A stretch of DNA of 64,000 nt, from positions 1,302,001-1,366,000 of the forward strand of contig NZ_CP043908.1 in NCBI RefSeq assembly GCF_008630935.1. Direction: 5' to 3'. The stretch comes from Thermodesulfobacterium sp. TA1 (GTDB lineage: Bacteria > Desulfobacterota > Thermodesulfobacteria > Thermodesulfobacteriales > Thermodesulfobacteriaceae). Shown in pieces: positions 1 through 64,000 of the stretch; position 1 is the first letter of the stretch, and each line of letters begins with the position of its first letter. Made by a program: the position numbers and the translations under genes. Under the pieces are notes generated by a model. That model saw only the letters and a list, made by a program, of their open reading frames with translations. It was not told the origin of the DNA and did not search any database.

Positions 1-1
1 A

Positions 2-559
2 CTTTTAGCCATAAAATATGCTCGAGAAAAGGGGGTTCCCTTTTTTGGAATTTGCTTAGGAATGCAGCTTTCGGTCATAGATTTTGCGAGAAACGTGTTA
101 GGATGGAAAGAGGCTAACTCTACAGAGTTTGACCCCCAAACCCCTTATCCAGTGATCTATCTGATGAAAGAATGGTACAACTACCGCACAGGTAAGGTTG
201 AGATAAGAGAGGAAGGGTGTGATTTGGGTGGGACGATGCGTCTTGGGGCTTATCCTTGTAAGCTCTTAAAAGGTTCTAAAGCCTGGGAGGCCTATCAACA
301 AGAATTGGTCTTTGAAAGACATAGACATCGTTATGAGTTTAACAACCAGTATCGAGAGGCTTTAGAAAAAGCAGGCTTAAAGATAACAGGAACCTCTCCA
401 GACGAACAATTGGTAGAGATAGTAGAAATAGCCGACCATCCATGGTTTGTAGGTGTACAGTTCCATCCTGAGTTTAAGTCTAAACCTATAGCCCCTCATC
501 CTCTTTTTACGTCTTTTATCAAAGCTTCTTATGAATACAAGAAAAAAGAAAGGAGGTAG
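2..559 (+). CDS. pyrG: CTP synthase, C-terminal part (truncated by window edge)
   Basis: CTP synthase makes CTP from UTP, ATP and glutamine in the cytoplasm. Only the class I glutamine amidotransferase half is present. The frame is open from base 2 and carries the nucleophile motif GICLGMQ (Cys codon 53-55) and, near the end, the FHPEFKSKP block with the catalytic His-Glu pair. The conserved stretch [17 protein letters not shown] lies between them. The Met at 62 is internal to the motif and is not a start. The PHP gene follows 3 nt after the stop, so the two are probably cotranscribed. Confidence 0.95.
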
Positions 560-562
560 ACC

Positions 563-1408
563 TTGGTTGACCTTCATACTCACTCTACCGCCTCTGACGG
601 AACTTTATCCCCTAAGGAATTGGTATTGCTGGCTAAAAAAGAGGGATTACAAGCCTTAGCCCTTACAGACCACGACACTACCCAAGGACTGAAAGAAGCT
701 TATCTTACCGCTAAAGAGGTAGACCTTCCCTTTATCTGCGGAGTAGAAATAAGCGTTAAGATTGAAGGACCAGGGAATTTTCATCTGTTAGGTTATTTTT
801 TAGACCCTGAAGTGCCTGAAATACAAGCCACCTTAGAGGTTTTACAGCAAGCCCGAGAACAGCGCAACCAAAAGATGATAGAAAAACTCCAACAAGCAGG
901 GATAGACATAACCTTAGAAGAATTAAAAACTATAAACCAAGGAGAATTAGGACGGCTTCACATCGCCAAACTTTTGATTAAAAAAGGGATAGTCCAAACC
1001 TTTGAAGAGGCCTTTCAAAAATACCTTAAAAAAGGGGCTTTAGCCTATGTCCCTAAGTCCTTACTTTCTCCTGAAGAAGCCATAACTAAAATCAAACAGG
1101 CCAGAGGTATCCCGGTTTTAGCCCATCCTTTTAGCCTCAACCTCTCCTATGCAGACCTCTATAACTATCTTAAATTTTTAAAAGATTTAGGTTTGATGGG
1201 AATTGAGGCTTACTATACCGAACATACCAAAGAGTTTACCCAGTTTTTGTTAGAAACCGCCCAGAAACTTGACCTTATCGTTACCGGAGGAAGCGACTTT
1301 CATGGAGCCAACAAACCTGACATTAAGCTGGGAAAAGGACGAAACAACCTTAATGTGCCTTTTTCCTGCTACGAAAACCTAAAAAACCTGCTTGAAAAAC
1401 AACGATAA
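563..1408 (+). CDS. PHP-domain phosphoesterase (TrpH/YciV family)
   Basis: A metal-dependent phosphoesterase of the PHP superfamily, 281 residues. Metal-site motifs visible are HTH near residues 5-7, DHD at 36-38, AHP in the middle and SDFHG near the C terminus. Family members act as 3',5'-nucleoside bisphosphate phosphatases or 5'-3' RNase/oligoribonuclease (RNase AM), so the substrate here is not certain. The start is TTG at 563, with an AGGAGG Shine-Dalgarno at 551-556 inside the end of pyrG. The tight spacing indicates translation coupled to pyrG. Confidence 0.85.
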   Translation: MVDLHTHSTASDGTLSPKELVLLAKKEGLQALALTDHDTTQGLKEAYLTAKEVDLPFICGVEISVKIEGPGNFHLLGYFLDPEVPEIQATLEVLQQAREQRNQKMIEKLQQAGIDITLEELKTINQGELGRLHIAKLLIKKGIVQTFEEAFQKYLKKGALAYVPKSLLSPEEAITKIKQARGIPVLAHPFSLNLSYADLYNYLKFLKDLGLMGIEAYYTEHTKEFTQFLLETAQKLDLIVTGGSDFHGANKPDIKLGKGRNNLNVPFSCYENLKNLLEKQR

Positions 1409-1459
1409 AACTATATATTTCTACTAAAAAATCTATGTTTAAACCCTTAGGAGGGGTGG

Positions 1460-2374
1460 ATGGAAAAACAAAAGCTCATAGAACGCATCTTGGAGTTAAA
1501 ACAAAAGAGAAAAGCTATCATCTTGGCCCATAACTATCAACCTCCTGAGATACAAGACATAGCAGACTTAAGGGGAGATTCTTTAGAGCTTAGCCTTAAA
1601 GCCAGTAAAACCGATGCCGAGGTTATCGTTTTTTGTGGGGTTTATTTTATGGCAGAGACCGCTAAGATAGTCTCCCCCCAAAAAAAGGTCCTTCTTCCTG
1701 TAGGAAGTGCCTGTTGTGAGATGGCAGACATGATAACCCCTCAAGACGTAATCAGGTTAAAAGAAACATATCCAGACGCACCGGTTGTCACCTATGTAAA
1801 CTCTACCGCAGAGGTAAAGGCTTTAAGTGATGTATGTTGCACCTCAGCCAACGCCGTAAAAGTAGTAGGTACCTTTCCCCAAAAACAAATCATCATGCTT
1901 CCTGACATGAACTTAGCCCAATACACCCAGAGGTTTTATCCAGATAAAGAAATCGTCTACTTTGAAGGCTTTTGCCCTTTTCATCATCTTCTCACCCCTG
2001 AAGAGGTTTTAAAGGCAAAAAAAGCCCATCCTGAGGCTTTGTTTATCGCCCACCCAGAATGTAGGCCAGAGGTAATAGACTTAGCAGACAGGGTAGCCTC
2101 AACCAGCGGAATGCTTAGGTTAGCAAGAGAACTTCCCAACCAAGAATTTATCATCGGAACCGAGGTAGGCTTACTTTATCCCTTGTCTAAACAAAACCCT
2201 GAAAAAAGGTTTTATCACCCTGCCCCAGAAAAAATGGTTTGTCCTTCGATGAAAAAAATCACGTTGGAAAACCTTTTAGCCTCGCTTGAAAACCTTGAGT
2301 TTGAGGTGGTAGTGGACGAAGAGATAAGGGTCAAGGCTTACAACGCCGTAAAAAGGATGTTAGAAATAGTCTAA
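1460..2374 (+). CDS. nadA: Quinolinate synthase
   Basis: Condenses iminoaspartate with dihydroxyacetone phosphate to quinolinate in de novo NAD synthesis. The 304-residue length matches the compact NadA type of thermophiles. The three [4Fe-4S] ligands appear as Cys in SACCEMAD (about 85/86), in EGFCPFHH (about 172) and in MVCPSMKK (about 261). HNYQ near residue 24 is the substrate-site motif. A GGAGG Shine-Dalgarno sits just upstream of the ATG. nadB and nadC are not in the window. Confidence 0.96.
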   Translation: MEKQKLIERILELKQKRKAIILAHNYQPPEIQDIADLRGDSLELSLKASKTDAEVIVFCGVYFMAETAKIVSPQKKVLLPVGSACCEMADMITPQDVIRLKETYPDAPVVTYVNSTAEVKALSDVCCTSANAVKVVGTFPQKQIIMLPDMNLAQYTQRFYPDKEIVYFEGFCPFHHLLTPEEVLKAKKAHPEALFIAHPECRPEVIDLADRVASTSGMLRLARELPNQEFIIGTEVGLLYPLSKQNPEKRFYHPAPEKMVCPSMKKITLENLLASLENLEFEVVVDEEIRVKAYNAVKRMLEIV

Positions 2375-2390
2375 AAAGGAGAAACTTAAG

Positions 2391-3506
2391 ATGGCTTTAC
2401 CTAAACTTACCATAGGAAAGATTACGTTAGATGTGCCTATAATCCAAGGAGGAATGGGGGTAGGTATCTCTTGGGAAAACTTAGCAGGTGCTGTGGCTAA
2501 AGAAGGGGCGATGGGGGTGGTCTCTGCAGTAGGAACAGGCTACAGGTTTCCAGAGCTTGTCAAAACAGATAAATTTGGAAGACCTATAGGTCCTGAAAAT
2601 ACCCATAGCAAAGAAGCCCTAACCAGGATTATCAAAAAGGCAAAAGAGATCTCCCAAGGAAGAGGTGCTATAGGGGTAAACATCCTTTGTGCGATTACAG
2701 ACTATGGAAGGATGGTAAGAGACGCCGTTGAAGCAGGGGCTGATGCCATCATCTCTGGGGCAGGACTTCCGCTCAAACTTCCAGAATACGTAAAAGGCAA
2801 AGACATAGCCTTAATCCCTATCATATCCTCTGCCAGGGCTTTAAAACTTATTTGTCAGACCTGGGAAAAACGCTATCAAAGACTACCTGACGCGGTGGTT
2901 TTAGAAGGACCTCTTTCAGGAGGCCATCAGGGATTTCATAAAGAAGACTGTTTTAAAAAGGGCTTTCAGTTAGAAAGCCTTTTGCCAGAGGTGTTAGAAG
3001 AGGCTAAAAACTGGGGAGACCTTAAGGTTATCGTAGCCGGTGGGGTGTGGAGCTATCAGGACATCAAAAGGTATATAGAAATGGGGGCAGCAGGAGTACA
3101 GATAGCCACCAGGTTTATCTGCACCTACGAATGCGACGCCCCTCAGATCTATAAAGAAGTCTTACTTAAGGCTAAACCAGAAGACATAATCTTGATAACC
3201 TCTCCTGTAGGCTATCCTTTAAGGGTGGTAAAAACCCCTTTTATAGAAAAATTCTTAGCAGGATATAAAGATTTTAAAGGATGCGTGTCTAACTGTTTAA
3301 CCCCTTGCAAAAAAGGGGAAAAGGCCTCCCAAGTAGGCTTTTGTATAGCTGAAAAGCTTAGCGCCGCTTGGCTGGGCAACTACGAAGAAGGCATCTTTAT
3401 AAGCGGAGCCAACGGTTATCGTTTGAAAAAACAAGGGATTATCAGCGTAAAAGACTTGATAGCCATCCTTACCGGAGAAAAGGAAGACCCTACCTTACAA
3501 GACTAA
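2391..3506 (+). CDS. Nitronate monooxygenase / 2-nitropropane dioxygenase-like flavoprotein
   Basis: A TIM-barrel FMN protein of the NMO/FabK superfamily, 371 residues. The N terminus reads VPIIQGGMGVGIS, the usual FMN-binding start of the family. The LSGGHQG block and the VAGGVW-to-GAAGVQIATRF phosphate-binding segment follow. A Cys-rich tail (GCVSNCLTPC, then GFC) is typical of the anaerobe subgroup whose real substrate is unknown. FabK-type enoyl-ACP reductase activity is an alternative. It lies 16 nt after nadA and is probably in the same operon. Confidence 0.8.
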   Translation: MALPKLTIGKITLDVPIIQGGMGVGISWENLAGAVAKEGAMGVVSAVGTGYRFPELVKTDKFGRPIGPENTHSKEALTRIIKKAKEISQGRGAIGVNILCAITDYGRMVRDAVEAGADAIISGAGLPLKLPEYVKGKDIALIPIISSARALKLICQTWEKRYQRLPDAVVLEGPLSGGHQGFHKEDCFKKGFQLESLLPEVLEEAKNWGDLKVIVAGGVWSYQDIKRYIEMGAAGVQIATRFICTYECDAPQIYKEVLLKAKPEDIILITSPVGYPLRVVKTPFIEKFLAGYKDFKGCVSNCLTPCKKGEKASQVGFCIAEKLSAAWLGNYEEGIFISGANGYRLKKQGIISVKDLIAILTGEKEDPTLQD

Positions 3507-3560
3507 CCCTTATGTAATTTTTGCAAAAAAAAACTTGTGCAATTTTTGCATAAGCACCCC
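3507..3560. promoter_or_regulatory. Two TGYAATTTTTGCA repeats flanked by CTTATG/CATAAG
   Basis: Downstream of the flavoprotein gene and upstream of the small secreted gene, the motif TGTAATTTTTGCA is followed after a short A-rich spacer by TGCAATTTTTGCA, which is itself a near-perfect palindrome. Flanking CTTATG and CATAAG form an inverted pair. The arrangement resembles a tandem operator or a weak hairpin. No known regulator is recognised. Confidence 0.35.
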
Positions 3561-3684
3561 CTTTTTCTTAAACCCTTTCTCTAATTTCCTTGCTTAAACC
3601 CAAAAGTTAAGCTTTTTAATTTTAGGCATGTTTCTTGCTTTTAATTTTCCCAAACAAAAAAACTCTTAAGGAGGGAGGTAGGTT

Positions 3685-3903
3685 ATGAAAAAGGTATTAG
3701 GTTTAGTTGCTGCTTTAGCTCTTTTAGTATCTCCTGTTTTTGCAGCTGAGCAGGCTGCTCCTGCAGCTGAAAAGGCTGCTGCCCCTGCAGCTGAGAAAAA
3801 AGCTGAAAAGAAAGAAGTAAAGAAAGCTAAAAAGGCTAAAAAAGCCGCCAAAAAAGAAGAAAAGAAAGAAGCTGCTCCTGCAGCCGCTCCTGAAAATAAG
3901 TAA
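3685..3903 (+). CDS. Small secreted Ala/Lys/Glu-rich protein
   Basis: A 72-residue protein that I cannot assign to a family. Residues 1-20 form a clear signal peptide with cleavage expected after VFAAE-like Ala residues. The mature part consists almost only of Ala, Lys, Glu and Pro, in APAAEK-type and KKAKKAKKAAKK-type repeats, so it is probably disordered and strongly basic in its centre. A very strong Shine-Dalgarno (AAGGAGGGAGG) precedes it and a terminator follows, so it looks like an abundant single-gene transcript. A periplasmic or surface role binding anionic polymers is only a guess. The composition resembles histone-H1-like tails. Confidence 0.75.
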   Translation: MKKVLGLVAALALLVSPVFAAEQAAPAAEKAAAPAAEKKAEKKEVKKAKKAKKAAKKEEKKEAAPAAAPENK

Positions 3904-3922
3904 AATTTCTTAAACCTTAAAC

Positions 3923-3944
3923 CCCCTGGGGTAAAACCCAGGGG
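3923..3944 (+). terminator. Hairpin after the small secreted gene
   Basis: CCCCTGGG and CCCAGGGG pair perfectly (8 bp) around a 6-nt loop 20 nt after the stop codon. A short T-rich tail follows. Probable intrinsic terminator. Confidence 0.7.
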
Positions 3945-3965
3945 TATTTGTAAAACTTGCAAACT

Positions 3966-4445
3966 TTATTCAGCTGAGTTTTGTATTTTTACTTCAAAAT
4001 GTCTCTTTAATAAACCTTTAAAAAGCTTAGCAAGTTCAGGGTCTCCTATATTCTTTAAAATATTTTCTAAGCTTTTAAGCTGTTTATCCAAAATGTCTTT
4101 TTTGTATTTGTTTATAGACTTGGTTTTTCTGGATAATCCTTCTAAAAGTTTAGGGTTTATAACCAGTTTGAGGTCAAGAAACATAGGTTTATACTCTTCA
4201 GGAACATTTTTTTCCAGCTCTTGCAAAAGGTCTTTGCTTTTTAGCTGAAGGATTTGAAGACGATAATAGTCTGGAACCTCTACTATCAAGGTTCCTTCTT
4301 CATATCTTACTGGATTTGAGCATAAAACCAGCTCTTGGTCTAAGATTTTGGTCCATAAAGATTTAACCAGTTTTAAAGCCCAGATAGCCTTTTTAGTCTT
4401 AGGAGGAATGGGAAGAAGGTTTATGAGGTGCTCAAAATTTTCCAT
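3966..4445 (-). CDS. DUF721/DciA-like protein
   Basis: A 159-residue protein whose N-terminal 100 residues have the DUF721 pattern: an aromatic-basic helix (LKLVKSLWTKILDQEL), then a strand-rich part with EGTLIVEVPDYYRLQILQLK. DciA is the ancestral loader of the DnaB replicative helicase, but many DUF721 proteins are uncharacterised. The C-terminal 60 residues are Lys-rich and not recognised. The gene follows the phosphomannomutase gene by 24 nt on the same strand. Confidence 0.6.
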   Translation of the reverse strand: MENFEHLINLLPIPPKTKKAIWALKLVKSLWTKILDQELVLCSNPVRYEEGTLIVEVPDYYRLQILQLKSKDLLQELEKNVPEEYKPMFLDLKLVINPKLLEGLSRKTKSINKYKKDILDKQLKSLENILKNIGDPELAKLFKGLLKRHFEVKIQNSAE

Positions 4446-4469
4446 AACCGCCTCGGTTTATGGTAATTT

Positions 4470-5840
4470 TTATGGTTTTGTCTCCTTTAAAACCTCGTCT
4501 AAAGCTTGATTAACCTTTTGCTTTAGGCCTTCGAGGAATTCTTCGGTTTCAGCTTCAAACCTTAAAACCAGCACTGGTTGAGTGTTAGAGGCTCTAACCA
4601 AAGCCCATCCCTGAGGAAATTCAATCCTTGCTCCATCTATATCTATTACGTTTAATCCTTCCTGCTTAAACTTAGCCACCAGCCTTTCAACTACCTTAAA
4701 CTTAACCTCATCAGGGCATTCAACCCTTATTTCTGGGGTAGCATACATAGAAGGCAATTCTTTGAGAACCTCAGAAAGGGGTTGGTCTATCTGAGAAAGG
4801 ATTTCAGCCAGCCTAAGCGAGGCATAAACCCCGTCGTCAAACCCAAACCATTTGTCTGCAAAAAACATGTGTCCGCTCATCTCTCCTGCCAGAAGAGCCT
4901 TTTCTTCTTTCATCTTGCTCTTTATCAAGGAATGGCCTGTTTTCCACATGATAGGAAGGCCTCCCAGTTTTTTTATCCCTTCAAAAAAGGTCCGAGAACA
5001 CTTAACCTCAGCGATAACCTTAGCCCCTGGGTGTTTTTTCAGTAAAAACTTGGCAAAAACATAAAGCAGTCTATCCCCCCAGATGATCTCACCCTTTTCG
5101 TCTATTACCCCTAACCTGTCTCCGTCTCCGTCATAACCAAACCCTGCCTCATACCCTTCAGACACCACCTTTTCTTTTAACCATTTAAGGTTTTCTGGAA
5201 CCACAGGGTCTGGAAAATGATGAGGAAAATTTCCGTCTATTTCGCAAAAAAGGCACTCAACCTCGCAGTTTAGACGTTTAAAAATCTCTGGGGCGGTTAA
5301 GGCACACACCCCGTTTCCAGGGTCAAGACAAACCTTAACCGGTCTTGCAAGGTCTATGTTAGCACAAACATAGTCTATGTAATCAGGAAGGACCTCTATA
5401 GTTTCTACCTTTCCTGTCCCTTTTTCATAATCTTCCTTTTCTACCAATTCTTTTAAAGCCTGGATTTGTTTTCCAAAAAGGGTATCTTTACCTAAGCAGA
5501 TTTTAAGCCCGTTAAACTCTGGGGGGTTGTGGGAACCGGTAACCTGTATTCCTCCGTCTACCTCTGGCAAACGGAAAAGGGAAAAATACATAACCGGTGT
5601 AGGGGTAAGCCCTATGTTTAACACCTCTACCCCTGTGGACAAAATACCCTCTATCAAAGCCTCCTGAAGGACAGGAGAAGAAAGCCTACCGTCTCTTCCA
5701 GAAACCACTCTTTTTCCTCCATTACGTCTAACCATCGTCCCATAGGCTCTGCCGATTTCCCTTACCACCTCTTCGGTAAAATCCTGCCCTACCTTACCTC
5801 TAATATCATACTCTCGAAAAATATAAGGACTTGCCTTCAT
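4470..5840 (-). CDS. Phosphomannomutase/phosphoglucomutase
   Basis: A 456-residue alpha-D-phosphohexomutase that interconverts sugar 1- and 6-phosphates for cell-surface sugar synthesis. All four family motifs are present: catalytic phosphoserine in TGSHNPP (Ser about 103), Mg-binding DGDGDR (237-242), sugar-specificity loop GEMSGH (319-324) and the phosphate-binding RASNTQP near residue 420. GEMSGH is the usual loop of bifunctional PMM/PGM (AlgC/ManB type). It lies 23 nt after murJ. Confidence 0.93.
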   Translation of the reverse strand: MKASPYIFREYDIRGKVGQDFTEEVVREIGRAYGTMVRRNGGKRVVSGRDGRLSSPVLQEALIEGILSTGVEVLNIGLTPTPVMYFSLFRLPEVDGGIQVTGSHNPPEFNGLKICLGKDTLFGKQIQALKELVEKEDYEKGTGKVETIEVLPDYIDYVCANIDLARPVKVCLDPGNGVCALTAPEIFKRLNCEVECLFCEIDGNFPHHFPDPVVPENLKWLKEKVVSEGYEAGFGYDGDGDRLGVIDEKGEIIWGDRLLYVFAKFLLKKHPGAKVIAEVKCSRTFFEGIKKLGGLPIMWKTGHSLIKSKMKEEKALLAGEMSGHMFFADKWFGFDDGVYASLRLAEILSQIDQPLSEVLKELPSMYATPEIRVECPDEVKFKVVERLVAKFKQEGLNVIDIDGARIEFPQGWALVRASNTQPVLVLRFEAETEEFLEGLKQKVNQALDEVLKETKP

Positions 5841-5863
5841 GTCTCAGCCTCCTTGCAGTTTTT

Positions 5864-7408
5864 TTATCTTCTTATTAGTTTAACCCAAAAAAGATAAGTT
5901 TCTTCAGGTCCTAAAACCTTACAAACCCCTAAAAACACCACCGCCCCTGTCGGTATGGCTGTGATTAAGTAGCTCCAGCTTTTTAGCCCTAAGGTTTTTA
6001 AGAGAAACAAAACCCCGACCAAGGCTAAAAGGGCTATCCCCAAGGTAAAAAGGCTTTTTAGCAAAAACCTTAAAGGCAGGTTTTTTAAAATCATGGCCCC
6101 AACCGTCAGCAAAAACAAACACTGCAAAACCAGAGAAAAAGAGGTGCCAAGAGCCACACCTTTTATCCCAAGTGATTTTATGGTAAGAAGGATAACCGTA
6201 AGATTAGTAAGTACTGCAAGGATGCTACCTAAGGAAGGAACGATGGTCTTTCCCAAAGAATAAAAAAGAGGGACCGCTGTTTTAGAAAGCCCGTAAAACG
6301 GGAGAGACAGCGCTAAGAGCTTTAAAATCTCTGCGGTGTTAAGCGTGTCTACCGAGGTAAACCTTCCCCTTTCAAACAAAACCTCTACCACCGGTTGGGC
6401 TAAAAAATAAAGACCTACCGCTGAAGGCAAAGAAAGGCTTAAAGAAACCACCAAAGCCCGAGAAAAGGTATCCTTAGCAGAAACAAAGTCTTTTCTGGCT
6501 ACCGCCCTTGAAAGCTCAGGGAGTAAGGCTTGAGAAAGACCTACCCCAAAAAGCCCTAAAGGTACATACATTATCCTAAAGGCATAAGAATACCAAGAAA
6601 CCGCCCCTTCTCCACAAGAGGTAGCAAAAAAAGTGTTGATAAAGATGTTTATCTGGACGGCAGAAAGCCCAAGGATTACCGGTAAGATTAGCCTGAGGAC
6701 CTCTCTAAAAGAAGGGTCTTTAAAATCTGGGCTAAAAGTAAAGAAAAACCCCCTCTTTTTTACCTCTGGGTATTGAAAATAAAACTGGAGAAAACCCCCT
6801 AAGCTAACCCCTACAGCCATAGCATAGATAGGGTTTAGGTTAATGCTTACACATAAAAAATAGCCTAAAACCCCGACTAAAACAGAGGCTACGTTAAAAA
6901 TACTTGAAGAAAAAGCTGGCAAAAAAAACACCCTAAAAGAATTAAGCATCCCTGCTAAAACAGAAGAAAGGCTTATAAAAAGTAAAAAGGGCATCATGAT
7001 TTGGGTAAGCCTAACGGTTAACCCAAACTTTTCTGGGTCTTTGGTAAACTCAGGGGCTATAAAACCTACTATCCAAGGGGCGGCTAAAACCCCTGCGATT
7101 ACTACCGTCCCTAAGATTATCAACAGGTTAGAAAGGATGGTCTGGGCTACCTTAAAGCTTTTTTCAGGACCTTCTTTTTCTAAGGTTGAGCTAAAAACCT
7201 TTACAAAGGCTGACCCTAAAGCCCCTTCTGCAAAGAGGTCCCTTAAAAGATTAGGGATACGGTAGGCTACCACATAGGCATCCATGATTTTTCCTGCCCC
7301 AAAAAAATAGGCAAGCACCTGTTCTCTTACCAAACCCAAGATACGGCTGATAAAAACCGCAACCGTAACCGAGGTAGCAGACTTGGTCAGGCCCTCGATC
7401 TTTTTCAT
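5864..7408 (-). CDS. murJ: Lipid II flippase MurJ
   Basis: A polytopic inner-membrane MOP-family protein of 514 residues with about 14 hydrophobic segments. It flips lipid II for peptidoglycan synthesis. The N-terminal pattern SRILGLVREQVLAYFFGAG and the later RDLFAEGALGSAFVKVF are MurJ signatures. It is the first gene of a leftward unit murJ, phosphomannomutase, dciA-like, and is divergent from ribBA. Confidence 0.95.
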   Translation of the reverse strand: MKKIEGLTKSATSVTVAVFISRILGLVREQVLAYFFGAGKIMDAYVVAYRIPNLLRDLFAEGALGSAFVKVFSSTLEKEGPEKSFKVAQTILSNLLIILGTVVIAGVLAAPWIVGFIAPEFTKDPEKFGLTVRLTQIMMPFLLFISLSSVLAGMLNSFRVFFLPAFSSSIFNVASVLVGVLGYFLCVSINLNPIYAMAVGVSLGGFLQFYFQYPEVKKRGFFFTFSPDFKDPSFREVLRLILPVILGLSAVQINIFINTFFATSCGEGAVSWYSYAFRIMYVPLGLFGVGLSQALLPELSRAVARKDFVSAKDTFSRALVVSLSLSLPSAVGLYFLAQPVVEVLFERGRFTSVDTLNTAEILKLLALSLPFYGLSKTAVPLFYSLGKTIVPSLGSILAVLTNLTVILLTIKSLGIKGVALGTSFSLVLQCLFLLTVGAMILKNLPLRFLLKSLFTLGIALLALVGVLFLLKTLGLKSWSYLITAIPTGAVVFLGVCKVLGPEETYLFWVKLIRR

Positions 7409-7522
7409 GTTTTTTAAAACATCCCTTGTTTTGTGGTTGCTAAAATTTAAATGAGTTTTATTATATTAAAACGATTTTTCAAAAATAAAACCAGAAACCT
7501 GCAAAGGAGGTTTAAATTAGTC

Positions 7523-8725
7523 ATGCCTATAAGCACCATTCCTGAAGCTTTAGAAGACCTAAAACAAGGGAAACTAATCATCGTGGTTGACGATGAGGAC
7601 AGAGAAAACGAAGGAGACCTCATCTTAGCCGCTGAAAAGGTAACCCCTGAGGCTATTAATTTTATGGCTAAACACGGAAGAGGTCTTATCTGTTTGGCCA
7701 TCACCCAAGAAATCGCAGAAAGGCTTCAACTTCCTCTACAACCAAGACGAGGCATAGACCCTTTTGGAACCGCCTTTACGGTTTCTATAGACGCAAGACA
7801 TGGTATCACCACAGGTATCTCTGCCTATGACCGGGCTTATACGATAAAACTGGTGATAGACGAAAACAGCACCCCTCAAGATTTTATCACCCCTGGACAT
7901 GTCTTTCCTATCATAGCAAGAAAAGGTGGTGTTTTGGTAAGAGCAGGGCATACAGAAGCCGCCGTTGACCTTGCCAGGCTCGCCGGGCTTAAACCAGCCG
8001 GGGTTATCTGTGAAATAATGAAAGACGACGGCACGATGGCAAGGCTGCCTGACTTAGAAAAGTTTGCCGAGGAGTTTGGACTAAAGATAATAACCATAAA
8101 AGACCTCATCGCCTACCGCCTCCAAAACGAATCCCTGGTAAAAAGAGAGGTAGAAACCTGTCTTCCTACGGCTTTCGGCAACTTCAAACTGATAGCCTAC
8201 AGTAACTTTATAGACAACGCCACCCATATTGCCTTGGTTATGGGAGAAATAGACGAAAACCCTGTCCTGGTAAGGGTGCATTCTGAATGCCTTACCGGTG
8301 ATGTTTTTGGTTCGTTAAGGTGTGATTGTGGTCCTCAGCTAAAAAAAGCCATGGAAATGATAGGTAAAGAAGGCAAAGGGGTCATCCTTTACCTTAGACA
8401 AGAAGGAAGGGGTATAGGCCTTTTAAACAAACTTAAAGCCTATAAACTGCAAGACGAAGGTAAAGATACGGTAGAGGCTAACTTAGCCTTAGGGTTCAAA
8501 CCAGACCTAAGAGACTATGGGATAGGCGCTCAAATCCTTAGAGATTTAGGGATAAAACAAATAAGGCTTATGACCAACAACCCAAGAAAAATCGTAGGTC
8601 TGGAAGGATACGGAATGAAGGTAGTAGAAAGGGTCCCCATAGAAATACCCCCCAGACCAGAAAACTATAACTACCTTAAAACCAAAAAAGAAAAGCTTGG
8701 ACATCTTATAACTTGTTTTAAATAA
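7523..8725 (+). CDS. ribBA: Bifunctional DHBP synthase / GTP cyclohydrolase II
   Basis: Catalyses the two entry reactions of riboflavin synthesis. The N-terminal RibB half (about 1-200) has the acidic metal loop [10 protein letters not shown] at 23-32. The C-terminal RibA half has [17 protein letters not shown] with the three zinc Cys and the RQEGRGIGL loop. The ATG at 7523 gives 400 residues, the normal length, and has AAAGGAGG at 7503-7510. An upstream ATG at 7451 would add 24 basic residues without a Shine-Dalgarno, so I reject it. I see no FMN riboswitch in the leader. Confidence 0.95.
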
Positions 8726-10740
<2,015 letters not shown>

Positions 10741-10974
10741 ATCCCTTACCTCCGGCTCTTAACTTCCTAAACCTTGGTACCCCAACCAACCTGTCTTTTA
10801 CCCTTTATATCCTTAACACCCACATCCTTTTTATCGTGCCAATCAACAGATACGCGTAAACCCACCTCTTAATCCCCATCCAACTTAGGGTAAAACCACC
10901 ATTATAAAACCTCTAACCTTACATTATAACCTAAAAATATACCATTAAAATTAAGGACTTTTAACTGAAGGCTT

Positions 10975-11733
10975 TTAGTTTAGCTTGTAGGTTACCGGAA
11001 GTTTGACTTTAACGTCTACCGGAGGGACAGGAAAGTATTTGGCACAGGCTTGTAAAGTAGCGACGGTGTTTTCGTCTAACACTTTATAACCAGAAGAATT
11101 AACCACCTTAACCTCTTTTACCGTCCCTTCCTTGGTAAGCACAAAAGAAACAACCACCTTTCCTTCCCATCCCATCCTTCTTGCCAGATAGGGGTATTGA
11201 AGATGCCTTCTTACGATGTCTGAGATGATAGAAAACTTTTGCGCAAGAAACTGCTCCCCTGCCTTTTCTGCCTCTTTACCCTCTTGAGCCTCACCTTTAA
11301 ACCCTCCAGCCTTTAAACCACCCTCGTTTGCCGCCTCAACAGAATAAGCCGCTTTATGTCCTCCTGACCCTTCTGCCGGTTGTAAAGGAGTCTCTTTGGC
11401 TAAAACCCTCTGAGAAGAAGCCTCTTTCTTAGCTGAGAACTCCTCCTGATTAACCATCGTTGGGTTTGTGTCCTCTTCTACCAAAGCTTGTTCAGACCTT
11501 TGTTCTTTGGCTGGCAAAGGTTGGTTGAAAAAAGGTTGGTTTAAAAGAGAACCCGCCTCTTTTTTCCCTTCCTTTTGGGTGTCTCCTCTCAGCTCTGGTC
11601 CTAAATAAGCGTCTAAGTCTATTTCTATGTATTTAGCAGACCCAACCTCACTTAGTCTAAAAACCACCAAAAAACCCAGCAAAACCAAAAGATGTAAAAA
11701 AAAAGAAGTAGAAAGATACCTTGCAGAAACCAT
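10975..11733 (-). CDS. tonB: TonB-family energy transducer
   Basis: A 252-residue protein with an N-terminal membrane anchor (residues about 9-27), a long Glu/Lys/Ala-rich periplasmic spacer, and a C-terminal TonB domain (KVVVSFVLTKEGTVKEVKVV, then GYKVLDENTV). It couples the proton-motive force to outer-membrane transporters. It ends the exbB-exbD-tonB unit, with 4 nt between its start and the exbD stop. Confidence 0.88.
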   Translation of the reverse strand: MVSARYLSTSFFLHLLVLLGFLVVFRLSEVGSAKYIEIDLDAYLGPELRGDTQKEGKKEAGSLLNQPFFNQPLPAKEQRSEQALVEEDTNPTMVNQEEFSAKKEASSQRVLAKETPLQPAEGSGGHKAAYSVEAANEGGLKAGGFKGEAQEGKEAEKAGEQFLAQKFSIISDIVRRHLQYPYLARRMGWEGKVVVSFVLTKEGTVKEVKVVNSSGYKVLDENTVATLQACAKYFPVPPVDVKVKLPVTYKLN

Positions 11734-11737
11734 CCCT

Positions 11738-12118
11738 TTATCTTACAACCTCGGTTTTTATAGATACCCTTTTTACCTCATGCCTTTTTAACAGGTCAAG
11801 CACATCAACCAGCCCTTGCACCTGAGAGGACCTGTCTGCTAAGATAGAGACCTGCACCTCCCCTTTTAAACTTCCTACCAAATCCTCAAGCTCCTTTAGA
11901 CTGACCTTTCTGCCTTCAAAAAAAACCTCTCCCTCCTTGGTAAGGGTTATCTGATAGGTCCTTATTTCGGCCGTCTCTGCAGATTTGGCTTTAGGAAGGT
12001 TTACAGGAATGCTTCCCTGCACGATAAACGTAGCGGTAACAAGCACAATCGTCAATAAAACCAACATGATGTCTACCAAAGGTATCACGTTTATGTAATC
12101 AAACTCCTTTTCTTCCAT
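11738..12118 (-). CDS. exbD: ExbD/TolR-family biopolymer transport protein
   Basis: A 126-residue protein with one N-terminal membrane helix (IPLVDIMLVLLTIVLVTATF) carrying the conserved Asp, followed by a periplasmic domain. It is part of the ExbB-ExbD proton-driven motor. The flanking exbB and tonB genes favour the Ton system over Tol. Confidence 0.9.
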   Translation of the reverse strand: MEEKEFDYINVIPLVDIMLVLLTIVLVTATFIVQGSIPVNLPKAKSAETAEIRTYQITLTKEGEVFFEGRKVSLKELEDLVGSLKGEVQVSILADRSSQVQGLVDVLDLLKRHEVKRVSIKTEVVR

Positions 12119-12135
12119 TCCTGTCCCCTTTTTAA

Positions 12136-12561
12136 CTAACGGTTAAAATGGAGTTCCCATAAGGCAACCTTTTCTTTTACCTTTCTTAAAAGGTAGTTGT
12201 AAAACGCCGTAGAAGGTATGGCTACCAAAAGCCCAACCGCCGTGGCTTTTAAAGCTAAAGCCAACCCTACCATAATCTTTCTGCTGTCAACCATCCCTTC
12301 TTGCCCGATGGTATAAAAAGTGAGCATAATCCCTAAAACCGTCCCTAAAAGCCCAATATAAGGGGCATTAGCCCCAACGGTAGCTATCACATAAAGCCCT
12401 TTCGTCAGGTCTATCTCAAGCTCCTTGGCATGCTTATAGGTTGAAAGCTCAACCCTCCTATAATAACTTAACCTTTCTATCCCTATCGCTATAGAAATCA
12501 CGCTTAACCCAACCAAAACCCCGATTATCCCATAGTCTACCAACCAGATTAAATAGTTCAT
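12136..12561 (-). CDS. exbB: ExbB/TolQ-family motor protein (short form)
   Basis: A 141-residue MotA/TolQ/ExbB proton-channel protein with three membrane segments. The conserved block GANAPYIGLLGTVLGIMLTF is present. The length matches the short ExbB forms of Helicobacter and thermophiles, which lack the extra N-terminal region of E. coli ExbB. It is the first gene of a three-gene leftward unit and is divergent from hemW. Confidence 0.9.
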   Translation of the reverse strand: MNYLIWLVDYGIIGVLVGLSVISIAIGIERLSYYRRVELSTYKHAKELEIDLTKGLYVIATVGANAPYIGLLGTVLGIMLTFYTIGQEGMVDSRKIMVGLALALKATAVGLLVAIPSTAFYNYLLRKVKEKVALWELHFNR

Positions 12562-12695
12562 CCCCTGTCTTCCTCCCTCTTAAACTCAGACTTTCCACAC
12601 TAAACCATAAAAAAATGCTAACAAATATTACTAAACTGATGTTAATACAAAAAAAAAAATTGTCAATCTATCGTTCTTTCTTAACCCTTAAAACC

Positions 12696-12724
12696 TTGCT
12701 AACCCTTATAGCCTGAATTATAAT
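12696..12724 (+). promoter_or_regulatory. hemW promoter (TTGCTA-17-TATAAT)
   Basis: TTGCTA at 12696-12701 and a perfect TATAAT at 12719-12724 are separated by 17 bp. The expected transcription start falls at or within 1 nt of the hemW ATG at 12731, so the mRNA would be leaderless. Confidence 0.7.
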
Positions 12725-12730
12725 ACCCTT

Positions 12731-13876
12731 ATGTCCTTGGTTGAGGCTGCCCTTTACCTTCATGTCCCCTTTTGTCTAAAAAAGTGTCCTTACTGTGATT
12801 TTTACTCTATCCCTCATGTTCCCTCAACTTTAGATGAAAAAGCCTATCTTAAAGCCTTAAAGGCTGAGGTAAGTCAGCTTAAACCCTTCTTGTTCTCTTT
12901 GTTAGACCCAGACCATCTCAGGTTTACCACCTTTTATGTCGGAGGAGGCACCCCTTCCCTTCTTTCTCCTGGGTTTTACCAATCGGTTTTTGAGCTTCTT
13001 GCTTCTGTGTTTAACTTTTCGCCTGAAGAGCTAACCCTTGAAGCCAACCCTGACACCCTCACCCCTGACAAACTAAAAGGTTTCTTGCAGGCAGGTTTTA
13101 ACCGGCTAAGCCTTGGGGTCCAAAGCCTTACGGCAAAGGGCCTAAAAACCCTACAAAGAACCCACGACCTAAAAACCACCCTAAAAGCCTTAGAAACCGC
13201 CTCTTCCCTTTTTAAAAACCTTTCCTTAGACTTTATCTTCGGCTGGAGGCACCAAGGAGAAAAAACCCTAAAAAAAGAGATAGAAACAGCCCTAAGCTTT
13301 TCTCCTACCCACCTTTCTTTTTATGAACTAACCATAGAAAAAAACCGGCCTTTTTCTGGTTTTTCCCCTAAAAAACCCGTGGAAAAGCTCTACCTTGTGA
13401 TAGAGGAAACCCTCAAAACCAGGGGTTTTTTGCGTTATGAAATCTCAAACTATGCTAAACCTGGTTTCGAATGCCAGCACAACCTTTTTTACTGGGAGGT
13501 AAAACCCTACCTCGGGCTTGGTCCCTCGGCAGTCTCGCGGGTCTCAAACCTTAGATGGCAAAACCCGGCAGACCTAAAAGCCTACGCTGAAAACCTGCTG
13601 ATAAAAGGAAAACTTCCCCTAAAAATCATAGAAAGGCTTGATAACCTTGAGTTTGCCAAGGAATATCTCTTTATGGGGTTAAGGCTCCAAAAAGGAATAG
13701 ACCTAAAAAGACTTAAAAACGAGTTTGGCTACACCTTAAAAGAAGACCTGTTAAAAAACCTTTCTAAAAAAGGTTTGATAGAAAAAAGAGACCACAGCCT
13801 AACCCTTACGTTTAAAGGTAAACTCTTACACAATCAGGTGGTAAAACTGCTATGGAAGGCCTTGCTCAAGACCTAA
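12731..13876 (+). CDS. hemW: HemW-type radical SAM heme chaperone
   Basis: A 381-residue radical SAM protein of the coproporphyrinogen III oxidase-like family. The cluster motif is HVPFCLKKCPYC (Cys about 15, 19, 22), the SAM motif is GGGTPS, and the C-terminal HemN-type region is present. HemW proteins bind and deliver heme rather than oxidise coproporphyrinogen. True HemN has a further N-terminal region missing here. No Shine-Dalgarno is visible, and the -10 box lies so close that the transcript is probably leaderless. trmN overlaps its 3' end by 25 nt. Confidence 0.9.
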   Translation: MSLVEAALYLHVPFCLKKCPYCDFYSIPHVPSTLDEKAYLKALKAEVSQLKPFLFSLLDPDHLRFTTFYVGGGTPSLLSPGFYQSVFELLASVFNFSPEELTLEANPDTLTPDKLKGFLQAGFNRLSLGVQSLTAKGLKTLQRTHDLKTTLKALETASSLFKNLSLDFIFGWRHQGEKTLKKEIETALSFSPTHLSFYELTIEKNRPFSGFSPKKPVEKLYLVIEETLKTRGFLRYEISNYAKPGFECQHNLFYWEVKPYLGLGPSAVSRVSNLRWQNPADLKAYAENLLIKGKLPLKIIERLDNLEFAKEYLFMGLRLQKGIDLKRLKNEFGYTLKEDLLKNLSKKGLIEKRDHSLTLTFKGKLLHNQVVKLLWKALLKT

Positions 13877-14586
13877 CCCTTACCTCCTTTTTTCAAGGCA
13901 GATTAAAGGTCTACCAGCCTAAAAAGGGCTATCGGTTTGGGATAGACGCCTTGCTTTTGGGTCATTTTTTAAGACTAAAACCTGAAGAAAAGGCACTTGA
14001 GGTTGGAGCTGGGTCTGGGATAGTCTCCCTGATGGCTGCGCTAAAATACCCTAAGGCTAAACTCTGGGCACTTGAGGTTGACCCTGTTTTCGTGTCCTGC
14101 CTTAAAAAAAACCTTCAGGAAAACCAACTCAAAAACCCTGTTTTTTTGGTAAAAGGAGACATCCTAAAAAGCCCTTTTAAACAAGAAAGGTTTGACGTAG
14201 TCTTCTCTAACCCACCTTATTTTAAGGTTGGTTGCGGAAGGCAAAGCCCAGACCCTCTTAAAAATCTGGCTAAAAGAGAAATAGGTTTAAGCCTAAAAAA
14301 TTTTCTAAAAAACGTAGCCAGACTGCTTAAAAACCGAGGAAGACTTTACCTGATTTTTACCGCCCTAAGGACCGCTGAACTCATCTCTGCCTTAAAGGAA
14401 ACAAGGCTTGAGCCTAAAACCTTAAGGTTTGTCCATTCCTACCCTGGGGATAACGCCCGGTTTGTCTTGGTTGAGGCGGTAAAACTTGCAGGAGAAGAAA
14501 CCTTAGTTTTACCCCCACTTTTTATCTACGAAAAAAGAAAAGGAGTCTATACCCAAGAGGTAAAAGCCATGTTAGAAGGTTTTTAA
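13852..14586 (+). CDS. TrmN6/YfiC-like N6-adenine methyltransferase
   Basis: A 244-residue class I SAM methyltransferase. Motif I is ALEVGAGSGIVSL and the catalytic NPPY motif lies in FDVVFSNPPYF. The start GRLKVYQPKKGYRFGIDALLL is the signature of the tRNA1(Val) A37 N6-methyltransferase family. The exact tRNA or rRNA target is not shown by sequence. It overlaps hemW, implying translational coupling, and is followed by two terminator hairpins. Confidence 0.83.
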   Translation: MEGLAQDLTLTSFFQGRLKVYQPKKGYRFGIDALLLGHFLRLKPEEKALEVGAGSGIVSLMAALKYPKAKLWALEVDPVFVSCLKKNLQENQLKNPVFLVKGDILKSPFKQERFDVVFSNPPYFKVGCGRQSPDPLKNLAKREIGLSLKNFLKNVARLLKNRGRLYLIFTALRTAELISALKETRLEPKTLRFVHSYPGDNARFVLVEAVKLAGEETLVLPPLFIYEKRKGVYTQEVKAMLEGF

Positions 14587-14610
14587 GCCATTATTTAAGC
14601 CTTTAAAACA

Positions 14611-14640
14611 AAAAGGGGCAACCGGTTGGTTGCCCCTTTT
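14611..14640. terminator. Bidirectional terminator hairpin between trmN and the porin
   Basis: AAAAGGGGCAACC pairs with GGTTGCCCCTTTT (13 bp, perfect) around GGTT. Both strands show a T run after the stem, so it can end the porin transcript leftward and the hemW-trmN transcript rightward. Confidence 0.88.
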
Positions 14641-14650
14641 AAAACTAACC

Positions 14651-14677
14651 AAGGCAGGCACTTAGCCTGCCTTTTTT
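14651..14677 (+). terminator. Second terminator after trmN
   Basis: AAGGCAGGC and GCCTGCCTT form a 9-bp stem with a 5-nt loop, followed by TTTT on the plus strand. It ends 9 nt before the porin stop codon. Confidence 0.78.
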
Positions 14678-14685
14678 ATCCCTTT

Positions 14686-15981
14686 TTAGAACATGGTCTG
14701 GATGTAGAGGTACCAGTCGGTGATAGAATCTTCAAGCTCCTTTTCCTTCAAATATGCCTTGGCTGCGTCGTCATAGCTAACCTTGTCAAAACCAAGGGAT
14801 ACCTTGGCAGCCTGACCCTTGAGGTAGTAGTTAAGAGCAACCCCCCAACGGTCAAAGGTAAAATCTTTCTTGTCACCGGATACACCGTCAGCTTCTACGT
14901 TTTCATACCTGATGGCAAGGGCTGGCTTTCCAAAACCAACGACCGCATCATAAAGAAGCTGTCCCTGAGCATACCAGATGGTAGTATCTCCTTTTTTAAT
15001 ATCTGAAGTAGTTTCGTTATAGAAATGGCTGTCGTTTAACTTGATGTAGCCAACCTGAAGGTTAGGCACCCAACAACCAAACTTCTTTTCAAAGAAAAGG
15101 TCAGCCGTCCAACCATCAGCCTCTAAACTGCTGGCGCTGCTAGAATAATTACCTTTATCATAAAGCTTTTCTTTGTAGTAGCCAAGACCTATGGTAAGAA
15201 CATCCTTTTTACCAAGGTAGGTGTCAGAAACCTTACCAGCCGGAGAAGAGGTAGACTCTGGGGCAAACCCAAGCATAGTTGGGGTAAACTCAACCCTGGC
15301 TACCCACTGATAATTTTTAAAAGGCTTACCTCCCCTTTGATTTTCGTTAAACACACCGACATTATACCTAAACATACCGTTAGCGATGTCTCCGTGCACA
15401 TACAAACCACCATCAACCTTTCCAATAAGGTCTAAAGGTTTGTTACTAATATTATATTTGTTTCCTTTTCCTTTAACAGCCTCAAAAATTCCTTTAGCAT
15501 CATCACCACCCTTATCATACCAAGCATCGGTAGGAATGATTAAGCTATAAGAAGAGGTCATCTGATTCCTGGTAAAAGGCACCCTCACCTTTCCTGCCCT
15601 TACCTGAAGCTCAGGCATAAACACAAAGTTAACCCCACCTTCAGAGAAAACTACCTTATTGTCTTTAGCATAACCACCTGCTTTCTCCTTTACGAATTTC
15701 TCATCATAAGCACCGGCAGCGTTCCACTCACCATAAAACTGGACCATCTTGCTTACCTGACCAGAGATGTAAAAACGAGAATCCTTGACGTCAAAAACCT
15801 TTTTAGTGTAATCATTGCTCTTTGCCCTTTCATCAAAGTGCTGATACATAATCTTCATGTTGTAGCCAAAGTCTGCAAAGGTGTCTTCGTCCACCTTGAT
15901 CTGTGCAGCCTGAGAACTGACTGCATAACCTAAAACTAAAGCACCTGCCACACCTAAAACCTTCCATCTTGCTACCTTCAT
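14686..15981 (-). CDS. Outer-membrane porin (beta-barrel)
   Basis: A 431-residue protein with a signal peptide (residues 1-25, cleavage near SSQAAQ). The body alternates short hydrophobic and polar strands, and the chain ends in Phe (YIQTMF), the usual C-terminal signature of outer-membrane barrels. The VRAGKVRVPFTRNQ region resembles phosphate-selective porins (OprO/P), but specificity cannot be assigned. A strong AGGAGG precedes the ATG, two consensus promoters lie upstream and a strong terminator follows. This fits a major outer-membrane protein. Confidence 0.82.
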   Translation of the reverse strand: MKVARWKVLGVAGALVLGYAVSSQAAQIKVDEDTFADFGYNMKIMYQHFDERAKSNDYTKKVFDVKDSRFYISGQVSKMVQFYGEWNAAGAYDEKFVKEKAGGYAKDNKVVFSEGGVNFVFMPELQVRAGKVRVPFTRNQMTSSYSLIIPTDAWYDKGGDDAKGIFEAVKGKGNKYNISNKPLDLIGKVDGGLYVHGDIANGMFRYNVGVFNENQRGGKPFKNYQWVARVEFTPTMLGFAPESTSSPAGKVSDTYLGKKDVLTIGLGYYKEKLYDKGNYSSSASSLEADGWTADLFFEKKFGCWVPNLQVGYIKLNDSHFYNETTSDIKKGDTTIWYAQGQLLYDAVVGFGKPALAIRYENVEADGVSGDKKDFTFDRWGVALNYYLKGQAAKVSLGFDKVSYDDAAKAYLKEKELEDSITDWYLYIQTMF

Positions 15982-16050
15982 GCCACACCTCCTTTATTTT
16001 TTCTTTTTAAAAACCTAATGTCCTAAACCAAAAAAACACAAACCTTTAAA

Positions 16051-16079
16051 AAAATAAACACAAAATCCCGTTTTGTCAA
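16051..16079 (-). promoter_or_regulatory. Proximal porin promoter (TTGACA-17-TATTTT)
   Basis: On the minus strand, TTGACA (16079-16074) and TATTTT (16056-16051) have a 17-bp spacer. Predicted transcription start is about 60 nt before the porin ATG. Confidence 0.72.
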
Positions 16080-16213
16080 CCCTTTAAAACCCTCACCAAC
16101 CAACACCAACCCAAACCTCTACCCAAAACCTCAAAAAAAGCTCCCTACAACCTCTCGCTACAATCTCTACAAAAACCGCCCTTTCAAAGACCTAATAAAC
16201 TTCCATACTTGGT

Positions 16214-16242
16214 TTTATACTACAGACCTTACTTTTTGTCAA
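16214..16242 (-). promoter_or_regulatory. Distal porin promoter (TTGACA-17-TATAAA)
   Basis: On the minus strand, perfect TTGACA (16242-16237) and TATAAA (16219-16214) are spaced 17 bp. This is the best sigma-70-type match in the window, about 235 nt upstream of the porin. Confidence 0.75.
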
Positions 16243-16372
16243 GCCGAATTTAAGCTTTTTTTTATTGATTAGACTTAATAAAAACATATTAGACCGTATT
16301 GTTTGATAAAAACTTCTTTTTTTACAAATTTACGCTCTTTTTCTTTGATTTTTAATCATATCTATTTTTAAC

Positions 16373-17149
16373 CTAAGAAATTTTCAAGGGTTCAAGCCTT
16401 ATGCCTTTTCCCCAAACCAAAAGCTTTTCTCCTAAAAGACACACCACCCCTAAAAGGTCTTCTACCTTTTTTGCCTTTTTTATGACCTTGTCAAAGTCCC
16501 TGTCCTCTTTTAGCTGGTTCCCAAAGGCAGTAGCCAAGGCGTCTGCTACCGAGGCTTTTTTATGGACCACCGTTACCGCATCAGCCCTTCCAAAGCTTAG
16601 GCTGTGTCCTATCTTGCCAGAAGAGGTGCAAACCCCGCAAGGCATAAAACAAGAAGGCACGACCAAACAAACCTTTTGAGAAAAGGGAGACTCTATCCCT
16701 GCAAACAAAGCCACCTTGGCATCCTTTTTAAGCCATAAAAACACGTCTCCCCCGTTTTCTACCACCACCTGAGAGGTCAACCCTTGAGCAACAAGCGCCC
16801 TTCCAACCTCTTCAGCAATCGCCCCAGCCACAGCCGCCATAGGACCAACCCCTGCCACCTCTCCTGCCAAAAACATCTCCTTTACCAAAACCGGCGCCTC
16901 TGGGTCAAAAGGCAAAGGCCTAAGGCTTGCTAAAAACTCAGGCCTTTTTAACAGATAAGCCTCAAGAGGAAGACGTATCTCCCGCACAAGAGACCAAACC
17001 TGAGGGCTTAAATCCCTTTCTGCCACCACCAAAAGGTCGGTCTCTTTATAAACCACCCGAAACCTGCAAAGCTCACCACTAACCAAACTGCGGTAAAAAG
17101 GGACCTGACCATAAAGGTCGGCTTTAAGGGCTTTTCCCTTTTCCTCCAT
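16373..17149 (-). CDS. UPF0280 (ApbE-like fold) family protein
   Basis: A 258-residue protein matching the UPF0280 pattern, with GVGPMAAVAGAIAEEVGR in the middle and VENGGDVFLW after it. The fold relates to ApbE flavin transferase, but function is unestablished. The family is common in methanogens and sulfate reducers. Cys residues in FMPCGVC could bind metal or a cofactor. It lies 22 nt after the fumarase-beta gene. Confidence 0.82.
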   Translation of the reverse strand: MEEKGKALKADLYGQVPFYRSLVSGELCRFRVVYKETDLLVVAERDLSPQVWSLVREIRLPLEAYLLKRPEFLASLRPLPFDPEAPVLVKEMFLAGEVAGVGPMAAVAGAIAEEVGRALVAQGLTSQVVVENGGDVFLWLKKDAKVALFAGIESPFSQKVCLVVPSCFMPCGVCTSSGKIGHSLSFGRADAVTVVHKKASVADALATAFGNQLKEDRDFDKVIKKAKKVEDLLGVVCLLGEKLLVWGKGIRLEPLKIS

Positions 17150-17171
17150 CCAAACCTACTTTTAAAGTAAT

Positions 17172-17729
17172 CTACATAGAATAAAAATCCTCTCCGACAA
17201 CAGTATTTATCACCACCGCCGGAAAGTCTCTCACCTTTATCCGAAAAAAAGCCTCTGGACCAAGGTCTTCCCAACCAACAACCTCTACCTTTTCCACAAA
17301 CCGACTAAGAAAAGCCCCAGCCCCTCCAAAAGTAGCCAAATAAACCGCCTGATACCTTTTCATCAACTCAACCACCTTGGAAGACCTCTTACCCTTGCCG
17401 ATGGTAGCCGCAAGCCCAAGGGCTAAAAAATCCTCCATATAGGCATCCATCCTGGTTGAAGTCGTAGGCCCACATGCCCCGATAATCCTTCCCTCTGGGG
17501 CAGGGGTAGGACCCACATAATACATCGCCTGGTTGGTAAAATCAAAGGAAAAACTTCCCTCTTTTAACGCCTGAAGTATCCTGCGGTGGGTGGCATCCCT
17601 CCCACATAAAACCCAACCACAAATCAACACAGGCTCCCCTGGCAAAAGCCCATCAAGCCTTCCTCTATCCTCAAGAGGAAAATAAAGCCTCTTAGCCTTA
17701 GAAAAAAACTGTTTAAAAAACTCACCCAT
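17172..17729 (-). CDS. Class I fumarase/tartrate dehydratase beta subunit
   Basis: A 185-residue protein equal to the C-terminal, substrate-binding half of Fe-S class I fumarases. The motifs GRDATHRRI and IIGACGPTTSTRMD are diagnostic. The alpha subunit carrying the [4Fe-4S] site is not adjacent, although the two are usually neighbours. Either it lies elsewhere or the beta domain acts with another partner. The gene follows the Rrf2 regulator by 37 nt and precedes UPF0280. Confidence 0.88.
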   Translation of the reverse strand: MGEFFKQFFSKAKRLYFPLEDRGRLDGLLPGEPVLICGWVLCGRDATHRRILQALKEGSFSFDFTNQAMYYVGPTPAPEGRIIGACGPTTSTRMDAYMEDFLALGLAATIGKGKRSSKVVELMKRYQAVYLATFGGAGAFLSRFVEKVEVVGWEDLGPEAFFRIKVRDFPAVVINTVVGEDFYSM

Positions 17730-17766
17730 CTCAGCAAATCACCATCAACTCGTTTAGTAAGTCTGC

Positions 17767-18222
17767 TTAACAACAACCGGCAGTAATCGTCTCAACCAAC
17801 TTTTTCTTGTCTTTCTCGGTCTCCACCCTCAAAAGGTCCCCAAGCTTAACCTGCTTAAGCAGACACTCTATATACTGCCCGATTTTTTTCCAGATAGGAT
17901 AAGCCACGCACTCTTCTACATCCTCACAGCCCTCTCCAGGGTCTATACAAGAGGCAATACACACAGGTCCCTCAAGAGGCTCAAGGATTTCATAAAGAGA
18001 TACCTCGTCAGGATGTTTCCTTAAAACATAACCGCCCCCTGGCCCACGAGAAGACTTGATAAGCCTTGACTGACGCAACCGGTTTAAAATCTGCGCTAAA
18101 TAAACCCGAGAAATGTTTTGACTGGCAGAAATCTCCTCCAAAGTAACCCCGTTGGGATAAGCCTTGGCTATCTCATACATCGCCCTTACGGCATACCTAC
18201 CTTTGGTCGAAAGCTTAAACAT
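17767..18222 (-). CDS. Rrf2/IscR-family transcriptional regulator
   Basis: A 151-residue winged-helix protein. The N terminus (LSTKGRYAVRAMYEIA) and recognition region (SRVYLAQILNRLRQSRLIKSSRGPGGGY) are typical Rrf2. Cys residues in VCIASCIDPGEGCEDVEEC sit where IscR binds its [2Fe-2S] cluster, with one or two extra, and the chain ends in GCC. It probably senses Fe-S status, and as first gene of its unit may autoregulate with the fumarase-beta and UPF0280 genes. Confidence 0.88.
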   Translation of the reverse strand: MFKLSTKGRYAVRAMYEIAKAYPNGVTLEEISASQNISRVYLAQILNRLRQSRLIKSSRGPGGGYVLRKHPDEVSLYEILEPLEGPVCIASCIDPGEGCEDVEECVAYPIWKKIGQYIECLLKQVKLGDLLRVETEKDKKKLVETITAGCC

Positions 18223-18342
18223 AACCCATCACCCCTCTTAAAAGTAATTTTAAAGCTATTTAAATATACTTAGCTTATTTTAATATAAAATTTAATTATT
18301 ACAAGATATCTTTGAAAAAATTTTTTTAAAATAAACTTTAAA

Positions 18343-18370
18343 AGTATACTCTTAAGCTCAATTTTTTCAA
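18343..18370 (-). promoter_or_regulatory. Rrf2 promoter candidate (TTGAAA-16-TATACT)
   Basis: On the minus strand, TTGAAA (18370-18365) and TATACT (18348-18343) are spaced 16 bp, about 120 nt upstream of the Rrf2 start codon. Confidence 0.5.
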
Positions 18371-18614
18371 CACAGTCTGCCGTTTGGGTCAAACCCTTTT
18401 TAAACACCGCAAGTCAAACCAAAAAACCTTCAGCCCAAACACAAAGCCTCCTTATATTAAACCTTTTTAAGCTTAAGGCAAGCCTCTGGTTTAACCTATC
18501 ATTTTTTAAGCCTACAACCTCTGGGGGATGCCTTTGGGGGGTTGGGGATGGAACACGGTAAAGGTTTAAAGGGGGGGGTTTTAAAAATTTTAAAGTTTTT
18601 TTAGGTTTAAAAAG

Positions 18615-18642
18615 TTGACAAAACTTTAATTTAGGTTATTTT
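18615..18642 (+). promoter_or_regulatory. tRNA-Phe promoter (TTGACA-16-TATTTT)
   Basis: TTGACA at 18615-18620 and TATTTT at 18637-18642, spacer 16 bp. The start site would lie about 6 nt before the mature tRNA 5' end. Confidence 0.65.
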
Positions 18643-18654
18643 AGATAACAGGTT

Positions 18655-18727
<73 letters not shown>

Positions 18728-18756
18728 CCTCCAATAATTTCTCTTTTTAGGTCTAC

Positions 18757-19581
18757 ATGCAAGTACGTCCCATCGCTAAGCCTCAAAAGGCTCGTCTTGA
18801 AAACCTTGCGGTAGTGCTGGTAAACCCGATGTATTCTGAAAACATCGGTGCTGCAGCCAGAGCCTGTGCTAATTTTGGGGTGCCTAACCTTATCGTCGTA
18901 AACCCTGAGAGTCTTGACGAAGAAAAAATGAAGGCGATGGCTACTAAAGCAGGGATTCCTATAATAGAAAGCATGCAAGTTTTTCCAGACCTGGAATCTG
19001 CTTTAAAAGATTTTCGGTATGTGGTAGGCACAACCGCCAGGCTTGGCAGAAGAAGGATGGTCTATCACACCCCTAAGGAGATAGCCCCTTATTTATGTGA
19101 GCTTTCGGTAAACAACCGGATAGCCATCCTTTTTGGAAACGAAAGGTTTGGGCTTTCAAACGAAGATTTAGGGCTTTGTGATAAGGTGGTTACCATCCCC
19201 ACCACCGAGCATGCCTCCCTTAACGTAGCCCAAGCGGTGGTAATCATCCTTTATGAAATCTTTCAGCACGCAGGAGAGCCGGTTTTTCCTAAACCTCAGT
19301 TGGCAACCCAGCATGAACTTTCTATCATGTATAAAATCATAGAGGCAACCTTAGCGACTATAGACTACATCCCCCATGAAAACCAGGTATTGTGGCTTAC
19401 CAACATCCGCCGTTTTCTGTCAAGGCTTGAGCTTACCTCAAAAGAGGTAAAAATCATCCAAGGGTTTTGCAGACAACTGCTCTGGGCCTTGGGGAAAGAG
19501 ATTAAGCTTTCTTCTCAAGAAGAGAAAGAACCTCAAAGTGATAGGTCTGAGGAAACATATCAAACAGATAAACCTTCTTAA
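18757..19581 (+). CDS. trmJ: TrmJ-like tRNA (Cm32/Um32) 2'-O-methyltransferase
   Basis: A 274-residue SPOUT (TrmH/SpoU) methyltransferase. Motifs visible are NPMYSENIGAAARA (motif 1), LFGNERFGLSNEDL (motif 2) and HASLNVAQAVVIILYE (motif 3, knot). The C-terminal extension with a helical domain matches TrmJ rather than TrmL. It lies directly after tRNA-Phe with no separate promoter seen. Its last 80 nt overlap the convergent rlmD gene. Confidence 0.87.
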   Translation: MQVRPIAKPQKARLENLAVVLVNPMYSENIGAAARACANFGVPNLIVVNPESLDEEKMKAMATKAGIPIIESMQVFPDLESALKDFRYVVGTTARLGRRRMVYHTPKEIAPYLCELSVNNRIAILFGNERFGLSNEDLGLCDKVVTIPTTEHASLNVAQAVVIILYEIFQHAGEPVFPKPQLATQHELSIMYKIIEATLATIDYIPHENQVLWLTNIRRFLSRLELTSKEVKIIQGFCRQLLWALGKEIKLSSQEEKEPQSDRSEETYQTDKPS

Positions 19582-20797
19582 GGACATAACCTAAGTCTTT
19601 TAAAATCTTTAAGTCTCTTGCCAGCGTAGGGGCATCACAAGAAACATAAACCAGATATTTTCGGTTTACCTCAGGAAGAAACCTTAGGATTTCTTTACAG
19701 CCTCCGCGGGGAGGGTCAAGCACCATCAAGTCAAACTCCTCTCCCTGTTTGATGGCCTGATATAAAGCCTCGGTTGAACTCATCTGTCTGAGGTCAAGCC
19801 TTCCGTTGATACCGTTTCTCTCTGCGGTATAAAGCCCGTCTTCTATCGCCCTTAAGTCTGTGTCTACCCCTAAGGCCTTGGTTATCCCTTCTGATAACAA
19901 AGCCAACACAAAGTTTCCCATACCGCAGTGCAAATCAAGGACCGTTTCACAATCAAGGCCCCAAGATTTTATAGTTTCTATGATGGCTAAGTTTATTCCC
20001 CAGTTGGTTTGGACAAAAACCCCTGGCTGAACATAATAAACCAGCTGTTCTGGTCCTTGAAAAAGTCTTCTTCCTCCGAAAGAGGCGTCTTCAGGAAAAG
20101 GACCCTCTGGATGGCGTCCTTTCATCCAGTAAAAACTGGCCTTGAGCTGAGGAAGAGAGGACAATTCTTCTAAGTCCTGTTTGTTAGGCCTAAAGGCTGT
20201 CCAAAAAATCAGGGTAGCTTTACCGTCTAACGGAGAAGACTCTATCTTTATCCGCTTGCTGTAGGTTGAAAGCCTTAACCAAGAAGGAGTTTGATAAAGG
20301 CTTAAAAGCACCTGGTTTAAAACCTCTTCGGCAAGAAGACATCTTTCTATCCTTAAGACCTCATGGGATTTTCTTTTTACAAAACCCATCTTAAGGCTTT
20401 CAGCCTCTACATGAAGCCTCAGCCGGTTCCGATAGAAAAACTCCTTGGGAGAGGGGACCACCCCTTCCAAGGGTACCTCTTCTTTCCAACCAGCCCTGGC
20501 AAAAGTTTCATAAAGGATAGTCTTTTTAAGGTTTAGCTGAGCTTGATATACCGCGTGCTGAAATTGACAACCTCCGCACACCCCATAATAAGGGCATAAA
20601 GGGTCTCTCCTCTCAGGAGAGGGCTCTAAAAGGTCTATCAGGTCTGCCTCGGCATAGTCCCCAAAATCTTTAACTATCTTAACCTTAACCAGCTCTCCAG
20701 GCAAGGAATAAGGCACAAAAAGGACCTTACCGTCAGGCAGCCTCCCTAAGCCTTCTCCACCAAAAACCACCTTTTCTATCCTAACTACCTTTTCCAT
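19502..20797 (-). CDS. RlmD/TrmA-family 5-methyluridine methyltransferase
   Basis: A 431-residue SAM-dependent RNA uridine-C5 methyltransferase. Residues 1-60 form a TRAM domain. An Fe-S cluster motif follows (CPYYGVCGGC plus a later Cys). The SAM site LDLHCGMGNF and the catalytic YVSCDAPTLARDL region are present. RlmD (23S rRNA) and other RumA-type targets cannot be separated by eye. The C terminus overlaps trmJ by 80 nt. Confidence 0.9.
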   Translation of the reverse strand: MEKVVRIEKVVFGGEGLGRLPDGKVLFVPYSLPGELVKVKIVKDFGDYAEADLIDLLEPSPERRDPLCPYYGVCGGCQFQHAVYQAQLNLKKTILYETFARAGWKEEVPLEGVVPSPKEFFYRNRLRLHVEAESLKMGFVKRKSHEVLRIERCLLAEEVLNQVLLSLYQTPSWLRLSTYSKRIKIESSPLDGKATLIFWTAFRPNKQDLEELSSLPQLKASFYWMKGRHPEGPFPEDASFGGRRLFQGPEQLVYYVQPGVFVQTNWGINLAIIETIKSWGLDCETVLDLHCGMGNFVLALLSEGITKALGVDTDLRAIEDGLYTAERNGINGRLDLRQMSSTEALYQAIKQGEEFDLMVLDPPRGGCKEILRFLPEVNRKYLVYVSCDAPTLARDLKILKDLGYVLKKVYLFDMFPQTYHFEVLSLLEKKA

Positions 20798-21098
20798 GAC
20801 ACCCTTTCTTTTAACACTTACCTAAGTAGACCACCTTGTTTTTCGAAAAAAAATCAGGTTTTTATTATACCACTTTAGGTTTGATATACAATCAGCCAAC
20901 AACCTTAACTAAACCTAAGACTAACCCTGTCAGCTAAAAAGATGGACAAGGCTTTAAGTAAAAAAAAAATTAAACCAAAAAGGCCGCAGTTTTAGCCTTA
21001 AGAGAAAACCTTTTATAAAACTTTACTGTTTTTAAAAAATACTTAAAATTTAATGTAAAAACTAAAGCCTCTTTAACCTCTAAAGGAGGGCAATCGTA
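20798..21098. other. Intergenic region between rlmD and the activase
   Basis: About 300 bp holding the leftward rlmD promoter and the Shine-Dalgarno of the activase gene. A clear rightward promoter is not visible. The rest is AT-rich with no gene. Confidence 0.6.
20864..20891 (-). promoter_or_regulatory. rlmD promoter (TTGTAT-16-TGG-TATAAT region)
   Basis: On the minus strand TTGTAT (20891-20886) and TATAAT (20869-20864) are 16 bp apart, with an extended -10 TGG directly before TATAAT. Confidence 0.65.
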
Positions 21099-24000
21099 AT
21101 AAAAAGATATGTAGGGCTTGATGTAGGGTCAGGCACAGCCAAGGTAGCGGTGTTTGATGAGGATAAAAACCTCCTTTTTTGGAGGTACGAAAAGACCCAT
21201 GGTCAGCCCATAGAAACTGCAGAAAGGATTTTGACCGAAGTAGAAAAACAGTTTGGGAAAGAAGGTTTATCTGGGATTACCTGCACCGGAACCGCAGGCA
21301 AAACCATTTCTCAAATCCTTGGATGTGCTTTTGTAAACGAGGTGATGGCCCATGCCAAGGCAGCTACGTTTTTTCATCCTGAGGTTAAAACCATCATAGA
21401 CATCGGAGGCGAAGACTCAAAGCTTATCTTTATCACCCATGAGAGGGGTATTCCAGAGATAGAAGACTTTGCGTTAAACACCCTTTGTGCCGCAGGAACA
21501 GGCTCGTTTTTAGAACAACAGGCAGCAAGGCTTGGTTATACCATAGAAGAGTTTTCAAGGCTTGCCCTTGAGGCACAAAACATACCAAGGATAGCAGGAA
21601 GGTGCACCGTCTTTGCTAAATCAGACATGATACATCTTCAGCAGGCAGCGGTGCCTGACCACGAAATCATCGCAGGCCTTTGTTTTGCTATCATAAGAAA
21701 CCTTAAAAGCAACTTAGCTAAAGGAAGGGAAATCCTTCCTCCTCTGGTTTTTCAAGGAGGGGTTGCGGCAAACTTAGGGGTAAGAAAGGCGATAAAAGAG
21801 GTGTTTAGGCTAAAAGACGATGAGCTTATCATCCCAGAGCACTTTAGGATTATGGGGGCGATAGGAGCAGCCCTTTACGGGCTTGAAGGAAAAGCCTTTT
21901 CAGACTACCGAGGGGCAGACATCCTAAGGACCTACCTTAAAGAAAGGTCTTATTCTCCTCCAAGGTATGAGGTGCTTAAACCTTTTAAGTCTTTAGACCT
22001 ATCAAAGGAGCTTAAAAATAGGTTTTTGGCCAAAAGAACCAACCTTGAAAACCGGTCTAAAGAGGTATGGCTTGGGATTGACGTTGGGTCAGTAAGCACC
22101 AAACTGGTAGCCATAGACCGCGAAGGCAACCTGGTAGCCAAGGTCTATCTCTTACATCAGGGAAAACCCCTTGAAAGCATAAAAAAGGGACTTTTAGACC
22201 TAAAGCAACAACTTCCTGAAGACGTTATGGTAAAAGGGGTTGGGACTACTGGTTCTGGTAGGTATCTGATAGGGGATTTTGTAGGGGCAGACGTTATCCG
22301 AAACGAAATTACCGCTCAAGCCTATGGAGCCCTTTTTATAGACCCTGAGGTAGACACCATCTTTGAAATCGGAGGACAGGATTCAAAATACATCTACTTA
22401 GAAAAAGGCACCATCTCAGACTTTACGATGAATAAGGCCTGTGCTGCAGGCACAGGGTCTTTTTTACAGGAACAGGCGGTAAAGCTTGAGGTTCCGATAG
22501 AAAAGTTTGGAGAAATAGCCTTACAAAGCAACGCCCCTCTTAAGCTTGGAGAAAGATGCACCGTTTTTATGCAGTCAGACCTTCTACACTACCAACAGCA
22601 AGGACTTCCTAAGGAAGACTTAATAGCAGGCCTTTGTTATGCCATAGTTCATAATTATTTAAATAAAGTAGTAGAAGACAGAAAGATAGGTAAAAAGATA
22701 TTCTTTCAAGGGGCGGTGGCGTTTAACCAAGGGGTGGTGGCTGCCTTTGAAAAGGTGTTAGGCAAACCGGTGATAGTGCCTCCTCACCATGAGGTCACAG
22801 GTGCGATAGGGGTGGCACTTCTTGCCAAGGCCGAAACCCAAGGAGAAACCAAGTTTAAAGGGTTTGACCTCACCAACGTGAACTATCAGATTAAAGCCTT
22901 TGAGTGCAAAGAGTGCCCTAATCAATGCGAAATCCATAAAGTAATCATAGAAGGCTCTTCCCCTTACTATTATGGAGGAAGGTGCGAAAAATATGAGGTA
23001 GACCACAGGAAAGCCGGTGAAAACATACCTAACCTTACTTTAGAGCGGTTTGAAAAACTCCTTTCCTACGTAAAACCTATTAAAGAAGAAAAAGCCTCAG
23101 ATAAAACCATCGGAATCCCCCTTATCCTTCAGTTTTATGAGTGGTTACCCTTTTTTGCTACTTTTTTCCAAGAGTTAGGATATCAAGTAGTTCTTTCTTC
23201 TCAAACCTCTAAAAAGATCATCAAAACAGGCTGTGAGATAACCCCAGGGGAGCCTTGTTTTCCTATAAAGATAGCTATAGGGCATATAAAGGAGCTTTTA
23301 GACAAAGGGGTTAAAACCTTGTTTCTTCCCCAGATAACCGACCTACCTCCTGAACATCCTTACTTTGAGGTAGGTAAGGTGTGTCCTTATGTTCAAAGCG
23401 TGCCTTGGATAAGTCCTGCTACCTTTAGGTTTGAGGACCTGGGGGTAAAAGTAATAAGCCCGGTCCTACATTTAGGACGTCCTAAGTTTTTGATAAACGA
23501 AGAGATAAAAGCTTTAGCCAAGATGCTTGGGGTTTCTGAGAAAGAGGCTAAACGAGCCTGGAAGGCAGCAGAAGAGGCACAAAGAGATTTTCATCATTGG
23601 CTTAGACAAAGAGGTAAAGAGGTTTTATCTCGGTTTAAAGACCAAATCATCTTGGTTATCGTAGGAAGACCTTACAATGCCTTTGACCCAGGGGCTAATC
23701 TTGGAATCCACTACAAGATAAGAAGGCTTGGGGTGGTAGGTCTACCGATAGACATGCTACCTTTAGAAGAAATAAACGACCCAAAGGTGCTTGAACCTCT
23801 TTCGGAGATGTATTGGGAGTACGGGCAAAGGTTTTTACTGGCAGCCCATCTTATAAGAGAAACCCCTAACCTTTTCCCTGTCTTTTTTACCAACTTTTCT
23901 TGCGGTCCAGACTCTTTTATCCAACATTTTTTTGAGGAGACGTTGGGAGGAAAACCTTTTATAGAGATTGAGGTTGACGAACACAGCGCTGAGGCTGGGG

Positions 24001-25295
24001 TGGTAACCAGGTTGGAGGCCTTTGTAGACAGCATCCGGGACAAAGTAAAACGTTATGAACTCACCAGAAGTTTTGTGTTTTTACAGGCAAGTCCTAAAGA
24101 AAAGAGAACCATCTATATCCCCTATATGTGCGACCATGCAGTAGCCTTAGCAGCGGCTTTTAGGGCCTGTGGGGTTGAGGCTAAGGTTTTACCAGAGCCC
24201 GACGAAGAAAGCCTTGAGTTTGGAAGAAAATATACCTCAGGCAAGGAATGCTACCCCACCATCCTTACCACAGGAGACCTTATCAAACTTATCAACCAAC
24301 CTGGGTTTAAACCTGAAAAAAGCGTGTTTTTTATGCCAAACAGCGGTGGACCTTGCAGGTTTGGGCAATATAACAAACTTCATCGCAAAATCTTAAGAGA
24401 CCTAAACGTTAACCTGCCTGTGTATTCTTTACAGCAAGACATGAGGTTTTACGAGGATTTAGACCTCTTAGGCAAAAACTTTATGAAGATCGCCTGGAAG
24501 GGAATAATAGCGGTAGACGTTCTTCATAAACTCTTTAGAGAAACCAGACCTTATGCTAAAGACCGAGAAGCTGTAGAAAGGCTCTATCAAGAAGGCCTTG
24601 ATCAGATAGAAAAGGCTATAGAAAAAGGAGAGGACCTTCTTTCTGTGCTTTTAGACCTAAAAAACAGGTTTACTCAGATAGAGCTCAACTCCCAAGAAAA
24701 GCCTAAGGTAGGGGTAGTAGGAGAGATTTACGTAAGAAGCAACCGGTTTGCTAACGAAGACCTCTACAGGTTTTTAGAAGACTTAGGGGTAGAGGTATGG
24801 CTTCCACCTATCACCGAGTGGATACACTTTATCAACTATACCTCTAAAAATTGGGCTAAAAGGCTTGGCCTTTTTAAAACCTACTTTAGGTATATCCTTG
24901 AAAGCAAGTATTTAAAGTGGGAAGAAGAAAAGTTTGTTTCGGTGTTTAAAGATGTGCTTGACACCGCCGAAGAACTGCCTGTAGAAGAGTTGATGAAGCT
25001 TACCCAAAAATACATAGACATAAGGTTTGAAGGAGGAGAGGTTTTGCTTTCTGTAGGTAAGGCGGTAGAATATACCCACAACGGGGTTTCTGGAATAGTA
25101 AACGTCATACCTTTTGCTTGTATGCCTGGCAATGTGGTTTCTGCCTTGTTAAAGAGGATAAAAGAAGGGGAAGGTAAAAGACTTCCTTTGATTACCGTGC
25201 CTTGTGATGGACAAAAATCTCTTGGCACCAAGATGAGGATAGAAGCTTTTGTCGAACAGGTAAAAGAATTTTATAACACCAAGAGAACAGCTTAG
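21099..25295 (+). CDS. Acyl-CoA dehydratase activase-like fusion protein (two BcrAD/BadFG ATPase domains plus DUF2229)
   Basis: A fusion of about 1,398 residues. Two ASKHA ATPase domains of the 2-hydroxyacyl-CoA dehydratase activator type occupy about 1-270 and 325-575. Each has a GxDVGS phosphate motif, a CAAGTGSFL cluster Cys and an RCTVF Cys. A zinc-like CKECPNQC knot and DUF2229/HgdB-like domains follow. Such proteins are thought to drive ATP-dependent electron transfer onto an unknown Fe-S partner. The first standard start (GTG 21150) would remove the first ATPase motif GLDVGSGTAK. In-frame codons between the stop at 21081 and that GTG include no ATG, GTG or TTG. ATA at 21099, nine nt after GGAGG, is the best start. 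Confidence 0.85.
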   Translation: MKRYVGLDVGSGTAKVAVFDEDKNLLFWRYEKTHGQPIETAERILTEVEKQFGKEGLSGITCTGTAGKTISQILGCAFVNEVMAHAKAATFFHPEVKTIIDIGGEDSKLIFITHERGIPEIEDFALNTLCAAGTGSFLEQQAARLGYTIEEFSRLALEAQNIPRIAGRCTVFAKSDMIHLQQAAVPDHEIIAGLCFAIIRNLKSNLAKGREILPPLVFQGGVAANLGVRKAIKEVFRLKDDELIIPEHFRIMGAIGAALYGLEGKAFSDYRGADILRTYLKERSYSPPRYEVLKPFKSLDLSKELKNRFLAKRTNLENRSKEVWLGIDVGSVSTKLVAIDREGNLVAKVYLLHQGKPLESIKKGLLDLKQQLPEDVMVKGVGTTGSGRYLIGDFVGADVIRNEITAQAYGALFIDPEVDTIFEIGGQDSKYIYLEKGTISDFTMNKACAAGTGSFLQEQAVKLEVPIEKFGEIALQSNAPLKLGERCTVFMQSDLLHYQQQGLPKEDLIAGLCYAIVHNYLNKVVEDRKIGKKIFFQGAVAFNQGVVAAFEKVLGKPVIVPPHHEVTGAIGVALLAKAETQGETKFKGFDLTNVNYQIKAFECKECPNQCEIHKVIIEGSSPYYYGGRCEKYEVDHRKAGENIPNLTLERFEKLLSYVKPIKEEKASDKTIGIPLILQFYEWLPFFATFFQELGYQVVLSSQTSKKIIKTGCEITPGEPCFPIKIAIGHIKELLDKGVKTLFLPQITDLPPEHPYFEVGKVCPYVQSVPWISPATFRFEDLGVKVISPVLHLGRPKFLINEEIKALAKMLGVSEKEAKRAWKAAEEAQRDFHHWLRQRGKEVLSRFKDQIILVIVGRPYNAFDPGANLGIHYKIRRLGVVGLPIDMLPLEEINDPKVLEPLSEMYWEYGQRFLLAAHLIRETPNLFPVFFTNFSCGPDSFIQHFFEETLGGKPFIEIEVDEHSAEAGVVTRLEAFVDSIRDKVKRYELTRSFVFLQASPKEKRTIYIPYMCDHAVALAAAFRACGVEAKVLPEPDEESLEFGRKYTSGKECYPTILTTGDLIKLINQPGFKPEKSVFFMPNSGGPCRFGQYNKLHRKILRDLNVNLPVYSLQQDMRFYEDLDLLGKNFMKIAWKGIIAVDVLHKLFRETRPYAKDREAVERLYQEGLDQIEKAIEKGEDLLSVLLDLKNRFTQIELNSQEKPKVGVVGEIYVRSNRFANEDLYRFLEDLGVEVWLPPITEWIHFINYTSKNWAKRLGLFKTYFRYILESKYLKWEEEKFVSVFKDVLDTAEELPVEELMKLTQKYIDIRFEGGEVLLSVGKAVEYTHNGVSGIVNVIPFACMPGNVVSALLKRIKEGEGKRLPLITVPCDGQKSLGTKMRIEAFVEQVKEFYNTKRTA

Positions 25296-25423
25296 CAAAC
25301 TTAAAAAATTTTATAAAAAATAAACTTAAAAACATAAAATTAATTGGATTTTTGGGATTATGCCTAATTTTGTAGTTTTTTGCTGGTTGATTTTTTTTAA
25401 ATTATGTTTTAAATGTATGTAAG

Positions 25424-25693
25424 TTGAAAGAGAAAAAAGATAGTGCTTTTAAATTTTTGTTAGAGGTTTTAGCCGAAAGTTTTACCATCGGTATTGCTGT
25501 AGTTTCTTCTATCATAGCAGGGGCGGTGGTAGGTTGGCTGATAGAGGAGAAGCTTTTACATGGAAGGACTTCTCCATGGATTACTACTATTTTTATAATT
25601 TTTGGGGCGATAGGAGGAATAAAAAACCTTCTTTGGTATGCCAAAAAGAGGACGAAGGATATAGGGAAAAATGATAAAGGAAGTAAGTCCTGA
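25424..25693 (+). CDS. atpZ: AtpZ/AtpI-type small membrane protein
   Basis: An 89-residue protein with two membrane helices (about 14-36 and 51-68), resembling the AtpZ (F0F1-ATPase-associated) family found before atpI-atpB. AtpZ/AtpI assist c-ring assembly or Mg2+ supply. The start is TTG at 25424 because no ATG or GTG fits. It overlaps the next gene by 23 nt. Confidence 0.75.
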   Translation: MKEKKDSAFKFLLEVLAESFTIGIAVVSSIIAGAVVGWLIEEKLLHGRTSPWITTIFIIFGAIGGIKNLLWYAKKRTKDIGKNDKGSKS

Positions 25694-26114
25694 AAGGTTT
25701 TTTGGTGAGGCAGAAAGGTTAATCCTTGGTTTGGTCATTTTGTTTACGATTTTGGTTTATGTTTTATGGGGAGGCATAGGGGAAACCTTATCCTTTTTAG
25801 CAGGTGGGTTTTTAGGTTTTTTAAATTTTCGGACTACCAAAAAAGAAGGAATAGCATTTGTAAAGAAAATCCAGGAAATTCTTCTTTCAGACCAAAAAAA
25901 CCTTTACAACAAGGAACGTCATGCCTATATAGCCAAGATTTATCTTAAACTTTTGGCTACTGCGATAGTAATTTATTTTTTGATAGCCCATCTCAGGGCT
26001 CATCCAGTTTTTTTGGTTTCTGCTTTTGTTTTGGTTTACTTTAGTCTTACAGCCTATAGTTTTATTAGGTTTATTTTATGGATGAGAAAAGAAAAAAAAG
26101 AAATACTAGCTTAG
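25671..26114 (+). CDS. atpI: ATP synthase subunit I-like protein
   Basis: A 147-residue membrane protein with four hydrophobic segments arranged as two pairs, fitting the ATP synthase I family that assists c-ring assembly. Sequence conservation in this family is low. The call rests mainly on topology and on position between atpZ and atpB. Confidence 0.7.
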   Translation: MIKEVSPERFFGEAERLILGLVILFTILVYVLWGGIGETLSFLAGGFLGFLNFRTTKKEGIAFVKKIQEILLSDQKNLYNKERHAYIAKIYLKLLATAIVIYFLIAHLRAHPVFLVSAFVLVYFSLTAYSFIRFILWMRKEKKEILA

Positions 26115-26125
26115 GGGGTTAGGTT

Positions 26126-26878
26126 ATGGAACATCCTATACTGTTTCTGTGTTTTATTTTGGAAAAGCTTGGTCTTCCTTCTGGGTTTCACTATTATGAA
26201 GAGGCGGCGCATTATGGACCTTTAGCTAAGCTTTTTGCGCCTCACATGGTCCACAGCTTTTTTGTGTGCCTTTTACTTATCGTTTTAGCCTATATAGGCA
26301 CAAGAAAGATGGAGTTTATTCCTAAGGGTTTTCAAAACTTTTGGGAATTTTTAATCGAAACCCTTTACAATTTTACCAAAGAAAACGTGCCTCATGGAGA
26401 TGGGCATGGACCTAATTTAGTGCCTTTGGTTTTTCCTCTGATAGTTTTTTATGCCTTGTATATCCTTTTCTGCAACTTTTTAGGGCTTTTACCTGGGTTT
26501 ATGTCTCCCACAGCCAACCTTAACGTAACCCTTGGTTTAACCCTTATTACCATAGTTTATTACCACTTTTTAGGCTTAAGGTTTAAAGGGCTTGCCTATT
26601 TTAAGACCTTTTTAGGTCCTATCCCTTGGTTAGCCCCTCTTATGCTTCCTGCCGAAATTTTTAGCCATGTAGGAAGGATTATTTCTCTTTCGGTACGACT
26701 TTTTGGAAACTTAGTTTCTAAGGAACTTCTGCTGGGTATTCTTACGATGTTAGCTGGTAAGTTCTTTGCTCCTCTTCCGATCATGGTTTTAGGTGTTTTA
26801 GTAAGCCTTATCCAGACTTTGATTTTTGTTCTGTTAAGTTTGGCTTACTTTGCAGGTGCGGTTGAGGAACACCACTAA
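26126..26878 (+). CDS. atpB: ATP synthase F0 subunit a
   Basis: A 250-residue polytopic protein forming the ion half-channels next to the c-ring. The key block SVRLFGNLVSKELLLG in the fourth helix holds the essential Arg. The C-terminal QTLIFVLLSLAYFAGAVEEH motif is also conserved. It is part of a four-gene F0-only operon. Subunits b, delta, alpha, gamma, beta and epsilon are not in the window. Confidence 0.95.
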   Translation: MEHPILFLCFILEKLGLPSGFHYYEEAAHYGPLAKLFAPHMVHSFFVCLLLIVLAYIGTRKMEFIPKGFQNFWEFLIETLYNFTKENVPHGDGHGPNLVPLVFPLIVFYALYILFCNFLGLLPGFMSPTANLNVTLGLTLITIVYYHFLGLRFKGLAYFKTFLGPIPWLAPLMLPAEIFSHVGRIISLSVRLFGNLVSKELLLGILTMLAGKFFAPLPIMVLGVLVSLIQTLIFVLLSLAYFAGAVEEHH

Positions 26879-26933
26879 AAAGAACTTTACCAGGGGGTTC
26901 ATAAGCCTTCTGGTAAGTTTTATTTAAAATTAA

Positions 26934-27332
<399 letters not shown>

Positions 27333-27353
27333 CGAATAATAAAACTAAAACAT

Positions 27354-27396
27354 AAAAGAGGACCATAGGGCCAAACCTTATGGTCCTCTTTTTTTA
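27354..27396 (+). terminator. Terminator after atpE
   Basis: AAGAGGACCATA pairs with a TATGGTCCTCTT-type arm, followed by a run of seven or more T. A textbook intrinsic terminator closing the atpZ-I-B-E operon. Confidence 0.92.
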
Positions 27397-27428
27397 TTTA
27401 ACCTTTCTAAAGGTGCCTTTGATAGAAG

Positions 27429-28958
27429 ATGTTTGTTAAGGTCTTAAGTTTTGCCGTCTTAGGGATTGAGGCTTTTCCTGTAGACATAGAGGTAGATTTT
27501 TCTCGAGGACTTCCAGGGATTACCATAGTAGGTCTTCCTGACAGTTCTATCAAAGAAAGTAAGGAGCGCATCAGGTCTGCACTTAAAAACTCCGGGTTTC
27601 ATTTTCCTCAGAAAAAGGTTACCATAAACTTAGCCCCTGCTGACCTTAAAAAGGAAGGAAGCGGGTTTGATTTAGCGATGGCACTTGGGATTTTGGCCGG
27701 GATGGAGGTCTTTCCTAAGGAGGTTTTAGCTAAAAAGGCCTTTTTAGGAGAGCTTTCTCTTGATGGAACGGTTAAAAGCACCAAAGGCATACTTCCTTCG
27801 GTGTTAAAGGCTAAAGAAGTTGGGCTTGAGGAAATCATCTTACCTTTAGAAAACTACTTAGAGGCTTCTTTGGTTCGGGAGTTTAAAGTTGTGGGAGTAA
27901 AACACTTAAGGGAAGTGGTTGATTACTTAAGGGGTGAATTTATCCCTCTTAACCCGAAACAAGAGTTAAGTTTAGAAGGAAGTAATTTAGAAGAGGATTT
28001 TTCAGAGATATTTGGGCAAGAGATGGCTAAAAGAGCCCTTGAGGTAGCTGCTGCAGGTGGACATAACGTTTTGATGATAGGCCCTCCTGGTGCTGGAAAA
28101 ACGATGCTTGCCCAGAGACTTCCGACCATATTACCTCCTATTACCTATCAAGAGGCGTTGGAAACTACCAAAATCTATTCAGTTGCAGGTCTTTTAACCC
28201 CAGAACAACCTTTTATCAACTACCGTCCTTTTAGAAACCCCCATTTTGGAATTTCTGAAGCTGGGATGATAGGAGGAGGAACCCATCCTAAACCAGGAGA
28301 AATCAGTTTAGCCCATAATGGGGTGCTTTTCCTTGATGAATTTCCTGAGTTTAGAAAAGACGTGATAGAGTCCCTTAGACAACCCTTAGAAGACGGTCAA
28401 GTTACCATCACCAGAGCTAATTTTACGGTTACCTACCCTTCTAAGTTTATGTTGGTTTGTGCGATGAACCCTTGTAAATGCGGCTATTATGGTCATCCTA
28501 CCAAACCTTGTCAGTGCACCTTTCAAGAGGTTAAAAAGTATCGAACCAAAATCTCTGGGCCAATCCTTGACAGAATAGACATTCATCTCGAGGTCCCTTC
28601 GGTAGACTATAAGGCTTTACTGAAAACCTCGGATAGGCCTCAAGTTAGCTCTTCAGAAATAAGACAAAGGGTTTTAACCGCAAGAAAGTTTCAAGAAAAA
28701 CGTTATGGCACAAAACTAAAAACCAACGCCAAGTTAAAACCCAAAGAAATCAAAAAGTATTGTGTTTTAGAGCCCAAGGCCCAAGATTTTTTAGAAAAGG
28801 CTGCAGAAAAGTTCAGCTTTTCTGCCAGGGCTATTCATAAAATACTGAAGTTAGCAAGAACGATAGCAGACTTAGAAGAAAGCGACATCATCTTAAAACA
28901 TCACTTAACAGAGGCCATTCAATACCGTACCTTAGAAAAAAATCTATGGCAAGAGTAA
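27429..28958 (+). CDS. comM: ComM/YifB-family AAA+ ATPase (Mg-chelatase-like)
   Basis: A 509-residue protein with an N-terminal Lon-like domain (KESKERIRSALKNSGF), a Walker A GPPGAGKTMLA and Walker B VLFLDEFPEF, a zinc-like Cys cluster in MNPCKCGYYGHPTKPCQC, and the Mg-chelatase C-terminal domain. ComM drives branch migration during natural transformation in other bacteria. Its role in bacteria not known to be competent is unclear. Confidence 0.92.
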   Translation: MFVKVLSFAVLGIEAFPVDIEVDFSRGLPGITIVGLPDSSIKESKERIRSALKNSGFHFPQKKVTINLAPADLKKEGSGFDLAMALGILAGMEVFPKEVLAKKAFLGELSLDGTVKSTKGILPSVLKAKEVGLEEIILPLENYLEASLVREFKVVGVKHLREVVDYLRGEFIPLNPKQELSLEGSNLEEDFSEIFGQEMAKRALEVAAAGGHNVLMIGPPGAGKTMLAQRLPTILPPITYQEALETTKIYSVAGLLTPEQPFINYRPFRNPHFGISEAGMIGGGTHPKPGEISLAHNGVLFLDEFPEFRKDVIESLRQPLEDGQVTITRANFTVTYPSKFMLVCAMNPCKCGYYGHPTKPCQCTFQEVKKYRTKISGPILDRIDIHLEVPSVDYKALLKTSDRPQVSSSEIRQRVLTARKFQEKRYGTKLKTNAKLKPKEIKKYCVLEPKAQDFLEKAAEKFSFSARAIHKILKLARTIADLEESDIILKHHLTEAIQYRTLEKNLWQE

Positions 28959-29072
28959 TTTAACCATCCCTATTCCACTTATACGAATTTATTGATAAAC
29001 TTAATTGATCTCAAAAGAATTTATATTAAAATAAAAATTATACAAACTTCTAACAAATAAAAGGAGGAGGTT

Positions 29073-30443
29073 ATGAACAAAAAATACCTGATAGCTTTAA
29101 GTATATCTTCTGTGCTTTTTAGTTTTAGCTTAGGTATAAACCAAATAATTTCCTCTTCTGGAGAGCCAGGTATTAAACAGGCTCTTCCTTCGTGTGTTCA
29201 GCCTGGATGTCATAAGGTTTCAGCTCCTAATGAATTGTGGGGTAATCTTATTTCTATTTCCCAAAAAGCCGGCCTTCTTCAAATTGATACTGGTCAGACG
29301 ATAGATGTATTTTTTGATGAGAGCTCAAAGGTTTCATACTGGGAACAACCTTTAAACAAACTTAGCAAAGGCACCCCTATAAAGGTGGTTTACACTGAAA
29401 AAGAAGGTAAAAGATATGCTTCTATCATAAGTGTAAAACCTCCGGTAAAGGTTCCTCCAGAGAAAATCATAAGTTTAGAAGAGGTTAAAAAACTGGTAGA
29501 GCAAAAATCAGTGTTGATTATAGATGTTAGACCTCCTGCAAAGTATGCAGAAGGACATATTCCTGGAGCTATAAACCTTCCTTTAGCTCAATTTGGAAAA
29601 AAACTGCCTGAAATTTTAAAGGATAAACAGGCTTTAGCTGTAGTATACTGTGAAGGTCCGCGCTGAGCCTTAACTCCCGCAGCGGTCAGTGTGGCCGCTT
29701 CTCTTGGATATACCAACGTAAAAGGATTTGTAGACGGTTTTCCTGCCTGGAAAAAAGCAGGGTTACCTGTGGCAGTAGCTCCTCAACATATTCTTTCAGA
29801 AATAGCTCAAGGCATGTCTTTTGTTCTTATAGACCTAAGACCTAAAGCTTCTGCAGAAAAAGAACATATACCTGGAGCAGTAAACCTTCCTTTAGAAAAT
29901 CTTAAAAAAGCGAAAAAACTATTTCCCAAGCACAAGAACGCTCCCATCTTTTTATATGATGAAAACGACGAAAGGGCTTTATCAGCGATCAATATAATTA
30001 AAGCTTGGGGATATACTAATGTAGCCTATATTCCTGGTGGAATAGAAGCTTGGAAAAAAGCAGGAGGTAAGGTTGAAAAAGGAAAGCTACTTTCAAAGAT
30101 CAACTATATTCCTAAACCACGTCCTGGAACTTTTGCTGTAGAGGATTTTAAAAAATTAATTAAATCTCCTACCTTACCTGATAATTATTTTATTTTAGAT
30201 GTAAGAGAAGTTAACGAAGTCCAAGAAGGCAAGTTGCCTCATGCAGTAAACATTCCCTTAGGAGAACTCGAAAAAAGATTAAACGAACTTCCCAAAGACA
30301 AAACCATACTTATACATTGTACTACAGGTGTAAGGGCTGAAATGGCCTACAATATTTTAAAAAGAGCCGGGTTTAAAGCCTATTATCTCAATGCTAACGT
30401 AATTTTTGAAAACGGAAAATATAAAATAGAGGCTAAAGATTAG
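29073..30443 (+). CDS. Exported three-rhodanese-domain selenoprotein (in-frame UGA = Sec198)
   Basis: Read through the TGA at 29664-29666, the frame gives 456 residues. Residues 1-23 form a signal peptide. A CVQPGCH motif (CX4CH) follows at about 43. Three rhodanese domains come next. Domain 1 has its active-site loop split by the TGA (VVYC-EGP-R-U-ALTPAAVS), so Cys193 and Sec198 are five residues apart. Domain 2 has YDENDER where the Cys should be and is probably inactive. Domain 3 has HCTTGVRAEMA with an active Cys. The sequence after the TGA continues the rhodanese fold without a gap (AASLGYTNVKGF), and a hairpin sits 22 nt after it. It probably handles persulfide or selenide sulfur outside the cytoplasm. 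A nonsense mutation is the weaker alternative. Confidence 0.88.
29681..29699 (+). promoter_or_regulatory. SECIS-like hairpin for the rhodanese UGA
   Basis: AGCGGTCA (29681-29688) pairs with TGGCCGCT (29692-29699), 8 bp with one G-U, around loop GTG. The loop starts 22 nt after the TGA and has a G in its first position, as bacterial SECIS elements do. Confidence 0.82.
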
Positions 30444-30462
30444 GAAAACCTTTTAATCCCGT

Positions 30463-30512
30463 GCTTTTGTTGGCAACCTATTTGAGGTTGCCAACAAAAG
30501 CCCTAAAATTTT
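30463..30512 (+). terminator. Long perfect hairpin after the rhodanese gene
   Basis: GCTTTTGTTGGCAACC (30463-30478) and GGTTGCCAACAAAAGC (30486-30501) form a 16-bp perfect stem with a 7-nt loop. It is followed by CCTAAAATTTTT, so the T run is short and displaced. Confidence 0.72.
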
Positions 30513-30662
30513 TCCCGGACCATCTTTAGCTCTTAATCGAGGAATCTTCTGATAAAAAGCCTCACCATATTTAAAGTAATAAAGGTCTTAGGACAGACAG
30601 CGCTTCCTTGAAATCCCTTAAGGGGATAGAATAATATTTTTAGAACAACCTTCTAAGAGATA

Positions 30663-30690
30663 TTGACAAAACCTCATTTTATATTATCTT
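30663..30690 (+). promoter_or_regulatory. tRNA-Val promoter (TTGACA-16-TATCTT)
   Basis: TTGACA at 30663-30668 and TATCTT at 30685-30690 are spaced 16 bp, about 32 nt upstream of tRNA-Val. Confidence 0.65.
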
Positions 30691-30722
30691 TAATTAATAC
30701 TTGTAATTCTTTTAACAAAAAC

Positions 30723-30794
30723 GGGCGGATAGCTCAGGGGGAGAGCATCGGCCTTACAAGCCGGGGGTCAGAGGTTCAAATCCTCTTCCGCCCA
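30723..30794 (+). tRNA. tRNA-Val (TAC)
   Basis: A 72-nt cloverleaf. Acceptor GGGCGGA pairs with TCCGCCC, the D arm is GCTC/GAGC, the anticodon loop is CTTACAA with anticodon TAC, and the T arm is AGAGG-TTCAAAT-CCTCT. The discriminator is A. CCA is not encoded, and a T-rich tract follows that may terminate transcription. Confidence 0.97.
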
Positions 30795-31012
30795 TTTTTT
30801 ATTTTTCCTTAATTCTCTTGGAGTTTCAATCGGTCTAAAAACCTGGACCACGAAAAACTACACCTACCCTTTTATTTTATTATTTTTTATTAAGCAACAC
30901 CTTACTTTTCCAAACCTCAAAGTATATCTATAATTTAGACTGAGAAAAGATAGGCTTTTATTGTCTGCTATACTCAATAGTTAAAAGATTTATATTTTAA
31001 AATTGCAATCGC

Positions 31013-31058
31013 ATCTTTTAAAAGATCGGTTGATTTTTGTATTTTTTATGTTTATAAT
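31013..31058 (+). promoter_or_regulatory. CBS-gene promoter with upstream 14-bp palindrome
   Basis: TTGATT (31030-31035) and TATAAT (31053-31058) are spaced 17 bp. The perfect palindrome ATCTTTTAAAAGAT (31013-31026) ends 3 bp before the -35 box, a plausible operator. A related half site TTAAAAGAT lies about 30 bp further upstream. Confidence 0.6.
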
Positions 31059-31099
31059 GTTTTTTATAAACAATTAAAGAAAGTTGAGGAGGGGGTATA

Positions 31100-31501
31100 A
31101 TGGGAAAAGTAGCAGAGGATATCATGAATAAAAAATTAGAAAACATCTCTGCCGATGCTACGGTTTATGATGCGATAGAAAGGTTGATAGACAAACGTAT
31201 TAGGTCTTTGTTGGTGTTACCTAAGGACCCTAATGATGACTATGGAGTGGTTACCGTAAGAAACATCATCTTCAAGGTATTAAGTAAACATTTAGACCCA
31301 CATAAAGTAAAGATAGGGGATATAGCCTCCAAACCTGTATTGAGGGTTTCTAAAAACACCCCGATAGAAAAAATTTTAGAACTTATGGACAAAAACAACA
31401 TCGCAAGAGTTTTTGTTAGCGACGAAGAAGGTAAGATTATAGGGGTTGTATCCTTTTTTGATGTCCTAAACAACGTCTTAGTAGAACAAGCTAAAAAATA
31501 A
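31100..31501 (+). CDS. Two-CBS-domain protein
   Basis: A 133-residue stand-alone CBS pair (repeats at about 8-62 and 70-130). Typical turns RSLLVLPKDPNDDYGVVT and ARVFVSDEEGKIIGVVS are visible. CBS pairs bind adenine nucleotides and regulate partners. It is first in a three-gene unit with the DUF47 and Pit genes, so a role in sensing energy state for phosphate uptake is inferred. GAGGAGG precedes the ATG. Confidence 0.88.
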   Translation: MGKVAEDIMNKKLENISADATVYDAIERLIDKRIRSLLVLPKDPNDDYGVVTVRNIIFKVLSKHLDPHKVKIGDIASKPVLRVSKNTPIEKILELMDKNNIARVFVSDEEGKIIGVVSFFDVLNNVLVEQAKK

Positions 31502-31515
31502 AAGAGGTTTTAGTT

Positions 31516-32172
31516 ATGTTAGAAAAATTTTTTAGTGGTGGCAAGTTAGAAAAAAAAGCCATAGCCAAAATACAAGACTATCTAAAAACCCTTTGTGCTG
31601 CTACCGAATGTTTAAAGGAAACTTTACTTCAAGAAAGTTTTGAGAACACCTATTGTATAGAAAATCTTGAACGAGAGGCAGACGCCTTAAAAAGAGAAGT
31701 TATCGGTCTTATTTATGAGGGAGCTTTTTTACCCTACATCAGACCTAATCTTTGCAATTTTATAGAAATCACTGAAAAGGCTTTTGACCATATGAAAGTC
31801 TGTGCCTTTGAATACCGTTATATCCTAAACTCTGACCTTTATGGATTAACCTACAAAAACATAGAAGAAGAGTGCTTAAGGGTTGCTCATATAAACGTTG
31901 AGATGTGTCAAATATTGATAAAATCTTTTGAATCTCTTTGGACCAAAGATAACATTCGAGAAAAAAACTTAGCGATAAGAATTTTAGAAAAAAAGGTAGA
32001 TGAAATCAAGATGGAGATTACAGAAAAAATTAGAAATTGTAAACTCTGCAGGATTACCAACTATTGGGAAGGGAAGATTATGTCTGACTTTGTAGATTCC
32101 CTTCTCTCTATCAGCGATGTTATAGAAGATGCAAGCGACTACCTCTATCTTTTAGACCTAAGTTTAAAATAA
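31516..32172 (+). CDS. DUF47/PhoU-like protein
   Basis: A 218-residue all-helical protein of the DUF47 (TIGR00153) family, related to PhoU and generally encoded beside Pit transporters, whose activity it is thought to modulate. LEREADALKREVIGLIYEGAF is a characteristic metal-binding helix with acidic residues. It lies 14 nt after the CBS gene and 17 nt before pit. Confidence 0.88.
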   Translation: MLEKFFSGGKLEKKAIAKIQDYLKTLCAATECLKETLLQESFENTYCIENLEREADALKREVIGLIYEGAFLPYIRPNLCNFIEITEKAFDHMKVCAFEYRYILNSDLYGLTYKNIEEECLRVAHINVEMCQILIKSFESLWTKDNIREKNLAIRILEKKVDEIKMEITEKIRNCKLCRITNYWEGKIMSDFVDSLLSISDVIEDASDYLYLLDLSLK

Positions 32173-32189
32173 GTCTTTGGTCTTAATCT

Positions 32190-33131
32190 ATGATAGAAAT
32201 CGCCATCATAGCCAGCCTTTTAATTGCCTTTGGAATAGGGTCAAACGATGCCTCTAATGCCCTTGGCATCTCCATCGGAGCCGGAGTAATAAAGTTTAAA
32301 AGGGCTGTTTTTATTTTTGGAATTTTAGTTTTTCTTGGAGTTTTGTTAAACGGTGATAAAGTAATGAAAACCGTAGGCAAAAATCTGGTTGAAACTACCC
32401 CTCTTACCCTAAGTCTTTCTTTGCTCTTGTCTGCTTTGTTGATACTTTTTTCAAACTGGAGAAAACTTCCTCTATCAACCCATCAAGTAATCATAGGAAG
32501 CCTTATCGGAAGCGGTTTAGCTTTAGAGCTTAATATAAATACTATTTCTTTAATAAAAGTTGTTTTGTCTTGGCTGATTTCACCAATAATAGCTTGTATA
32601 ATAAGTTTTTTTCTTTATAAGTTAGTGGTAAACTTCATGTCTAAATTGCCCTTTTTTAGATTAGAAAAGCTTTTAAGGTTTTTTCTACTGATAAGTTCTT
32701 CGCTTATTGCTTATAACACCGGAGCTAACGAACTGGCAACGGTCCTTGGTCCTGTGATGTATACGGGATTAAAAATCAATAAAATATTACTTTATTTTAT
32801 CGCCTCAAGCCTTATTTTCTTAGGGGCTGTTTTACTTAGTCATAGGGTTATAGAAACCGTAGGGAAAGGTATAACCTCTTTAGACCCTCTTTCAGGTTTT
32901 GTTGCCCAGTTTGGAGCAGGTTTATGCATTTTTTCTTTTACTTTGTTAGGAATGCCTATTTCAACCACCTACTGCATCATAGGAGGCATTACTGGAGTAG
33001 GACTTACTAAAGGTTTTCAAACCGTTAAAATAGACTTGATTAAAAAGATAGGAATAAACTGGATTTTCACCCTTACTATTTCGATAACCCTTACTTTTTT
33101 GTTGACTAAGTTAGCTTTAAATATTCTTTAA
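32190..33131 (+). CDS. pit: PiT-family inorganic phosphate transporter
   Basis: A 313-residue membrane protein with about ten helices. The duplicated PiT signature appears as GIGSNDASNALG near the N terminus and NTGANELATVLGPV in the middle. It imports phosphate with H+ or Na+. The pairing with DUF47 supports the assignment. Its 3' end overlaps the convergent hydrogenase protease gene by 26 nt. Confidence 0.92.
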   Translation: MIEIAIIASLLIAFGIGSNDASNALGISIGAGVIKFKRAVFIFGILVFLGVLLNGDKVMKTVGKNLVETTPLTLSLSLLLSALLILFSNWRKLPLSTHQVIIGSLIGSGLALELNINTISLIKVVLSWLISPIIACIISFFLYKLVVNFMSKLPFFRLEKLLRFFLLISSSLIAYNTGANELATVLGPVMYTGLKINKILLYFIASSLIFLGAVLLSHRVIETVGKGITSLDPLSGFVAQFGAGLCIFSFTLLGMPISTTYCIIGGITGVGLTKGFQTVKIDLIKKIGINWIFTLTISITLTFLLTKLALNIL

Positions 33132-33555
33132 TAAGTTGCACAACCTTAGGGATTGCTGCCTTAACCTTAAGACTACAATCTCTATCTAAAGTGTCTATGT
33201 CTTCTACCTCTACTCCGATGATTTTTATCTCTTTTGGCATCTCTTCTGGAAACACTTGATAACCAATCCTTATTACCTCAAAAACCGTAAGACTATGGGT
33301 GCCGCTGGCATAGACTTTTTCAAAGGTTTTAAGCGGGTCAAGCTCAACGATCGTCCCAGGCTCAACCCCAATCTTTACCCCATCTACTATAACCGCTAAG
33401 TCATAACCTAACATTACATCTATTACCTTCAAGTCTGTATTAAGCAGACAGACCGTATCTACTAAACCCTCTAATTGTTCGACTATTTTATAACCGACCC
33501 CGTCGTCACGAAAATTAGGATTACCTATCCCTATAACTATAGCCTTTTTCTGCAT
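33106..33555 (-). CDS. Hydrogenase maturation protease (HyaD/HycI/FrcD type)
   Basis: A 149-residue endopeptidase that removes the C-terminal peptide of [NiFe] hydrogenase large subunits after nickel insertion. GIGNPNFRDDGVGYK and the later SGTHSLTVFEVI, with the Ni-binding acidic and His residues, are visible. It lies just downstream of mvhA of the left cluster, beyond a terminator, and very likely processes both MvhA proteins after the His of DLCxACSTH. No Shine-Dalgarno is seen. A TATAAT at 33569-33564 ends 8 nt before the ATG. Confidence 0.9.
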   Translation of the reverse strand: MQKKAIVIGIGNPNFRDDGVGYKIVEQLEGLVDTVCLLNTDLKVIDVMLGYDLAVIVDGVKIGVEPGTIVELDPLKTFEKVYASGTHSLTVFEVIRIGYQVFPEEMPKEIKIIGVEVEDIDTLDRDCSLKVKAAIPKVVQLIKEYLKLT

Positions 33556-33587
33556 AATGCTTTATTATAAACTATTTATCAAAATAA

Positions 33588-33614
33588 AAAAGGGGGCTTT
33601 TAAAGCCCCCTTTT
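33588..33614 (-). terminator. Terminator after the left mvhA
   Basis: A GC-core stem GGGGGC/GCCCCC extended by A-T pairs on both sides. On the minus strand a run of T follows. It separates mvhA from the protease gene. Confidence 0.8.
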
Positions 33615-33638
33615 AAAATCTCGAAAAACTAAAAACTT

Positions 33639-35102
33639 TTATTTAAAATTTCTCAAAGATTTTACCAACTCTCCATCCTTAGTATAAATGTCTATCTGCA
33701 CAGGCAGCTTACCAGGTAACGTATGGGTAGAACAGGCAAAACAAAGGTCATAAGGTCTATAAGCTATTTCTACTAAGTTGAGAATACCTTCGTCTACCTT
33801 TCCTTCCTTGATAAAATTCTCTGCCGCCCTCTTGATGGCTATGTTCATCGGCCCCTTGTTGTGGGTGGTTGCCACTATAATGTTAGCATCGGTTACTATA
33901 CCCTTATTGTCTGTCTTGTAATGATGGATAAGCGTTCCTCTTGCTGCCTCAACTATACCTACTCCCTCTCCTACCGGCTCCCCTAACTCCTGCCTCACAT
34001 CAGGTGCCGTAATACTCTCGTCTGATGCAAGCTCCTTAATCTTCTCCGCACAATGTAACAACTCTATCGCCCTCGCCCAATGATACCCTAATATATTGTG
34101 CACAGGCTTCCCTCCAAAAAACTCCAACATCTCCTCATATGCCTCCTGCGCTCCAGGTGTATCAAATCCATTACCTACGTTAAACCTCGCAAGCGGTCCC
34201 ACACTATACAAACTCGTACCCTCTCCGTCTACTATACCCTTCCACCCAAACTTCTTTATATACGGTGCCTTCTGATAACTCCATGGTAACGTCCTCTCCG
34301 CTATCCACTCCAAATACTCCTTACCTACAAACCTTCCTATCTCATTCCCCTTAGTGTCCACAAATACCTGCGTCCCGTCATAATACGTAACCTTGCCATT
34401 CCCATCTACCGTCCCTAAATAATTCGTTACCACCTTATACACATCACCCTTTATCAACTCCACATACTGAGGATTGCTTAACACCAAATCCTTAAACGCC
34501 TTAAGCGTAAACTTCCCCAACTCCACACACTCATCCGCATACTTAAGTATCTCCTGCCTCTCCTCCTCGGTTAACCTCTTGCTCCACCCACCTGGTATCG
34601 CCGCAACTGGATGGCTAGGTCTTCCTCCAAGAATTTCAAATATTCTAACAGCAGCAAACCTCTTCTTTAAAACATCCCTTCCTACATCTACACCTACCTT
34701 CATGATCAACCCAACCAAGTTCCTCTCAGCTGGTGAAGCCGTAGGACCACATACAAAATCAGGTAACCCCAAAGCATAGATTATCTCCATGTGGTCCTCT
34801 ACATAATGCGCATAGTAAAACAACTCCCTCAACTTCCTCGCCGTCTCCGTAGGCACTACCCCATATACCCCATCTGCGGCCTTCAACGAGGCCATAAAAT
34901 GTACACCCCTTCAGACGCCACAAATCGTACTTACCGTTCTTGGAACCTCTTCTATAGGCATACCTATCAAAAACTTCTCATATCCCATAAACTCTACTAC
35001 CTGTAAAAAGGCGTTGTCTACATTTCCCTTGTCATCCAAAAATATCGTTATCTTCCCATGACCCTCTAACCTTGTCATGGGGTTTATCTCTATCCTCTGC
35101 AT
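33639..35102 (-). CDS. mvhA: [NiFe]-hydrogenase large subunit MvhA, selenocysteine form (Sec64)
   Basis: Catalytic subunit of the methyl-viologen/F420-nonreducing (group 3c) hydrogenase that feeds Hdr. Read through the TGA at 34913-34911, the frame gives 487 residues. The N-terminal nickel motif is then RTVSTICGVU-RGVH with Cys61 and Sec64. The Cys twin to the right reads CGVCRAVH. The C-terminal motif is DLCFACSTH (Cys454, Cys457), followed by a 27-residue tail for the maturation protease. Sec64 sits at the second Cys of the N-terminal CxxC, a bridging Ni-Fe ligand in known hydrogenases. A hairpin starts its loop 22 nt after the UGA. Confidence 0.9.
34877..34894 (-). promoter_or_regulatory. 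SECIS-like hairpin in mvhA (Sec copy)
   Basis: On the minus strand TGGCCT (34894-34889) pairs with AGGCCG (34882-34877; last pair T-G) around loop CGTTGA. The loop begins 22 nt after the UGA at 34913-34911 and has G in its second position. Confidence 0.78.
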
Positions 35103-35137
35103 ACCCTTCCCCTCCTATCTCTTTTTTGTTTTTTCCA

Positions 35138-36094
35138 TTACTTACTAAGCCTCTTCCTTATCATAGACCCAGGTAAACTATATCTGTAAAATAACCTCAC
35201 CGGGTCCTCTATCCTATCCACCAAACCCTCATCCTCTAACGCACTCGCTATCGCACTTATAGCCCTCAATCCATAATCCCTTACCCCTGGTATCGGTCCT
35301 CCACATCCCCTACACGGTATGTTCACCTTCAAACAACTCGCCCCACAATCTCCCTGTGTAACCGGTCCCAAACATAAATAACCTGCCTCAAGCAAACACT
35401 CCTCCTCTACCAATCCACCCTCTATCACCCTCCTAACCTCACCTACCGGCTTCTTCTTCTCACCCCTTAACACCGGATTCCTCGCACATACCTCACACAC
35501 CGCATGACCCATCGTTATCCAACTACCCTTCGGCGGTAACTTACCCTCCAATAACGCCAACAACGCCGCCTTCACATGCTCATAATGCGGCGGACACCCT
35601 CCTATGTAATAATCTACCTCCACCACCTGGTCAAGCGTCCTCGCCTCCGTCAACTCAGGTAACTCCAACTCATACTTCCCATCCACCACATACCTCGGAC
35701 TCGGTAACTCCCCGCTCGGATTGTCTGTGCTAAACGTATCCCTGTACGCCTTCTCCAACAACTCCTGATTACTGTGCAAATTCACCAATCCCTTTATACC
35801 CCCTAAACTCGCACATATACCATACGCTATCAACACCTTACACTTAGCCCTCATCACCTTAGCCATGTGCTCATGTTCCTTATTCCTTATGTTACCCGTC
35901 AATAAACCCACATCTACAGACCCATCGGGTAATGCCTCAAAATCCTTATACTTAACATCAACCAGTGTCGGCGCAAAAAACACTATATCAACCGCACTAA
36001 CCACATCCACCAAAAAATCTGCTAAATCAACCAAACTTATATCACAACCTGCACATCCACCTGCCAGGTAATATGCTAACTTAGGCTTGCTCAT
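35138..36094 (-). CDS. mvhG: Hydrogenase small subunit MvhG (left copy)
   Basis: A 318-residue [NiFe] hydrogenase small subunit carrying three [4Fe-4S] clusters between MvhA and MvhD. GGCAGCDISLVDL gives the proximal-cluster CxxC, and further Cys lie in GGCPPHYEH, HAVCEVCARNP, CLLEAGYLCLGPVTQGDCG and IPCRGCGGP. It lacks a twin-arginine signal, so the enzyme is cytoplasmic. It differs from the right copy at two residues (Gly/Thr in EDEGLVD, Ser/Gly near the C terminus). It lies 3 nt after mvhD. Confidence 0.95.
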   Translation of the reverse strand: MSKPKLAYYLAGGCAGCDISLVDLADFLVDVVSAVDIVFFAPTLVDVKYKDFEALPDGSVDVGLLTGNIRNKEHEHMAKVMRAKCKVLIAYGICASLGGIKGLVNLHSNQELLEKAYRDTFSTDNPSGELPSPRYVVDGKYELELPELTEARTLDQVVEVDYYIGGCPPHYEHVKAALLALLEGKLPPKGSWITMGHAVCEVCARNPVLRGEKKKPVGEVRRVIEGGLVEEECLLEAGYLCLGPVTQGDCGASCLKVNIPCRGCGGPIPGVRDYGLRAISAIASALEDEGLVDRIEDPVRLFYRYSLPGSMIRKRLSK

Positions 36095-36097
36095 CTC

Positions 36098-36508
36098 CTA
36101 TACCCCCTTCATTGGATTTGGTCCTATTTCCCTTACCTTAGCATCCATCTCCGTTATTATGTCCGCAAACTTCTTACCCTCACTACCTGATATCCACTCA
36201 AGCCTAACCCTGTCTCCATCCACCCCCAACTCCTCTAACACCCTCTTCAAAAGCTTAAACCTCCTCAACGCCTTGTAATTACCTGACCGGTAATGACAAT
36301 CCCCTGGATGACAACCTCCAACCAAAACAGCATCAGCTCCTTTCACCAAGGCACTAACTATAAACTCAGGCTCTACCCTACCACTACAAGGAACCCTTAC
36401 TATATATGCTGTAGGTGGATAACTATATCTTAAACTACCTGCAAGGTCTGCTCCAGCATAAGTACACCAGTTACAGGCTATCACCACTATCTTTGGCTCC
36501 CAGCTCAT
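36098..36508 (-). CDS. mvhD: MvhD-family iron-sulfur protein (left copy)
   Basis: A 136-residue [2Fe-2S] protein that connects the hydrogenase with HdrA. The motifs ACNWCTYAGADLAGS and VGGCHPGDCHYRSGN hold the cluster Cys. The protein is identical to the right copy. The stop of hdrB and the start of mvhD are almost contiguous. Confidence 0.94.
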   Translation of the reverse strand: MSWEPKIVVIACNWCTYAGADLAGSLRYSYPPTAYIVRVPCSGRVEPEFIVSALVKGADAVLVGGCHPGDCHYRSGNYKALRRFKLLKRVLEELGVDGDRVRLEWISGSEGKKFADIITEMDAKVREIGPNPMKGV

Positions 36509-36509
36509 A

Positions 36510-37409
36510 TTACTTACCTCCTCTTATTTTTTCTACCACCTTATCTATAGGCACCTCCGCCAAACCAACCGCCTTCTCAGGCTCCGCCCCCAACGCCAAC
36601 GCCACCAACTGCGCCACATGCACCGCAGGCACCTCAAAATCTATTACCCCCTCCTTCTTCATCTGCGCCTGGTCGTTGTCAAACCTCAATAAACAACTAC
36701 TACACCCAGTCACAAATAACTCTGGATTGATCTCCTCTATCATCTTCTCGGCCTTCCTCTTAAACAAACTCCATGACTTGTCCCTTGCCAAACTACCCAA
36801 CGCACCCATCCCACAACAATCTGTCATCATACTATACCAAGGTGCAACCCCTCCTAACGCCTCACATATCTCACCCATCCTCTTAGGCTGAAATGTATTC
36901 TCATCATTCGCCGGATACGCCTTGCTCGGCCATAAATTATGACACCCTACCTGCACCCCACATACCATACCATTCAACGGATACTTAACCGCCTTCTTCA
37001 ACTCCTCTATCCCTATAAAATCATATAAATAATTGTATATGTTATAAACCTTAACCTTCCCCTCATACCTCATCCCCACACTACCTAATATCTCGTTCAC
37101 CTTCTCCTTAATCTCCGGATGCTTCTCCATGTGATACCTAGCCTCATTCAAACTACCATAACAACTCCCACATCCTGTCACCATCACCTCTAACCCCTTA
37201 CCCTCTGCTATCGCCATGTTCCACGCAGAACCCACACACCAACCAACCAAATCAACCGATGGCATCGTACCAAACGCAGGACAACACGTCGCACCCTCTA
37301 AATCCACTACCTCCACACCTAATTCCTTCAATAAATACCTCATCGAATACTCTATATCCGGCCTCCTCAACGGTATGTTACACCCTAAAAATAATCCTAC
37401 CCTCTTCAT
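36510..37409 (-). CDS. hdrB: Heterodisulfide reductase-like subunit HdrB (left copy)
   Basis: A 299-residue protein with two CCG domains that bind the noncubane [4Fe-4S] clusters at which the disulfide is split in methanogens. Cys blocks are LGCNIPL, GATCCPAFG, VTGCGSCYG in the first half and GCHNLWP, MTDCCGMGA, VTGCSSCLL in the second. The bacterial substrate is unknown, as CoM-S-S-CoB is not expected here. DsrC or another disulfide is possible. Identical to the right copy. Confidence 0.94.
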   Translation of the reverse strand: MKRVGLFLGCNIPLRRPDIEYSMRYLLKELGVEVVDLEGATCCPAFGTMPSVDLVGWCVGSAWNMAIAEGKGLEVMVTGCGSCYGSLNEARYHMEKHPEIKEKVNEILGSVGMRYEGKVKVYNIYNYLYDFIGIEELKKAVKYPLNGMVCGVQVGCHNLWPSKAYPANDENTFQPKRMGEICEALGGVAPWYSMMTDCCGMGALGSLARDKSWSLFKRKAEKMIEEINPELFVTGCSSCLLRFDNDQAQMKKEGVIDFEVPAVHVAQLVALALGAEPEKAVGLAEVPIDKVVEKIRGGK

Positions 37410-37427
37410 CTCTTCCCTCCTTTTTCT

Positions 37428-37970
37428 TTAATCAAGTGGAAACGGTGCTACCTCTGCTAACGCAGTCTGCTTCATTACCTCCTGAAACTTCTTCCTCATC
37501 TCCTCATTACCTATCACCGTAGGTGGATACTCCGGCAATCCCACCTTCTTCCTCCTCTCCTCAAATCCCTTAACCACCACCGCATGACCCCTCTCATAAT
37601 AATTCCTCAAACCATCTATCGTATTAGACGGCATCGCATACTCCCTAAAACACACCCTCCTTATCGCCTGTATCAACTCATATGGCTTTATGTCCATCGG
37701 ACATATCTCCACACACCTGTTGCAACTCTGACATCCCCATACCGATGAATCCTCCATAAATATCTCCCTCAACCCTAATATGCTCGCATGCACTATCCTC
37801 TTAATAAAATACTCTAAACCCGCTAACGCCATCGGACATGTAGATGCACACCTCCCACACTGTATACACTCCCTCAACTCCTTCACAGGCATACCCATCT
37901 GCTCTAACTCATCCCAAAACTCCTTAGAAAACTCCTCGTCTAACTTTATAACGTTTACTTCCTTCTCCAT
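37428..37970 (-). CDS. hdrC: Heterodisulfide reductase-like subunit HdrC (left copy)
   Basis: A 180-residue protein with two [4Fe-4S] motifs (CIQCGRCASTCP and CQSCNRCVEICP) that pass electrons from HdrA to HdrB. The protein is identical in both copies, and the DNA differs by at least one silent base (near 37786). It lies 29 nt after hdrA. Confidence 0.94.
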   Translation of the reverse strand: MEKEVNVIKLDEEFSKEFWDELEQMGMPVKELRECIQCGRCASTCPMALAGLEYFIKRIVHASILGLREIFMEDSSVWGCQSCNRCVEICPMDIKPYELIQAIRRVCFREYAMPSNTIDGLRNYYERGHAVVVKGFEERRKKVGLPEYPPTVIGNEEMRKKFQEVMKQTALAEVAPFPLD

Positions 37971-37999
37971 TACCCTACCCCCTTTGGTTTCTTTCTTTT

Positions 38000-40000
38000 T
38001 TAATCAACCGTTATAGCCTTAATCTGTTCTATTATCTGTTCAGTAGTAAAGCCATGGAAAATAATGGCCTTAGACGGACAGGCAGCCGCACAAGTCCCAC
38101 AACCAGCACAAAGGGCTGGCTCAACCTTGGCCTTGTAAACCCCATTATATTCCTCAAGCACTATCGCATTGTATGGACAAAGCTGTACACAAACCCCACA
38201 ACTGCTACACTTATCCCTTATCACCTCGGCAGAAATCGCCTCAAACCTAATCTTACCCGGTAATACCAAAGCAGCCGCCGCAGAAGAAGCAGCCCTTGAC
38301 TGAGCGATAGATTCAGGAATGTCCTTAGGTCCTTGCACACATCCAGCAATGAATACACCTTTAGCAGAAGTCTCTACTGGATAGAGCTTGGTATGAACCT
38401 CTCTGATAAACCCTTCCCTACCACAACTAGCACTAAAAAGTCTTCCCAATTTTTCTGTATCTGGTCCTGGCTCTATCGCCGTAGCCAACACTACCATGTC
38501 TACGTCTACCTCTACAGGACTGCATAGGTCGTTATCATAAGCCCTTACCCTTAACTTGCCATCAGGTTTTACGTCAACCGCTGAAACCCTTCCTCCCCTT
38601 ATTACCTTGGCACCAAGCTTTTTGGTGTATACATAAAATTCTTCAAAATCTTTTCCTGCGGTCCTAACGTCTATAAAAAATAGATAAAGGTCTATGTCAG
38701 GATACTTTTCTTTTAAGATTCTTGCATGTTTCATGATATACATACAACAGACCTTAGAACAATAGCTATGATACCTTTCGTCTCTACTTCCTACACAGGC
38801 AATAAAAGCCATCTTCTTTGGCTTTTGTCCATCAGACAATCTTTTAAGTTGTCCCTCAGTAGGTCCGGTAGGAGAAAGGATACGTTCAAACTCCATGGCC
38901 GTTACTACGTCAGGACAGTTGGGAGAGTATTCTTTAAAATGATGTTTTTCCATTGCTTTAAACCCGGTAGCTAAAATCACAGACCCTACCTTTACCTTGA
39001 TAAACTCATCCTTGTCCTCATAATTAATCGCACCTGCCGGACATCCCTCTATGTTCTTGTTAGGTATCCCCTTCTGACATATCTGACAGGCAGTCTTACC
39101 CGTCTTTCTTAATGTCTTAAAATACAAACAATTCTCCGCATCTATCACCGCCTTCTTAGGTACTGCCTGAGGAAATTGAATGTAAATAGCCGGTCTCTTA
39201 TCTAACCCAAGGTTAAATTCATTAGGAGCCTTTGAAGGACAAATGTTCATACAATGACCACAACCAGTACACTTATCCCAGTCTACATATCTCGCTTTTT
39301 TCTTGATGGTAACCTCAAAGTTTCCTACATAACCTTTAACATCTTCTACCTCAGCATAGGTGATAAGTTCAATGTTAGGATGCTGGGCGACCTCGCCCAT
39401 CTTGGGGGTAAGTATTCAAGCCGAGCAGTCCATAGTCGGGAAGGTCTTATCAAGCATGGCCATGTTACCGCCGATAGAAGGCCTCTTCTCCACTAAATAA
39501 ACCTTTAATCCCATGTTGGCTAAATCTAAAGCTGCAAACATACCTGCAATTCCGCCACCAACTACCAATACAGACTTTTCCATAGGTTCGAAACGGTCTT
39601 CTAAAGCCTCAGCTAACCTTACTTTAGCAACAGCACTTTTAATGATTCTCTTGGCTTTCTCAGTAGCTTCTTTAATCTTTCCCCAATGAGCCCAAGTATT
39701 TTGGTCTCTAATATTAGCTATCTCACAAAAATATTTGTTTAAACCAACTGACTCAACCGCTGCCCTAAAAATAGGTTCATGGGTCCTTGGTGTACAAGCA
39801 GCTACCACTACCCTGTCAACCAAACCCTCTTGAATGTCCTTTTTAATCAACTCCTGCCCAGGGTCAGAACACATAAAGAAATAGTCCCTAACCACCGTAA
39901 CATCAGGTAAAGTTTTAGCAAACTCTACTAATTCTTGGATATTAACCCCACCTTTGATGTTCTCCCCACAATGACATAGATAAACCCCGACCTTTGGCAT
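38000..40000 (-). CDS. hdrA: HdrA flavoprotein, selenocysteine form (Sec195)
   Basis: The electron-bifurcating FAD subunit. Reading through the TGA at 39418-39416 gives 666 residues. The order is an N-terminal Cys region (CHCGENI), Rossmann FAD site VLVVGGGIAG at about 145, TMDC-SA-U-ILTP (Cys192, Sec195), ferredoxin motif CTGCGHCMNICP, a thioredoxin-reductase-like region, and two C-terminal ferredoxin motifs (CSSCGVCVQLCP, CAGCGTCAAACP). The right copy has Cys195. HdrA selenoproteins with Sec are known in methanogens. A hairpin with its loop 22 nt after the UGA supports recoding. It is the first gene of the left operon. Confidence 0.92.
39384..39399 (-). promoter_or_regulatory. SECIS-like hairpin in hdrA (Sec copy)
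   Basis: On the minus strand TGGGCG (39399-39394) pairs with CGCCCA (39389-39384), 6 bp, loop AGGT, beginning 22 nt after the UGA. In the Cys copy the same positions read TGGTGG and TGCTCA, which do not pair. Confidence 0.82.
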
Positions 40001-40046
40001 GTTTAACCCCCTTATTTTAATATTCTATTAGTCTTCTTACTATTTA

Positions 40047-40074
40047 TTTATAAAATACTAACAATCAAAGTCAA
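40047..40074 (-). promoter_or_regulatory. Promoter of the left (Sec) operon, TTGACT-16-TATAAA
   Basis: On the minus strand TTGACT (40074-40069) and TATAAA (40052-40047) are 16 bp apart. The upstream CTATTTGACTT is shared with the right operon, but the sequence after the -35 differs. Confidence 0.65.
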
Positions 40075-40293
40075 ATAGATTTAACAGCGCTTTTTTCTAT
40101 TTTTTTCGTTTTTTATTTATTTTTTCTAAAAAATTTAGGCTTTTTTATTTGTTTTTGAAAAATTTTACTTTTTATATTTATACAGCTAAGACATGCACCC
40201 AAAGGGTCTAACCAAATTATAAATTTTAAAACTGAACAAGACGGTTTTTCAGAATTGGATTAAAAGACAAAGGATTAAAAGAAAGTAGGGGGG

Positions 40294-40317
40294 AAGTAGG
40301 GGGAGAGCCCCCTACTT
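40294..40317 (-). terminator. Terminator after the right mvhA
   Basis: AAGTAGGGGG and CCCCCTACTT form a perfect 10-bp stem with loop AGAG. On the minus strand a T-rich but interrupted tail follows. Confidence 0.72.
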
Positions 40318-40335
40318 AATGACACAAAAGACATT

Positions 40336-41808
40336 TTATTTTAAATTTTCAAAGTTTCTCAAAGATTTTACCAATTCTCCATCCTTAGTATAAATGTCTA
40401 TCTGCACAGGCAGCTTACCAGGTAACGTATGGGTAGAACAGGCAAGGCAAAGGTCATAAGGTCTATAAGCTATTTCTACTAAGTTGAGAATACCTTCGTC
40501 TACCTTCCCTTCCTTGATAAAATTCTCTGCCGCCCTCTTGATGGCTATATTAATAGGTCCTTTATTGTGGGTGGTTGCCACTATAATGTTAGCATCGGTT
40601 ACTATACCCTTATTGTCTGTCTTGTAATGATGGATAAGCGTTCCTCTTACTGCCTCGATTATACCTACACCTTCTCCTACCGGCTCCCCTAATTCCTGCC
40701 TCACATCAGGTGCCGTAATACTCTCGTCTGACGCAAGCTCCTTAATCTTCTCCGCACAATGTAACAACTCTATCGCCCTAGCCCAGTGATAACCTAATAT
40801 ATTGTGCACAGGCTTCCCTCCAAAAAACTCCAACATCTCCTCATATGCCTCCTGCGCTCCAGGTGTATCAAATCCATTACCTACGTTAAACCTCGCAAGC
40901 GGTCCCACACTATACAAACTCGTACCCTCTCCGTCTACTATACCCTTCCACCCAAACTTCTTTATATACGGTGCCTTCTGATAACTCCATGGTAACGTCC
41001 TCTCCGCTATCCAGTCCAAATACTCCTTCCCTACAAACCTTCCTATCTCATTCCCCTTAGTGTCCACAAATACCTGCGTCCCGTCATAATACGTAACCTT
41101 GCCATTCCCATCTACCGTCCCTAAATAATTCGTTACCACCTTATACACATCACCCTTTATCAACTCCACATACTGAGGATTGCTTAACACCAAATCCTTA
41201 AACGCCTTAAGCGTAAACTTACCTAACTCCACACACTCATCCGCATACTTAAGTATCTCCTGCCTCTCCTCCTCGGTTAACCTCTTGCTCCACCCACCTG
41301 GTATCGCCGCAACTGGATGAGTTGGTCTCCCTCCAAGGATTTCCATAATTCTAACCGCAGCAAACCTTTTCTTTAAAACATCCCTTCCTACATCTACACC
41401 TACCTTCATGATCAACCCAACCAAGTTCCTCTCAGCTGGTGAAGCCGTAGGACCACATACAAAATCAGGTAACCCCAAAGCATATATTATCTCCATGTGG
41501 TCCTCTACATAATGCGCATAGTAAAACAACTCCCTCAACTTCCTCGCCGTCTCCGTAGGCAATACCCCATATACCCCATCTGCGGCCTTCAACGAGGCCA
41601 TAAAATGTACAGCCCTACAAACGCCACAAACCGTACTTACCGTTCTTGGAACCTCTTCTATAGGCATACCTATTAAAAACTTCTCATATCCCATAAACTC
41701 TACTACCTGCCAAAAGGCGTTGTCTACATTTCCCTTGTCATCCAAAAATATCGTTATCTTCCCATGACCCTCTAACCTTGTCATGGGGTTTATCTCTATC
41801 CTCTGCAT
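40336..41808 (-). CDS. mvhA: [NiFe]-hydrogenase large subunit MvhA, cysteine form
   Basis: A 490-residue uninterrupted twin of the left MvhA. N-terminal motif TVCGVCRAVH (Cys61, Cys64), C-terminal DLCLACSTH (Cys454, Cys457). It keeps the hairpin that acts as SECIS in the twin gene, though no UGA is present. The last residues (FENLK) differ from the left copy. Subunit of H2-oxidising group 3c hydrogenase coupled to HdrABC. Confidence 0.96.
   Translation of the reverse strand: MQRIEINPMTRLEGHGKITIFLDDKGNVDNAFWQVVEFMGYEKFLIGMPIEEVPRTVSTVCGVCRAVHFMASLKAADGVYGVLPTETARKLRELFYYAHYVEDHMEIIYALGLPDFVCGPTASPAERNLVGLIMKVGVDVGRDVLKKRFAAVRIMEILGGRPTHPVAAIPGGWSKRLTEEERQEILKYADECVELGKFTLKAFKDLVLSNPQYVELIKGDVYKVVTNYLGTVDGNGKVTYYDGTQVFVDTKGNEIGRFVGKEYLDWIAERTLPWSYQKAPYIKKFGWKGIVDGEGTSLYSVGPLARFNVGNGFDTPGAQEAYEEMLEFFGGKPVHNILGYHWARAIELLHCAEKIKELASDESITAPDVRQELGEPVGEGVGIIEAVRGTLIHHYKTDNKGIVTDANIIVATTHNKGPINIAIKRAAENFIKEGKVDEGILNLVEIAYRPYDLCLACSTHTLPGKLPVQIDIYTKDGELVKSLRNFENLK
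41583..41600 (-). promoter_or_regulatory. Retained SECIS-like hairpin in the Cys mvhA
   Basis: TGGCCT, loop CGTTGA, AGGCCG, exactly as in the Sec copy and 22 nt after the Cys64 codon TGT at 41619-41617. Likely a relic, or conserved only because the protein sequence is conserved. Confidence 0.6.
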
Positions 41809-41843
41809 ACCCTTCCCCTCCTATCTCTTTTTTGTTTTTTCCA

Positions 41844-42800
41844 TTACTTACCAAGCCTCTTCCTTATCATAGACCCAGGCAAACTATACCTGTAAAATAA
41901 CCTCACCGGGTCCTCTATCCTATCCACTAAAGTCTCATCCTCTAACGCACTCGCTATCGCACTTATAGCCCTCAATCCATAATCCCTTACCCCTGGTATC
42001 GGTCCTCCACATCCCCTACACGGTATGTTCACCTTCAAACAACTCGCCCCACAATCTCCCTGTGTAACCGGTCCCAAACATAAATAACCTGCCTCAAGCA
42101 AACACTCCTCCTCTACCAATCCACCCTCTATCACCCTCCTAACCTCACCTACCGGCTTCTTCTTCTCACCCCTTAACACCGGATTCCTCGCACATACCTC
42201 ACACACCGCATGACCCATCGTTATCCAACTACCCTTCGGCGGTAACTTACCCTCCAATAACGCCAACAACGCCGCCTTCACATGCTCATAATGCGGCGGA
42301 CACCCTCCTATGTAATAATCTACCTCCACCACCTGGTCAAGCGTCCTCGCCTCCGTCAACTCAGGTAACTCCAACTCATACTTCCCATCCACCACATACC
42401 TCGGACTCGGTAACTCCCCGCTCGGATTGTCTGTGCTAAACGTATCCCTGTACGCCTTCTCCAACAACTCCTGATTACTGTGCAAATTCACCAATCCCTT
42501 TATACCCCCTAAACTCGCACATATACCATACGCTATCAACACCTTACACTTAGCCCTCATCACCTTAGCCATGTGCTCATGTTCCTTATTCCTTATGTTA
42601 CCCGTCAATAAACCCACATCTACAGACCCATCGGGTAATGCCTCAAAATCCTTATACTTAACATCAACCAGTGTCGGCGCAAAAAACACTATATCAACCG
42701 CACTAACCACATCCACCAAAAAATCTGCTAAATCAACCAAACTTATATCACAACCTGCACATCCACCTGCCAGGTAATATGCTAACTTAGGCTTGCTCAT
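41844..42800 (-). CDS. mvhG: Hydrogenase small subunit MvhG (right copy)
   Basis: 318 residues, same Cys pattern as the left copy (GGCAGCDIS, CPPHYEH, CEVCARNP, CGASC, CRGCGGP) for three [4Fe-4S] clusters. Only two residues differ from the left copy (EDETLVD and KRLGK). It follows mvhD by 3 nt. Confidence 0.95.
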   Translation of the reverse strand: MSKPKLAYYLAGGCAGCDISLVDLADFLVDVVSAVDIVFFAPTLVDVKYKDFEALPDGSVDVGLLTGNIRNKEHEHMAKVMRAKCKVLIAYGICASLGGIKGLVNLHSNQELLEKAYRDTFSTDNPSGELPSPRYVVDGKYELELPELTEARTLDQVVEVDYYIGGCPPHYEHVKAALLALLEGKLPPKGSWITMGHAVCEVCARNPVLRGEKKKPVGEVRRVIEGGLVEEECLLEAGYLCLGPVTQGDCGASCLKVNIPCRGCGGPIPGVRDYGLRAISAIASALEDETLVDRIEDPVRLFYRYSLPGSMIRKRLGK

Positions 42801-42803
42801 CTC

Positions 42804-43214
42804 CTATACCCCCTTCATTGGATTTGGTCCTATTTCCCTTACCTTAGCATCCATCTCCGTTATTATGTCCGCAAACTTCTTACCCTCACTACCTGATATC
42901 CACTCAAGCCTAACCCTGTCTCCATCCACCCCCAACTCCTCTAACACCCTCTTCAAAAGCTTAAACCTCCTCAACGCCTTGTAATTACCTGACCGGTAAT
43001 GACAATCCCCTGGATGACAACCTCCAACCAAAACAGCATCAGCTCCTTTCACCAAGGCACTAACTATAAACTCAGGCTCTACCCTACCACTACAAGGAAC
43101 CCTTACTATATATGCTGTAGGTGGATAACTATATCTTAAACTACCTGCAAGGTCTGCTCCAGCATAAGTACACCAGTTACAGGCTATCACCACTATCTTT
43201 GGCTCCCAGCTCAT
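42804..43214 (-). CDS. mvhD: MvhD-family iron-sulfur protein (right copy)
   Basis: 136 residues, identical to the left copy. A [2Fe-2S] adaptor between MvhAG and HdrA, with CNWC and the GGCHPGDCHY motif. It is separated from the hdrB stop by 1 nt. Confidence 0.94.
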   Translation of the reverse strand: MSWEPKIVVIACNWCTYAGADLAGSLRYSYPPTAYIVRVPCSGRVEPEFIVSALVKGADAVLVGGCHPGDCHYRSGNYKALRRFKLLKRVLEELGVDGDRVRLEWISGSEGKKFADIITEMDAKVREIGPNPMKGV

Positions 43215-43215
43215 A

Positions 43216-44115
43216 TTACTTACCTCCTCTTATTTTTTCTACCACCTTATCTATAGGCACCTCCGCCAAACCAACCGCCTTCTCAGGCTCCGCCCCCAAC
43301 GCCAACGCCACCAACTGCGCCACATGCACCGCAGGCACCTCAAAATCTATTACCCCCTCCTTCTTCATCTGCGCCTGGTCGTTGTCAAACCTCAATAAAC
43401 AACTACTACACCCAGTCACAAATAACTCTGGATTGATCTCCTCTATCATCTTCTCGGCCTTCCTCTTAAACAAACTCCATGACTTGTCCCTTGCCAAACT
43501 ACCCAACGCACCCATCCCACAACAATCTGTCATCATACTATACCAAGGTGCAACCCCTCCTAACGCCTCACATATCTCACCCATCCTCTTAGGCTGAAAT
43601 GTATTCTCATCATTCGCCGGATACGCCTTGCTCGGCCATAAATTATGACACCCTACCTGCACCCCACATACCATACCATTCAACGGATACTTAACCGCCT
43701 TCTTCAACTCCTCTATCCCTATAAAATCATATAAATAATTGTATATGTTATAAACCTTAACCTTCCCCTCATACCTCATCCCCACACTACCTAATATCTC
43801 GTTCACCTTCTCCTTAATCTCCGGATGCTTCTCCATGTGATACCTAGCCTCATTCAAACTACCATAACAACTCCCACATCCTGTCACCATCACCTCTAAC
43901 CCCTTACCCTCTGCTATCGCCATGTTCCACGCAGAACCCACACACCAACCAACCAAATCAACCGATGGCATCGTACCAAACGCAGGACAACACGTCGCAC
44001 CCTCTAAATCCACTACCTCCACACCTAATTCCTTCAATAAATACCTCATCGAATACTCTATATCCGGCCTCCTCAACGGTATGTTACACCCTAAAAATAA
44101 TCCTACCCTCTTCAT
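43216..44115 (-). CDS. hdrB: HdrB-like subunit (right copy)
   Basis: 299 residues, identical to the left copy, with the two CCG-type Cys domains of heterodisulfide reductase catalytic subunits. The physiological disulfide is unknown. Confidence 0.94.
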   Translation of the reverse strand: MKRVGLFLGCNIPLRRPDIEYSMRYLLKELGVEVVDLEGATCCPAFGTMPSVDLVGWCVGSAWNMAIAEGKGLEVMVTGCGSCYGSLNEARYHMEKHPEIKEKVNEILGSVGMRYEGKVKVYNIYNYLYDFIGIEELKKAVKYPLNGMVCGVQVGCHNLWPSKAYPANDENTFQPKRMGEICEALGGVAPWYSMMTDCCGMGALGSLARDKSWSLFKRKAEKMIEEINPELFVTGCSSCLLRFDNDQAQMKKEGVIDFEVPAVHVAQLVALALGAEPEKAVGLAEVPIDKVVEKIRGGK

Positions 44116-44133
44116 CTCTTCCCTCCTTTTTCT

Positions 44134-44676
44134 TTAATCAAGTGGAAACGGTGCTACCTCTGCTAACGCAGTCTGCTTCATTACCTCCTGAAACTTCTTC
44201 CTCATCTCCTCATTACCTATCACCGTAGGTGGATACTCCGGCAATCCCACCTTCTTCCTCCTCTCCTCAAATCCCTTAACCACCACCGCATGACCCCTCT
44301 CATAATAATTCCTCAAACCATCTATCGTATTAGACGGCATCGCATACTCCCTAAAACACACCCTCCTTATCGCCTGTATCAACTCATATGGCTTTATGTC
44401 CATCGGACATATCTCCACACACCTGTTGCAACTCTGACATCCCCATACCGATGAATCCTCCATAAATATCTCCCTCAACCCTAATATACTCGCATGCACT
44501 ATCCTCTTAATAAAATACTCTAAACCCGCTAACGCCATCGGACATGTAGATGCACACCTCCCACACTGTATACACTCCCTCAACTCCTTCACAGGCATAC
44601 CCATCTGCTCTAACTCATCCCAAAACTCCTTAGAAAACTCCTCGTCTAACTTTATAACGTTTACTTCCTTCTCCAT
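44134..44676 (-). CDS. hdrC: HdrC-like subunit (right copy)
   Basis: 180 residues with two [4Fe-4S] motifs, identical in protein to the left copy. It lies 18 nt after the right hdrA. Confidence 0.94.
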   Translation of the reverse strand: MEKEVNVIKLDEEFSKEFWDELEQMGMPVKELRECIQCGRCASTCPMALAGLEYFIKRIVHASILGLREIFMEDSSVWGCQSCNRCVEICPMDIKPYELIQAIRRVCFREYAMPSNTIDGLRNYYERGHAVVVKGFEERRKKVGLPEYPPTVIGNEEMRKKFQEVMKQTALAEVAPFPLD

Positions 44677-44694
44677 TACCCTACCCCCTTTGGT

Positions 44695-46707
44695 TTATAA
44701 ATTTGGATAATCCTCAACTATAGCCTCTATTTGAGCAAGTACTTGTTCAGTAGAGAAACCATGGAAGATGATGGCCTTAGACGGACAAGCAGCCGCACAA
44801 GTTCCACAACCAGCACAAAGGGCTGGCTCAACCTTAGCCTTGTAAACCCCATTATATTCCTCAAGCACTATCGCATTGTATGGACAAAGCTGTACACAAA
44901 CCCCACAACTGCTACACTTATCCCTTATCACCTCCGCCGCAATAGCCTCAAACTTAATCTTACCTGGGATAACCGTTGCGGCGGCTGAAGCGGCTGCTGC
45001 TTTAGCCTGAGAAACAGATTCAGGTATATCCTTAGGACCTTGTACACATCCGCATACAAAAACACCTTTAGAGGCTGTATCTACTGGATAGAGCTTGGTA
45101 TGAACCTCTCTGATAAACCCTTCCCTACCACAACTAGCACTAAAAAGTCTTCCCAATTTTTCTGTATCTGGTCCTGGCTCTATCGCCGTAGCCAACACTA
45201 CCATGTCTACGTCTACCTCTACAGGACTGCATAGGTCGTTATCATAAGCCCTTACCCTTAACTTGCCATCAGGTTTTACGTCAACCGCTGAAACCCTTCC
45301 TCCCCTTATTACCTTGGCACCAAGCTGTTTAGTAGAAACATAAAACTCTTCAAAATCTTTTCCTGCGGTCCTAACGTCTATAAAAAATAGATAAAGGTCT
45401 ATGTCAGGATACTTTTCTTTTAAAATCTTGGCATGTTTAAACATATACATACAACAAACTTTAGAACAATAAGAATGATGTCTTTCGTCTCTACTTCCTA
45501 CACAAGAAATAAAGGCTATTTTTTTAGGCTTCGTTCCGTCAGATAATCTCTTAAGCTGACCTTCTGTAGGTCCAGTGGCTGAAATAAGTCTCTCAAACTC
45601 AAGGGCAGTAAGAACGTCTGGACAATTAGGAGAGTATTCTTTAAAATGATGTTTTTCCATTGCTTTAAACCCGGTAGCTAAAATCACAGACCCTACCTTT
45701 ACCTTGATAAACTCATCCTTGTCCTCATAATTAATCGCACCTGCCGGACATCCCTCTATGTTCTTGTTAGGTATCCCCTTCTGACATATCTGACAGGCAG
45801 TCTTACCCGTCTTTCTTAATGTCTTAAAATACAAACAATTCTCCGCATCTATCACCGCCTTCTTAGGTACTGCCTGAGGAAATTCTATATAAATGGCTGG
45901 TCTCTTATCTAACCCAAGGTTAAACTCATTAGGAGCCTTTGAAGGACAAATATTCATACAATGACCACAACCAGTACACTTATCCCAGTCTACATATCTC
46001 GCTTTTTTCTTGATGGTAACCTCAAAGTTTCCTACATAACCTTTAACATCTTCTACCTCAGCATAGGTGATAAGTTCAATGTTAGGATGCTGAGCAACCT
46101 CCACCATCTTAGGAGTCAAAATACAAGCAGAACAGTCCATCGTAGGAAAAGTTTTATCAAGTTTAGCCATAACCCCACCGATAGAAGGTTGTTTCTCAAC
46201 TAAATAAACCTTTAGTCCTATGGTTGCCAGGTCTAAAGCTGCAAAAATACCTGCAATTCCACCTCCTACAACCAATACAGACTTTTCAGCATCTTGGAAA
46301 CGGTCCTCTAAAGGCTCTGCCAAACGAACTTTAGCCACTGCACTGGCAAGCAACCTTTTGGCTTTTTTAGTAGCTCCTTCTTTATCGTGCCAATGAGCCC
46401 AACTATCCTGATCTCTAATATTAGCCATTTCACAAAAATATTTGTTTAAACCAGTTGATTCAACCGCTGCCCTAAAAATAGGTTCATGGGTCCTTGGTGT
46501 ACAAGCAGCTACCACCACCCTGTCAACCAAACCCTCTTGAATGTCCTTTTTAATCAACTCCTGCCCAGGGTCAGAACACATAAACTGATAATCTCTTACT
46601 ACCACCACATCAGACAAAGTTTTAGCAAACTCCACCACCTCTTGAATATTAACCGCCCCCTTGATATTCTCCCCACAATGACATACATATACACCTACCT
46701 TAGGCAT
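44695..46707 (-). CDS. hdrA: HdrA flavoprotein, cysteine form
   Basis: 670 residues with the same domain order as the left copy, Cys192 and Cys195 in TMDCSACILTP, three ferredoxin-type motifs and the VLVVGGGIAGI FAD site. The SECIS-like hairpin is absent. The C terminus ends in EDYPNL, four residues longer than the Sec form. The N-terminal 200 residues and a central patch (about 350-440) differ from the left copy, whereas other parts match. A GGAGGGG Shine-Dalgarno precedes the ATG. Confidence 0.95.
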   Translation of the reverse strand: MPKVGVYVCHCGENIKGAVNIQEVVEFAKTLSDVVVVRDYQFMCSDPGQELIKKDIQEGLVDRVVVAACTPRTHEPIFRAAVESTGLNKYFCEMANIRDQDSWAHWHDKEGATKKAKRLLASAVAKVRLAEPLEDRFQDAEKSVLVVGGGIAGIFAALDLATIGLKVYLVEKQPSIGGVMAKLDKTFPTMDCSACILTPKMVEVAQHPNIELITYAEVEDVKGYVGNFEVTIKKKARYVDWDKCTGCGHCMNICPSKAPNEFNLGLDKRPAIYIEFPQAVPKKAVIDAENCLYFKTLRKTGKTACQICQKGIPNKNIEGCPAGAINYEDKDEFIKVKVGSVILATGFKAMEKHHFKEYSPNCPDVLTALEFERLISATGPTEGQLKRLSDGTKPKKIAFISCVGSRDERHHSYCSKVCCMYMFKHAKILKEKYPDIDLYLFFIDVRTAGKDFEEFYVSTKQLGAKVIRGGRVSAVDVKPDGKLRVRAYDNDLCSPVEVDVDMVVLATAIEPGPDTEKLGRLFSASCGREGFIREVHTKLYPVDTASKGVFVCGCVQGPKDIPESVSQAKAAAASAAATVIPGKIKFEAIAAEVIRDKCSSCGVCVQLCPYNAIVLEEYNGVYKAKVEPALCAGCGTCAAACPSKAIIFHGFSTEQVLAQIEAIVEDYPNL

Positions 46708-46749
46708 TTTAACCCCTCCTTTTACTAATAGTATTATTTTTATGATATT

Positions 46750-46778
46750 TTTTTATTATAGTTTTAATACGAAGTCAA
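46750..46778 (-). promoter_or_regulatory. Promoter candidate of the right (Cys) operon
   Basis: TTGACT (46778-46773, minus strand) is shared with the left operon. The -10 is ambiguous: TAAAAA at 17 bp, or a perfect TATAAT (46760-46755) at only 12 bp. The promoter cores of the two operons therefore differ, which may allow different regulation. Confidence 0.45.
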
Positions 46779-46919
46779 ATAGAAATTTTCAATATAAAAC
46801 ATCAATTTTATAAAAAAATTCAATAAAATTAGATTTTTGTTGATAAATAAATTATAGCAAAATATATTTAATTTTATAAATAAAAAGATCAAGGCAGGTT
46901 ATGTTTTCAAGAGGTGTTC

Positions 46920-46948
46920 TTTACAGAAAAATTCTTATAGCTTATAAT
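46920..46948 (+). promoter_or_regulatory. proC promoter (TTTACA-17-TATAAT)
   Basis: TTTACA at 46920-46925 and perfect TATAAT at 46943-46948 with a 17-bp spacer, about 50 nt upstream of the proC ATG. Confidence 0.72.
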
Positions 46949-46996
46949 ATGCTTTTAGTGTTAATATCTTAAAAACTAAAAAAGGAGGAAGGGATA

Positions 46997-47812
46997 ATGG
47001 CTAATATAGGATTTATTGGCGGAGGCATGATGGCAGAAGCTATCATCAAAGGATTTTTAGACAAAGGCCTTTTTAACCCTGATAATATTTTAGTATCTGA
47101 GCCGGTTTTGGAAAGAAGAGAATATCTAAGCTCGACCTATAGGGTAAAAACTGTTGAGCAAAACGGAAAGGTTTTAGAGGATTGTCAACAAATAATTTTG
47201 GCGGTAAAGCCTCAAGTGATGAAAAAGGTTTTAACCGAAATAAAAGAAGAAATAGACCCCAAAAAACATCTTTTAATTACCATAGCAGCAGGTCTTCCGA
47301 TAAGGTTTTATGAAAATATTTTACCTAAGGGTGCACGGTTGATAAGGGTTATGCCTAATACTTGTGCAGTTGTTCATCAAAGTATTAGTGCTTTAGCTAA
47401 AGGCAGTTTTGCTACAGATGAGGACTTAAAAACAGCAGAGAAACTTTTCTCTGCTATAGGAGAGACGGTGATAGTAGGAGAAGAGTTGCTTGATGCGGTA
47501 ACCGCTCTTTCAGGAAGCGGTCCTGCCTACGTAGCCTTATTTGTCGAGGCTTTAATAGACGGAGGGGTCAGGGCAGGACTACCCAGACCCCTGGCAGAAA
47601 AGCTTGCCCTTGCCACCATCACAGGTTCGGTAGAAATGATGAGAAAACTGAAAAAAAATCCTTATGAAATTAAGGCTATGGTAACCTCACCTGCTGGAAC
47701 AACCATAACCGCCTTAGAGGTTTTATATCAGCAAGGGTTCCCTGGGACGGTAATTTCTGCGGTTTATGAAGCCTACCTAAGAAGTAAAGAACTGAGCGAG
47801 GCCTTTAGTTAA
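46997..47812 (+). CDS. proC: Pyrroline-5-carboxylate reductase
   Basis: Last step of proline synthesis, NAD(P)H-dependent. 271 residues: Rossmann motif GFIGGGMMAEAI at the N terminus, VKPQ at about 72 and the family block VTALSGSGPAYVALFVEAL in the dimer domain, followed by TSPAGTT. AAAGGAGGA precedes the ATG. The 3' end overlaps the convergent hydrolase gene by 8 nt. Confidence 0.96.
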   Translation: MANIGFIGGGMMAEAIIKGFLDKGLFNPDNILVSEPVLERREYLSSTYRVKTVEQNGKVLEDCQQIILAVKPQVMKKVLTEIKEEIDPKKHLLITIAAGLPIRFYENILPKGARLIRVMPNTCAVVHQSISALAKGSFATDEDLKTAEKLFSAIGETVIVGEELLDAVTALSGSGPAYVALFVEALIDGGVRAGLPRPLAEKLALATITGSVEMMRKLKKNPYEIKAMVTSPAGTTITALEVLYQQGFPGTVISAVYEAYLRSKELSEAFS

Positions 47813-48884
47813 GAGCCTTGATAACCTCCTGATGAAAATAGAGCCTAAAATCTCTTATCTTTAAATTATCTCTGGTAGGATGGACCCGGTTTGATAAAAG
47901 CACGATGATAATGCCCTGGTCAAAGTCTACCAAAAAGGAGGTTCCGGTAAAACCAGTATGTCTCAAAGTATTAAAAGAAACTTGATGACTTAAAAGGTTT
48001 CTTTCCTTAGGGTTGGGAAGCATAAATCCCAAAGTATATTCGGCGTTTTTTTCTCGATAGGTGATAAAAGTTTTTAAAAAGTCAGAAAAAAGGTCTTTCC
48101 CTTTCTGATAAGCATCTAAGAAAAACTCTAAGGTATCAAGTACGCCGTAAATATTCCCAAAAAGTCCTGCCACCCCAGAAACTCCTCCCAAAGCCCTGGT
48201 ATTTTCGTCCTCAACCGCCCCTCTTAAAAGTTTTTTCTTCCAAGGGCAAACAGAGGTAGGAGCAATCTCTTCCTGGTCTATCCCTTTTTTTATAGGGTTA
48301 AACCCTAAAAAAGAGCGTTTCCCAAAGAAAAGACGTTTTTTAGCTTGTTCAAAAAATTCTTCCAAAGGTTTCCCCGAAAGGTTTTCTAAAAGGTAGGTTA
48401 ATAAAAAATAACCTAAATCTGAATAAAGGCTTTTTTCTCCAGGTTGATATTCTAAAGGCAGCTCTTCTATTTTCTTTAAGATGTATTCCAAAGGATTTTG
48501 AGGTTTTAACTCTAATATTTCTTGATAAAAGGGATACCAGGCTTTAAGGCCTGAGGTATGATTAAAAAATCTGTATACAGGAACTTCGGAAAGAGGGCCT
48601 TTAAGGTCTAAATATGTTTTTACCGGAGAAAAAAGGTCTATGGTTTTGGGGTTTTGGGCTAAAAAATCTAAAAAAGAAAAAACCAAGGCTAAAGGTTTTG
48701 TAAGCGAAGCAAGGTCAAAGATGGTGCCTTCTTCTATCGGTTCAGTATAAGGGGTTAAGGCTTTATAACCTGCCCCTACGATATATCTTCTTTGTTGATA
48801 ATAAACCCCTGCTACCGCCCCAGGAAAAACCTCTTCTTTTACTCCCTGATTAAGAAGTTCAAAAAGTTTGTTTAGAATCTTCAT
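47805..48884 (-). CDS. Beta-lactamase-fold serine hydrolase
   Basis: A 359-residue class C-type beta-lactamase/esterase family protein. The nucleophile motif SLTK lies in FDLASLTKPLALV, the second motif appears as YSDLGY, and HTGFTGTS resembles the third. No signal peptide is visible, so a cytoplasmic esterase or D-amino-acid/peptide hydrolase is more likely than a true beta-lactamase. Its start overlaps the lapA-like gene by 26 nt. Confidence 0.82.
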   Translation of the reverse strand: MKILNKLFELLNQGVKEEVFPGAVAGVYYQQRRYIVGAGYKALTPYTEPIEEGTIFDLASLTKPLALVFSFLDFLAQNPKTIDLFSPVKTYLDLKGPLSEVPVYRFFNHTSGLKAWYPFYQEILELKPQNPLEYILKKIEELPLEYQPGEKSLYSDLGYFLLTYLLENLSGKPLEEFFEQAKKRLFFGKRSFLGFNPIKKGIDQEEIAPTSVCPWKKKLLRGAVEDENTRALGGVSGVAGLFGNIYGVLDTLEFFLDAYQKGKDLFSDFLKTFITYREKNAEYTLGFMLPNPKERNLLSHQVSFNTLRHTGFTGTSFLVDFDQGIIIVLLSNRVHPTRDNLKIRDFRLYFHQEVIKALN

Positions 48885-49131
48885 CTTTTACTTCAACTTC
48901 TTTATGAAGTTTTCTTATCTCAAGTTTTAACTTTATCATCTGAGTAATAGAAACCATTATCCCAAAAAGCACCCCTAAAGTAAAGCTTATAATGATTACT
49001 AAAGCCAAAGGAATATTTTCTAAGGTTACCCCTGGCAAGAGATGCAATTTAACTTTTGGGTCTACGTTAAAAACCACAAAAAACACCACCACCAATATCA
49101 AAATTAGCCAAACTATCAACCTAAACATCAC
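48859..49131 (-). CDS. LapA-domain (DUF1049) membrane protein
   Basis: A 90-residue protein with two membrane helices (about 4-22 and 42-66) and a charged C-terminal helix, the pattern of LapA/YciS proteins that help lipopolysaccharide assembly with LapB. Overlap with both neighbours shows translational coupling. Confidence 0.75.
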   Translation of the reverse strand: MMFRLIVWLILILVVVFFVVFNVDPKVKLHLLPGVTLENIPLALVIIISFTLGVLFGIMVSITQMIKLKLEIRKLHKEVEVKDEDSKQTF

Positions 49132-49993
49132 TAAAAACCTCCTCCATGATTTGTTCTATCTTTTCTAAAGAAATGGTATAGGTTTTTTTACAAAACTCAC
49201 AGGTTACTGAAACTGGTTTCCCCTCTTTTAGAAAGGCTTTAAGTTCCGCCTTACCCAGTGCTACCAAAGTCTCTTCTACCCGCTTTTCAGAACAGGTACA
49301 CCTCCAGGCTAAAGGCTTTCTTTCTAAAAAGTCGATCTTAGGAAAGATCATCTGCAAAATTTCTTCAGGGGTTTTTTCTGAGGATAGCAGACTCGTTACT
49401 GGAGGAAAATTTCTTAGTCTGTTTTCTAACTCTTCTATTTCTGCCTCGGTAGCTTCTGGTAATTTTTGGATCAAAAAACCTCCGGCAGCAAGAATAGAAC
49501 CGTCTCTATCGACCAACACCCCTAAGCTTACGGCTGAAGGGATTTGCTCAGAAAAAGTAAGGTAATAGGCTAAATCCTCGGCGATTTCTCCTGAGATAAG
49601 CTCAACAGAACCATGATAAGGTTCTTTCAACCCCAGGTCTTTCACCACAGCCAAAAAACCATTTTTGCCTACGGCAAGACCTACAGGAAGTTTGTTATTT
49701 ACAGGGTCTAAATAAACCTGGGGGTTTTGCACCGTGCCTCTTAAAAAGCCCTGATAATCTCCTTCTGCTAAAATTTCTCCTAGAGGTCCGTCTCCTTTAA
49801 TCTGTAAAAGAATCCTACCTATTTTTAGGTCAGCAGAAAGTAAGGCCACCCCTGCTAAAGCCCTACCTAAGGCAGCTGAAGCTACAGGGCTTAACTTTTG
49901 CAATTTTCTTGCCTCTTCTACCACCTCTTTACAACAAACAGCATAGGCTCTAAAATTTTTATCTAAAGGCAAACCTTTAACCAAGTAATCCAT
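49121..49993 (-). CDS. hslO: Redox-regulated chaperone Hsp33
   Basis: A 290-residue Hsp33 protein. The C-terminal zinc switch has CTCSEKRV and CEFCKKTY, that is CxC plus CxxC. It is activated by disulfide formation under oxidative stress, notable in an apparent anaerobe. It overlaps pyrD by 17 nt and the lapA-like gene by 11 nt. Confidence 0.95.
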   Translation of the reverse strand: MDYLVKGLPLDKNFRAYAVCCKEVVEEARKLQKLSPVASAALGRALAGVALLSADLKIGRILLQIKGDGPLGEILAEGDYQGFLRGTVQNPQVYLDPVNNKLPVGLAVGKNGFLAVVKDLGLKEPYHGSVELISGEIAEDLAYYLTFSEQIPSAVSLGVLVDRDGSILAAGGFLIQKLPEATEAEIEELENRLRNFPPVTSLLSSEKTPEEILQMIFPKIDFLERKPLAWRCTCSEKRVEETLVALGKAELKAFLKEGKPVSVTCEFCKKTYTISLEKIEQIMEEVFSDV

Positions 49994-50843
49994 ATTTTTC
50001 CTCTATCTCCTTCATTATTTTTACCGGAGAGGTTGGGTCTATCAGGTTTGCCACCCCAATCTGAAAGGCCTTAGCTCCACAAGCTAAATATTCTATTGCG
50101 TCTTTTCCTGAAAGAATACCACCACTACCTATGATAGGAAGTTTTATCCTTTGAGAGAGTTCATACACTAAACGCAAGGTTAGAGGCTTAATCGCAGGAC
50201 CTGAAAGTCCTCCTTTGATAACCTTTAAAGGAGATAAACTAATTACCCCTAAGGCTGGATAGGTGTTGGCTACTACCAAAGCATCTACCCCTTCTTCTTC
50301 GCAGACCTCTGCGATTTCATAAACCGGACCTACAGGAGAAAGTTTAACCGCTAAAAACCTTTCCCATACCTTTCTTACTTCCTTTATCAGGGTTTTAACC
50401 CCCTTAGGGTCAGAAGAAAAGGCTATGCCTCCCTTTTTAACGTTAGGGCAGGAAATGTTTAGCTCTAAACCTGCTATCTTTTCGTCCCTAAAGCTTTCAG
50501 CAAGCCTCACAAAGTCTTCTAATGTTTCTCCATGCACGTTTACAATAAGAGGGACTTCGTAAGAGAAAAGCTTGGGAAGGTAGTCTGTTTTAAAAACCTC
50601 TAAACCTGGATTTTCAAGCCCGATAGAATTGATTAAACCGCAAGGGGTTTCATATAGACGAGGAGGGGGATTACCTTTTTTAGGAAGAAGGGAAATTCCC
50701 TTGGAAACCATAGCCCCTATGGTAGACTTAATTTCCTCTTTAGTAAGATACTGTTCTAAATTTTCTCCAAGCCCCCAGGTGCCTGAGGCAAGCATCAGAG
50801 GGGTTTGAAGCTCAAGGTTTCTAACCTTAAGATATAGCCTCAA
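49977..50843 (-). CDS. pyrD: Dihydroorotate dehydrogenase B, catalytic subunit
   Basis: A 288-residue FMN TIM-barrel. ELNISCPNVKKGG contains the catalytic Cys of type 1B enzymes, and IIGSGGILSG binds the FMN phosphate. It works with PyrK, encoded immediately upstream, to pass electrons to NAD+. Overlaps pyrK by 17 nt. Confidence 0.95.
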   Translation of the reverse strand: MRLYLKVRNLELQTPLMLASGTWGLGENLEQYLTKEEIKSTIGAMVSKGISLLPKKGNPPPRLYETPCGLINSIGLENPGLEVFKTDYLPKLFSYEVPLIVNVHGETLEDFVRLAESFRDEKIAGLELNISCPNVKKGGIAFSSDPKGVKTLIKEVRKVWERFLAVKLSPVGPVYEIAEVCEEEGVDALVVANTYPALGVISLSPLKVIKGGLSGPAIKPLTLRLVYELSQRIKLPIIGSGGILSGKDAIEYLACGAKAFQIGVANLIDPTSPVKIMKEIEEKYGLLG

Positions 50844-51603
50844 AATCGATCTCCTCTGCTAAAAGGGTGGGACCATCTACACAAAGGTGTACATAGTTTC
50901 CATTTTTAAGAGGAATAACACATCCCTTACAGAACCCTGTTCCACAAGAAAGAAAGGTTTCCATCGTAAGGTAAGCCTTTACTCCAAAATCCTGTGTTAT
51001 CTTTGCTACAGCTTTTAGCATAGGTAAAGGACCACAGGCAAGGATATCTGCCTTATCTTTGGTTAAATATTTTTGCAAGAGTTCGGTAATAAAACCTTTG
51101 TATCCCTTGGAGCCATCTTCAGTGGCCACTTGCACCTTAGACCTCATATCTTTTAAAAAAGGATAACAAACCAGGTCTTCTGCGGTACGTGCTCCATAAA
51201 AAATTTTTTTAGGTAAGACATACGGATGGGTTTTCCTTTTTATGCTTTCTATAAGATAGATAAAACCAGCTATTCCAATACCTCCAGCACAAAGTACGTA
51301 ATTTTCGAGCTTAGGAAAAGGGTTCCCTAAAGGACCCAAAAACTCGATTTTACTTCCTGGCTGAACCAAAGATAAGGCTTTTGTCCCTTTCCCTACCACT
51401 TGATAAAGTACATAAAAACTGTTTTTTCGTACATCATGGATGGTAAAAGGTCTGGGGATAAGAGGGTCAATCCTTTCGTTGATTTTGATTTTTACAAACT
51501 GGCCTGGGTTAAACCTAACAATTAAATCCAAATCTGTTTTTATTTTTAAAAGATAAATATTTTGAGAAACAGGCAGGTTTTTTATAACCTCACCCTGATA
51601 CAT
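50827..51603 (-). CDS. pyrK: Dihydroorotate dehydrogenase B, electron-transfer subunit
   Basis: A 258-residue FAD/[2Fe-2S] protein: FAD site RPFTIHDVR, NAD region VLCAGGIGIAGF, and the Cys cluster CGTGFCKGCVIP plus a final Cys (HLCVDGP). Paired with pyrD. Confidence 0.95.
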   Translation of the reverse strand: MYQGEVIKNLPVSQNIYLLKIKTDLDLIVRFNPGQFVKIKINERIDPLIPRPFTIHDVRKNSFYVLYQVVGKGTKALSLVQPGSKIEFLGPLGNPFPKLENYVLCAGGIGIAGFIYLIESIKRKTHPYVLPKKIFYGARTAEDLVCYPFLKDMRSKVQVATEDGSKGYKGFITELLQKYLTKDKADILACGPLPMLKAVAKITQDFGVKAYLTMETFLSCGTGFCKGCVIPLKNGNYVHLCVDGPTLLAEEIDFEAIS

Positions 51604-51604
51604 C

Positions 51605-52357
51605 TTAAAAAATTTCCTCTAAAAAGGAAAGGGATTTATGAGCCCTGAACTTTTCCCTCAATTCTTGTAAAATCTCTCTAAAGTTTTTTTCTTCTTTAAC
51701 CGGGGTTCGGTAAAGGGTACCTACCCAAGACTTTAGTTCTTTTTCATCTGGAAGAATAGGTAGCTCGTCCACGTCTATGTTAGAAAGAAGATAAGCAGGA
51801 ACCTCCTCCACCTGCCCCTCTTTGTAATCCTTTAAAAACTTTAAAAGTTCAAAAAAATTACCGTAAACTCCACCAAGGTCTATGTTTTCTACTAATTGTA
51901 GGGTAAGGGTACCAACCTGGAACAAAAAAGGAGGCAAAAAAGCCTCTCCTTTTTCACAGCTCTCAACAGAAGCCATAACCCTGCACATGAGGGGACGATA
52001 GGGATAGATTAAACAAAGTCCTTTTTCATCCAAAAAAGGGCAAGGTGATAGATTAGCTGGCAACTCCTCTAAAGGGGGCTCTGTGCCTTGAAGATAACAA
52101 AGAAGAGTCTGATTATGGGTAAGCTTAGGTCTTGGATAATCTTTATCCTCTGCTAACCTTTTTAAAATCTCAGGGTTAGCCTTTTCTAAGATGTAGTAAG
52201 CCTCTAAGGAAGTAACAAAAACTCTTTCAGTACAACAAAGATTACAACCAGGTTTACAAAAAAGTTCCCAAGACTTATAGGTTTTATCTAAATGTTCGTA
52301 AAGTTTTTGTAATAAATTAAGTTTGGTAGAAACTTCAAAATCTAAAAAAACGTTAAT
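51605..52357 (-). CDS. YkgJ-type Cys-cluster (zinc/iron-chelating) protein with AUU start
   Basis: About 250 residues. The N-terminal part is ELFCKPGCNLCC followed by VTSLEAYYILEK, and later CPFLDEKGLCLIYPYRPLMCR, the Cys pattern of the YkgJ/CxxCxxCC family. Function is unknown, and metal chelation is inferred. The first standard start codon in frame is a TTG at 52063, which would remove the first four Cys and half the domain. Between the upstream stop TAA and that TTG the only well-placed initiator is ATT at 52357-52355, 7 nt after GGAGG. It precedes pyrK by 1 nt. Confidence 0.78.
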   Translation of the reverse strand: MNVFLDFEVSTKLNLLQKLYEHLDKTYKSWELFCKPGCNLCCTERVFVTSLEAYYILEKANPEILKRLAEDKDYPRPKLTHNQTLLCYLQGTEPPLEELPANLSPCPFLDEKGLCLIYPYRPLMCRVMASVESCEKGEAFLPPFLFQVGTLTLQLVENIDLGGVYGNFFELLKFLKDYKEGQVEEVPAYLLSNIDVDELPILPDEKELKSWVGTLYRTPVKEEKNFREILQELREKFRAHKSLSFLEEIF

Positions 52358-52518
52358 CGCAGAACCTCCAGTTTATTTTTCTTTTAATTTTAAACAGTTT
52401 TTATCAAAATACAACCGCCTTTAAGCCCCCAAAAAAAAACCTAAAACGCTAAAAACTTCAATTTTTTAACCTTTTTACGCCTAAAAATTTAAAAAAGATC
52501 TTTTTTTTTACAAATTAC

Positions 52519-52546
52519 TTGACTTTTGTAAATTTTTTGTTATTCT
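52519..52546 (+). promoter_or_regulatory. Promoter of the LysM-NlpC gene (TTGACT-16-TATTCT)
   Basis: TTGACT at 52519-52524 and TATTCT at 52541-52546, spacer 16 bp, about 33 nt upstream of the ATG. Confidence 0.6.
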
Positions 52547-52579
52547 CTTCTTTAGAAGAACATCTCAAAAAGTTTTATT

Positions 52580-54112
52580 ATGTTTAAAAACTTCTATAAC
52601 TTCAAAAACTTCAAAAGTCAATTAAAAGACCTTCATTTAATAGTTTGGCTGTTTTTTTGTATTTTTCTTTTGATGACCTATCAGGTTGAGGCTAAGACTA
52701 AAACCAAACCTAAAAAAACCTTAGTTAATACCAAAACCTATAACAAACAAACGATTTATACGGTTAAAAAAGGTGATACCCTCTTTAGTATCGCCAAAAA
52801 ATTTGGATTATCGGTAGAAGAATTAAAACAGACCAATCACTTAAAAAGTAATAATTTAAAACCTGGGCAAATTTTAAAGATTGTCGTATCTCAACCACCT
52901 TCTAAAGTTAGAAATTTAACCACAAAAGCCCCTTCTATTAAGCAAAATTTAAATTCAGAACCTTTGATTTATGTAGTTCAAAAGGGGGATACCCTTTTCA
53001 GTATTGCTAAAAGATTTGGGGTATCTGTAGAAGAACTTAAAAACTTAAACCAACTCTCTGAAAATTCTTTAAAGGTGGGACAAACTTTAAAAATCGGTAA
53101 CCCTTCAGAAACAACTAAAATGATTTCTTTGAAAGATGAAAGGTCTCAATCCTTAAGTAGTAACTCTAAGGATGATGTTTTAATCCAATCTCAGCCTATA
53201 GAAACTACAAAGATAAAATGGATAACTTATAAAGTTCAAAAAGGGGATACCCTTTTTAGTATTGCTAAAAAGTTTGGTATTTCGGTAGAAGAATTAAAAC
53301 GTATAAACAATCTTAGATATTCTAAATTAAGCGTAGGGCAGGTGCTAAAAATCAAAGAAACTAAAGTTGTTGTTCAAGAGAAAGTGAACTTGCCTAAGTT
53401 GAAACAGACTTTTTCTTCTGATTTTGTCTGGCACAAGGTAAAAGAAGGTGAAACTTTATACAACATATCTTTAAGATATGCTATCCCTATAGAAGATATC
53501 AAAAAACTAAACAACCTTGAGGATAATGTAATTTTTGTAGGCCAGGATTTAAAAATCCCAACCTATGGAAATGAACCACCTTTTGTGTTAGAAAATCCTG
53601 CTATGGCCTTTCAAGAAAAAGAAAAATCTTACAGCTTTTCTGATTTATTTTTAAACAAATCGTTCTTAGACCAAGAAGATGAAAAATTATTAAAAGATAA
53701 ATTTATGGCGATAGCTCAACAATACGAAGAGTATCGTTATAAATTAGGAGGAAACGGCAACGGATATATGGACTGTTCGATGTTTGTGAAAAAGGTATTT
53801 GAAAATTTAGGGCTAACTTTACCAAGGACTTCAAGAGAGCAATTTATGGTAGGTATTCCTGTGCCTAAAGAAGAGCTTATTCCAGGAGATTTAGTGTTTT
53901 TTGTTAGAAATCATAGATCTGAAAGGATTAGCCATGTAGGTATTTATATTGGAAACAATCGCTTTATTCATTTTTCTTCAACTAAGAAAGGATTGGCTAT
54001 AGATTCCTTAGATAGTAATTATTTTAAAACCCGATTTGTAGGAGCTAAAAGGGTGCTTAAAAGTTCTATCTTATTCAACCTTACTTCTTTTCCTGAAGAT
54101 ATCGGCTCTTAA
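52580..54112 (+). CDS. Cell-wall hydrolase with four LysM repeats and an NlpC/P60 domain
   Basis: A 510-residue exported protein with an N-terminal hydrophobic signal or anchor (about 20-36). Four LysM modules start with YTVKKGDTLFSIAKKFG, YVVQKGDTLFSIAKRFG, YKVQKGDTLFSIAKKFG and HKVKEGETLYNISLRY. The C-terminal NlpC/P60 peptidase has catalytic Cys in YMDCSMFV, His in SHVGIYIG and a third polar His in RFIHFSS. It probably cuts peptidoglycan stem peptides. No clear Shine-Dalgarno. Confidence 0.93.
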   Translation: MFKNFYNFKNFKSQLKDLHLIVWLFFCIFLLMTYQVEAKTKTKPKKTLVNTKTYNKQTIYTVKKGDTLFSIAKKFGLSVEELKQTNHLKSNNLKPGQILKIVVSQPPSKVRNLTTKAPSIKQNLNSEPLIYVVQKGDTLFSIAKRFGVSVEELKNLNQLSENSLKVGQTLKIGNPSETTKMISLKDERSQSLSSNSKDDVLIQSQPIETTKIKWITYKVQKGDTLFSIAKKFGISVEELKRINNLRYSKLSVGQVLKIKETKVVVQEKVNLPKLKQTFSSDFVWHKVKEGETLYNISLRYAIPIEDIKKLNNLEDNVIFVGQDLKIPTYGNEPPFVLENPAMAFQEKEKSYSFSDLFLNKSFLDQEDEKLLKDKFMAIAQQYEEYRYKLGGNGNGYMDCSMFVKKVFENLGLTLPRTSREQFMVGIPVPKEELIPGDLVFFVRNHRSERISHVGIYIGNNRFIHFSSTKKGLAIDSLDSNYFKTRFVGAKRVLKSSILFNLTSFPEDIGS

Positions 54113-54197
54113 TTTAAGTCTTTAAAAAACTTGGGTTAAACACCTTAACCTCTTTTTTTCAGGTTGCATTTTCAAAGATTTGTTTTACATTAAAAAT

Positions 54198-54575
54198 ATG
54201 GAGAATCAAGATAAGGTTATAAGTCTTGAAGATTGGATAAATCTTTTTTGGGACTTCCAAGAAGAAGATATAAAGTATTTTCAAGATTTGGTCTCTAATA
54301 ATAAACCTTTTGATCCAGGAGAAGTTTTAAACAACATAAAAGAAAGGGTAAGAACAAGAAAGATTTTTTATCAATTTTATAGGTATCTATCTAAAAAAAA
54401 TTTTTCTTTTGACCTTTCCGGAGATTTAGAACAAAAACTAAATGCTCTTTTTTACAGAGAAGAAATGATTACAAAGATGATAAATAAGGTTTTAGAGATT
54501 CTTTCTGTAATGGTAGGTATTGAGGAACAGAAGATACTTTTTGAAGTCTCTATTAACCCTCCGATTTTTCACTAA
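54198..54575 (+). CDS. Uncharacterised small acidic protein
   Basis: About 125 residues, predicted mostly helical, no recognised family. It is soluble and rich in Phe/Tyr/Glu/Lys. The ATG at 54198 is preferred over a TTG 18 nt earlier, and neither has a strong Shine-Dalgarno. It sits 16 nt before kdsD, so it is likely in that operon. Confidence 0.6.
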   Translation: MENQDKVISLEDWINLFWDFQEEDIKYFQDLVSNNKPFDPGEVLNNIKERVRTRKIFYQFYRYLSKKNFSFDLSGDLEQKLNALFYREEMITKMINKVLEILSVMVGIEEQKILFEVSINPPIFH

Positions 54576-54591
54576 AAAGTCTTTTTGAGGT

Positions 54592-55584
54592 TTGAGTATG
54601 CTAAGCGAAAAAGAAGTTTTAGAAAAGGCCAAAAGTGTTTTAGAAATCGAAAAAGCAGGTTTAGAAGAGATTATTAAAAATCTTGATGAGGCTTTTGTAA
54701 AAGCTGTAGAAATGGTTTTACAAACTAAAGGAAGGGTAGTAGTTACCGGAGTAGGTAAAAGCGGACTTATAGGAAGAAAAATTGCAGCTACCCTCTCTTC
54801 TACTGGAACTCCAGCTTTTTTCCTTCATCCAGTAGAGGCTTTACACGGAGACTTAGGTATGGTAACCCCTGAAGATGTAGTGCTTGCGCTTTCTTATTCA
54901 GGAAATACCCTTGAGGTTTGTGAGTTAGTAGCTATTCTAAAAAAAAGAAGCATAAAAATCATCAGTATTACAGGAAACAAAGAAAGCCGTTTAGCCCAAC
55001 TTTCAGATATAGTTATTAACGGGAAAGTACCTATGGAGGCATGTCCTTTTAATCTTGCCCCTACCACCAGCACCACCGCTTGTTTAGCTTTAGGAGATGC
55101 CTTAGCCATTTGCCTTTTTGAAATAAAAGGGTTAGGATCAGAAGACTTTAGGAAAAACCATCCAGGAGGCTCCTTAGGAGAAAGACTTAAGGTAAAAGTA
55201 AGAGAAATAATGCTCACCGGCGAAAATATCCCTAAGGTTTTTCAAGGAACCCCTCTTAAAGAAGCCATAAAAGAGATAGACCAAAAAAAGTTAGGTTGTG
55301 TATTGATAGTAAATCAGTTTAACGCCCTTATGGGGATTATTACCGATGGAGATTTAAGAAGAATTTTTCTTAAATATGGCATTATCGATCATCTAAAGGT
55401 AGAAGAAGTTATGACCAAAAACCCTAAAACCATCCAAGACACCGCTTTGGCTTATGAGGCTTTGGAAATAATGGAAAAACATCTTATTACGGTTTTACCG
55501 GTAGTAAATTTTGAAGGAAAACTTATCGGTATTCTCCACCTTCATGATGTTTTAGGAAAAGGAACTTTTAAATTTACGGTGTAA
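54592..55584 (+). CDS. kdsD: Arabinose-5-phosphate isomerase
   Basis: Converts ribulose 5-phosphate to arabinose 5-phosphate for KDO and lipopolysaccharide synthesis. 330 residues: SIS domain (GVGKSGLIGRKIAATL, HPVEALHGDLG, SYSGNT) and two CBS repeats (about 205-330). Implies a Gram-negative outer membrane. The 3' end overlaps the convergent kinase fusion by 33 nt. Confidence 0.93.
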   Translation: MSMLSEKEVLEKAKSVLEIEKAGLEEIIKNLDEAFVKAVEMVLQTKGRVVVTGVGKSGLIGRKIAATLSSTGTPAFFLHPVEALHGDLGMVTPEDVVLALSYSGNTLEVCELVAILKKRSIKIISITGNKESRLAQLSDIVINGKVPMEACPFNLAPTTSTTACLALGDALAICLFEIKGLGSEDFRKNHPGGSLGERLKVKVREIMLTGENIPKVFQGTPLKEAIKEIDQKKLGCVLIVNQFNALMGIITDGDLRRIFLKYGIIDHLKVEEVMTKNPKTIQDTALAYEALEIMEKHLITVLPVVNFEGKLIGILHLHDVLGKGTFKFTV

Positions 55585-56730
55585 AAATTCTAATAAATAG
55601 TTTAAGTTTTCTTCTAAAGGTTTAGTTGCTTCTAAAGTTAAGTGATTAAACCAAGGGAGTAAGTTTAGGTAATTTTTTCTTACTTTTACCAAAAATTCGG
55701 TCTTTTCAAAAAAGGTGAGGTTTTCTCTGGTATCCTTAAGCCTTTTTAAGGCTTCTTCTATCGAAAGGTCTAAATAAACCACTAAATCTGGCAAAGGGGC
55801 TATGGTTTCGTTTTCCAAAAGTAAACCTTTAAGGTCAAAACCTTGGGCCCCTTGATAGGATAGGGTAGAAAGATAATACCTATCTAAAACTACCCAAACT
55901 CCTTCGTTAAGCTTGGGAAGGACAACATGTTTAACATTCCAAAACCTATCCTTTAAAAAAAGTTCCTTTAACTCTAAAGGAGAGGCTTCTTTTTTTTGCA
56001 GCTTTTCTCTTAAAACCTTACCAAAAGGTCCCTCTATTGTAGGCTCACAACCCCAAAACACCTTAATCCCTAAATTTTCTAAGGCTTTGACTAAAAGCTT
56101 ACTAAGAGTGGTTTTACCTGAACCGTCTATTCCCTCAAAAACGATCAACCTACCTTTTCTTTTAAACTCTACCTTAAGCCTTTCTGCCAAAAAATCTCGA
56201 TTTTCAGGGGTAAGTTCACACCTTAAAGCCGGTGTAAAAGACCAAATCTTTTTCAAAAAAGGGTCTTCTCCCTTACCTATGGTTGCTAATAAAAATTGAG
56301 AAGAACCTAAAATCTTTTCTATAAATCTACAAAACTTTGGAGACAAAGCTTCCATCTTGCCTATTTCGTCTATCAACCAAAAAACCTTATCGTTGTCTAT
56401 CTCCTTTTTGTTTTCGTCTAAAAGAACCTCTAAACCTTCTAAAAAAACTACATAGCTACCTATAGTAGGAAATTTATCTAAATCCTTACTCCCTACAACC
56501 AGATCTTTTCTTTTAGCAAAAAGAAATTCTTTAGAAGAAGTAAGGTCTAAAAGTTTAAAACCTGTTCTTTTACTATCTTCTCGGATTTCTTTAGTAATAA
56601 AACCTCTCAATTTAAATCGAGGTTCTATTTCTTTTTTAAAAAATCTAAATAGCTTTTCTACTAAAGTAGTTTTTCCTACTCCAGGTTCTCCGGTAATAAA
56701 AAGTTTAGCCCTAGGACCATTTAAAAACAT
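55552..56730 (-). CDS. Fusion of THEP1-type NTPase and thymidylate kinase
   Basis: 392 residues in two domains. Residues 1-185 match the THEP1 nucleoside-triphosphatase family: Walker A GEPGVGKTT at 12-20, GFITKEIRE, and VFWLIDEIGKMEALSPKF as Walker B. Residues 192-392 are thymidylate kinase: P-loop FEGIDGSGKTT, DRYYLSTLSYQGAQG with the DR motif, and a lid region RLKDTRENLTFFEK. No frame break separates them. The kinase part makes dTDP. The joint role is not known. It overlaps the Smr gene by 10 nt. Confidence 0.88.
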   Translation of the reverse strand: MFLNGPRAKLFITGEPGVGKTTLVEKLFRFFKKEIEPRFKLRGFITKEIREDSKRTGFKLLDLTSSKEFLFAKRKDLVVGSKDLDKFPTIGSYVVFLEGLEVLLDENKKEIDNDKVFWLIDEIGKMEALSPKFCRFIEKILGSSQFLLATIGKGEDPFLKKIWSFTPALRCELTPENRDFLAERLKVEFKRKGRLIVFEGIDGSGKTTLSKLLVKALENLGIKVFWGCEPTIEGPFGKVLREKLQKKEASPLELKELFLKDRFWNVKHVVLPKLNEGVWVVLDRYYLSTLSYQGAQGFDLKGLLLENETIAPLPDLVVYLDLSIEEALKRLKDTRENLTFFEKTEFLVKVRKNYLNLLPWFNHLTLEATKPLEENLNYLLEFLHRKFKSSFS

Positions 56731-57365
56731 CGATTATTTCTTGATTTTTTTGTTGACTTTTTAATAGGTTTTGAAGATAAAAGGACGTAAGTAGCTCCTA
56801 ACCCCCCATCACAAGGTCTAGCAGAACAAAAAGCTATAACATACTTTCTAAAAGGCCCTTTTTCAAGCCATTCTTTTACTTTGGTTTTAAGAACGGGTTC
56901 TTTTTTAGAAGAAAGACCTCTGCCGTGGATAATAAGGACACAATTGTCTCCGTTTAAAATAGCCTCTTTCAAAAAATCTTCAAAGGCTATTTTGGCTTCT
57001 TCTACAAACATTCCTCTAAGGTTTAAAGTTCTTTTTATCGCAAACCTCCCTTCTCTTAGGTCATATAACAAGCTTTTATAAACCTTAGAAGAAACACCCT
57101 CGATATATTCTGAAGTAAGCCAAACTTTTAGGTCTATTCTCTTAGGAGGCCACTCCTTTTTGACTTCCCAAAAGGGTTTTTTATGAGAAAAAAAATAAAA
57201 AAAATTTTTTTCTTTAAGAGGTTTAACCTTTTTAACTACCTCAGACCATTCTTTCTCTTCAGATAAAAAGGGCTTTTCCAAAGCTAAAGGATCATCTAAT
57301 TCTAAATTTTTTCGGGGAATACTTAACCCTAAGTATTCCCCGAGGACTTCAAAAGGACGTTGCAT
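56721..57365 (-). CDS. Smr-domain protein
   Basis: 214 residues. The C-terminal 90 residues are a Smr domain with the LNLRGMFVEEAK strand, VLIIHGRGLSSKK and ARPCDGGLGATYVLL motifs. Smr proteins are endonucleases or ribosome-associated nucleases. The N-terminal half is charged and not recognised. It lies between the lipoprotein gene and the kinase fusion. Confidence 0.85.
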   Translation of the reverse strand: MQRPFEVLGEYLGLSIPRKNLELDDPLALEKPFLSEEKEWSEVVKKVKPLKEKNFFYFFSHKKPFWEVKKEWPPKRIDLKVWLTSEYIEGVSSKVYKSLLYDLREGRFAIKRTLNLRGMFVEEAKIAFEDFLKEAILNGDNCVLIIHGRGLSSKKEPVLKTKVKEWLEKGPFRKYVIAFCSARPCDGGLGATYVLLSSKPIKKSTKKSRNNRCF

Positions 57366-57370
57366 AAAAG

Positions 57371-57721
57371 TTATTTCTTCAACCCTTTCTCAAAAACTCT
57401 TTCGCATTTCTTAGCCGCTGCTTCAGCTTTTTGGGTAGCTTCCTCAGCCTTGTTAGCGGCTTCTATAGCTTTTTGGGAAGCCTGTTTAGCCTCAGCTGCC
57501 TCAACTTTTAAATTATCTAATTGAGATTTTAGACTTTCTACCTGAAGTTTTAAAGCATTTAGTTCATCTTCTACTTTTTTAACACATTCTGGACAGGCTG
57601 GTGGCTGCTGAGAAGGCTGCTGAGCTACCGCTTTTTCTGGGTTTTCTACCGGACAAGCGCAACCAAAAGCCAACATCCCTGAAAAAATTACACCTAAAAA
57701 TTTAATCCATCCTTTTTTCAT
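57371..57721 (-). CDS. Coiled-coil lipoprotein
   Basis: A 116-residue protein with a signal peptide and lipobox LAFGC (Cys about 21). A Pro/Gln linker and CPEC lead into a heptad coiled coil (about 45-105) rich in Ala, Lys and Glu, like Lpp/Alr-type outer-membrane lipoproteins. The C terminus has KKC and ends in Lys, as in Braun lipoprotein. A role tethering the outer membrane to peptidoglycan is inferred. Confidence 0.75.
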   Translation of the reverse strand: MKKGWIKFLGVIFSGMLAFGCACPVENPEKAVAQQPSQQPPACPECVKKVEDELNALKLQVESLKSQLDNLKVEAAEAKQASQKAIEAANKAEEATQKAEAAAKKCERVFEKGLKK

Positions 57722-57745
57722 CGCTGATACCTCCTTTTAATTTAT

Positions 57746-59176
57746 TTAGCCTTTAATACACCCCATAGGGATTAACTTAGCTACCTTTTTGGTAAGCCCG
57801 GCTTTGCAAGTAGCCTCTATTACCTCGTTAACATCTTTATAGGCCTCTGGAGCCTCTTCACATAAACCTCTTTTAGACTTAGCCATGACGATTATGCCTT
57901 TTTTACGAAGGTCTTCTATGATTTGGTCTGCCCTAAAAAATTTTAAGGCTTGATTTCTGCTCATCGTCCTTCCTGCACCATGACAGGCAGAACCAAAGGC
58001 TTTTTCTTCACCTTCAGCTGTACCAACCAAAATATAAGAGGCTGTTCCCATAGACCCACCGATGATAACCGGCTGTCCTACCCCCTGATAAGCCAAAGGT
58101 AACTCTTTTCTCCCAGGCCCCCACGCTCTGGTAGCACCTTTACGATGGACATAAAGTTTTTTGAGTTTACCTTCGACTAAATGATATTCAACCTTACAAG
58201 TATTATGGCTTACATCATAAAGTATCTTGAGTTTTATCCCTGGAAATACTTCTTGAAAAACAGTCCTTACCAAGTGGGTGATTACCTGTCGATTGGCTAA
58301 GGCACAGTTTACTCCACAAACCATCGCCTTAAAATAACTTTCACCTTCAGGGGAATTGATAGGGGCACAAACCAACTCTTTTTCCTTGATAGGAATCCCA
58401 TATTTTCTTGCAGCCTTAGCTAAAACAGGAAGATAATCGGTAGCGATTTGATGTCCTAAAGCACGAGACCCACAATGAAAAGTTACTACTACTTGATTTT
58501 TAAAAAGACCAAAGGCTTGAGCTACTTCTTGATTATAGATTTCTGCTACATACTGAATTTCTAAATAATGGTTGCCAGACCCTAAAGTACCAATCTGTCT
58601 GTGCTGTCTTTTTTTGGCTTCCATCGAAACACATCCAGGGTCTGCCCCTGACATACAACCCTTTTCTTCTATATACTCTAAATCCTCAAGCTCTCCATAT
58701 CCTTTTTTGACCGCCCATTTAGCCCCCTCAACAAGGACCTCATCTAATTGAGAAGGAGAAAGTTTAATAGTCCCCTCAGAGCCTATCCCCGAAGGAACGG
58801 TTTCAAAGAGCATTTTTACCAAAGTTTCTATATAAGGTTCTACTTCCCCTTTTTCTAAAGGGGTTAGAAGGGTTCTCACTCCACAAGAAATATCGTATCC
58901 TACCCCTCCAACCGAAATTATTCCTCCTTCCTCAGGGTCAAAGGCAGCTACCCCCCCGATAGGAAAACCATAACCCCAGTGAGCATCTGGCATGGCAAGA
59001 GAAGCCTTAACTATTCCTGGAAGGCTGGCTACATTACATACCTGCTCATAGACCTTATCATCCATTTCTTCTATTAACCTTTGACTAGCAAAGATCTTCC
59101 CCGGAACTCTCATGTCTCCTACAGGAAGAATTTCCCATTCATATTCCGAGACTTTTTTTAATTTCTTAATTTCCAT
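57746..59176 (-). CDS. rtcB: RNA ligase RtcB
   Basis: A GTP/Mn2+-dependent ligase for 2',3'-cyclic phosphate or 3'-phosphate and 5'-OH RNA ends, 476 residues from the ATG at 59176. An upstream start would add 27 hydrophobic residues not found in the family. The metal and catalytic motifs are YDISCGVRTL, GSGNHYLE, VTFHCGSRALGHQ and SCHGAGRTMSR. No intein or intron is seen. The partner gene rtcA and archease are not in the window. Confidence 0.94.
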   Translation of the reverse strand: MEIKKLKKVSEYEWEILPVGDMRVPGKIFASQRLIEEMDDKVYEQVCNVASLPGIVKASLAMPDAHWGYGFPIGGVAAFDPEEGGIISVGGVGYDISCGVRTLLTPLEKGEVEPYIETLVKMLFETVPSGIGSEGTIKLSPSQLDEVLVEGAKWAVKKGYGELEDLEYIEEKGCMSGADPGCVSMEAKKRQHRQIGTLGSGNHYLEIQYVAEIYNQEVAQAFGLFKNQVVVTFHCGSRALGHQIATDYLPVLAKAARKYGIPIKEKELVCAPINSPEGESYFKAMVCGVNCALANRQVITHLVRTVFQEVFPGIKLKILYDVSHNTCKVEYHLVEGKLKKLYVHRKGATRAWGPGRKELPLAYQGVGQPVIIGGSMGTASYILVGTAEGEEKAFGSACHGAGRTMSRNQALKFFRADQIIEDLRKKGIIVMAKSKRGLCEEAPEAYKDVNEVIEATCKAGLTKKVAKLIPMGCIKG

Positions 59177-59454
59177 ATAAGACCTAACTACCAAAAAAAT
59201 TTTTGTGTTAAATTTTATTAATAAATTTATTTTAAAACCTGTACTTTTAAAAGTCAAGAACTTGAAAAGTTTATAAAACCATCTATACCATCCTTTTTTC
59301 GAGTTTAGACCAAATATGACCTTGTAGCAAGGTATCGGATAAAACCGATATAGTAATAAATTAGCTTAGGTATAAAATAAAAACAGCCCAGAAAGAATGT
59401 TTTATATTATATTTCAATATCTCAATTTAAGAGACTTTTTATTTTTGGTTTTTG
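59177..59454. other. rtcB-hslV intergenic region
   Basis: About 280 bp between divergent genes with two small hairpins: CCTTG/CAAGG near 59312 and TATCGG/CCGATA near 59333. They are too small to assign. No gene is seen. Confidence 0.5.
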
Positions 59455-59463
59455 TGGTATAAA
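59455..59463 (+). promoter_or_regulatory. hslV extended -10 (TGG-TATAAA)
   Basis: TGG directly before TATAAA (59458-59463). The expected start site falls on or beside the hslV ATG at 59470, so the transcript would be leaderless. No good -35 is present. Confidence 0.55.
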
Positions 59464-59469
59464 TAGAGT

Positions 59470-59997
59470 ATGTTTCACGGAACGACGGTTATTGCAGTCA
59501 AAAGGAATGGGAAAGTTGCCATAGCTGGTGATGGCCAGGTCACTTTTGGTAATACTATTTTAAAACACAAAGCTAAAAAAATTAGAAAATTATATAAAGG
59601 TAATGTAATAGTTGGTTTTGCCGGAGCTACCGCAGACGCTTTAACTCTTTTTGAACGGTTAGAAAAAAAACTTGAAGCTTATGGTGGACAACTTTTAAGG
59701 GCTGCGGTAGAGCTTGCTAAGGACTGGAGGACAGACAAAATTTTGAGAAGGCTTGAAGCTTTTCTTATAGCCTGTGATAAAGAACATATTCTTCTTATCT
59801 CAGGGGCAGGGGATGTAGTAGAACCAGATGAAGATGTAGTTGCTATCGGTTCAGGTGGTCCGATGGCTTTAGCAGTAGCCAAGGCCTTGCTTCGGTTTTC
59901 TTCTCTTTCTGCTAAAGAAATCGCAGAAACTGCCATTAAAATCGCAGGTGAAATCTGCATCTACACCAATTCAGAAATAACGGTTGAGGAGCTATGA
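59470..59997 (+). CDS. hslV: ATP-dependent protease peptidase subunit HslV
   Basis: 175 residues, threonine protease core of HslUV. After removal of MFHG the chain starts with the catalytic Thr ([20 protein letters not shown]). It forms two hexameric rings capped by HslU. No Shine-Dalgarno is seen, consistent with leaderless translation. Its stop overlaps the hslU start by 4 nt. Confidence 0.96.
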
Positions 59998-61322
59998 AAG
60001 AACCTAAAGAACTTACCCCAAAAGAAATAGTAGCAGAACTTAATAGATATATCGTAGGTCAAAATAAGGCTAAAAAAGCTGTAGCCATCGCTATGCGAAA
60101 TAGGTGGAGAAGACAGCAATTAAAAGAAGAATTAAAAGAAGAAATTTATCCTAAAAACATTTTGATGATCGGACCCACAGGGGTAGGTAAAACCGAAATA
60201 GCAAGAAGGTTGGCTAAGCTTTCTAATGCTCCCTTTCTAAAAGTAGAAGCTACTAAGTTTACTGAGGTCGGTTACGTAGGAAGAGATGTAGAATCGATGA
60301 TAAGGGATTTGGTCCATATTGCAGTCCAAATGGTAAGAGAAGAAGAAGAAAAAAAGGTTTTAGAAAAAGCCAAGGTTTTGGCGGAAGAAAGGTTGGTAGA
60401 CCTTCTTTTACCCTCTACATCTTCTAAGGTAGAATATGACCCTCTTACCAGAGAAAAACTTCTTAAAATGCTCAGAGATGGTGCTTTAAACGAAAGATAT
60501 GTAGAGATTGAGGTTGAAGTCTCTCAAAAACCACCTACCATAGAAATACTCGCAGCCTCAGGTTTAGAAGAAATAGAAATGCAACTAAAAGACATGCTTT
60601 CTACCCTTTTACCTTTTAAACCTAAAAAAAGAAAAGTAAAGGTAAAAGAAGCTTTAGAAATTTTAACCAAAGACGAAGCAGCTAAACTCATAGACATGGA
60701 CAAGGTTGTAAAAGAAGCCATCAAAAGGACAGAAACTAACGGCATAATATTTATAGACGAAATAGATAAAATCGCAAGCCGTGGAGAAGGCCATGGCCCA
60801 GATGTCTCAAGAGAAGGAGTACAAAGAGACCTTCTACCTATCGTAGAAGGAACGACGGTTAACACCCGTTATGGTATGGTAAGGACTGACTACATTCTTT
60901 TCATTGGTAGTGGAGCTTTTCACATTGCCAAACCTTCTGACCTTATACCTGAACTTCAAGGTAGGTTCCCTATTAGGGTAGAACTTGAGCCTCTTACCAA
61001 AGAAGATTTTATCCGCATCCTTACCGAGCCTGAAAACGCTATCCTTAAGCAATATAAAGCCTTATTAGCTACAGAACAAGTTGAGGTAGACTTTACCCCA
61101 GAAGCAATAGAAGAATTAGCTGAGATAGCTTTTGAGCTTAATCAAAGAATGGAAAATATCGGTGCCAGAAGGCTTTATACCGTGATGGAAAAACTTTTAG
61201 AAGACATCTCTTTTGAAGCACCAGACATAGCTCCTACAAAAGTCTTGATAACCAAAGAGTATGTAAGAGAAAAATTAGAAAGCATTATCCAAGACCAAGA
61301 ATTAGCTAAGTTTATTTTGTAA
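59994..61322 (+). CDS. hslU: ATP-dependent protease ATPase subunit HslU
   Basis: A 442-residue AAA+ unfoldase that feeds HslV. N-terminal [17 protein letters not shown], Walker [14 protein letters not shown], Walker [12 protein letters not shown], and the C-terminal LEDISFEAP region are present. The I-domain lies between about 110 and 230. Confidence 0.97.
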
Positions 61323-62586
61323 TAGGCTCTACATAAAGGTCATAAGTAGTAGTTCTCTTTATCTTTCCTTTTATCAATTCTCCTGGAGTTAAATTAAAAA
61401 CGTTATTTTTAGGGAAAAGTATATAGGTGATACCGTCAACCTCTGGGGCTTGAGCCTTGGCTATTCCCCAAAGCCTACCGTTTTCATCCTCCCCTAATAC
61501 CAAAACCTCTTCTTCTTTTCCCTTCCTTAAACTTAATCTTTTTTTAGAAATTTCTTTTTGCAGTTTCAAAACCTCTCTTCTTCGTCTTAGTCTTTCTTTA
61601 TAAGGCACTTTACTTGGAAGGGTTTCTGCCAAAGTCCCTTCTTCAGGATAAAAAGGAAAAACCCCTAAATAGTCAAACTCAACCTTTTTTAAATAATCAC
61701 AAAGGAATTCAAATTCTTTTTCCCCTTCCCCTGGGAAACCTACGATAACCGTAGTCCTAAAGGCAATTTCAGGGGATAATTTCCTTAAATAAGTAATCGT
61801 CTCAGCTAAAACCTCCAGGTTATCAGGCCTTTTCATATTTTTTAAAACTTCGGGATGGGCGTGCTGGATAGGGATATCAAAGTAAGGAACTACTTTGGGT
61901 ATAGACAACAGCTCTTCTATCAAGTCTTTTAAGTTAGGAACTGGATAAAGATAAAGAAGTCTTATTCTAAACTCAAAAGGAAGCTGGCTTAAACTTTTAA
62001 CCAAATTTACCAGACCTCTTTTTTGTTTAAGGTCTAAACCATAAGAAGTAATGTCTTGGGCTACTAAAATAAGCTCTTTTACTCCAAGTTTAAGCAAAAA
62101 ATCTGCCTCTTTTAAAAGTAAATCCAAAGGTTTGCTCTTTAAACGACCTCTTATTTTAGGTATAGTACAGTAAGAACAGTTTCTATGGCAACCTTCAGAA
62201 ATTTTAAGAAAGGCATAAAAAGGACTTTCGGTTAATACTCTTTCATAGGGCTCCTCTTGGGTAAAAATTCGATAAGGTTCTATTCCATAAAACTCGTCTA
62301 CTTCAGGCAGAAGGTTTTTTAATATTTCTACTCCATATCTTCCGATTAAACATCCAGACACTATCAGCTTTTGGCCTTGCCTTTTTACCTCACCTAAATC
62401 AAAGATATGTTCTAAAGATTCTTCTATCGCTGGCTTAATAAAAGCACAAGTGTTAACCCAAAAAAGGTCGGCCTCTTCTGGAGAAAGGACTATTTCTGCC
62501 CCCTTTTTTATCAACAGGGCCAACAACTTCTCAAAATCTGCCTTATTTTTGGCGCAACCAAGGCTTACAGGATAGAGTTTGAACAT
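61312..62586 (-). CDS. rimO: Ribosomal protein S12 methylthiotransferase RimO
   Basis: A 424-residue radical SAM methylthiotransferase. The N-terminal MTTase domain has three Cys ([20 protein letters not shown]) and the radical SAM motif is GCHRNCSYC. The C-terminal TRAM domain covers about 360-424. RimO rather than MiaB is supported by SLGCAKN and the length. It overlaps hslU tail to tail by 11 nt. Confidence 0.93.
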
Positions 62587-62587
62587 C

Positions 62588-62953
62588 TTAAGACGAAAAG
62601 ACTTTTTTTATGTCTAATATTTGATTTGTTTCGTCTACGTAGACCAAAGTAGTATAAAAATTGTTTAATTCTTCTTGTGAAACCCAAGCATAAGAAACTA
62701 TAATTATCTTATCTCCTACTTCTCCTAACCTGGCAGCCGCTCCGTTTAAGACCACTTCTCCCTTGTTCCCTTCTATAAGATAGGTTTCAAACCTGATTCC
62801 ATTGTTTAGGTTGTAGACCCAGACAGCTTCAAATGGTCTAAGATTAGCTTTTTTAATTAATTCCTTATCTACAGAAATAGACCCTTCGTAAAAAAGATTT
62901 TTATCGGTTATGGTAGCCAAGTGTATTTTACTTTTTAAAAGTTTTATCAACAT
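62588..62953 (-). CDS. panD: Aspartate 1-decarboxylase
   Basis: A 121-residue pyruvoyl enzyme making beta-alanine for pantothenate. The self-cleavage site is Gly24-Ser25 in FYEGSISVD. It lies 12 nt after panC. Confidence 0.95.
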   Translation of the reverse strand: MLIKLLKSKIHLATITDKNLFYEGSISVDKELIKKANLRPFEAVWVYNLNNGIRFETYLIEGNKGEVVLNGAAARLGEVGDKIIIVSYAWVSQEELNNFYTTLVYVDETNQILDIKKVFSS

Positions 62954-62965
62954 TTGTTGTCTTCC

Positions 62966-63814
62966 TTAAGGTTCTATAATTTTGTTGTCTATAAGTCTTG
63001 CCTTACCTACATAGGCTGCAATAGCACAAAGTACAGGTTTTTCTATAATCTCTACTGGCTCTAAAGTTTCTGGGTCGACAACCTCTATATACTGAACGAT
63101 TATATAAGGATACATCTTTAAAAACTCAGAAAGGCTTCTTTTTATTTTTTCGGGGTTTCTTTCTCCTTCTTTGACAAGTTTTTCAGCCAGTTGAAGAGCC
63201 CTGTTTAAACTTAAGGCAGAATCTCTTTCCTTAGGAGAAAGATATATGTTTCTTGAACTCATCGCAAGCCCATCTGGCTCTCTCACGACAGGATGTCCAA
63301 TAACTTCTATATCAAGGTTTAGGTCTTTTACCATCTGTCTAATTACTAAAAGCTGTTGATAATCCTTTTCTCCAAAAACGGCTATGTCAGGCTGAACTAT
63401 GTTAAACAGCTTTAATACTACCGTAGTTACTCCCTTGAAATGACCTGGTCTAAAAGCCCCACAAAGTTTATCGGTAAGTCTTACCACCTCTACATAAGTT
63501 TGATAATCTGGAGGATACATTTCTTCTTCTAAAGGAGCAAACACTATATCTACCCCTTCTTTTTTTAACAAACCTAAATCTCGTTCAAAATCCCTTGGAT
63601 ATTCCTTAAAGTCCTCTCTTGGACCAAACTGAAGAGGATTGACAAAAATACTTACCACTACTTTATCAGCTAATTCCTTAGCTTTTCTTACTAAAAAGAG
63701 ATGCCCTTCATGAAGATAACCCATGGTCGGCACAAAACCTATTTTATAACCTGCTTTTTTTAACTCTTTACTTTTATTCTTCATCTCAGGGATAGCCCTT
63801 ATTACCTCAGCCAT
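62966..63814 (-). CDS. panC: Pantothenate synthetase
   Basis: A 282-residue ATP-dependent ligase of pantoate and beta-alanine. The nucleotidyl motifs are [10 protein letters not shown] near residue 30 and MSSRN in the centre. Forms an operon with panD and the upstream partial gene. Confidence 0.96.
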
Positions 63815-63817
63815 AGC

Positions 63818-64000
63818 TTAATACTCCAAATTTTTATAAGGGTTTAATAAATTTATTAAGTTTTCTAAAAGAAGTCTTTTTAAACTCTCTTCTTGTTTAA
63901 CAATTCCTAATGCATCGCTTATCAAAACTTGTTTAAGCTCTCCTTGCTCCCATCTTTTTACCTCTAAAAAACGAGTACCTCTGTAGGTTTCTTGAAGCCT
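63818..64000 (-). CDS. Unidentified protein, C-terminal 60 residues (partial)
   Basis: An open minus-strand frame runs from the window edge to the stop TAA at 63820-63818, four nt before the panC start. It encodes about 60 residues rich in Leu, Glu and Lys (start ETYRGTRFLEVKRWEQG). No family is recognised. Proximity suggests it belongs to the panC-panD operon. Confidence 0.55.
   Translation of the reverse strand, partial: RLQETYRGTRFLEVKRWEQGELKQVLISDALGIVKQEESLKRLLLENLINLLNPYKNLEY

Follow-up and report, generated by a model that had tools for sequence, protein, structure and literature searches.

A predicted selenocysteine at the N-terminal Ni-Fe bridging position of Mvh-type [NiFe] hydrogenases

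Background

In the [NiFe] hydrogenase family each CxxC motif of the large subunit provides two ligands, its first cysteine being a terminal Ni ligand and its second a bridge between Ni and Fe. The classical [NiFeSe] enzymes possess selenocysteine (Sec) in place of the first C-terminal cysteine. Reviews list the FrhA and MvhA/VhuU selenoproteins with a UxxC motif only (PMC13188914; PMC9312934), and the Sec of this motif in [NiFeSe] enzymes is described as a terminal Ni ligand next to the proton-transfer glutamate (PMC13188914; PMC11212049; PMC9312934). Bacterial FrhA selenoproteins are counted in the accessible part of PMC1794560, which names no Sec position for them; those of Syntrophobacter fumaroxidans were suspected to be further cases of the N-terminal type. 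In Escherichia coli Hyd-1 each of the four Ni cysteines has been artificially replaced by Sec (Evans et al. 2021, as related in the accessible part of PMC11212049). The open literature that was searched, with incomplete coverage and few subscription papers, yielded no description of a natural N-terminal or bridging Sec in hydrogenases; the statement of a first-pass annotation of the DNA studied here, that no natural enzyme with Sec at this site had been described, hence holds within the open literature searched and not for all literature.

Results and discussion

An Mvh-type large subunit with an in-frame UGA codon

The window, i.e. the whole 64-kb stretch of DNA that was analysed, corresponds to positions 1302001-1366000 of a single-contig 1.83-Mb genome, from a group with Thermodesulfobacteriaceae (SKYB108) and Thermodesulfatator among its named relatives, and contains tandem hdr-mvh operons (Table 1). 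The mvhA gene of one of these begins with an ATG preceded by a AGGAGGGG-type ribosome site, and the sole in-frame stop of its frame is the TGA of codon 64, which is TGT in the 98% identical tandem twin. The twins differ in 42 codons, the last of which is the stop point of the shorter copy. The ligand motifs of the predicted Sec form, CGV(U)RGVH and DLCFACSTH, lie in columns that are invariant as Cys or Sec, and residues 454 and 457 are cysteines in both twins. Thus, the first-pass claims that the frame is broken only at the codon where the twin has Cys64, and that both C-terminal ligands remain cysteines, were borne out. Among the window ORFs of at least 170 codons the stops are TAA in 40, TAG in 5 and TGA in 3, and in two of the three TGA-ending ORFs, those of hdrA and a rhodanese gene, the TGA is itself a Sec-like codon.

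Residue 64 aligns with the second cysteine of the N-terminal CxxC in several solved structures, including 5ODC, 5XF9 and 7T2R, and the MvhA model recovered the solved MvhA of 5ODC as the first-ranked Foldseek hit, with a TM-score of 0.94 to the target and highly significant homology (Table 1). These matches support the earlier placement of Sec64 at the N-terminal bridging position; the role of this residue as a Ni-Fe bridging ligand is taken by homology from the known structures of the family, and should accordingly be read as a prediction. The AlphaFold model is uncertain at residues 453-466, where pLDDT falls below 50. The ligand motifs, the homology and fold, and the upstream genes of the operon (mvhG, mvhD, hdrB, hdrC and hdrA) all correspond to those of a group 3c, Mvh-type large subunit. 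The NCBIfam VhuA equivalog model NF041785 aligned over its full length with 379 bits, below its cut-off of 800, indicating a homologue and not the methanogen equivalog.

Table 1. Coordinates of the hydrogenase operons and of the selenocysteine machinery (window positions, except those prefixed C1)
Feature	Position	Strand	Remarks
mvhA, predicted Sec form, group 3c-like [NiFe] hydrogenase large subunit	33639..35102	minus	487 codons; 5ODC chain F E=2.1e-106; Pfam NiFeSe_Hases 97.8 bits
UGA codon 64, predicted Sec, second Cys of N-terminal CxxC (CGVU)	34911..34913	minus	Cys or TGA throughout homologous alignment column
Cys61 codon, first Cys of N-terminal CxxC, terminal Ni ligand by homology	34920..34922	minus	
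Cys454 codon, first Cys of C-terminal CxxC (Sec position in classical [NiFeSe] enzymes)	33741..33743	minus	
Cys457 codon, second Cys of C-terminal CxxC, other bridging ligand	33732..33734	minus	
SECIS-like hairpin	34878..34893	minus	stem 34893-34889 with 34882-34878; loop 34888-34883 (CGUUGA)
Hydrogenase maturation protease (HycI/HupD type)	33106..33555	minus	adjoins Sec mvhA downstream
mvhG, hydrogenase small subunit	35138..36094	minus	
mvhD (FlpD family), Cys66 form	36098..36508	minus	
hdrB	36510..37409	minus	
hdrC	37428..37970	minus	
hdrA of Sec operon, predicted selenoprotein	38000..40000	minus	UGA codon 195 at 39416-39418; hairpin TGGGCG-AGGT-CGCCCA downstream
mvhA twin, Cys64 form	40336..41808	minus	same hairpin sequence retained
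Remaining twin operon: mvhG, mvhD, hdrB, hdrC, hdrA with Cys195	41844..46707	minus	
SelA	C1:1228314-1229660		
SelB	C1:405797-407692		
SelD	C1:1092579-1093511		own TGA inside
tRNA-Sec	C1:1738057-1738145		anticodon TCA

Further UGA codons and sequence exchange in the neighborhood

The hdrA gene of the same operon possesses a TGA at codon 195, as against Cys195 in the twin hdrA; its motif is DCSAU, and the AGGU-loop hairpin that follows the TGA has been lost in the Cys twin. Elsewhere in the window a three-domain rhodanese-like protein (29073-30443, plus strand) is interrupted by a TGA (29664-29666) within YCEGPRU, followed by a strong hairpin, and is likely to be a further selenoprotein. The tandem operons share about 2.55 kb of identical sequence (35226-37781 versus 41932-44487), a sign of recent conversion or duplication; HdrA, compared between them, is a mosaic in which identical patches alternate with divergent ones. 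Residue 66 of MvhD is Sec in most genus mates (L047, L048 (G013) and L049-L053, both G013 copies included). The two copies in the window's genome have Cys instead; there conversion seems to have swapped MvhD and left MvhA64 distinct. Two assemblies, G013 (L047, 1-895) and G001 (L012), break within mvhA, probably because of the tandem repeat, and the copy number there is uncertain.

Recurrence of UGA at codon 64

Searches seeded with Mvh alignments covered a collection of genome contigs and some 1,700 genomes, and among the matches listed 241 distinct homologues had readable ligand motifs. TGA replaces the second cysteine of the N-terminal CxxC in 33 of these (the remaining 208 having Cys in that column) and the first cysteine of the C-terminal CxxC in 32, 176 having neither; these counts are not prevalences, because they were taken among the matches listed and the seed alignment included UGA genes. 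No gene among the 241 listed carries both, and a search of these homologues for Sec at the two remaining ligand positions gave no case. One partial gene beyond the 33 (L316) also has the N-terminal TGA. The C-terminal TGA of many Desulfobacterota MvhA genes was considered as support for Sec64 and rejected, as it marks the classical site; likewise, the TGA directly after the C-terminal CxxCxxH histidine of three MvhA-like genes (L174, L177 and L180) was taken as a true stop, and their products seem, from this sequence, to need no C-terminal cleavage on maturation.

The genes with the N-terminal TGA reach down to about 50% protein identity and occur in at least five phyla (five or six). They comprise members of the window's genus and another Desulfobacterota lineage (L152), Thermodesulfovibrio and other Nitrospirota, Chloroflexota (Dehalococcoidia), Bacillota including Desulfotruncus alcoholivorax, and Krumholzibacteriota/Latescibacterota (G423 and G424; two NCBI phyla, found in one phylum search). 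Within the genus, codon 64 is TGA in G013 (97% identity) and G008 (82%), and Cys in four other genomes. The alignment of UGA-containing mvhA homologues that the first-pass annotation had suggested as a check thus recovers TGA at the homologous codon, and therefore its proposed refutation by a sequencing error turning TGT or TGC into TGA, and likewise a pseudogene, are excluded in practice, the same codon being TGA in 33 genes from independent assemblies, accompanied by a hairpin specific to the UGA genes.

A hairpin downstream of the UGA

A SECIS-type hairpin, of the form GGCCU-CGUUGA-AGGCC, is present within the ORF just downstream of UGA64, with a 17-nt spacer, a stem of 5 bp and a loop of 6 nt that begins 23 nt past the UGA. 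The hairpin of the first-pass annotation is thus real, but its loop had been placed one position too early, at 22 nt. The stem is short, four of its five pairs never vary, and it overlies the codons of a conserved A-S-x-K-A peptide, so that it is in part fixed by coding; moreover, the Cys twin also has it, and its presence alone is no proof of recoding. The contrast between Sec and Cys genes rests on a position-specific stem test combined with resampling of synonymous codons from each gene's own usage. By this measure the hairpin is found in 30 of the 33 UGA genes against 3.0 expected, and in 27 of the 176 Cys/Cys genes against 14 expected. The underlying codon choices are similarly skewed: Ala71 is GCC in 30/33 UGA genes versus 63/167 Cys genes, and Lys74 is AAG in 32/33 versus 101/175. 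Among genes that have the A-S-x-K-A motif, the loop includes a GU in 30 of 32 UGA genes versus 28 of 94 Cys/Cys genes.

The hairpin was recovered in Thermodesulfovibrio, Dehalococcoidia, Bacillota and Krumholzibacteriota/Latescibacterota. The Thermodesulfovibrio stem has A-U and not G-C as its outer pair, giving 7 compensatory cells and no broken ones. Three UGA genes are missing the canonical stem: L267 and L269 show a two-base shift that keeps the loop in nearly the same place, and L286 has a different hairpin. The folding energy of the whole stretch downstream of the UGA hardly distinguishes Sec genes from Cys genes (-13.1 versus -11.6), which made the stem test and the resampling necessary. 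An Rfam scan of the 64-kb window returned tRNAs only and no SECIS family.

Selenocysteine machinery, selection and the tree of MvhA

The first-pass annotation had asked for selA, selB, selC and selD in the genome and named their lack as a ground for refutation; all four were found (Table 1). More generally, SelA or SelB was found in all 13 UGA genomes tested, and 4 of 13 Cys-only genomes were without both. Between UGA homologues the sequence downstream of the UGA has a dN/dS of 0.04-0.11, indicating purifying selection and contradicting a truncated 63-residue product only, the last of the refutations that had been put forward.

The C-terminal-Sec genes (32 rows; L182-L199 and L202-L213) belong essentially to one group, a large Desulfobacterota clade with 2 changes on the tree, and the N-terminal Sec state requires 14 changes, at least 10 of them on well-supported branches. 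This would imply either that Sec64 was gained and lost often or that an old Sec was lost many times. Certain Cys genes (L000C, L048, L215 and L296) keep an intact hairpin with the GU loop, a pattern suggestive of recent switches from Sec to Cys or, in the tandem twins, of conversion. In a comparison of G000 and G013, two species that each have a Sec and a Cys copy, some 120 variable sites track the genome, a signature of conversion, and only six track the type of copy (codon 33 has two of them, codons 60, 64, 66 and 455 one apiece). Thus, most of the gene has been homogenised by conversion and the Sec/Cys site has not, which argues that both forms are being maintained.

Alternative readings of UGA64

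UGA64 is very probably decoded as Sec, to judge from these sequence features, giving a full-length Mvh-type large subunit with Se at the N-terminal bridging position alongside a Cys twin isoenzyme. The frame would likewise be kept if the UGA were read through as another amino acid, by misreading as Cys or Trp or under a reassigned code. This is very improbable, given that an hslV-like gene in the window ends normally at TGA, that the genome encodes a dedicated Sec system, tRNA-Sec(TCA) included, that in-frame UGA codons occur, besides this one, at sites known for Sec (in HdrA at 195, in the MvhD of relatives at 66, in SelD and in a rhodanese) and that the hairpin is conserved.

A nonsense mutation or sequencing error, with the pseudogene held open by recent conversion from the twin, might be entertained on account of the near-identical Cys copy in tandem and the evident conversion between the copies. 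However, the recurrence of TGA at one codon in 33 genes of at least five phyla, the lack of a second in-frame stop, the specificity of the hairpin to UGA genes, the low dN/dS and the survival of the UGA, despite conversion, in both of two sister species make it extremely improbable. To the same slight degree one might credit termination at the UGA and production of a 418-aa hydrogenase by reinitiation at Met70, for which there is a mechanical ORF from the ATG at 34895 that a gene caller would report; against this, such a product would be without the entire N-terminus and the two Ni ligands located there, many UGA homologues have Thr or Leu in place of Met70, and the codons before the UGA keep the conserved N-terminus of the family. 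The least credible reading, a classical [NiFeSe] hydrogenase whose Sec had been misplaced by the earlier reading, could appeal to the recorded Sec FrhA/MvhA families (PMC13188914; accessible part of PMC1794560) and to the C-terminal UxxC MvhA of many Desulfobacterota, but is contradicted by the all-Cys DLCFACSTH motif, by the position of the UGA at residue 64, by the C-terminal-Sec genes forming a separate clade, and by the lack of any gene with both among the 241 listed.

Proposed mechanism and functional implications

For the preferred reading, decoding of UGA64 as Sec, the following course may be envisaged. SelB and tRNA-Sec would insert Sec at residue 64, aided by the hairpin 17 nt downstream, to give a group 3c-like large subunit with MvhG, MvhD and a selenocysteine HdrA as its partners. 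Se would replace S at the N-terminal Ni-Fe bridging cysteine (CGVU), the C-terminal ligands remaining Cys, and the Hyp machinery together with the adjacent protease would mature the subunit around a Ni-Fe site with a Se bridge. Electrons from H2 would then pass through MvhG and MvhD to HdrA (Sec195) and HdrBC for bifurcation. The all-Cys MvhA and HdrA of the twin operon are probably isoenzymes for selenium-poor conditions, like Vhu/Vhc of Methanococcus voltae. Sec insertion at residue 64, coordination of Se to both Ni and Fe, and an advantage of Se are what we infer from the sequence patterns. The most likely advantage would be a bridging chalcogen less readily lost to irreversible oxygenation, or a retuned Ni-Fe site. 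In some [NiFe] enzymes the oxidised states include oxygenated bridging cysteines (PMC7324405; PMC12596923), which makes easier reduction of oxidised Se a plausible gain, the alternative being retuned electronics of the Ni-Fe site.

In the described natural Se hydrogenases that were found, Se is always at one terminal Ni ligand, and models of its benefit are built on that position near the proton-relay glutamate. It is quite probable that the CxxU genes define a second natural class of Se-containing [NiFe] hydrogenases, in which Se bridges Ni and Fe, which spans at least five phyla, excludes C-terminal Sec and has undergone repeated Sec/Cys switches. If so, a second ligand, chemically unlike the first, is also a place where Se is favoured by selection, and in far more than a single case, and the selenoprotein tables that list MvhA as UxxC only are incomplete; many CxxU mvhA genes have probably been annotated wrongly, as truncated or broken. 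The paired Sec/Cys isoenzymes of one genome, together with lineages that are all-Sec, such as Thermodesulfovibrio, offer a direct way of testing this.

Comparison with known systems

The closest solved relative, MvhA of the HdrABC-MvhAGD complex of Methanothermococcus thermolithotrophicus (5ODC), has the same fold, about 40% identity, the same partners (hdrABC-mvhDGA) and the same four ligand positions; all four ligands are Cys in 5ODC, whereas the second N-terminal ligand is predicted to be Sec here. VhuA/VhuU, FrhA and the periplasmic HysAB [NiFeSe] enzymes likewise use Sec for one Ni ligand, and their Sec and Cys isoenzymes can coexist, but their Sec is the first C-terminal cysteine (UxxC) and not, as predicted here, the bridging N-terminal one (CxxU). 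The same difference separates the C-terminal-Sec MvhA/FrhA of Desulfobacterota (e.g. L182-L199), which belong to the same enzyme family and have the same type of operon, yet form a distinct clade with UxxC and an intact N-terminal CGIC. Within the same operons Sec also occurs in the neighboring subunits, at HdrA195 here and at MvhD66 in relatives, both of them known Sec sites, while MvhA64 is absent from the selenoprotein tables compared. Finally, one of the engineered E. coli Hyd-1 variants would carry its Sec at the corresponding bridging cysteine of the N-terminal motif. That enzyme is artificial and of group 1, whereas the protein predicted here would be its natural counterpart, with its own SECIS-like hairpin and under selection.
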